Positions 1 to 43,365 of a stretch of 43,365 nt of DNA are shown piece by piece. The notes beneath the pieces are model-generated. The model had not been told where the DNA came from, did not search any database, and worked only from the letters and a program-made list of their open reading frames with translations. Position 1 is the first letter of the stretch, and each line of letters begins with the position of its first letter. The position numbers and the translations under genes were made by a program. Where the stretch lies: contig NW_003140346.1 of assembly GCF_000003605.2 (NCBI RefSeq), forward strand, positions 7,347 to 50,711, given 5' to 3'. The stretch is from Saccoglossus kowalevskii. Taxonomy: Eukaryota; Hemichordata; Enteropneusta; Harrimaniidae.

Positions 1-67
1 GAATAGAATAGAATAGAATAGAATAGAATAGAATAGAATAGAATAGAATAGAATAGAATAGAATAGA
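1..67. repeat. (GAATA)n pentanucleotide tract
   Basis: About 13 near-perfect copies of GAATA begin at the window edge, so the true left end is unknown. A short tract of the complementary motif (TTCTA repeated) lies at 2080-2097, about 2 kb away in opposite orientation. Confidence 0.97.
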
Positions 68-439
68 AGGTTATTTTGCAACTGCTAATATAATTTCAAT
101 ATTTTCTGGTTCAAATTGAAAACAATGAATAATATTAGTGAAATATTTTGGAATTCAACTCGTAGTAATGTTTACAATTAAAAAGTGGTTGGTATGTGGC
201 TGCAGGCAAGACAGTAGCAATGTTATTAAAACAATTTAAAAAGTTCATTCCAAAGCTTTCAATGACCTTAAAATTACCCCTTAACTGGTACATACAACAT
301 GGGATCAGTTTTCAATGAATCTTCTGCTTGTTTTACTTACATATAAATATATACATCAGATATGTAGACTACTATCATGGTCCTTAACCTTTACAATTGC
401 CAGATAACCTTTGTTATCTTTCACAAAATAAATCATCCA

Positions 440-600
440 TAATTTTGTCGATATTTTAACAACAAATTAATCAAGACCCGTAGATCATGGGAAATTATGG
501 CCATTTGGTTCAAAATTTATGAAGAATTTGTTGAAAAATAAATACAAATTTGCAAAATGCTGCACAAAAATTTTGGCGGTAAAAATCCTGGCGTTCATGT
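440..600. repeat. dispersed AT-rich repeat, copy 1
   Basis: This stretch shares an ordered set of phrases with 19095-19285: ATCAAGACC, then ATCATGGGAAATTATG or a close variant, then a run around CAAAATT, then AATATTGCAC or TGCTGCACA-like sequence, then a GCGGTAAAAA or GCTGAAAAA-like end. It is a diverged interspersed repeat of unknown class. No ends or target duplications could be fixed. Confidence 0.6.
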
Positions 601-1007
601 TTGTTGAAGTGTAATTGTTGATATTTTTGGTTTTTGGTTTGAGAGGTTACAAGACATGGGGTCTTTAGTGTGCCTAGCAACCGAGTTGTTTTACCTGCTT
701 ATGGTAAGACAGTGTCTCTCATCACATACTGCCATACTGTTTGAACTTAGAAATCAAATTGTTGTGCCGACTGAGTCCCGTTAGAAGTGTCTGTGCTTTT
801 GTGGTGCTTGGCTACCATTAAAACAGATCACTCGATTTCCCCACTTTTACAATATGGTTTCATTTTACCCTGTTGTTCATGTAATCATTATGAAATTTGA
901 TAACATAAATATATATTAAATCATATTTATTTATAAGATGCACATACATAAATTATAGAGTAAATGTGTCTGTGGTCAGAATGAGTCATAGTTTACCCAT
1001 TCAGAGT

Positions 1008-1213
1008 TACTGTAGAATACTTTATTTTCGCTTGGAATTTATTTTCGCTATTTTCGCTGAAGGGATGATTTCGTGAAAATAAAATCCAGCGAATATACTG
1101 TTTTTCCTATATTTCACATTAAACTCATGAAAAATCAGTGAAAATCAAGCAAAACGCCCAAAAAGCCTTTTCAGCGAAAATTAATTCCAGCGAAAATAAA
1201 GTATTCCACAGTA
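1008..1213. mobile_element. TACTGT-family MITE, copy A
   Basis: The left end (TACTGTAGAATACTTTATTT...) is the near-perfect reverse complement of the right end (...AAATAAAGTATTCCACAGTA), with about 40 bp of terminal inverted repeat on each side and no coding capacity. The element is 206 bp including the TA at each end, which suits a TA target-site duplication of the Tc1/mariner type. Related copies are at 14646-14815, 17892-18087 and 31328-31537. Confidence 0.85.
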
Positions 1214-3969
1214 GTTTATATGTGCTTCTACAGAACAGGCTTTAAGATAACGTACATCCTATGGGAATATTTTAGAAATCAGTAATTTTTTTTTTCTGCA
1301 TTTTTTAATACAGATTTTTCCCCAAAATATATTTTGCACTGTTTAAAAAAAATTATGAAAATCTTGACACAATCAATTCAATAGATTGAATGCCCAGCGA
1401 ATGACCTTAACTTCTCTGTCAAAGTCATGTGTGTATACAACAAATGACAGTTGAGTGTGAATGTTAAGAGGGAGGTGCTGGGAACTCTGTTCCTTGTTTC
1501 AACATACATTTGCATCTGTAATCTAAAACAGTTTGTTTTTGTATTAATGTGTAATTTGCTTACTGGGTTTCACAAAATACTAGTTTGTGGAGACTAGTCC
1601 TCTTTAAAAACATGGTTTTTGTTATTAATCGGGGATTCAAACTTATTTGCTGCACGTGTGGATTCCCACGTTGCCCAGCCACACTACGTGTTCACTCAAA
1701 GGGATTTTGATTCACATATGTCATCTCAAGGAGAAGAAGGGTCAATGGAGGACTTTCTGAACACTAGTGGTGGGAAGACCTTCGTTCATTTGACGGATGT
1801 GGAACCTAGGGCAGAAATGTGTGAATTTGCATTGTGTGATTTAAATATAGGAACTTTGTTTTATACCTCCATGCATGCCTGGACCAATTTTACCCAAACT
1901 TAGTATTAAAAGTTACTCACCTTGGCAATATACCAATGAGAAATGAATAAATAAAATGAATTATTAATTTATAGTGAAATTTCATTACTTTTAGTTTATT
2001 TTCCCTTTTGAAAAATGTAAACATTTTTGTAGCTTAGAATAATTAAGAAATATATTTTCTAAATGGATGCATAAAGGGATTCTATTCTATTCTATTACCA
2101 ATTGCCTAATTGTCATTTCCAACATTTTGAAAAAAATTGAAAAAAAAGAAAAAAATCATGTTTGATTTGTTAAAATTCAACAAATTGCGGCTTTGGGGTT
2201 GAAAAAAGTTTTAATGACACAAGTTTGATATGTACAAGGATGGAGATATCTGTATGCATTCACATACATGTATCCAGGTATGAATTTGAGTGCAGTAGAT
2301 ACAGTCAATTTGGTTTCGCGTACATGTTGTGAATTATTTCAGACAGTTGAGGAATCTCCACCAATCTGCCAATTGTGGACAGGAAGTAGTTTACATTTAC
2401 ATCCTAGGGGGCTATAGTACATGTTCACTCATGCTTTACCACTCTATGCGCAACACTCATTGCAGCGGATGCTTTCAAAATTCTGATCTTTCAGAATAGT
2501 TCATGGGTTGCTTCAGCACAATTTAATAGTTCATCCTTAACCAGATCACAACAGTCTTTTTTTCGAAGAATACATTTAGACTTCTTTCTGAAATCTACCA
2601 TGCACCCAAACAATTTTTGATCAGACATCAACTATAACTGAATTGAAGATTGTGTTCTTTCTGGTATTACAAATTTATTTTGGAAAATATCATTTTAGAA
2701 AATATAAAAATTATAATGATATTAAATCAAAAGTCCTTTTGTATAAATTTGTTTAAAGTGCCGTCGTCATGAAGCTTGCATTCACATTTTATGTAAATTA
2801 ATGAAAATAGAATTATGTCCCAGAGCAAATTCTTGAACAGATGAAAAATGTATTTTTGCTGACATTTTCGGCTCTCTCTAAATTATTGCTATAAGTAGAA
2901 AAAGATTTATAACGATAATAATCTTAACACTTTTATGTAGAATGCACACGAGGTAACACAAGATGGCATCAACTTATTAAATGTGTGTGTCGGTGGATCT
3001 GTCTTTGTGCATGTATGCTTTGAAGTATTGTCACATTAACTTTGTATACTATTTTGTGATGTCACTTCAGTGTGTGTCAACCCATGCTTACTTGTTGTTC
3101 CATTTCTGCTGCTGTCAAATCACATACAAAATACATTTTGAATAAAGTTGAAGATTTTATCGCTATTTTGTTTCTACAGTAAAAATTATGTTCACAAACA
3201 GGTATGACAAAAAGTATTGATCAACAAAAATGGGCAAAAGTTTTTTAGTATGACTGAAAAGATTATTGTGCACTGGTAAATGTCAGGGGATGTTTTCTCT
3301 GCTCTACTAGCAATAAGTCGGCGATGGAGATGCAAGCTTAGATTAAAGTCGGTTGAGTGGGTACTCAGCTTAGGACAAAGCATCGCTTCTACTTGATTAC
3401 CGCTCAAATAAAATGTAAACCTGCTGTTGAATTCTCTGGTCGTGTCATTGTGCACCTTTGAGGATGACATCGCTGACATCGAGGCAACACACAAAAAGTT
3501 CACATAGTCTTTGGTAGTTGCAATTACTACAATCTTATTACTATTCGAACGCACATTTCTAGTTAACCTCTGACCTTGAAATGTTTCTTTTCCCACCAAA
3601 ATGTGGTAACGAAATATTTTAATTTGAAAACAAAACAAAACAATCGCATGAAGCGGTTGTTAGCTTTCACGTCAACATTTGAAGTAGGGGGTCCAATGAA
3701 TAGAGAGAAACTCTAGAATGTTTTGTTAATCCTCGTTCTGATTGCTTGCTTAATTATGCTGATTGCAAAACTTTATGTAAATAATACTAAATGACAATGC
3801 CAGATATTGTTGTTTTCACGCTGTTGTGTATATATTCGTCACTTCACCATCACAATTTATCACATTTTTTGGATTTTATAAAAAAATTCTTGATTGTTTT
3901 TTTGGGGGGAGGGGGGTACAGTACGTAGTCTGTTATTAGCAAAAATAATAGTTTACAATAAATACATTT

Positions 3970-4145
3970 AACCCTTGATTACCAATATAAAAGTTTGCCT
4001 TTTTTTAACAAAATAATTTAATGCGTTAATTGTTCATTTTTTTGGGCAATGGGAAATTAAATGTATTTGGTTTTAAAATTATCAAAGAAATTACACATAA
4101 TGAATTTTAAAAATGTTCGACACAAATTTGGCGGGAAAAATTAGA
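3970..4145. repeat. possible diverged copy of the 440-600 repeat
   Basis: The phrase GGGAAATTAAATG, a following TTTGGTT, and the end TTTGGCGGGAAAAATT resemble the copy at 440-600 in the same order. The similarity is patchy and may be chance in AT-rich DNA. Confidence 0.35.
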
Positions 4146-6751
4146 AAAGAATTCAAAGTTACATACAAGTGGGTGTTGTGGTTATGATATTTAGAAAGAA
4201 TCACTGATGCTTAGCGTGCTGAGCTTGTTTTAAGTCTAGGATTGAGTGGAGTACATGTATGCAGCTGAGACCTGGCCACTCTTGAGTGAGATTTCAAGTA
4301 TGTTAAATGGAACCCCATTAATGCTTGTAATACAAGCTTGAATTTCAAAAATTCTTCTGAAAACTGCTTAGCCCAAAGAAAACAGCTCCAACTACAGCAT
4401 TCAGAGAGAAAACACATTTGGCAGCAACTTTCTTTTTATTTCTGAAATGTGCCAGTGTGGTTTTGCAAATATTGAACATGCAAAGACTGGCGATTTAAAA
4501 AAAAAAAAAAAAGTTGCATCAATTCTGGTTGTGTTTAGGATAAAGATAATGGTAGAGAAAAGCCATCCGTGGTCTGGAGACATGTACGTCATGTGACCTA
4601 AAGAAGAATAAATCGATTTGTCTACTTAGAAGATAGCACTACTACAGATATTATAAGCCTGTTTCATCCAGTCTTACATAGTTTTGCCATTAGTAGAGGA
4701 GGTTAATGATTTGATTGATATCGGATACTCTACTCTATGTGGATTTATAGCCCTGCTCATGCACTAATTACACATACAAATTCCTTTATTGAAAATAAAA
4801 ATTGGCTTTTTGAACTATTTTTTTTAAAATTACGTGCTTGTCTATTCATAATGACAGAATGATGGATTATAGTGAAATACTGTGTTACATTGCAGTTTGC
4901 ATAATGAATATTTATTGTGTTTGTTATTTCTTTTCTCCAATAATAGATCAGCCTTTTTTAATATGGGCAACAAAACAAAGATTTATATCTTGTTCTATGA
5001 TGTGTTTTTTTTTAAGTGCGCCATAATTGTCACATTAAATGTCAAACAAAAGCCCTAACAAAAATATTCATGTTTATGCTGACTGCAGATGGCAGAAAAA
5101 ATGAAAGAAAAATTCAGTTTTCATGACAAATAATAAATGTCATGACAATTGAAGAATCAAAAATAAAAATGAAAAGCCACCCTTGTGCATCAATTTTAGT
5201 AACATTTTTCATTTTTTTGAAAAAAAACAATTTAAAATCTTAATCTGTATATGTATAGTTTTACTTTTTAAAATAAAAATATGTATCACAGTTCCATCAC
5301 ATTTATTAATAGTGATGCAACGATGTTTCATGAACAAATAAAAATACAAATCATCCTCTCCAACAACATTTATGTTGCATTGGGGATATCTGGGTGATAA
5401 AATCCTTTGACAGGATGCTAATCCATCAATGCCAGCTACTAATAAAACCAAACAGAGCAGTGTTAAATCAGAATCAGTCATGAAGTTTCCTACATGACTG
5501 GGGTATTTATTTACTCTATATACCGTACTTGCAGCATGAAATAGAATCAATAGTGGGCTCCATCATCTACCATAACGATCACAAACCCATTTCGTTGATT
5601 TTTATAAATATTTATAAATTTCAATGGCATGTTAAATGCAATCAGCCAATCAATGAGCACAGTGCATAATGACATCATTTGAAAATGTTCCAATGTTATT
5701 CCATTGGCCAGTAGAAAGCTTTCAGTTTGAATTGTGAAATTACAATTTTGTTATGATAAACAAGGAATTGGATTTGTGGTCACGATAGTACTTTGATACA
5801 TAGCATTTTAAAATTAAGCATTCGGTAATTAAAATTCCGTATAAATTTTGCTTTTACATTGGAAAATATTTCTATTTTGGTAATTGTTGAACTTCCTGTG
5901 ACTGAGAAGTCTAATTTTCCTGAAACGTGTGGGATCCATGGTTTGTGATTAGATTTTCTTGTGTGGTCAAAATGTCAGTAGTAGACAGTGTACAGTACCA
6001 CTACATCTGGTGTCTGACTGAGCCGTGAATGAATATTGGTGAAATGGTCACAACTGAACTAAATATGCTCCTGTGTTACTTGTTTACAATTGATGAAGCA
6101 TGTTGTCACTTATCGCTGTGTCAAATTAGTGACCCTGTAATATTTAAAAAAAGGAATTAAATGTTTGTTAGTGGCTGTTTTAAATTAAGGGTTGTGTTCG
6201 ACGTGCAACATGAGCTTGTTAAAAAACTTGCATAGCAACAGACCCATGTATAACTAAATGTAATTCAGATAATAATTTTTGAAATCAAAGAATTGAAATT
6301 TAATTCAAAGATGATAACCTGCTAGAAATATTCACAGAAAAATTAAATATAATTTGCATTATTATGGAAATGAGTAGATTTGGCGCAAACAACGACTATA
6401 TTGTGGGAGATGATGAATGTTAACAATGGCAGTGAAAGTTTTGATGATATGCAAATTACCTAATTAATATGCACATGCAGAAAATAAAATTATTTTGTGG
6501 AAGGTGACAGAAGTTGACAAAGTGATGAAAAGGTTGATGTAGTTTAGAGATTCTGTCTTAATGTTGCTATCAGCTACAGACAGAGCAGTGGGACTCAAAT
6601 CAGTCATGGGCTTCAATTAAAGGCGTTTCCTCAAGAGTCGGTTATCAGCGCTTAATAATAATCATTTAGAGACAAGCCGTGGTTTCCCAGTGGTATACTG
6701 TGTATTCCACACTACTAGTCATGTGTTACTGTCCAAACATTGCTTTCAAGG

Positions 6752-6775
6752 CTGTGTGTGTGTGTCTGTGTGTGA
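6752..6775. repeat. short (TG)n microsatellite
   Basis: A TG-rich run of about 24 bp interrupted by one C. It lies deep inside an intron. Confidence 0.85.
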
Positions 6776-8165
6776 ACTTTTTTATTTAATTTTCAGATTG
6801 TTAAATAGTTAAAAGTCCACTTCAAAACACTGTGACCTAATTTGGTACAGCGAATTTGATTGGGTAAAGTTGGTGTGGAGTGAACCATTATACTCCTTGT
6901 ATAGCCATTTGTAGACAGAGGAACATTAATATGCGCTTATTGATTTTAACAAGGAAAACTATAAAAGTGTTAAAATCTTCATTCCCAATTTTTGACAAAT
7001 TAGGTTTCTGCTTGGCATGCAGTATAGATCATTTTGGCCTGATATCAGTTCTGGTGCATAGACCACCCCTTTTTTTTATCCCTAGACTGAATTAGAATGT
7101 TCCCATATCCCATAATTCATTGCTTTGTTTGCTTTGGGGATTCAGCTCCCAACACAATTCCCCAACACCTAGATACTTTCATGCATGAACCAAATTTGTC
7201 TTGTAGTAGTTATTCAAGGATGGATTTCAAACGTTTCAGGCCGTCTTTTATTTACAACTAGTTGTTTGTTCTGTAGTTTTTGTGAATCAACCATCTTGAA
7301 CAGAAAAATAATTCTCCAATTCTGAGTTAATACTTCATGCACGACAAAGCAGAACTTCGAAAAGATTTTGTTTTAGTTTTCATTTATTTCTTCAGTATTT
7401 CATCAACAGCTGTAAAACAGTTCGCTTGGTTCAATCTGGTATTAATTACCATTTTTCGGTATAACTCAAATAACAAACAACTGACTGGCTGAATGAACTT
7501 GGCAACAGATGCCATCACAATTTACTTGTACCCCCTGTCACACCATTGAGGGCACTTGACTTTGCATTCAAAGAATTAAGCTAAACATTGTAGCTCTTCT
7601 CATTTTATACGGCTCATGAGAACCAATCATATTTTTAGATTTATGTTTTGAAAACATTCTGGAGAAGTTTTTTTTTATATCGGGTGTCAGTTCTAGACAT
7701 TGAACATCACGGTTTTCTCTCCTGACTTTTTTCTGTGGAAATTGCAATAGCGAAATTGCAACTGACATACAGTTCAGTACATTTTGCCAAAGAAGCCATA
7801 TTGCACGTTTGAGACTAATTGTTGTGACCATTTTCCAATGATATTAATGGCGTTATGGCAATTTAATAGTGCATTACCCATACCCACAATGTCTTGTTTA
7901 TCACAAGAACCTGCAGTTTCTCACAATGTGCCATATGTTAGTTTGATGTTAGATTCTCAGCCAGTAGCTTGGGCCACCCCATTGAGTCTGTGGTACACTC
8001 ACACATGTACGATTTGAACTCCTGGCCATTGGTCATGATTCCAATGCAACAACCACTACACTACCAATGATTGAAAATGTGATGTAACTAAACCATATTC
8101 ACTAAAGAAATTATTAATTATTATAATTGTTTAACTTAAATATATTAATCTGTTTATTCTTACAG

Positions 8166-8237
8166 AGACCTGAGTTATAACAATTTAATGGTGATACAAA
8201 GAAAACTTTTCAGAGGAGCTGGTGCAATAAAAAATCT
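8166..8237 (+). CDS. slit: slit exon 1 of window: D1 LRR
   Basis: A 72-nt LRR exon. Acceptor CTTACAG and donor GTAAGT. After one base completing the previous codon it reads [17 protein letters not shown]..., ending AIKNL. This aligns with the human D1 repeat that contains LDLSENQIQAIPRKAFRG. It is the first exon visible, and the two or three preceding D1 repeats are not in the window. Confidence 0.95.
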
Positions 8238-11200
8238 GTAAGTATATCACACCTTGGTAGATTAATAAGGTTAATACTAAATAAACCAGTATATCAAACC
8301 ATGAAGATTAATAAGGTTACTATTAAATAAACCCATAGTTCATACCTATCTTGATTAATAAGTTTAATACTAAATAAACCAGTAGGTCACAACAAAGTAG
8401 AATAATGAGCTTAATACACACCAGTAGGTTACACTGAGTTTGATTAACAAAGTTAATAATTAATAAAACAGTAGGTCAGACCTAGCTTGATTAATACAGT
8501 TAATACTAAATAAACCATTAGGTCAGACCTAGCTTGATTAATAAGGCTAATACTAAAAATCTTTTTAGTTTATAATAGTAATTTATGAATTGTAGTGAAA
8601 AAAGATAAGTTTGTTAGAATCCCCACACCCCTTAATCGTAACCCTGCCTTTCCAGTCTCCTACCCCCATTTTAATTGTACACAATGTATATACTCTTCTT
8701 CAGGACATATGTAGTTTTTTAGTGGGGCATACACAATACACAATTTCATTTGGGGGCTTAAGTGTTAGGGTTAAGATTCAGGTTAGGGTAGAGGTAGGGG
8801 ACCTTAAAATAACTAATTCCAGAAAAAAACAAATGTTCTATGTTTTGCATGTACCGGTACCCTGTCCACAGCTTAGTGAAATTTCATATTAATTAAATCT
8901 TTGAAAACAAATATAACAATCAAAGCATGAATAGTTTTGTTTAAATACATAAATTAATATGTTGATTAACTTAATTTGCATAATATAGAACCAATTTTTG
9001 CATAATCAATAGGTATGCTTGTTTTTCACTTTCAATAGCAAATACTTTCATCTAAAATTTTTCTGATGAAATTGTTCAAAGTTAAAGTGGGAATGGAGTT
9101 CTAAGCGACGATAACAATGCATGCTAAAACTGTGAAGGCTCATGGGTAGATGTTTGTTTGTAAACAATGACATGCTATGATTGTTTTGTCGTATGCGCAA
9201 TTTAGTGAGGACTCCCCGGTTTTAAAATAAGTTTTAAAAAATTGCTACAACAATAATATAAAAAGAAAGGTTACTGAACAGTTCTAATTATCTTCTTTTA
9301 TTTCTTTTTCTCCTCAGACAAATGGACCATAATCAAATTTCATGTTTCCATAATGGAGCTTTCAGACCTTTGAGAAACTTGGAAATATTGTAAGTTTTAG
9401 GAGTAAATTCTTTTACCTGTTTTACATTGAATCTTTTAGATTGGCTGATGAAAGTGAGGCCATAAGGTCTTCTTGTTAGAACCTAAAATATTTACATTTC
9501 TGGTCACAACTTTTTTGGGTTTTAGAAAAATGCCAAAAAAGTAAAATAAAAGCACATGTTTTATTATGTTTTTAAAAGTGATATGAAAAAAAAAATCAAT
9601 TTTGGAATACAAAATGCCCAGAATGCTACAATTTCATAATTTTGACATTGCATTACAAACAAGGATACCATACATAAATAATTCATTCAATTAATATTTG
9701 TCTTATACTTTGTACAGAACCCTGAATAATAACAATATTACAACATTGGAGACCAATGCATTCTTACAAATGAACAGACTCACCACACTGTAAGTATATA
9801 TCCCTGCAGCTTAATGTCAACTATAAATTTCAGTGAATTTGTTGATAATCACAACATTTTGTACTACCGGTAGTAAAAATTTCTTAGGGGTCCAACAACA
9901 CATCAAGTATCAGTGACTACTACTAAATTTTGTCTTCATGGAGTATCCTGAAATCCCCAATATTTCGAAAGATGAATTTCAGCTAAATTCTCAAGTCGGT
10001 GAAAAGCAGTTAATTTGGCTTGACCAGTCGGTGGTTGACATGGTAATGTTGTTTGATGTAATGTATAATGTTTCCTCCACAGGAGAATGGCATATAATGA
10101 TTTTTCATGCGACTGCCACTTATCGTGGGTTGGACGATTTTTACGAATGCACCCGACTTTAGCGTTGTTCACTAGATGTCAGGAACCGAGGAGTTTAAAA
10201 TATGTGAAAGTGGCCGAACTGCAAGACGTAGATTTCAAATGCAATGGTAAGGAACTCTTTATTTCTTAGTAGGACCCATATGATAGGACCAAGTCTTATT
10301 AAAATGCACTGGGAACTGTTTATCTAAGATAATCTGTTAACACCTCACACCACAAACTACCTTTACGAATTCGCAGCTCCCTGCTAACAGAATTTGTCAA
10401 TAAAATAATAATCCCAAATAAATGACAAACTTTGTTAACCCAACAGTGTCTGCATATATACGCATTTAGGCACTAATTTTCTGTCTACCTGCACTGCTTC
10501 TTACATCAATGCACTGTATAGAGAAACACAGTCACCATGCACATGGTATCAATTGACACAGAGTTTATTGTTATCTCATTTCATTGTTTTTATATGTCTG
10601 AATGTTTTATGCCCGTTACATTTACTGTCTAAACATCAATAAACAAAGCCAGTTTCTAATGATCATTCTGCCAAATTGCTTGCTGTTTTTATCACATCAT
10701 GGCAACAACTGTCAAGGGCCAGTAACTCTTATTCTTTACTTTTAATTCATTCTGCTAATACTTTAATTTATTTAAATTTAAAAGCTGATTTGACTGATTT
10801 GAGCAGCACACAAGATTTAATTCAAATTGGCAAAATGACAATTGAAATTAGAATTTCAGAATTAGAATTTTTTTTGGTGGTTTATGTTACTTTAAAAGCT
10901 GGCATTTAAAAAAAAAATAATGTTTTTAGTTGGAAAGATCCTTTCTGAAAGACTTCAGTTTTGGTTTGCTGAAACCAAACAGTCTTTAGTCTGTTTGTCT
11001 AGTCTCATCATAACATGAAAGTATTCGTGATTGCCTGAATGGTGTCATTGTGAACACATTAGACCCAGCGTGTGGATCCCTACGGGTTCCTAATGGCTAG
11101 TTTCTTGTACTGTATTCTGTGTAAAAACAAACTGCATCACATGGCCCTCCTTACTAACTGTCTGGAAACTACCCATACTTCATCACCTTGATAAATGGTT

Positions 11201-14200
11201 GGCATGGAAACAAATAGGGTGAATGCTCTCAGGGAATATTGTAGATTAGATCATTCGTGTAGGAACAACTATAATGACGCATTGGTGGAAAATTGATACA
11301 TGATACTTTTTTGAATAATAAACATGATTTTTTAAAATAGCAAGAAAAGGAAAAAGTAATGTAAGTAGTTCATATCACCAGTATAATACAAAGTTTTATT
11401 CAGCTGGTATTACACTCTTTGTTCTCAACAAGATTTTAAGCTGCATGCTTAGGTACTAATACATCATATGACGTCATTTGGCATACAGATTTCTTCTCTA
11501 CTTTCAATTTGATACAATTCAAGATGCTTTAGACTAATAACTGATGGACCCCTTCAATGTTACAAATATGCTATACTTTTTTTAGGGGGGGGGGGTAAAT
11601 ATTGATTACGGTAGTACATTTAATTTGGTTCTGCTGCTTATATGTTTCAATATCCTGTCTGTTGCGTGTTTATCGATATCACTCTCGTTGAAACCACACA
11701 GTCCTCCATCAGTTTGCCTAGTCTCATCACTGCAATTGTATAGAATACGCGTGTGAATCTGAAAAGTAAACCTTGCGAGTGTAAACCACACAAGTAGACG
11801 TGCTCCCATCAAAGGAATCCACTCCGTCTTATTGCTGCCGATAACAATAGCGATAAAACCAGATAAACAGGTATCAGGTGATTTCTTGCCATCTGCTGGA
11901 GCTTTTCAATATATGCTCGTGCTGCTCACCTGTTTCGGGCTGTAGTTCTGTTTAATGTTGACGATACTGAGTCAACAGCGTTTATAGCATTTTTTGCTTC
12001 ACCTCTAGTAGCATATTTAGGTAATGGACGAGATGACCTAGTCCCCGTCTGACCTGAAGTAGGAACTATCTACTTGTATGATACTTAATCAAATTTGTTT
12101 AAGAGACATACAAGATAGTGGCACTCTATTTATCATCCTAAAAAAGGGTGGGTTGGAGGAGTAATGGTTTGCAGAGTAACTAGATGATTATTTTTTGAAA
12201 TTATGTACAAATTCACTTGATATAAAACATATAATTTCAAGTGATGTTATAATGAAAGTTATTATGCATGTTTAATGCGTCGTGTTAAACTGTATTTGTG
12301 ATACAGATCCCATTGGTCGGAAGTTATAAACTTTTTGGAGATTTTTGTTAATATCAATAATCTCAACTCAAATATTTGTTCTTAGATTTGATCGTACATT
12401 TTTTTTGCACATGATATAGGTAGTAGTGAAATTATTATACCTTTATACGATTGTTGCATACTCTTGTAATAATAAACCCTTTCACCTATAGTGAAATGGA
12501 ATGTATCCTGGAATTGAAAAAATAATACATAATATGATTATAAGTCATTGTTTTTGCATTAATGTGAATGCCAGTTGTTACTTTTCCAAAATTAAACCAA
12601 TATATTTTTCCCCCAAAAAATTAGATCCATTTCTTAAAAAAAACATTCAAAGAAAATTCTTAAAATGTGGCAAAATATTGGCGGCACAAACACGGCATTT
12701 GAAATAAACCAAATCTACATTTTTATCCCGTAATGCATGCTTGATGTTTAATATTGCGTTTTAAGTCACATGGAATCAATTTCAAACAGCTGACTCATCA
12801 ATATTTTTTTTTTTTTTTTCAGGTTTGGAGAAAGATCATGCTACACTTTGTAAGATAGAACCTTTATGTCCAGCCAAGTGTTCATGCCTTGGTGGTGTAG
12901 TAGATTGTAGAGGGAAAGGTCTCACACAAGTACCGGAAATATTTCCTGAGAACACCATAGAACTGTGAGTCGTTATTCCTCAGATAGATCAGTTATCTTG
13001 GTGCTGACCACATATATTACCAGAGGTACATTACTTGGGGTTTGCAACGCACATAGTACTGTATGGTGACATCATGCCAAGATCCCATTCAAGTCTCATC
13101 TCGTAGATAGTGAGACTGACGCTACTACCTTCTGACATGACATACGCGGTTTGTAATAAAACAATAACACGTGTACTACCACATTCATAGCAAAAAATGT
13201 AATGCATCGAAAATGTACAGAAAATATAGTTATCGTAATCCGTCACATCGTGAACAGCTATTTTGATCCACCTGACATCCCAGTATCCTAGTTACCTCGG
13301 GCATGCGCATTTGCATTTTCAACGTTGGAACGCTTATGTGAGAGCGAGATTGAAACGGGATCTTGGTATCATGTCACCGTAGTTGCAAACCCTAAGTAAT
13401 GTACCTCTGATATTACTTATAGATATTTTTAACCATTGTTTTCTCTTATCATTATGCATTTTGCACAGCCCTGAAAATAAAAATATATTATTTTGCTTGG
13501 CACAGCAGTTCTTTAATACTAGTAGTATATTTATGAGTTTTTTCAATATTCAATAATTTAGAATACCAATTTGGTTTCAAATCTGTGGCTTACCTTCTAC
13601 TCTTCGATATGTTAGTCCAGCCTCACTCTCACTCCACTTTACTCTTCAGAACCAGTTTCTATCACTCAGTAACAATGTATATATCGCGTTTTACTCAGTG
13701 TATTACTACTGGGTCGAAAGTTAGAACTGCTGTTAAACTTTAATAGCATTCTAAATGTCATCTTTGTTGAGTTTGCTCTGTTACAAAGCAATCAAAAACT
13801 TACATAAACAATATTCTAACTGCTCAGTTTATATAATCACGAGACCGTACTCGATTTATTTCTTTTTTTTAGACACTTGTAGTGTTAATCATGTGAGGGG
13901 TACGTGCAAAGTGAAAGATTCTGACTTGGATAGAGTTGCGCTATAATCACATCTATGTTGTTAACGTTCAGTTTGACCCGTTTATTCTGTATGTGTGAGC
14001 TATTCAATTTTCAGAGCAACAGTCACGAGTTATGTTGTCAGGTCACTGCCACCAAGTGGGGAGTCGCTTCTTAAATTACTGGAAGTTAAAGATTTGGTTA
14101 TATCATACGAGAACACATGCTGCACAAAATATGTTATAATTGTATCAAACTTTGCGGCATAATTAAACTAAATTGAACACAATTTAAATAGGGTTGATCC

Positions 14201-17200
14201 AACCTGGTGGTGGTAGGAAGAGGGGGATTTCTGTGAACAGTAACTGTTCAAAACTAGATTGATAAAAATAACATATTTTCTCTATTAGTTAATAGTATAA
14301 AGTGAAATTTAATATTTATAACTGTTATCCACTGTCCATTGGTCGTGTCTAAAAATAACTAATTTACATAAGGGGTATGTTTGCTATATGGTAGGATTGA
14401 TTGCTACATTGTCTGGCTTGAATGATAAAAGGAGATTAAGCTGCATTTTTCTCAATTTGTTTTAATATTATTATGAAATCGAAACTAAGGCAAAATTATA
14501 GTTGAACAAAAATTTACTTTCCAGCTTTTTATAAGTACTGTTTGTATATGAGTGGCATGATCATTCTATTTCAAATTTTATTAATTATTAAATTATTATT
14601 ATTATTATTATTATTAGTGTGTTTATTTGATATAGCACATATTGATACTGTAAATGCATTTATTATTTGCTGGTTTTTACCTTCTTTATTTTATTAAAAA
14701 TACACTAACGATAACGATAGAACTGTCAAGTTCATGAACTTAAAACCCAGTGAGATTGCTCAAAACATCAAAATAGTGAAATTAAATGTCAGTGAAAATA
14801 AATGCTTTTACAGTAGCTTATTTTGGTTCAGTATAAACAAGGATTTAAAAAAATGAGAAAAAAATGACAAAAATGAAGTGAATTGCTGGGGTTTTATTGA
14901 ATTTCTGCTCACCTTTACCTTGTTTTCAAAATTCATAGGAGACTGGAACAGAACCAGATTGTAAGAATCGAATCAAGATCATTTAATACTTACAAAAAGT
15001 TGAGAAGAATGTAAGTATTGAATCACCATTATTATTAATTAATAAATAATATCAAAGAAATCAATGATTCTTTGTAACCCCCCTTCAATTCATGGTTGGT
15101 TACAATTATGTACCATATATTTTTTACAGTGATTTGTTTTTATAATTTGTCTGGAATCGCAAAAAAAAAGAATGAAATGGCAATATTGCGATGTGATACA
15201 CTAAAATAGCTACATTACTCAAAGTGTTGGCACAAAAAGTAATTGCTACATTGTAAGCAATATAGCTCTATCACTCACAAAACAATGTCTTATAGTGCAA
15301 TAATGCTGTGCCATCATTTCATGTGCTTACAGTAATGTTTTTTAGGCACAAAAAATAGATTTGTGTCTGGTCAGCTCACAACAGTGTGAAAGTCTTGCAG
15401 TGCAACATGCGTTTTTGTTTGTTTCTTTAATATGCCAAATTGTTGCAAAAAATAAGAGAATTTCTCGGCAAAAAAAAATAAAAATGCATGTCAAGACAAG
15501 AATCAAATCAAATTTTTAGATTTTCGTTACTTTTTCAAAACCTAAATGATTTTATTATTGTTTACAGATGCTTTAACTTGATCTAGAACAGCAAAGCATA
15601 GAAAGAGTAATTATTTATGAATTACAACTGATCAAATTGTAGTACATGTATCACTCATGACCCAGTCTACAGATGACAAAATGTTTATTATTTTAACTAT
15701 GTGAACTTGAACATGTGGTATTTTGAGTATCTGTATGTGATTCATTACAATAAAAATAAATCCGCCTACTATAAAAACACGATTAAAATTTTTGACTGAC
15801 AGCAGTTCTGCTTGGTCAATTGTGTGACTATGTTGTTTTCATAATTTAAATAATATATTCATCCATTTTTTTGGCAGAGACCTGAGTAATAATTTGATAT
15901 CTAGTTTGGCTGATGATGCATTTAGTGGACTAAAAGCATTGAACTCACTGTAAGTATAAAATTGAACTTTCACTTCTGAGTGAGTATGAGAACTCTGATT
16001 GGTGGACTGATATCATGTGATCTACACATTTTAGTTTTTATGTATCAGTGACTTTCACACGACTTTTAGATTCTCAATATATGCCAGTAGCTGAGCTACA
16101 ATTGTAGAACCAGACTGTCTGTAAATGTGTGCCATTTCTAAAGCATTTGCTTTTCACTTAAGGTAGAAGCCTAGTCATAATTTTTGACAAAAATGGTCAA
16201 AAATCGTATGACAATGTTCATTAGTTTATTATGTACAATTATGAAGCTAATGTCTCATGGTAGAATTAAATAGCATTATTTTGTGTGTTACAGTTAAGCT
16301 TTTTGAGAAACGTGTCCTAATAATTCTTGAAAATTGCTATTTTTAGAACAATTCCACTATGTTAAAGAAAAATTGCATTTTTTGACACTTTTTAAAACCC
16401 AGATTTTTTAAATAACTCAGAACAACAAAAGTACTCCATCATTAACAATATATGATTTTTTCAGCCTATGTCACCAGGCTAGATTTTGAGATATTGCATA
16501 ATATCTCTGCCATAGGAACCTATGATAAAAGCACTTTGTCGAGCGGAGCTTATCATATGAGTGATTGTCCGTAGTCCGTCGTCCGTGTCAATGTTTTACT
16601 TTTTCGACTTCTTCTTGAAAACTACAAGCCTGAATGCTTTGATACTTGGTGTATATGTACCTTGGGTAGACCTCTCTCAGATTTGTTCATTTCATGATCA
16701 TATCTTCAATTCTCTAATTTTGGTGAATATTTTTGTCATTTTTGGTAAAAAGTGATATTTTCAACTTCTTGTTAAAAACCGCAAGTCCAATTGCTTTGAT
16801 ATTACATATATAGGTACTACATGTGGATCTCTCTCAGATTTGTTCATTTTGTAATGATATCTTTAGTTCTCTAATTTTAATGAATATTTTTGTAATTTTT
16901 GGTAAAAAGTGATATTTTCAACTTCTTGTTAAAAACCACAAGTCCAATTGCTTTGATATTACATATATAGGTACTACATGTGGACCTCTCTCAGATTTGT
17001 TCATTTTGTAATGATATCTTTAATTCTCTAATTTTGGTGAATATTTTTGGTAAAAAGTGATATTTTCGACTTCTTGTTAAAAACCACAAGTCCAATTGCT
17101 TTGATATTACATATATATTTACTACATGTGGACCACTCTCAAATTTGTTCATTTTGTAATGATATCGTCAATTCTCTAATTTTGGTGAATATTTTTTGTA

Positions 17201-20200
17201 ATTTTTGGTAAAAAGTGATATTTTCGACTTCTTGTTAAAAACTGTAAGTCCGATTGCTTTGATACTATTCATATTGTTCATTTTCTAATGATATCTTCTG
17301 TTCTTTAATTGAAATGTGCATTGCTAACAGCGGAGCTATCTCAGCCGACAGGCTGCTTGTTTTAGGTCAATATCCTTATATTGCCTTGGAGTACAGTTTA
17401 TTGCAAAATGAATAAATTCTGGGTATTTAATTTAGGAATAGGCTTCTACCTTAATTTCCACTCACATATCTACTAGGCTTGGTTATCTTGTTATGATATG
17501 TACAGTTTAAAATGAAATAAAGGCGTGGATTCAAGTTTGTTTTATGTGACCTCACACATGTTAACAATTTTTGTAAAATTACTGTAGACTGCTTTATTTT
17601 CGCAAGAGGAGAATTTCCCAAAGCAGTAAAAATGTCACTGATGTCCCAAAGATAATGGGTCACAGAGATTTTATCAAAATATTGTCTTCATGAATTCCAT
17701 AAAAAACCATAAAAATAATAAACAGTGATAGTATAACATCACCTGTTGACGCCATTTTTTTCTGAATCATTTTGGCAAGCTGTTAAAACATTCAGCAAGT
17801 AATATGTTTACTACCTTATACTAAAATATGTTTGAATATTTAGAGTACTAACAAATTCCCACTTCCGGCCCGGTTAGAGGTAAAATACTAATACTGTGAA
17901 ATACTTTATTTTAGCTGGAATTAATTTTTGTTTTTTTTGTATGAAATTTATTATTTATTGATTTTTGACAAGTTGAATGTAAATTATAGGAAAAAGGTAT
18001 ATTCGTTAGATTTTATTTTCACTGAGTCATTCCTTCAACGAAAATAGCGAGAATTAATTCCAAGCGAAAAAAATGTATTTCACAGTAGTTTGTAGTGTAC
18101 TGGGTATACAACCTTTTTCCCCAGAGTGTAAACAATCCAGACAGTGCCCATAGCAACAATTACACAGTATGTTAAATATTACCCAGATAACAATGTCTTC
18201 ATTAAAAAATATGAGACTATATTAGATCCTAATCTATCGTAAATTGGTTGAAATGGAGATGATATCGAGTGTTGCCTATAAAGATGATAAGTTACAGCCA
18301 CTGACTTACTGGACAGAGAACAGCAGTACTGTTACTTGTGTACAGCTCTGCTTTGCCATTTACGACCTATCTAAATACCAGTCACAGGGGGTTAGAAGTG
18401 ACCTTTGACCTTTCATATATACATTTCATTATAATGACCAAACATCTTGGTTGAAATTTCTAAAAATTAAATTGTGTAATTTAAGTCATATGAAACATTT
18501 TTTTAGTTTTGTTTTTTCTTTTTATTATTTATAATCTTTTTTTTCAAAAATGTGTTTTATTACATGTAACTTTTCCTCTTACTCAGGGGATTGAGTTAAG
18601 TGTTCATAAAGATTGATGTAAAACTTTTTTTTTTCATACAAAATTAAACGTGATGAGTAGTTTCCATGGTGATGTGCTGATGAGTATACTTGTAGAGTGT
18701 AGGGATTTATACACTGGAGTGGCTTAGATTAGACGTCCAGACAATCTGGAGTCAATCTAGGCTCCAGCAATATATTTACCTTGTTGATTTCGTCAGGGTG
18801 GGTCATTCAGAGTTCATTGCACTTTTGACCTATATTTGTAAAATACTTACTACTTCAGTTGATGTAATTTGTTGTCTATTAAAATGGTAATAGTAAAATC
18901 AATAATTACGTGATAGGAAAAAAAAATACCGTACCTATTGATTGGTCGATATGGGTCATGTGATCTATTATGCGGGTCATTCCCCTGCAGCACATGTTCA
19001 GATTTTATTATAAACAAACAATGTATTTTACATGCATTGTATATGTTGCCACGGTAACACAACACTGTGACTCCTTATAAACCTTTGAGCGCCTAAGTCA
19101 ACTTTTCTCAACATTCACAAAATGAACTTTCATAATTTTTAAAATATTTTTTCAAAGATTTTGATCAAGACCAGTGATTCATGGGAAATTATGTTCATTT
19201 TGTCCAAAATTAAAAAAGAAATTATAGAAAAATATATTAAAATTTGCTGAATATTGCACCAGAATTTAGGCTGAAAAAAAATGTGGCCCTCAAAGTGTTA
19301 GCTTGAGAAATGTAACAGTGACACACCTTCTAATATGTAAAATACAATTTGTATGCGATGACGAGATTTGAAGTATTGTCATTCATTGCATTTAGGGTAC
19401 TGTATGGTAATAAGATTTCCGAACTTCCCGCTGGATTATTAAAAGGACTGACATCGTTGCAGTTATTACTGTTAAACGCTAATAAGATAACGTGTTTACG
19501 AGTGGATACATTTCGTGATCTCTCTGCTCTCAATCTTCTGTAAGTATTGTTCTATTATTTATCGTTTCTCTGTATTGACAAAAAAGCCGTATATCAGTTT
19601 GCCCAATCATGAATTGAATAACAAAAGTAATGAGATATGCTTCGTATGTCTGCTCTTGAACACTTACTATGATTGGACTGTAATTCGTAGATAGTTATAG
19701 AGAAGAAGTTGAAAATCACTAGATATTGATTGACCTTATGTGATCTTGAAAGGTCATTGACCTTGATGAACTTTTCAACTTTTTTGTTTATTTGTACTAA
19801 AGAACTGATTTGATTAATAATTTTTTATTTATATGTTATAGGTCATTATATGACAATGATATCAAGTCTATTGCGAACGGAACTTTTATGCCGCTTGTCA
19901 GCGTACAAACATTGTAAGTATACAAACAATAATATTTGAAGCAAGCGCTTCCATGAGCAATGTTAAAACTAGTAAAAATACAACATCTTGTGTATTTCTA
20001 ATTGAGAAAGTATATGTGCATTATTTGACATGTACTTGTAATAGAAGAAATACTGTACAGTACATGTACTTATACTGGAGGTGTACTTCTAATAGAGAAA
20101 ATACAGTACATGTACGTTTATTGGAGGTGTGCTTCCAATAGAAGAAATACTAGTACAGTACATGTACTTCTATTGGAGATGTGCTTCTAATAGAGGAAAT

Positions 20201-23200
20201 ACGGTACATGTACTTTTATTGGAGGTGTGCTTCTAATAGAGGAAATACAGTACATGTACTTTTATTGAAGGTGTGTTTCTAACAGAGGAAATACAGTACA
20301 TGTACTTTTATTGGCGGTGTGCTTCTAATAGAGGAAATACAGTACATGTACTTCTACTGGAAGTGTGCTGCTAATAGAGGAATTACAGTACATGTACTTT
20401 TATTGGAGGTGTGCTTCTAATAGAGGAAATACAGTACATGTACTTTAATTGAAAGTGTGCTTCTAATAAAGGAAATACAGTGAGACCAATGGTCTAATGA
20501 CCAATTAGAGTTCACCAAGCTGATCCTAACTTGAGTCAAGTGCCTTATACAATGGTTGTACTCTACATTCTGCATGTCAATACCGGTAAACATGATACAA
20601 AGCCACCAAACACCAATTGACACAGTTTGTTCTGCGTACATTTATTTAAATGTTCGTATATTGTTCACCTATTAATCCGCTTTGACTTGATGACGAAATC
20701 TGTCGTCTAGTCGTCCCATATGCCAGGATGGCTAAGCTTGGCTTTCCAGATTCACCGCATTGATAGGTACTCTAGTTGGGCGCTGTACGCTCAGTATTCA
20801 AATTAACGTTGTTGACGATCAGTATGGGGCAACAGATAATGTGCGCAAGATGGATGAACAGTGTCGCCCGTTTACTAACTTGTATTGTCCTTTTGAAATT
20901 CATTCATGCAGTGTCTATAAAATACCAAGTAATCCAATTTGCCAAAATAACAATGGAGTGCGCCCATGCAGAAATGCTTCTTAGTCTGCAGTTATTCATT
21001 TATATCATCAGTACCATCCATTTCACTAACCGCCCTCATCAACACCTCAAACTTTCGGCTTTCACATTATTTGCAAGCGTATTTAAAATGACTTGCTTAA
21101 GTTTATTGAATGCCCTGAGGGGTCATCAACTTTCATATATATCCTAAGAAGTCATGCATTTATTGATTCACTTGAGGAGTCAGATGTTTATTAAGTACCC
21201 TAAGATATCGCCAACTTTTCATATGTTCTAAGGAGTCATTGATTAATTATATGACTTAGGGGGTCATAGATTTCTTGAGTGCCCTAAGGGGTCATAGATT
21301 TATAACCTGTCTAATGTAAATATTGCACCTGTTTTTTGTACTTTTTAGATTACTTATGCTCAACAACGAAATATTACCAAAACAAAACTGTTTTTTTTTT
21401 AATGTCAAATTATTAAAACACTAGAACCATATATCATCATATTAGTTAACCAGAATTTTCAGAAAACTGATCAACACTGGGAAACCTGTTACAAGTACTA
21501 ATATGAGTTGTTATTGCCAGAAATGTTAATATATTGTGCACTTTGCGAGAAAACTAACTGTGAGGAACGTGCACATTTATTGCAGCATAGTGTTCAAATT
21601 CTACATGTGACATCATCGACACATTCCTCATTGCCACTTACAAGGTTTGTTGTCTGTTTTGTAAATCGAGTTAAATGCAAAAAATATCAAATTAGCAAAT
21701 TTGACGCAGACAACATTCAGTATTTTTCTGTGATGGAGATTTTTCTTACCGGGGATGTTTTTGATTGTTTCCTGGAGAGTAAATTTCTCACATTACAGGT
21801 GAGGAACATGTTATGATATTATAGACTGTGAGATATCAGAGTAGAGATGATCATGATTCAGATTCAAAGGATTTCCTGGCTGACTTTTATTTTGATGTTC
21901 ATCTGACAGAAGAATTCCATCTGGGGTACACACAAGCCACTTCCCCTCAGTCAATAGAAGGCGCTCAGTTAACCCCTATTATGTCATTGGCCAGAGGATT
22001 CTTCTTATTGGCTCCTAATACCTGCTTGGTCAGTTGGTCAGTTGGCCAGAATTCAGTGCTTTACTGTAAGTTATACTTGCATACAGAAACAATTATTGTT
22101 GATATCGCTGTCCAGCGAAGAAAACAAATCTGTGGTGTTTCTCAGTACTTTTTATCCACAATAAGAAGAAAAAGCTACACCAGTTAAGGAGGTCTTTTTA
22201 TTTTTTTGGAAATAATTGGAATTTCAACCACCTCAATTTGCTTTCACTGTGTACTTGTAATTGTAAATAAATTGCTATTATCAAAGCACAATTGGTATAT
22301 TGAAATCCGACAATAGTACTACTGTTAATGGCGTGGTTCACTTCACTGGCCCTGCTCTCCAGAGACCCCTCTCACAAGAGTGAAATTCTTGTGGACTCTA
22401 AAAACTGCTTTAACTAGGCTATCCCGTTGCATAGCTTGTTGACACCTTTCCAAACAGGCACTCCATTGGAGATAATAAAACCAACATACTGGACCTACAG
22501 ATACTTACATGCGGTTTCTGTAAAGTTGTTTTCATGTGACTGCAGTACACATGGGATTTGTTTATCAGGACAAAAGAAAAACAATAGTAGTTTGCTTTAA
22601 CTGCCAGAGAGGGCGCTGATTTATCAAACCATCTTAATATTTTTTCATTCCCTTCTGTTTTGCAGACACTTAGCCAAAAATCCTTTCATTTGTGACTGTA
22701 ATTTGAAATGGCTGTCGGAATATTTGCACAATAATCCTGGAATAGAAACAAGTGGTGCACGATGTGAAAACCCACGAAGAATGAGCAACAAAAGAATTGG
22801 ACAAGTCAAACCCGTAAAGTTCAAGTGCAAAGGTATTCTTATTTTCACACCATTCTCACTTATGCAACAATATTTTGCTACTAAGCACCTGTAACTTTTA
22901 CATCAGTAGTGTTTATTTTGACCACGGACACACCTTTGTTATTTCACGTATGCACATGTGCTACTAATTTACACACATAGAACCAGAGAGAAAACAGAGA
23001 TATTTAAGGTAGAAGCCTACTCATAATTTTTGAGAATGTTGGTTATAAATCACATGACAATGTTCATTGTTCTATTATGTACCCCATTATTAACAATAGC
23101 CTATGTCGCCAGCCTACAATTTGAAATATGGCATAATACCTCTCCAATAGGAACCTATGGTAAAAGCGCTATGACACTGCCAAAATGGCAGACTATCCAC

Positions 23201-26200
23201 TAAAATACAACCATCATTTTCTTGAAACTTATGCTGGTGATTCCAACTTTTTTAAAATCAATATGATTATATTGCCCGGGAATACAATTTATTGGAAAAT
23301 GAATAACTTCTAGCTATTTGCATTCATGAGTACCGATAGGCTTCTACCTTAATGTAGTAAACATTTGCTGACATAACAAAATGTTTGCATCTATAATGAT
23401 ATAATAATTGATTATAACAGCAATATTCACTATAAAGTGCTCTGTGGTAACAGTAATCTCCTATAAACATCAATTGTTTTTATCGTTCAGGTTCTGAAGA
23501 ATACCGCACAAAACAAGCAGGACAGTGTATCATTGATACGGATTGTCCTGCGCAATGTTTATGTGAAGGCACTATTATTGACTGCTCTGCTATCGGATTA
23601 AAAGAGGTACCGGACGACATTCCAGGATTTGCCACAGAACTGTAAGTATCGTTTAAATTCTAGTCGTTGCTAAAAAGTCTGTCATTAATTTGATTAAATT
23701 TAGATCTAATTGTTTTGGCTTTTGAGTAACATTTTTTACTTTTCTTTACATTTTTCCATCATTTTGTTTTATTGTAAAAACAACACGTAGATCTGACTAA
23801 CTCCCTCAAGAAGTCTTGTTTAAATCCTGCTGAGTCCAATCACAATACATGTTGCTTTATGTACATTGTTGTAAGATGTTTCTGAGGGGCAAGAGACAAG
23901 GATGTACATTGAACTTGATATCAGTGCTTCCCACAATGCATTTTGCTCCCATCAGTTTGTAATGCTCTTAGCTTCTCACAATGTAATGTTCCTCCACTCA
24001 GTTAACGATGCTTCCATTAGTTTTGATGCTATGAGATTCCCACAATGCAACGTGCTCCCATCAGTTTGTATAAATGTTCTTAGCTTCCCATAATGCAATG
24101 TGCTCCCACCCAGTTAACAATGCTTCCATTAGTTTTGATGCTATGAGCTGTCCTCATTCCAATATTCTCAGTAATATGCCATAGTTGTATTGGTGGTGTG
24201 CCCTTGGCTACACAAGATAAACCAGGATGTCATTCAACGTAAACTGTCAACTTAAACTGTCGACTGTCAACCAAAGCTGTAATCTCCTTAACAGGAAAGT
24301 GTGAACGGTTGTTTGTTGTTAACTGTGAAGTCACTTGACTGCATATAATTGTGTCAATACATCACATTCACTTAAAATTAAATCAGGTTAGCATCAAGGA
24401 TGTTCCAATCCTAAATTTGCATGTCGCTGAGAGCTGCCACTTTCCCTTAGGGTAATTCTGTTTCTATAACCTTCAGAAAAGGGTTTAATTTCAATTGCTT
24501 AAACAATCTGTCCTGTTGTAGATTATTGTGTTGAGGTGTGAATGGTAGTGTTCATGCATTATGTGACTTCCTGAGTTGTTGAAAAGAGGAATTATCAAAG
24601 TAACTAGGAGTACGTCCTTGGATTCCCAGAGAATAGAGTAACTTTTTTACTCAGTTGGCTGAAGAGTGATACAAGTATAACTACTTTGTATGACAGATAA
24701 AAAAAAACACTTGTTAGATTTAAGGTTCAATGTTACTCAAATGTAAAAATAATATTATTTTTATAAATGAGACTTGAGACAAGTGAGTTTATGCCACATG
24801 GATAGAGGAAATGAAATAATAATATTGGATCACAGTTCTTGGCTTGGAGAAAATCTATGTAAAAAATGATGTGGAAATAAAATTTGTCTGTTCAAAGGCA
24901 TTTTAACATTGTTAAACACTTACATTTATTTGAAAAAAAGAAAAACACTTGTTTATCTTAAAGAAGTTTCTCACAAATGACCTGAAATTGACAGAATTTG
25001 TGTTAATGCAAAATATTTTTGCTCCATACTCAAAGTAAATTGAGTCGGTGGGAAAATTGTCTATACAGCTGAGTGGTTATCACACAAAATAGGTTCTGTA
25101 ATTGGTTGTTTCCTAAGTTAACAGTTTGACTAATTTGTACTTTACAAACTGTCTGACTTACTTTTATGACAATTTAAGAGTGAAAAAAAAAATAATATCT
25201 AAATAAAATCACAGGAATTAGCATTTTATATGTAGTCTTCTATTATGTCATATTGTTACTTGCAATGCATCATGGGATATTACTTAGTAAGTATGTATAA
25301 TACAACGTTTCTTGCAGTTCACACAGTTTATAGTAGATTTGATCCCTTCAATGTCATCATTTTTGTTTCTAACAGACGATTGAACGACAATGAAATAACA
25401 AAGGTTTCAGCTACTGGTATATTTCTCAGACTTCCAGAACTAAGAAAATTGTAAGTTAATTGCGTCAGAATTTCTCTTACATCATAGGATAATTGCAATT
25501 ATATGTCTGTCTGTCAGTTCTATCACTTTCTCGCAAAACATGTCTCAAAGTATTCTTCTATAACTAAAACCATGTTTAATAGTAATTTAAAATTTATTTG
25601 AAAATTTTTTGATTTTCAAGAATTTGATGTAAAAGTATGATTTGTGTTTATTTTCCCAGGGATCTCCGCAACAATAGAATCAGTGTGATTGAAGATGGCG
25701 CTTTCATTGGTGCTGTGATGTTATCTGACTTGTAAGTAGAGCTCCATTCACATTTCATTACATGCTATTTGCTTTGTGAGACTTTTGGAATTTGAAATAT
25801 TTGAAATATTTGAAATAGACTATAAGAAATATAACATCATAATATGGCTGCCTTTGTGATTCAAAATGGCTGCCGTTCCTAAAACTAACTAGCATAATTT
25901 GGAAAATATCTAGTAAAATAGAAATGCTGTAAAAAAAAGCATTTTTTTTATTATCAGTTTGAGCTGTCCTATTTGAAATTGCAAGTTTTGTTAAATGGAC
26001 TTTCACTTTTTACGTTTTTAACGACAAAGATCTGTGTGTATTAAAATATGCAAATCATATTCAGTACCTGTAATATTGTACATGATATGGAAATATCCGT
26101 TTTCATGTACACTGTACATTAAATATGTTGCCTTTGATTTTTATGTTTATGGTGTGTTCATATTTTTACATCATAATACTGTTTTAATAATACTGAAATT

Positions 26201-29200
26201 TATTGATAATCTTTAAAAATAAAAATCAACAATGTTCTTGTATAATAGTTATCAACAAATATGCTGAATTGTGACCAGATTTATTGCGCATATTATAGTC
26301 GCATTGACATATTACAATATGTTTACACTGATGCTCATTTGTTTAAAGTACTTCTTACATAGATGCTCTTTTGTTTATGTACTGTATCCATTTTGAGGCT
26401 TTGACCCCTGACCTGAGTAACAGTTTAGTATTCCAGTATTCTAAAATGGCTGACCGGTATTAGTAAACTTCAGACTTAAACCACACTAAATATAATATTT
26501 CAGAATCTCTGAACATCAAAAAATATTAATAGCCAAGTAATCATATGCAATAATAATGAAAGAATTTATATTTTTATTTCGTTTTACTTACTGCATTGAT
26601 GTGATATTTTTTATGATTATTCCTGTGAGAAATTATTTAGGATAGTTTGGGTGTTGTATTGCTTTGATTAATAAATCACATTTTTGTTATAACTAAAAGA
26701 TATTTTCTCTAATATATCACTTTTTTGAATAATTAAATAATACTTGGCACAAATTCAATAACATTTTTGTGTTCTTTCACCAAATCTTATTTTTTTGCAC
26801 CACAATCTCATTAATTCACACCAAATTGCTATAACTGCACTTTTTGTTCAGTTCAAGGGGTGTATTTTATTAAAACCAAGTGATTTATTTTTAATTATCT
26901 TTTGTTAACAAGGTGATGATATGTGTTTATATATAACATTTATTATGCAAAATTTGCTTTTAACAATTTTTTTTATTTATGCTTTCTGCACAATTCAAGA
27001 CTGTTAACAAATAACAAGCTGAGCAAAGTTAAGGGAAGCATGTTTGTTGGAGTTAGAAATTTAAAAACAATGTAAGTCCCATATGTGTGTGGAAATAGCA
27101 TGCATTTGAAGCACCTCTATCTTCATGCTTTTGTTAATTTTCTTTATAAATGCATGGTTGATTATCATCTGCTTTTAGTTTTCTGTAGTTTTGAAAGATA
27201 TAGAATAAAATATATTATAAACAAAAGAAAATATAGAAATATAGAAAATATTTTGAGCTGTTCTTCCCCCAAATACATATAATGCAGTATTAACTATGGT
27301 GTTGTTGACAATTTATAAGTTCTTTGTAGTTGATGACTGGAAGATGCCAGTGAGGTAGTTGTTGAGTCGACTGTTTACTTGAATTATGGTACATGTGCTG
27401 TATCGGTGGCGTGCTTCTATTAGAGTAAATATGGTACATTTGCTGTATTGCTGGTGTGCTTCTATTAGAGTAAATCTGGTACATGTGCTGTATTGGTGGT
27501 GTGCTTCTATTAGAGTAAATATGGTACATTTGCTGTATTGCAGGTGTGCTTCTATTAGAGTAAATCTGGTACATGTGCTGTATTGGTGGTGTGCTTCTAT
27601 AGAGTAAATGTGGTACATGTGCTGTATTGGTGGCATGCTTCTATTAGAGTAAATATGGTACATGTGCTGTATTGGTGGTGTGCTTCTAATGGAGTAAATA
27701 TGGTACATGTGCTGTATTGGTAGTGTGCTTCCATTAGAGTAAATATGGTACATGTGCTGCATTGGTGGTGTGCTTCTAATATAGTAAATATGGTACATGT
27801 GCTGTATTGGCGGTGTGCTTCTAATAGAGTACATATGGTACATGTGCTGTATCGGTGGCGTGCTTCTATTAGAGTAAATATGGTACATTTACTGTATTGG
27901 TGGTGTACTTCTACCGTATTAGAGTAAATATGGTACATGTACATGTGCTGTATTGGTGGTGTGCTTCCATTAGAGTGAATATGGTACATGTGCTGTATTG
28001 GTGGTGTGCTTCTAATAGAGTAAATATGGTACATGTGCTGTATTGGTGGTGTGCTTCTAATAGAGTAAATATGGTACATGTGCTGTATTGGTGGTGTGCT
28101 TCTAATAGAGTAAATATGGTACATGTGCTGTATTGGTGGTGTGCTTCTAATAGAGTAAATATGGTACATGTGCTGTATTGGTGGTGTGCTTCTAATAGAG
28201 TAAATATGGTACATGTGCTGTATTGGTGGTGTGCTTCTATTAGAGTAAATATGGTACTGTATTGGTGGATAATTCGTATGCTTACCGCACCATTATTGGT
28301 CCCAACCAATACCCTCAGCGTTGTGCTGTAGTTAGTGTCTTGCTAGCTCACCTGCAGGCATTCACCTCCCGGCCAGAACCCAATCCATGAATGAAACCCC
28401 CCATTGTTGCCTCAATCTATTAATACTATATATTATTTTCATAAATAATGTGCATTTCAATTGCAATTTTATTGTCATAGTAATTAATACTAACAGCATC
28501 AATTTAATGAAAATTTTTCTTCATTCAACTTAAATTATCATTGTGATCATCCCTAGATATTCAATGTTCTTTTCTGACAGGTGAATTTTGTTTTGTGTTT
28601 GCTATTAAGTCTTGGTATGCTCTAGTGAAGTTTTATTCCCTTATTTAATTATATGGCAGTCCAAAACTATGTCCCATGTTTATTTTGTGAGGGGCACATT
28701 CTCGTGATTTTGAGAAAATCCCCAAATCTGGTATCACCACAGTCCCTCTGTGGTATCACTAAACAGCTCCTGAGAGTCTCTAACACAAGGGAGTGTTGGT
28801 GACTTTATTAAAATTTTGCCTGCATAAACAGACAAACCTTTCTTGCAGCAAAAGTTTAATGGCTCACAGATGATTATATTATCTAAACTACTTTGCATTA
28901 TACAATGCTGATAGAGTCATGTGATTCAATCGCTAACACATTAGACCTTTAAAATAATGCAAAAAAAACCAAAACAAATTCAAACATTATATAAAAAGTA
29001 TCAAGACAATTACAAAAACTTAGATGCCAGTGTTGTATTACATGAACGAATGAATATTAATACTTGGTGCAGTTGCATACTGTGATGAAATGACATGAGT
29101 TAATACGGCAGAATTGTCATGGAAACTAATATATCTACTTCTCATAATAGAATGCTACGTAGTAACCAGATCTCCTGCATCAACAATGAAACGTTCTCGG

Positions 29201-32200
29201 GTTTAACAAAAGTCAGACTGCTGTAAGTATCCATAACCTCATGAATTTGTCGTTACTCGAAATGAATATGAAATGAAATGAGTCTCATGTAATGGCAGCT
29301 GTAGTGGGTTGAAGCACTGAAATCTGTGATCTGTTTTCAAAACTGATAAATAATTTGTGATACAGCCACTAGGGGGCGCTGCTTTTCTAAAATTGTTTGT
29401 TTTTGTTTCAGATCATTGTATGACAATCAGATAAGGACTGTGATGCCAGGTTCATTTGATAATCTTAAAGAACTCTCCACTCTGTAAGTATAAAGCTGAT
29501 CAAATGACTGGACTGCTATTTTACTTGCATCATTGACAGACTCATTGAGTTATTATCCCATAATGCATTGCATAAATGATCAAGAACATGCTCAGAGTTT
29601 AAATTTGCCATATATAAAATGTACCTAGAATGTTGAATGTTGAAGCTTGCTTGCAAACAGGTTTGTATCACAAGGTAAATTAGTTTTGCTATATCTTTTT
29701 TTAACACTAGAAACCTGCTGTCCAATCCGTTTAACTGTAACTGTCATTTAGGATGGCTAGCTGATTGGTTGAAATCACGTACTATTGTTACGGGGAATCC
29801 AAGATGTCAGGCTCCTTCTCATCTTCGAGAAATACCAATACAGGATCTTAAAAAATATGACTTCAGTTGTGACAGTAAGTAAACACATAAATATCTTGAA
29901 GTTATAAATAATTTTTTTTTGAATGTTTTAATTCCAGTGAAACAGTCAATGTGACTCCCTAGGATCCCAGTAAAAGTCATTGTGACTCTATAGGACCCAA
30001 GTGAAAGTCATTGTGACTCCCTAATGGTAATACCCAGTGAAAGTCATTGTGATTCCCTAATGGTAATACCCAGTGAAAGTCATTGTGACTCCCTAATGGT
30101 AATACCCAGTGAAAGTCATTGTGACTCCCTAATACCAAGTAAAAGTTACTGTGACTCCCTAAGGCCCCAGTGAATGTCATTGAACCTATAGGACCCCAGT
30201 GAAAGTCATTGTGACTCCCTAAGATCCCAGTGAAAGTCAGTGAATTCTTAGTACCCCAGTAAAAGTCAGTGACTCACTAGGACCCCAGTCAAAGTCATTG
30301 TGACTCCCTAAGATCCCAGTGAAAGTCAGTGACTCACTAGGACCCCAGTCAAAGTCATTGTGACTCCCTAAGATCCCAGTCAAAGTCAGTGACTCACTAG
30401 GACCCCAGTCAAAGTCATTGTGACTCCCTAAGACCCTAGTGAAAATCACTATGACTCCAGAGTGAAATGTTTTCAGCTACAATTTACAGTGATCATTTCT
30501 CCTCCTTGGTATGTAAGAAGCACTGAAAAATGTCTCTATGGAGGACTGATTAATGTGTTAATATATTTCAGGTAACAATGACAACAGTTGTCTACCGTCT
30601 CTTGCTTGTCCACGGAATTGTGCGTGTTATGGTACTGTGGTTCGATGCAGTAATAAACAACTGACTAACCCTCCATATAATATACCTAATGAAACAACTG
30701 AACTGTAAGTACTGAACTTTATATTATATTATAAAATGAACCATGGAAATAAGAATTTCATTTAAACTTTTTTATTAACAGTTGTAGAAAAAGTGTGTGC
30801 TTTGAACTTATGAACTTATTCTTTTGTTTTTATGTTAAAGGCCAATAGAGGGCAACATACTGCAATGCCTGTCAGTATCTTGAGAAACAAGAAATCTACT
30901 TAAAATTATAGTATAATGGGGACATTAAAGAAACGCTTCTGATAATTGTTATAACAGTTGATGATTTCACTTACAGTCAAATCATGGTATCTCTGTCCTT
31001 ATAATTCTATTTATTTTTAACAGCTATCTGGATGTCAATAAATTGAAGTCTATTCCTGATTTGTCACGCCTGAAAAACCTCCACACAATGTAAGTCTGTA
31101 CTTTATATGACACAATTGTAACATGGATACTAACATGGGCTATGAAGATTATTCAAACATTTATCCCATCATGCATTGCTGTTACAAATTCTGCTTCTGG
31201 TACTCGCTAAACGTAACAGGCCTTGGAAGTTTATGTCTTATTCAATGTTGTGTATGTTGAGTTGTTAATGACTGTGGTTATTGTCTGATACCCCGGTACA
31301 TTTATTTATGAATTAAGTTATTTCATGTACTGTAAAAGGGTTAATTATTCACTGGGTTTTAATTTTGTTATTTCGCTGACTGGAAAATGCGCTAAATTAA
31401 AACCCAGTGAATATGTAAAATTGAGCATAGAACACATTATCTAAATGATAAAACCGTGAATTTAAAACCCACTGAATATGCCTGAAATGGTAAATCAGTG
31501 AAATTTAAACCAAGTGAAAATTAGTCATTTTACAGTACACCATTTTCATATTAAAGTCACTTGAAATGTGCAACACACATGGTTTTGAAGTCATGTAACA
31601 ATGTGAATGAATCACTATAATTTTTTTTTTTTTTGCAGTGATTTGAGTAATAATGATATCACCACCATCACGAACACTACCTTTGCAAACTTACCCAAGC
31701 TTGCAACATTGTAAGTAAGATGCTTGAATTTTATTTGTTTAATTTAGCCATATATTCATGCTAATATTTATATGAAATTGATTTATTCTCCATTACCTCA
31801 CTTCAGACTACTTGTGTCCTGTTCACATTCAACATAATTAGATTTGAATTCTTTTATTGGTGTTTTTACATGTCTGTGTTTTTACTGCTGCTTATTATCC
31901 TCATACCTTTGCCCTTCTTTGATGGTATTGAAAATAATAAATAATTCTCTAGTCTTTCAAAACACACTCAAATTCTTTCACCAAAATTTTTGTGGAACAT
32001 TTCTTTGAAAATTTAGGACCAAATTGACAGTTTTTGCTACAGTAAAAAATTGTCTTTGATATACTGTTATCATAGTTTGTATGCAAAACAGTACATCTGT
32101 ATTGAATAAAATATTATAATGTACACAAATTAGAAATAAACTATAGGTCGAACTGGATACCCGTCTGAGCCAAACACTGTGTGAACTGAAAATCTGTTTG

Positions 32201-35200
32201 AAACTCTACAGCGTTTCCAGTCTTTTTCCCAAGCTTGCTTATTTACATTTACCTCTTCCTTTGATTAAGATGTATCTCAAACAATACAACAACCGTATTC
32301 CTCTATATGTCCTGTTATTGTTGCCATTCCTTTTTTTCCATTAGAATCCTAAGCTACAACCATATTGGCTGTATACCTCCTGGTACATTCAGAGGTCTCC
32401 ATTCCCTGCGCATATTGTGAGTATCCATAATGACAATCTTATCTGTTTTTTTCATGCTATGTACGTTCAGATTGCTTAGTTACAATAATATTACTTGTAT
32501 TAAACCTGGACTTTTTGAAGGACTACATGCACTGAGGGTTCTGTGAGTATGCCACCAACACAACTGTTATATTATTGCATCACTGACCTGTTCACAACAT
32601 ACAAATGTAATTAATTATCTAGTTGTGCCATAAAACAGGAGCCAGCCTAACGTTTGAAATGTATTTTCACTGTTTAATTCATTCCACTCAAAAAATCTGT
32701 AAAATATTGTCTTGCATGAAATTAAAGCAATTTAAAATGTACTCCTTATTGAATAATTCATCAAATGGGGAGGATCATTTGACATTAACTCTAAAGTAGG
32801 TTAGATGCATACTTAAAATGATTCTGTTGAGTGCAGAGCTGTGTCGAAATTAGTAAAATAAAAGTACATTATGCAGCTAATTCAATACAGAATATGTTCT
32901 TACAACTTGTATTCCTAATAATAGTGGAAAACAACAATATGATAGACATATAATGCTTATATTTTCAGATCTCTCCATGGTAACGACATCTCTACTCTTC
33001 CATCAGGAGCATTCGATGAACTAGAGTCGCTTTCGCATATGTGAGTATTAAATTAGATGTTAAAGTGAGATATTAAAATTAATTGCTAAATTTGAAAAGG
33101 TTGAAACAGATTTGATAACAGTTATATTTTCTTGAAATAGACCAAGGTGATGCTGATGTATGTCTCCTACCGCTGACAGCCCCCTCATTAATTTGTGTTA
33201 GTTCCAAAATATAATGAATTATTAAAAAGAACACCAACATTACTTACTATTCAGATACTCATATAGTGGTTAATTTTGTTGCAACTAATTAAATTTGGTA
33301 ACACATGTGGTTTTTAAAATCAACAACTAGCTTGACTTTTTTTTCTCTTGTGTATCAAAGAATCTGTTACCACTATTAATATCTCTTACCAATACATGTA
33401 TGGTATGATTTTTCTGTAATTGTCAATCAATAATTTGTTTTAAAAAAGTGTTCTTTTGTTCTTTGTTATTGCTGTTTAAATATTTTCAATTTCAAAGTTA
33501 TAGTTATAGGAAAGTTATAGGACAATATCAGATTTTAAACTAAATTACTTTTAAAATTATTTTCTTGCTGACAGTGCCCTTGGTGCCAATCCACTTTACT
33601 GTGATTGTAGTTTGAGATGGTTGTCAGACTGGGTAAAATCTGGTTTCAAGGAGCCAGGTATTGCACGATGTTCTGGTCCATACAATTTGCAAGAAAAGCT
33701 TCTTTTGACAGCACCAACAAGAAAGTTTGAATGTAATGGTAAGTTATCAAAATAGTTATAAATCAACTGAAAAAAGTGAACAAAAAAATTTAAATGCGGT
33801 TCGAAAGTTGTGGGTATCAATGATCTGAGGTTGAGATTCAGTTTGTGTCATCTTTGATTTGGAGTGGATTCTGATAGTTTACCGCTCACAGATGACCATT
33901 TGCTCAACAAGTGTTTTGATTTAGGGATGTCAGACCAAACTGTGAATACTGTTACAAATGGCAATTCAATCCCTAGTCTTTGGCCGCAAAATTGTAACAT
34001 TTTTTTAACTGTTTTTTCATCTACAGAGATCCCTGACCTGTCAATTCTTGCTAAGTGTAATCCGTGTTTAGCTGAGCCGTGTTTAAATGATGGTGAATGT
34101 CACAATGGTGAATATGCTGGATATATATGTAAATGTGCCAGTGGGTTCAAAGGTCAGAACTGTGAGGAAGAGATCAATGAATGTGATAATGAACCCTGTA
34201 AAAATGGAGCTACATGCTACAAACAAAAAAAAGATTTCAGGTATTAAACCATTTTTTAAAAATTATATTAGTATGTTATATATATATATTTTTATTGCTG
34301 TCAACCAATAAATACTATTTCTAAGGATGCAGTAAATTATTATTATTATTGTTATTATTGTTGTTGTTGTTGTTAAATGTAGAACTTCATTGATAATGTA
34401 TACCCTCCTATCCCTACCCACAATTACGACAATTTGTTTTTATATCTTTTCTGTATTTCAGCTGCGAATGTCCAATAGGTTTTGTTGGTGATTTCTGTGA
34501 AGATAATATAAATGATTGTTTATTAAATAATTGTATGAATAATGCCACATGTATTGATGCAGTTAATAACTATACTTGTCAGTGTTCACCTGGATTTACT
34601 GGTGAGTGCCTCCAAATACTAACCTTCAATGCAGTCTGGCACTATTGTCATTTACCCAACATGTATTCTTGGGGGCAGACATTTAGAGATTTTCATCACC
34701 TGGAAACGATCGCTAAAGCTTTGGGATAGTGATTGAGACACTCCTAAACAGTGTAACAAAATAACCCCCTACATATGCAGCATATATATATATATTTGGT
34801 TGCTCAGGATTACCTCAAAGTTGAGTTTTTCTCAAGTTTAGTTGTTTTCATCTTGAAACGTAGGAAGAAAAACTTTATACAGTCCTGTATGTCTTAGCAA
34901 CAACACATTCTTTGACTTAAGCTCAGTTTTTTGTCCAACATGATTCCAGAGACATACTTCCACCGATTTTGTTTAAACATATAGAAGTCTTCAGATTTAC
35001 GGTCTGAGTTTGACTGACTGGCAACGATTTTGTAAAAATCACACGTACATGTTTATCAATTCTTGATGCTTCATTTTAGGATTTAAACAGTAAAACTACC
35101 AAGCCACAATAAATAAAAATGGCTACCTGTCAGCCATTACTATCCCCAAACCCAATACTAGTATTTCACCATATGCTACTCCTGCTAAGTAGGAATGTTC

Positions 35201-38200
35201 TGGTTTGTACATTGTCATACAAACATATTTTGCAGTAAATTTTTTGGTGAAACATTTTTATACACATATCTTTGTTAGATTGATTATATGAATATAATTT
35301 TTCACTGGCTACAGGTCTTGTTCAACCTTTTGACAAAATATGGGAAAAATTATTTTATTTTGTGAAAGGTGACAAAAGTTAATTGTGGTTTTAAAAGGGA
35401 TATAAATGAGTGACCCATTAAATTATTTACTTACAGGTGTTTTCTGTGAAACTGATATCAATTTCTGTGAGCTATTCATCAATCCATGTAAAAATGGAGG
35501 TACATGTGTTGACCTTGTTAATGAATACAGGTAGGTACAAATACTATTATTTAATTTTTTTTTACTTTCTATCATCTGTTGTGTATACATAGCATTGTTG
35601 TGCAAAACATTTCACTGTAACTTTGTTGCATACAAAATAATAATCGTTAGTTTCAGAAATAACAAGTATGGTTATGTTATAGAAGACAGTCATTATGTTT
35701 GAAATTTTGAAAGAAAAATTATATAAAATTTTTTGATTTTTTTTGTTTAGTGTCACTTCATTGCTAATGATAGATATATATCATTCATATAAGTCTAGCG
35801 TTGCAAAATTCATGATGAAAGAAATATCTCTAAGTGTGTCAACTTTTTTCTGATTGTATCTCCCAACAACCAAATTTGATATTCATGGATGAATACAGAT
35901 AAAAAAATATTGACACTGTAAACGTAATAGAAGTATTGTGCAATCTGTCTTCTACTAATATTGTACAATGAAACAGAGGGAATGATGTGGCTTTTATTAC
36001 ATATGTATATTTTTTTGTTTTAAATTGTTAAAATAGAACTTGTGCTTCTGTTGGGGATGCGGCTTATAATACTGATTTTATGGCATTATGTTTCTAGACT
36101 CCATGATGTAAATATTTCCTAGATGGTGAAAATAATGTAATTAATTTACATTGTTCAGTCATGTATTTCCCACCACCCATGTCACAAAGACACTTTTTCA
36201 TATTACTCATATTCAATCTTGTTTTATACATGGCAGATGTGACTGTCCAGAAGGATATGTAGATGTACATTGTAGCTCTACCAACCAGAACTGTAAAGAC
36301 GTCAAATGTCAGAATGGTGGAACGTGTGTGGATGATGAAAAGGAAGACTATACGTGTAAATGTCCGTCTGGATTCAACGGGCCACACTGCGAGTACTCAC
36401 CGAGGGTGTTCAGTCAGCATACCAGTCCATGTCAGTACCAAGACTGTAAAAATAACGGACAATGTTACTACAATAATGTTACAGGTAACTATGGTTGCAA
36501 CTGTTTACCTGGTTTCCATGGTGATAAATGTGAGATGATCATCAGCGTAACCTTCACGCAGAAGGATTCTTACGTACAGTATCATAAATTGGAGAATAAA
36601 CCTAAAGCCAATATTACAATGGTATTTGCTACGAGACAAGAAAATGGAATTCTGTTTTATAATGGATTAATGGATCACATTGCGGTTGAGTTATTCTACG
36701 GACGTGTTCGTGTAAGCTACGATGTCGGTAACTACCCTGTCTCCACTATGTTCAGTTATGAAAAGATCAACGATGGTAATTTTCACTCGTTGGAAATATT
36801 GGCCGTGAAACAGAACATAACAATGCGTGTCGACGATGGCAATCCAAATACAGCAACCAATAAAGGGGACAATGAATATTTAAATGTGGAAACTCCACTT
36901 TACATCGGTGGACTGCCGGAAGAAGTAATCAAAGGGCCTGCTGTTAGGCTTGTACATGTAAGGAATGGAACTAGTTTTAATGGTGAGTTAGACATCCCAG
37001 ATATTGTGTGATTGGTGTTTTTAATTATTATGATTTCGAAATATGGATGTGATAATGAATTATTGTGATTGGCCACATTTTCTGTATTGCTTCTCTGTAA
37101 CTTCCAAATATGGATGTAATTTGATCTTTGTGATTGGCCACAGTTTCCATATTGACTCTCTGTAACTTCCAAATATGGATGTAATTTGATCATTGTGATT
37201 GGCCACAGTTTCCATATTGACTCTCTGTAACTTACAAATATGGATGTAATTTGATCATTGTGATTGGCCACATTTTCCATATCGACTCTCTGTAACTTCC
37301 AAATATGGATGTAATTTGATCATTGTGATTGGCCACATTTTCCATATTGACTCTCGATAACTTCAAGTCGTCATTTAAATTTTCTTTTCATATGCATGTG
37401 ATTTGAATTGTGAATGTTTTAATCATATTCCAATCATACATTACAAATTTTGTTTTATTTCTAATTGTTCATTTCGCCAGGTTGTATGAGGACTGTTTTA
37501 TTGAACGGCGAGTACCTGGATTACACCAAAAGTGAAGAGATGCAAGGCATAGCCCCAGGATGTCCAACTTATGACAAACCTGATCCGTGTATCATGCATA
37601 TGTGTAAACAAGGTTTCTGTCGAGCTCTGGACACGTATAGCTACGTGTGTGACTGTTTAGATGGGTGGATGGGTGCAAAATGTGATAATCGTAAGTGAAA
37701 CAAATAATACATAAATATCTTTTAAGCCCGTCAAAATTAGTTCTGTTTCTGGTTGGCATGCGTGTCAGTTCCAAAGGCCGCTCAGAGCTTTGTTCTGCTC
37801 CGCTGTCAACTTTGTTCGAGGCTTATCATATAAGTGATTGTCCAGTGTCCGGTGTTGTCTGTGTCAACTTTTTTGACTTCTTCTTGAAAATTACTATTCT
37901 TATTGCTTTGATACGTGGTGTACATGTACCTTGGGCAGACCTCTCTTAGATTTGTCCATTTCATGAAGATATTTTCAATTCTATAATTCTGATCAATATT
38001 TTTGTCATTTTTGTTAAAAAGTGATATTTTCGACTTCTTGTTGAAAACCGCAAGTCCGATTGCTTTGATATTATAAATTGGATGACCTTGCCAAATATTG
38101 TAGCAGTGAATATTTCAACAGATAGTCCCAGTGACTTTTAACTAATTGATAGTGGTAATAAGAGTGGCAGTATGAAATTTACACTTATTTATATTTTCAG

Positions 38201-38436
38201 CTACAACCTGTGTTGGGCAGCATTACCGTGAAGTTATTGAAGATGAGGATGGATGCAAGAGTAGGCGTCTTATTGAAAACATGCGATGCGCAGGAGAATG
38301 TGGCAACTCCTGCTGTCGACCGCAGCGTGTGCGCCGACGGAAGGTTACGCTCCAGTGTGAAGATGGAACCAGTCGGAGCAAGCAAATTGATGTGACAAAG
38401 ACGTGTGCTTGTCAGTGGTGCGGCGACTTAACATAA
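8166..38436 (+). CDS. slit: slit, partial (5' end missing), 30 exons in window
   Basis: This is the spliced coding region of a Slit-family secreted guidance protein, the ligand of Robo receptors through the second LRR domain. The 30 exons listed below keep one continuous frame (4018 nt, 1338 residues after the split first codon). Domain order is LRR-D1 (partial), D2, D3, D4, EGF1-6, laminin-G, EGF7, C-terminal cystine knot, which is diagnostic of Slit and of no other family I know. Segments such as [13 protein letters not shown] in D2 and [12 protein letters not shown] in its cap are nearly identical to vertebrate SLIT2. Human SLIT2 is about 1530 residues. The missing part here (signal peptide, first N-cap, about three LRRs) and the two absent EGF modules account for the difference. 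The protein should be secreted, bind heparan sulfate and be cut into N and C fragments; these are family properties, not read from the DNA. Confidence 0.97.
8238..9317. other. intron 1 (1080 bp)
   Basis: The first third is a tandem array (8242-8556). The rest is unique AT-rich sequence. Around 8761-8800 there are several TTAGGG words in a degenerate arrangement, which I do not call a telomeric array. Confidence 0.85.
8242..8556. repeat. 53-bp minisatellite abutting a splice donor
   Basis: About six diverged units of roughly 53 bp. Each has a form of CCAGTAGGTCA, then TTGATTAATAAG, then TTAATACTAAATAAA. The first unit begins inside the donor of exon 1, because the donor sequence AGTATATCA matches the unit start. 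ATTAAT words recur once or twice per unit. Confidence 0.9.
9318..9389 (+). CDS. slit: slit exon 2: D1 LRR
   Basis: A 72-nt LRR exon, acceptor CTCCTCAG, donor GTAAGT. It reads [20 protein letters not shown] then LEIL, matching the human repeat [20 protein letters not shown]. Both splice sites are phase 2, so the exon could be skipped without changing frame. Confidence 0.96.
9390..9717. other. intron 2 (328 bp)
   Basis: AT-rich, with no repeat or coding signal seen. Bounded by GTAAGT and TGTACAG. Confidence 0.9.
9718..9789 (+). CDS. slit: slit exon 3: D1 last LRR
   Basis: A 72-nt LRR exon reading [20 protein letters not shown] then LTTL. The LTLNNNNIT core is identical to the last full repeat of human D1. 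NIT is a possible N-glycosylation site. Donor GTAAGT. Confidence 0.96.
10083..10246 (+). CDS. slit: slit exon 4: D1 C-terminal cap
   Basis: A 164-nt LRRCT exon. It reads [19 protein letters not shown]... with the cap cysteines C-D-C, a later RC and a final KC just before the donor. The human counterpart has NNLYCDCHLAWLSDW at the same place. It leaves in phase 1 (AATG then GTAAGG), unlike the phase-2 LRR exons. It closes D1; the next exon opens D2. Confidence 0.96.
10247..12822. other. intron 4 (2576 bp)
   Basis: Separates D1 from D2. AT-rich with no exon recognised. It contains a G11 run near 11586 and an AT-rich stretch around 12500-12700 that may be another diverged copy of the 440-600 repeat. 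The acceptor follows a long T tract (12805-12820). Confidence 0.85.
12823..12964 (+). CDS. slit: slit exon 5: D2 N-terminal cap
   Basis: A 142-nt LRRNT exon. After a linker ([13 protein letters not shown]) it reads [20 protein letters not shown] and then [14 protein letters not shown]. The CxxxCxCxxxxxxC pattern is the Slit LRRNT, and VDCRGKGLT is shared with human D2. Enters in phase 1, leaves in phase 2 with donor GTGAGT. Confidence 0.96.
13021..13409. mobile_element. 389-bp hAT-like MITE with 7-bp target duplication
   Basis: The ends are inverted: left CAGAGGTACATTACTTGGGG, right ends ...AAGTAATGTACCTCTG. The similarity continues inward for roughly 90 bp, including the GGGTTTGCAAC and ATGCCAAGATCCC regions. 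The 7 bases ATATTAC directly precede (13014-13020) and directly follow (13410-13416) the element, a perfect target-site duplication. A CAGAG start with a 7-8 bp duplication suits a non-autonomous hAT element. Open frames inside it are by-products of the palindrome. Confidence 0.88.
14646..14815. mobile_element. TACTGT-family MITE, copy C
   Basis: Left end TACTGTAAATGCATTTATTA and right end ATAAATGCTTTTACAGTA are inverted copies, 170 bp apart overall. The internal phrase AAAACCCAGTGA also occurs in the copy at 31328-31537, which links the two. Confidence 0.8.
14939..15010 (+). CDS. slit: slit exon 6: D2 LRR 1
   Basis: A 72-nt LRR exon reading [20 protein letters not shown] then LRR. The human counterpart is [20 protein letters not shown]. 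Acceptor TTCATAG, donor GTAAGT. D2 is the Robo-binding domain of Slit. Confidence 0.96.
15011..15877. other. intron 6 (867 bp)
   Basis: AT-rich, with no repeat or coding signal I can define. Confidence 0.85.
15878..15949 (+). CDS. slit: slit exon 7: D2 LRR 2
   Basis: A 72-nt LRR exon reading [20 protein letters not shown] then LNSL, against human [20 protein letters not shown]. Acceptor TTTGGCAG, donor GTAAGT. Confidence 0.96.
16162..17450. mobile_element. TTAA-flanked inverted-repeat element, long copy
   Basis: The element starts GGTAGAAGCCTAGTC and ends GGAATAGGCTTCTACC, with TTAA immediately outside both ends (16158-16161 and 17451-17454). A TTAA duplication is the hallmark of piggyBac-type insertion. 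The outer parts match the shorter copy at 23008-23348 (for example ATGACAATGTTCATT and GGAACCTATG). The middle, about 16538-17360, is absent from the short copy and is a nested insertion. No transposase is seen. Confidence 0.85.
16538..17360. repeat. nested repeat with four about 150-bp internal units
   Basis: Inserted in the long TTAA element. It starts near GAGCGGAGCTTATCATATGA followed by GTCCG words, then has internal tandem units that begin AAAAAGTGATATTTTC at 16747, 16904, 17052 and 17210 (157, 148 and 158 bp apart). A related single-unit copy is at about 37815-38080. It is an interspersed repeat of unknown class with no convincing protein. Confidence 0.8.
17892..18087. mobile_element. 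TACTGT-family MITE, copy B
   Basis: Left end TACTGTGAAATACTTTATTT and right end AAATGTATTTCACAGTA are inverted; total 196 bp with TA at both ends. Internal AGCGAGAATTAATTCC links it to copy A at 1008-1213. Confidence 0.83.
19095..19285. repeat. dispersed AT-rich repeat, copy 2
   Basis: Shares with 440-600 the ordered phrases ATCAAGACC, TTCATGGGAAATTATG, CAAAATT and an AATATTGCAC-like block, in the same orientation. It ends about 110 bp before exon 8. Confidence 0.6.
19396..19539 (+). CDS. slit: slit exon 8: D2 LRR 3 and 4 fused
   Basis: A 144-nt exon, exactly two LRR modules with no intron between. It reads [36 protein letters not shown] and [12 protein letters not shown]. The human counterpart is [20 protein letters not shown] followed by a nearly identical [16 protein letters not shown]. 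This is the most conserved part of the window, on the Robo-binding surface of D2. Every other LRR here has its own exon. Confidence 0.97.
19540..19841. other. intron 8 (302 bp)
   Basis: Short AT-rich intron, nothing seen apart from splice sites GTAAGT and GTTATAG. Confidence 0.9.
19842..19913 (+). CDS. slit: slit exon 9: D2 LRR 5
   Basis: A 72-nt LRR exon reading [20 protein letters not shown] then VQTL, against human SLYDNKLQTIAKGTFSPLRA. NGT is a possible N-glycosylation site. Donor GTAAGT. Confidence 0.96.
20027..20482. repeat. 46-bp minisatellite sharing its unit with 27384-28268
   Basis: About ten units of 46 bp (for example at 20251, 20297 and 20343). Each has the palindrome AGTACATGTACT, then TTATTGGAGGTGTGCTTCTA and ATAGAGGAAATAC. 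The unit is clearly the same sequence as that of the array in intron 14. Confidence 0.92.
21110..21300. repeat. degenerate GGGGTCAT tandem repeat
   Basis: Five to six loose repeats of a phrase like CCCTAAGGGGTCAT followed by AGATTTAT or CAACTTTCATAT, about 25-45 bp apart. Old and diverged. Confidence 0.6.
22666..22832 (+). CDS. slit: slit exon 10: D2 C-terminal cap
   Basis: A 167-nt LRRCT exon, one codon longer than the other three cap exons. It reads [20 protein letters not shown], then [17 protein letters not shown] and ends VKFKCK before the donor GTATTC. The motif ETSGARC..PRR..NKRIGQ is characteristic of Slit D2. Enters phase 2, leaves phase 1. Confidence 0.97.
22833..23490. other. intron 10 (658 bp)
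   Basis: About half is the short TTAA-flanked element at 23008-23348. Nothing else seen. Confidence 0.88.
23008..23348. mobile_element. TTAA-flanked inverted-repeat element, short copy
   Basis: A 341-bp element starting GGTAGAAGCCTACTC and ending CGATAGGCTTCTACC, with TTAA directly outside both ends (23004-23007 and 23349-23352). It matches both flanks of the long copy at 16162-17450 but lacks the nested insertion, so it shows the pre-insertion form. Confidence 0.87.
23491..23641 (+). CDS. slit: slit exon 11: D3 N-terminal cap
   Basis: A 151-nt LRRNT exon. A linker ([17 protein letters not shown]) is followed by [20 protein letters not shown] and [13 protein letters not shown]. Four cap cysteines are in the usual spacing. 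Acceptor CGTTCAG, donor GTAAGT. Confidence 0.96.
23642..25375. other. intron 11 (1734 bp)
   Basis: Contains a two-copy direct repeat at about 23928-24148. The rest is AT-rich and featureless to me. Confidence 0.85.
23928..24148. repeat. two-copy direct repeat, about 110 bp
   Basis: TTCCCACAATGC at 23928 recurs at 24037, and GTTAACGATGCTTCCATTAG recurs with one change. Each copy carries CTCCCATCAGTTTGTA and ATTAGTTTTGATGCTATGAG. Confidence 0.9.
25376..25450 (+). CDS. slit: slit exon 12: D3 LRR 1 (25 residues)
   Basis: A 75-nt LRR exon, one codon longer than the standard 72. It reads [20 protein letters not shown] then ELRKL, matching human [20 protein letters not shown], which has the same extra residue. 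Acceptor TCTAACAG, donor GTAAGT. Confidence 0.96.
25660..25731 (+). CDS. slit: slit exon 13: D3 LRR 2
   Basis: A 72-nt LRR exon reading [20 protein letters not shown] then LSDL, against human [20 protein letters not shown]. Acceptor TTTCCCAG, donor GTAAGT. The intron before it is only 209 bp. Confidence 0.96.
25732..26999. other. intron 13 (1268 bp)
   Basis: Very AT-rich, with no repeat or coding signal that I can define. The acceptor for exon 14 is a weak-looking ATTCAAG after a T-rich tract. Confidence 0.85.
27000..27071 (+). CDS. slit: slit exon 14: D3 LRR 3
   Basis: A 72-nt LRR exon reading [20 protein letters not shown] then LKT. The human counterpart is [20 protein letters not shown]. 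Donor GTAAGT. The AAG acceptor is less usual, but length, phase and protein all fit. Confidence 0.95.
27072..29150. other. intron 14 (2079 bp)
   Basis: Dominated by the 45-bp minisatellite (27384-28268). After it, 28270-29150 is AT-rich without features I recognise. Confidence 0.88.
27384..28268. repeat. 45-bp minisatellite, about 19 units
   Basis: Units of 45 bp with consensus parts GGTACATGTGCTGTATTGGT, GGTGTGCTTCTAATAGAG and TAAATAT. Units at about 28000-28250 are almost identical, while the left end is more varied. Because 45 is a multiple of three, long open frames (up to 205 codons) run through it on both strands. They encode only the 15-residue repeat and are not genes. The unit matches the 46-bp array at 20027-20482. 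Confidence 0.97.
29151..29222 (+). CDS. slit: slit exon 15: D3 LRR 4
   Basis: A 72-nt LRR exon reading [20 protein letters not shown] then VRLL, against human MLRSNRITCVGNDSFIGLSS. NET is a possible N-glycosylation site. Acceptor CATAATAG, donor GTAAGT. Confidence 0.96.
29366..29380 (+). promoter_or_regulatory. CTCF-type motif in intron 15
   Basis: The 15-mer CCACTAGGGGGCGCT matches the core consensus of the conserved insulator protein CTCF at every defined position. It lies in the 189-bp intron between exons 15 and 16, in otherwise AT-rich DNA, about 30 bp before exon 16. Weaker look-alikes are at 22603-22617, 30842-30855 and 40415-40429. Binding is inference; such words also occur in dispersed repeats. 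Confidence 0.5.
29412..29483 (+). CDS. slit: slit exon 16: D3 LRR 5
   Basis: A 72-nt LRR exon reading [20 protein letters not shown] then LSTL, against human [20 protein letters not shown]. Acceptor TGTTTCAG, donor GTAAGT. Flanked by short introns of 189 and 227 bp. Confidence 0.97.
29711..29874 (+). CDS. slit: slit exon 17: D3 C-terminal cap
   Basis: A 164-nt LRRCT exon reading [20 protein letters not shown], then a segment with [11 protein letters not shown] and REIPIQDL, ending [21 protein letters not shown] and EIPIQD are the Slit D3 signatures. Leaves in phase 1 with donor GTAAGT. Confidence 0.97.
29875..30571. other. intron 17 (697 bp)
   Basis: Mostly a minisatellite (29938-30465) of AAAGTCATTGTGACTCCCTA units. 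Open frames on the minus strand across it are repeat by-products. Confidence 0.9.
29938..30465. repeat. 33-36-bp minisatellite with a 60-bp higher-order block
   Basis: Units carry CCCAGTGAAAGTCATTGTGA then CTCCCTAA. Around 30001-30110 the period is 36 bp because of an added TGGTAATA. At about 30270-30430 two alternating subunits form three nearly identical 60-bp higher-order units. Confidence 0.95.
30572..30704 (+). CDS. slit: slit exon 18: D4 N-terminal cap
   Basis: A 133-nt LRRNT exon. It reads [36 protein letters not shown] and [16 protein letters not shown] is shared with human D4. NET is a possible N-glycosylation site. D4 is the Slit dimerisation and heparan-sulfate-binding domain in studied species. 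Confidence 0.96.
30705..31023. other. intron 18 (319 bp)
   Basis: AT-rich. A weak CTCF-like word, CCAATAGAGGGCAA, is at 30842-30855. Nothing else seen. Confidence 0.85.
31024..31089 (+). CDS. slit: slit exon 19: D4 LRR 1 (22 residues)
   Basis: A 66-nt LRR exon, two codons shorter than standard. It reads [20 protein letters not shown] then T. Human D4 also opens with a 22-residue repeat ([20 protein letters not shown]). Acceptor TTAACAG, donor GTAAGT. Confidence 0.95.
31090..31638. other. intron 19 (549 bp)
   Basis: Holds a TACTGT-family element at 31328-31537, ending about 100 bp before exon 20. A long T tract precedes the acceptor. Confidence 0.88.
31328..31537. mobile_element. TACTGT-family MITE, copy D
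   Basis: Left end TACTGTAAAAGGGTTAATTA and right end ATTAGTCATTTTACAGTA are inverted; 210 bp in all, TA at both ends. Internal phrases AAACCCAGTGAA and AAACCCACTGAA recur several times inside and also occur in copy C. Confidence 0.82.
31639..31710 (+). CDS. slit: slit exon 20: D4 LRR 2
   Basis: A 72-nt LRR exon reading [20 protein letters not shown] then LATL, against human [20 protein letters not shown]. NTT is a possible N-glycosylation site, in the same place as human NQS. Donor GTAAGT. Confidence 0.96.
31711..32344. other. intron 20 (634 bp)
   Basis: AT-rich, with no feature recognised. A T-rich tract leads to the acceptor TCCATTAG. Confidence 0.85.
32345..32416 (+). CDS. slit: slit exon 21: D4 LRR 3
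   Basis: A 72-nt LRR exon reading [20 protein letters not shown] then LRI. It is the clear counterpart of human [20 protein letters not shown]. Its donor is GTGAGTAT, as in exons 22 and 23, while most other LRR exons use GTAAGT. The next exon is a diverged duplicate of it, only 54 nt downstream. Confidence 0.96.
32471..32542 (+). CDS. slit: slit exon 22: extra D4 LRR, duplicate of exon 21
   Basis: A 72-nt LRR exon reading [20 protein letters not shown] then LRV. Fifteen of 23 complete codons specify the same residue as exon 21 (LSYN, I, CI, PG, F, GLH, LR). Acceptor TACGTTCAG, donor GTGAGTAT. Human and fly D4 pass straight from the ILSYN-type repeat to the SLHGN repeat, so this repeat is additional. 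Both exons are open and splice-competent, so a pseudo-exon is unlikely. Whether both are included in one mRNA cannot be told from DNA. NIT is a possible N-glycosylation site. Confidence 0.9.
32543..32968. other. intron 22 (426 bp)
   Basis: AT-rich, nothing recognised apart from splice sites GTGAGT and TTTTCAG. Confidence 0.88.
32969..33040 (+). CDS. slit: slit exon 23: D4 last LRR
   Basis: A 72-nt LRR exon reading [20 protein letters not shown] then LSH, against human [20 protein letters not shown]. Acceptor ATTTTCAG, donor GTGAGT. Confidence 0.97.
33041..33574. other. intron 23 (534 bp)
   Basis: AT-rich and featureless to me, ending in acceptor TGCTGACAG. Confidence 0.88.
33575..33738 (+). 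CDS. slit: slit exon 24: D4 C-terminal cap
   Basis: A 164-nt LRRCT exon reading [20 protein letters not shown], then [20 protein letters not shown] and ending [20 protein letters not shown] and KEPGIARC are shared with human D4. It closes the LRR half; phase-1 donor AATG then GTAAGT. Confidence 0.97.
34027..34240 (+). CDS. slit: slit exon 25: linker, EGF1, start of EGF2
   Basis: A 214-nt exon. The linker [10 protein letters not shown] is followed by EGF1 ([15 protein letters not shown] ... [12 protein letters not shown]) and the first half of EGF2 ([15 protein letters not shown]). The linker ILAKCNPC is conserved with human SLIT2. The EGF2 start INEC fits a calcium-binding EGF. Donor GTATTA is weaker than the others, but the next exon continues the module in frame. 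Confidence 0.95.
34462..34601 (+). CDS. slit: slit exon 26: end of EGF2, EGF3
   Basis: A 140-nt exon that completes EGF2 ([15 protein letters not shown]) and carries most of EGF3 ([20 protein letters not shown], then [11 protein letters not shown]). Asn-Ala-Thr and Asn-Tyr-Thr are possible glycosylation sites. Enters phase 2, leaves phase 1 with GTGAGT. Reading past the donor meets a stop after about 40 codons, so it is not a terminal exon. Confidence 0.95.
34602..35436. other. intron 26 (835 bp)
   Basis: AT-rich, a short (TA)n tract near 34780, no coding signal. Confidence 0.85.
35437..35530 (+). CDS. slit: slit exon 27: end of EGF3, start of EGF4
   Basis: A 94-nt exon, VFCETD closing EGF3, then [20 protein letters not shown] opening EGF4. 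Acceptor ACTTACAG, donor GTAGGT. Phase 1 in, phase 2 out. Confidence 0.95.
35531..36236. other. intron 27 (706 bp)
   Basis: AT-rich, nothing recognised. The acceptor is CATGGCAG at 36229-36236. An open frame starting at 36151 extends upstream of the real exon but is intronic there. Confidence 0.88.
36237..36982 (+). CDS. slit: slit exon 28: EGF4 end, EGF5, EGF6, laminin-G
   Basis: At 746 nt this is the largest exon. It completes EGF4 ([12 protein letters not shown]), then EGF5 ([13 protein letters not shown] ... [16 protein letters not shown]), a short hinge, EGF6 ([14 protein letters not shown] ... [14 protein letters not shown]) and nearly the whole laminin-G domain (from about [13 protein letters not shown], through [11 protein letters not shown] and [15 protein letters not shown], to LYIGGLP and RNGTSFN). 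In vertebrate SLIT2 the protein is cut in the EGF5-EGF6 hinge, just before TSPC. The same TSPC is present here, but the residue before it is His (SQH-TSP), not Arg. Donor GTGAGT. Confidence 0.97.
36983..37480. other. intron 28 (498 bp)
   Basis: Two thirds is a 65-bp tandem array with CCAAT boxes (37037-37361). The remainder is AT-rich. Confidence 0.9.
37037..37361. repeat. 65-bp array, five units, one CCAAT box each
   Basis: GGCC of the phrase TTGTGATTGGCCACA occurs at 37071, 37136, 37201, 37266 and 37331, exactly 65 bp apart. Each unit also has CTCTGTAACTTCCAAATATG and ATGTAATTTGATC. On the minus strand each unit reads GGCCAATCA, a full NF-Y (CCAAT box) consensus. Confidence 0.95.
37481..37690 (+). 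CDS. slit: slit exon 29: laminin-G end, EGF7
   Basis: A 210-nt exon. It starts with the closing laminin-G strand ([20 protein letters not shown]), a linker with a single Cys ([13 protein letters not shown]), and EGF7 ([20 protein letters not shown] then [15 protein letters not shown]). EGF7 most resembles the middle one of the three EGFs that follow laminin-G in vertebrates. Phase 1 in, phase 1 out, donor GTAAGT. Confidence 0.96.
37691..38200. other. intron 29 (510 bp)
   Basis: Mostly a copy of the interspersed repeat also found at 16538-17360 (here about 37815-38080). Acceptor TATTTTCAG. Confidence 0.88.
37815..38080. repeat. interspersed repeat, relative of 16538-17360
   Basis: Shares GAGGCTTATCATATAAGTGA, GTGTCAACTTTTTTGAC, TTGATACGTGGTGTACATGT and AAAAAGTGATATTTTCGACT with the nested element in intron 7, in the same order and orientation. 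It has one internal unit instead of four. Confidence 0.85.
38201..38436 (+). CDS. slit: slit exon 30: C-terminal cystine knot and stop
   Basis: A 236-nt final exon ending in TAA (38434-38436). It reads [20 protein letters not shown], then [31 protein letters not shown] and [13 protein letters not shown]. Ten cysteines, including the [10 protein letters not shown] and CACQWC groups, define the Slit-type CTCK domain. The stretch RPQRVRRRK is strongly basic, in keeping with heparin binding. Base composition is less AT-rich than elsewhere. Confidence 0.97.
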
Positions 38437-40112
38437 ACAATTTGAATATAGATAGTGATATTATGTAATATATTAATAGTTTGTATTGGTTAAATTAACT
38501 GTGTATATGCATTTAAGTTTGAAAACGTCAGCTGTGACAGACCGTGTCAATGTATAATTGTAGGGTGTATGCTGGAAAAACAAATCTTGGCTACGAGTAA
38601 GATATCAAATGAACTTGTCTCTTTGTCCATGTACTGTGTTTTATTATTGTTCAGTTATTTTCTTTTTTATTCTGACGTATGCGTTACTGGTGTGCAAAGC
38701 AATACATTCGGTGTTATAATGGCAGCTGCAAACTAAAAAGTTACTCTTTAATAGACCATTTTCAGATTTTGGGTGTGTCGTATTTGGTTTGACTATGTCA
38801 ATCTGTAAGAGTGGTGTGGACATGTACTCATTAATGATGCACAAAGTCGTTGGCACCTGCGAACAGAAATTGTCACTATTAAAGCGACTACAACTTCATC
38901 GTGTACTTCAAATTTAACCTGCAAAGCAGTCTTAACGATTGATGTATATTTGTGGGACTATTTTATTGGTTATCAGATGACATGCTACAAGCTAGACAGA
39001 ATTAAATGGCAGAAATTTTGAGAAACTCAGATACCTTGATACTGTAAATAGTCTATTATTGACAACGATAAACATGGCGGTGTATGAAGGATGACCTACC
39101 ATCAAGAGAGCAAAATCAAACGCCTAATCCATTCAAAAAATCTCTTTCATTTTATCTAACAAAATCAGTTGTGCAGTTTTCTGATTATATTGTCTTGGCC
39201 CGAAACATGTGTTCACAAAACCTGTTTACAAAATGCAAGAGTATAACTGCTTGTATGTAACTCGTTTTTGCCCTTGATTTTATCAACTTTTGAAACTAGT
39301 AACATACATGAATTTTACCCACAATGCCCTGCACTTATCAGAAGTGCTGAACAATGTTAAAAACATTGCACAAAAGTGCAAAAGAATTTAATTGGGTGAC
39401 TGGTTATCAAAACAGTACAGTTTTGTTTACCTTTAAAAATATATTTGTTAACTATTGTAAAAAAAAAAAAAAAAAAAAGAAAGGAAAAAAGTGTACATTA
39501 ATTTATTGGATGTTATTACCCCACAGTAATAGTCCTCTCAGTTATATTTTATATATATTTATTATTAGTTTATAGTGCTGTGTTTTGGGTTTACTAGGTT
39601 TATGACCACCAAATGATGTCTGATTCAGATGACAATGCTCATTTAAAAAAAATATAGAAGCCAGTTTTTGTTTTTTTCGACTGCTGGTTCATTTTATTAC
39701 AATTTATTGATGTCCGTTACAGAAATTAAATATTATTAGATTAATGTGTAAATTGTTCTTTTCCGTGTTTCATAAAGGACCAGGGGCGTCTTGTTTTTGT
39801 GTTTAATCTTATATTTTAACTCAAATTAAACACATGAGATAAAATATATAGTACATTATATTTAATTCTTTCAATGAAAGTCCACTTTTCCTGTATACAG
39901 TAGTATACATAGCTAATTTGTAATTGCCCATTTAGCCCAAAATTAATGAAGAAATATAAAAGTTGACCCAAAATTTCGGAAATGACGGCTTCAAAGGTTG
40001 GTAGTAGTCGTGATGCGATTACAACCCTTTATACGCAGTTGGAAGGTAATTTGTAGCTATTTGTGCTAGACATTATGATACATGGCGTATTACTATGTGT
40101 TTAGTGAAGTAT

Positions 40113-40118
40113 AATAAA
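40113..40118 (+). terminator. candidate poly(A) signal AATAAA
   Basis: One of the first canonical AATAAA hexamers I noted after the slit stop, about 1.7 kb downstream. Others follow at 40711, 40956 and 42497. The choice between them is not decidable from sequence. Confidence 0.35.
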
Positions 40119-41045
40119 GATAATCTTTGGGAAGTATTGCACAGATTAAAGTAATATGGTAGTTTATGCCACTGGTAAGGTTTTAGGATTGCTTCTTAGC
40201 AACAGTTCTAGGTATACATGTTATAGAGAAGACCACACATTTCTGTTAAAATTTGCTCTGCATATTCCTAAAATTCTGTTGTTCTATGTCCTGTTAATAT
40301 TTTTTCTTGAAGTTTTCAATAGTATAAATATTATTGTATTGAAGAAAAGATAAAAAAAAAATTTAATAGCATGAATATGGTATTAAAAAAACGAATGTAA
40401 ATTTTATTCTCGACACTAGAGGGTGCTATGTAGTTCTGCTCTGTCTTAGAATTGAAAGAGCTTCAGTGACCTACTAGGTGACAGCTGACATGGTGTGATA
40501 TTTACATAATTATGGCTTTGCTAATGTGCATATAGATTATGCAGTTACTTGAATTGAAAAATAAATTGATTTTTAATTGTTGACAATTCATTTGGATTAA
40601 AAAACAGACTCATCATTTGCTTCTATTTCAATGGTTTAAATGGATGTTTGAAAGGATAAAAATGTAAATATAAAAAGTGAGAATTCTGAATTACTTACTG
40701 TTCAGTTCAAAATAAAGAGATATAGACTGTTATTAATTAATTAATAGACAGAGTAATTCCTAATCTTTGCATTGTCTTGATGTCTGTACTTAAAGCCTGG
40801 ATTTCAGTACACTCGCAATTATAACTAAAATTGAATATGTTACTGCTATTGGTATTACTATATATTCTAATAAAAAAAAATTAACAGCAATAATTTTGGG
40901 ATTATATGTAGATTGTAGTTGTCACTTAAAGTGTAGCATGTTTACAAAGTCTTGCAATAAATTGTAATCAAACATATGTACTGCCTATATCAGTGTTAAT
41001 TTGAAATTATCTTAATTTTGGGCATGTGTCCTCAAAAATTGGACC

Positions 41046-41413
41046 AATAGACCATTTTCCGTTCACTGCGAGAATCACGCGTTATGCGTGAAATCGAACG
41101 TAAAAACAGGACAAACAAGGTCATAGCGTTGTAGTCGCGTCAAACATCGCGTGGGATTCGACAAACGCGAAAGTATTTCGGGGACATTTCCATGCTCAAT
41201 AATGTGCTGTCCACATTTGATGATAGGCAATTTTGATTAAGTAAGGGTATTCGGAAGCAATATTCCTCTGTCGAAGATCGGCCGGTCAATGTAAGCTACG
41301 AAATAAAAAAATTCTAGTTCAAAATCAAATCGTTTGATTTTTGCGGCAGGCGTTCGACGCGCGTGTTTCATGCATCTCGCGAGATCTCGCAATTGTACGG
41401 AAAATCACCTATT
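41046..41413. mobile_element. CpG-rich inverted-repeat element
   Basis: The left end AATAGACCATTTTCCGTTCA, continuing into a CGAGA word, is mirrored by the right end, whose reverse complement begins AATAGGTGATTTTCCGTACA and also continues into CGAGA. The 368-bp body is full of CpG (CACGCGTTATGCG, GTCGCGTC, CGACGCGCG, TCTCGCGAGA), quite unlike the surrounding AT-rich flank. No protein is encoded. It looks like a recently inserted MITE; a small CpG-island promoter is the alternative. Confidence 0.65.
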
Positions 41414-41786
41414 CGCATGTCTGGAATTTTTCCTTGTATTCAGTTGAATATTAATTATGCATACAATTAATTGCTTGTACTTTTCATTCAAATTGTAACC
41501 AAATTTCAGAAAGTTTTGAGAATTGTGAATTATATACTTAGTATTATGACCGTCCTACGTGTTTCCCACCTTGCCCAATAACAGTTGACATATTTGTAGA
41601 CTGTGCATTCATTAATTAACTGTATATAACTAATTAACATAACAAAGCGATGTTGAAGACTTGTAGATTCGCATTTTTATTATGAATTTAATCCAAGTTG
41701 AGGAGAGTCATGAATTTTTTTCCATTTTTAAGTTGGTACCAATTTAATCTCCAGTTGTTCTATCTGAAGTATACTGAATTGCTGTA

Positions 41787-42128
41787 AGGGATGAACCATT
41801 ATTTCTGTAGGGGTAGTATTATCTTCAATTCAGATTATTTTAGATTTGTTTTATTAATACTGGGTATATTTTTGAGCAAATTATTTTTTCATCTCTATTT
41901 TGTCATTGATTCTCCATCCCCATGCAGAAAATTTAGCCCCCCCCCCAACACTATAGCCACATACATACATATATATTCCTAGTTGTATATTACTGTGTGG
42001 TGGTACACATTCTGTTTTTATTTACTGGTGAATTATTTTGTTCATTTATACAAATTATTGTAGATCTTTACTATGCATTTTAATGTTATTTCAGCCCCCC
42101 CCCCAAGCAGAACTGTAGGTTCATCCCT
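41787..42128. mobile_element. 342-bp TA-flanked MITE with C-runs
   Basis: Left end AGGGATGAACCATTATTTCT and right end GAACTGTAGGTTCATCCCT are inverted, with TA just outside both (41785-41786 and 42129-42130). It contains two runs of 10 or more C (near 41937 and 42096). No coding capacity. Confidence 0.75.
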
Positions 42129-42649
42129 TAAGTGTGAATTGGGTCATTGAAGCCCATCACAGCTCAAATGTTTTCTTTAATTGTCTCTAAATTTGAATCA
42201 ATCAGATTATGATATTACCTTGTGATAAAAAAAACCTTCAAATACTGATCATTATTTTATGGATGCAAGACTATTTTGAATGGGACTTATTTTACGGAGC
42301 TGCTGTGAAGGGGTTAAATCTCACCCATTGATACGTACATCAGGTTGTGACAAAGCTGGTCATTTGTGAGTGTCCATTGTATTGTAATCACTGGAGATTT
42401 GCTGTATTAAGCTGCCATCCTGTATAGTTTGTTGTTCTTTCATGTTGAAATCATCTTATACATCAATATAGCATTGAACAATATTTCATGTATAATAATA
42501 AAGTTACTTTCACCATTATCTTCTGTGCATCATTCTTTATATCATTCATTGCCACTCACAAGATATTTACACAAATTTTCCAAGCAAGGTATTCAATGTA
42601 ATAATGTATGCCCTTGTTGTTCTGTTCATAAATTTATAAATTTATAATA

Positions 42650-43365
42650 TACTTTACTCCACTGAATACCTAGGTATGATGCTAGTAATATCTCATTATG
42701 CAGCCTAGCATCTACAGTATTCCACTAACAATGCCTTACTCCACTAAATGCCTAGGTATGATGCTAGTAATATCTCATTATGTAGTCTGTCTAGCATCTA
42801 CAGTATTCCACAAACAATTCCTTACTCCACTTGATGCCTAGGTATGATGCTAGTAATATCTCATTATGCAGCCTGGCATCTATAGTATTCCACTAACAAT
42901 TCCTTACTCCACTAAATGTCTAGGTATGATGCTAGTAATATCTCATTATGCAGTCTAGCATCTATAGTATTCCACTAACAATTCCTTACTCCACTAAATG
43001 TCTAGGTATGATGCTAGTAATATCTCATTATGCAGTCTAGCATCTATAGTATTCCACTAACAATATCTTACTCCACTTAATGTCTAGGCATGATGCTAGT
43101 AATATCTCATTATGCAGTCTAGCATCTATACTATCCCACTAACAATATCTTACTCCACTTAATGCCTAGGTATGATGCTAGTAATATCTCATTATGCAGC
43201 CTAGCGTCTATAGTATTCCACTAACAATATCTTACACCACTTAATGTCTAGGCATGATGCTAGTAATATCTCATTATGCAGCCTAGCATCTATAGTATTC
43301 CACTAACAATTCCTTACTCCACTAAATGCCTAGGTATGATGCTAGTAATATCTCATTATGCAGCC
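42650..43365. repeat. 82-bp satellite running off the right edge
   Basis: About 8.7 units of roughly 82 bp (86 in one). Each carries TTACTCCACTAAATGCCTAG, GTATGATGCTAGTAATATCT, CATTATGCAGCCTAGCATCT and ATAGTATTCCACTAACAAT. Units are highly similar and the array continues beyond the window. Confidence 0.96.

Follow-up and report, generated by a model that had tools for sequence, protein, structure and literature searches.

Does the Slit gene on the + strand of this DNA encode a fourth LRR domain (D4) with one repeat more than its human counterpart, or does it hold two alternative versions of a single repeat? The question is raised by two neighboring 72-nt exons, e21 (exon 21, 32345..32416, + strand) and e22 (exon 22, 32471..32542, + strand), which encode similar LRRs and are separated by an intron of 54 nt (32417..32470). 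We favor mutually exclusive use of e21 and e22 as the best single explanation, with a probability of roughly 0.5, leaning to it because of the length of the intron and the pattern of one cysteine per Slit LRR domain. If the pair is exclusive, a cell's choice between two neighboring exon versions would give two forms of a nerve-guidance signal. Positions are those of the window, the whole 43,365-nt stretch analyzed, which spans 7347-50711 of a contig (C3139) of 50711 nt; the assembly searched comprises 572 Mb in 4,830 contigs.

The LRR exons of D1 to D4 are followed by EGF, laminin G and cystine-knot exons. Of the four capped LRR domains, D2, D3 and D4 were matched to human Slit2 D2 (PDB 2v9s, E 2e-93), D3 (PDB 2v70, E 7e-86) and D4 (PDB 2wfh), and D1 was found in part only. 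Downstream of D4, the EGF and Laminin_G profiles score over cut-off, and in the last exon DAN is over its cut-off and Cys_knot under its own; the EGF repeats, laminin G domain and C-terminal cystine knot of a Slit protein thus all lie 3' of D4. D2 and D3 have five LRRs apiece, and the contig yielded three LRR exons of D1, the last ones, together with its C-cap. An exon scan of the 15.5 kb that precede the first D1 exon recovered (contig 1-7346 plus window 1-8165) found neither the first-half D1 LRR exons nor the N-terminal cap. The 5' portion of the gene is therefore either missing, on another contig or built of exons of a different shape. The gene's first exons were not found on the contig, and the exon numbers 20-23 are those of the original prediction. 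A single 144-nt exon (19396-19539) carries two D2 LRRs fused with no intron between them; elsewhere in the gene each LRR found has an exon to itself. The D3 exon at 27000 has an AAG acceptor (TTCAAG), the weakest among the 21 scored in the gene (-9.61). Two different Slit introns contain minisatellites (20056-20481 and 27385-28257), whose units of 46 and 45 bp are alike by eye.

The D4 exons lie on the + strand. The linker and LRRNT cap exon (NSC..., 30572..30704) has an open frame and splice sites and aligns to 2wfh. It is followed by the first LRR exon (YLDVNKL..., 66 nt, 31024..31089), aligned to human YLDGNQF in 2wfh, and by exon 20 (31639..31710), aligned to the human DLSNN repeat. Beyond e21 and e22 lie the last LRR exon, SLHGN (exon 23, 32969..33040), the LRRCT cap exon (...KFEC, 33575..33738), which again aligns to 2wfh, and an exon holding the D4-EGF linker (ILAKC) and first EGF repeat (34027..34240), its 3' end guessed at a weak donor.

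Both e21 and e22 lie where the original prediction had put them, with phase 2, GT-AG introns and the donor GTGAGTAT, and retention of the 54-nt intron in the spliced model gives an in-frame stop at once. As adjacent internal exons of equal length, same phase and similar sequence, they have the anatomy of a mutually exclusive pair. They agree at 15 of 23 residues, against a mean of 7.1 (sd 1.8, maximum 11) for the other 119 pairs among 16 LRRs of the gene, a set from which the 66- and 75-nt LRRs were left out. At least 15 identities arose in 141 of 200,000 column-wise random draws, and on both counts a chance resemblance between LRRs was rejected. The figure of 15/23, first put forward for whole codons, is correct for residues but not for codons, since 41 of 69 nucleotides agree (14, 19 and 8 of 23 at codon positions 1, 2 and 3). 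The donor GTGAGTAT is indeed shared by e21 and e22, but it is weak evidence of duplication because exon 23 has it too and GTAAGTAT is common in the gene; the shared donor was dropped as proof.

In a DNA search of the genome the exon pair turned up at a single location. The dN between e21 and e22 is about 0.35 and dS is not computable. With third positions near random and the protein conserved, the copies are old by their sequence and both have apparently been held by selection as protein. Two simpler accounts were discarded. A recent local duplication is contradicted by the third positions and by the absence of direct repeats of at least 14 nt within 32200-33100, and a dead second exon by the open frame, intact LRR pattern and protein-level constraint of e22.

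An extra, tandemly duplicated D4 repeat with two possible fates had been predicted, correctly, and the expectation that human D4 has one such repeat was borne out against 2wfh. With both copies, the window D4 matches 2wfh in two overlapping stretches, because it has one extra repeat; when e22 is left out, a single phmmer stretch covers D4 (E 3e-74). The whole-sequence score is 252 bits with one copy and 237 with both, for queries that also differ by a short linker tail. The genomic D4 thus has two copies where a human-type D4 has a single ILSYN repeat, and either single-exon form would fit the human arrangement. The window and human domains share caps, repeats and the LRR cysteine, and differ by one additional 24-residue repeat in the window; the two-copy D4 is a variant inside the Slit family and not grounds for exclusion from it. 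Human D4 is counted as five LRRs in PMC4836088 and here as four plus caps, and by alignment the window has one repeat more whichever count is used.

The human repeat is identical to e21 at 16 and to e22 at 12 of 23 residues. For comparison, 11 pairs of orthologous human and window LRRs share 10-18 of 23 residues, which is about the distance between e21 and e22. As e22 is nearer to e21 (15/23) than to the human repeat, the alignment suggests that the duplication followed the split from the vertebrate line and that e21 is the less changed copy, an order that is only indicative with 23 residues. The predicted lineage-specific origin is therefore likely in the sense of an event after that split, but not in the sense of a recent one, and the exon pair may be common to the whole phylum or more. 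A tblastn search for relatives with the D4 C-cap as query found none in the viral and prokaryotic contig collections. The literature search found nothing on Slit in molluscs, and excerpts of the lophotrochozoan Slit literature gave no count of D4 repeats.

The strongest rival to mutually exclusive use, though we regard it as unlikely, is that both exons are always included and D4 is one LRR turn longer, through a plain gain of a repeat like that which built D1-D3. Constitutive exon duplication is a common way in which LRR arrays grow. On that reading D4 would form an eight-stranded sheet, compared with the seven-stranded sheet described for human D4. Joint inclusion is compatible with the coding sequence: all the exons are symmetric and in frame, and both copies are good LRRs in register, with Pfam LRR_8 found in the double-repeat D4. 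In a spliced model that starts at the first repeat of D3 and runs to the first EGF, the frame stays open whether both exons are included, either one or neither. Joint inclusion of the two 72-nt exons causes no frame shift, a safeguard (through NMD) that is frequent, at 377 (60%) of human clusters (PMC5740500), but not required. The exons being symmetric, the reading frame enforces no exclusion, and the same source, which argues that similar exons cannot be arranged in tandem, makes an exemption for repeat regions.

The length of the intron argues against joint inclusion. The other 13 introns of the Slit gene from D3 to the first EGF range from 189 to 2079 nt. A further 55 introns were taken from myosin, kinesin and TCP1 genes of the same genome, with lengths estimated from neighboring exon matches, a procedure blind to introns short enough for a single match to read through them. 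All 68 introns are longer than the 54-nt one, and none of them is below 100 nt. Four of the seven shortest estimates (108, 124, 153 and 191) were read in sequence and proved to be real GT-AG introns flanked by myosin or kinesin exons; the shortest, at 108 nt, reads as a 111-nt GT-AG intron between two myosin exons. The remaining three (165, 173 and 177) stand as estimates. A myosin intron of about 116 nt, absent from the list, also turned up. From the myosin matches 55 of 56 rows entered the sample (all but C1210:1610819-1611040), from the kinesin matches 66 of 68 (C1001:331218-331658 and C2718:135082-135423, both with internal stops, were omitted) and from the TCP1 matches 5 of 9 (the omissions being two near-intronless genes and two C2561 pieces). 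Adding the omitted myosin row would drop one pair (about 3.8 kb) and leave the short end unchanged. Two adjacent PF00664 pairs, about 241 and 216 nt apart by eye, were kept out of the sample.

No short intron flanked by coding sequence on both sides was seen in five matches that contain internal stops (L008, L017, L048, L051 and L057); in L051 a 50-nt GT-AG pair precedes a kinesin exon, but nothing upstream of the pair codes for kinesin-like sequence. A strong-consensus pattern for introns of 48-60 nt gave 13 matches genome-wide, against 5 in the reversed control, and convincing two-sided coding in none of the 13, one of which (L073) has a tropomodulin-like exon upstream only. At 108-120 nt the intron pattern gave 11 matches genome-wide and 11 in the reversed control, so this genome-wide test is without power and was not used. 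Folding of the RNA showed no unusual structure (z +1.08), a point against exclusive use.

YTNAY branch-point candidates lie at intron positions 25 and 38, that is 25 and 38 nt from the e21 donor, and about 50 nt from donor to branch point has been proposed as a steric threshold (PMC7969005). Of 629 human clusters of mutually exclusive exons, 57 (9%) fall below a value of 50 (PMC5740500). Introns of 43-65 nt are spliced in human cells (PMC8363638), however, so the 54-nt intron is a handicap and not a bar to joint use of e21 and e22.

The cysteines of the LRR domains also bear on joint inclusion. Each readable Slit LRR domain has one non-cap cysteine, in the context N-x-I/L-x-C; the set comprises human D2, D3 and D4, the shown part of fly D3, window D2 and D3, and the three D1 exons found. 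In fly D3 (PDB 1w8a) this cysteine is in the last repeat, and in human and window D3 it is in the repeat before. To judge from these alignments, it appears to have hopped by one repeat, its place moving while the number stays at one. The window linkers after D1, D2, D3 and D4 have one extra cysteine each in open frames. Presumably the LRR cysteine forms a disulfide with the linker cysteine. On such a linker bond the literature search gave nothing beyond the accessible part of PMC5807052, and that of PMC10366692 did not help.

The cysteine is present in both e21 and e22, with the codon TGT in each, and the count from D4 to the linker is therefore 10 with one exon and 11 with both. Joint inclusion thus leaves an odd number, with two cysteines at a place that otherwise has one per domain. 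Long retention of an odd cysteine would be surprising if both exons were always used together, and follows naturally if each exon has to serve alone. The argument is weaker than it looks, because 15 of 23 residues are shared in any case and a single kept residue is not rare.

Less probable again is cassette use, in which one exon, probably e21, would be standard and the other occasionally used or skipped with no strict exclusion. The acceptor of e21 is the better one, scoring 7.91 compared with 0.46 for that of e22, which a leave-one-out matrix ranks 18th among the 21 acceptors scored in the gene. With an acceptor on the weak side, e22 could be a low-use exon; the closeness of e21 to the human repeat points the same way. 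Against such marginal use stands the strong protein-level constraint on e22. It is very improbable that both exons are included and the unpaired second repeat cysteine bonds two D4 domains covalently, locking the Slit dimer: D4 is the dimerisation domain and TGT is kept in both copies despite near-random third positions, but exclusive exons would predict the same retention.

Under mutually exclusive use, the D4 repeat exon would have been duplicated in tandem long ago, giving Slit a pair of alternative exons. Across the 54-nt gap the spliceosome would be hard put to use the e21 donor and e22 acceptor together, and most transcripts would join exons 20-21-23 or 20-22-23. Each product would be a D4 of normal length that has the Tyr of the heparan-sulfate site and one repeat cysteine, probably the tether between domain and linker. 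The two forms would differ in loop and edge residues, and the e22 form would gain an N-glycosylation sequon.

Tyr810 and His833 of human D4 contact sulphate (PMC4836088). Their spacing of 23 equals that from the ILSYN Tyr to the SLHGN His in 2wfh, and by our own assignment they would be these two residues, the SLHGN His of exon 23 mapping to His833. Both e21 and e22 keep the mapped Tyr, so the sulphate site would persist with one or both exons. The predicted existence of two D4 surfaces would hold for the edges and loops, where the exons differ (H/N, G/T, P/K, T/L, R/E and S/A) and e22 adds an N-I-T sequon, but does not extend to the strand Ser-Tyr and the cysteine, which are identical. At the level of sequence, the choice of exon alters a putative glycosylation sequon and the edge charge. 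Slit could here be a two-state ligand, a proposal we hold tentatively and at somewhat less than even odds: a sterically enforced exon pair would swap one turn of D4, keep the sulphate Tyr and tether cysteine, and switch both the edge charge and a glycan site, which would let splicing tune matrix binding or dimerisation.

The arrangement resembles the mutually exclusive exons of the alpha-tropomyosin type, as in OGDH 4a/4b (PMC7969005), in having adjacent homologous exons and candidate branch points less than 50 nt from the donor. It differs in that the whole intron is short, where in those systems the branch point lies far from the acceptor, and in that exclusion is a prediction here. Within the Slit-Robo pathway, alternative splicing is known for microexon 6b of Robo1 and Robo2, and PMC12308364 describes isoform choice for the receptors Robo1 and Robo2, with Robo3 in its reference list. 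Splicing of the pair studied here would instead act on the sulphate-binding, dimerisation domain of the ligand. The phrase "mutually exclusive exons" was not found in the Slit literature among the matches listed. If our reading is right, through an old and conserved alternative exon the ligand itself would exist in two versions, and they would differ in the domain responsible for dimerisation and for holding heparan sulfate. The exon pair would also offer a simple natural test, both of the role of the D4 repeat and of the pattern of one cysteine per Slit LRR domain.

At the 3' end of the window, an 82-bp tandem repeat (42654-43365, 92% matches) reaches the very end of the contig, and the assembly may have stopped there because of it.
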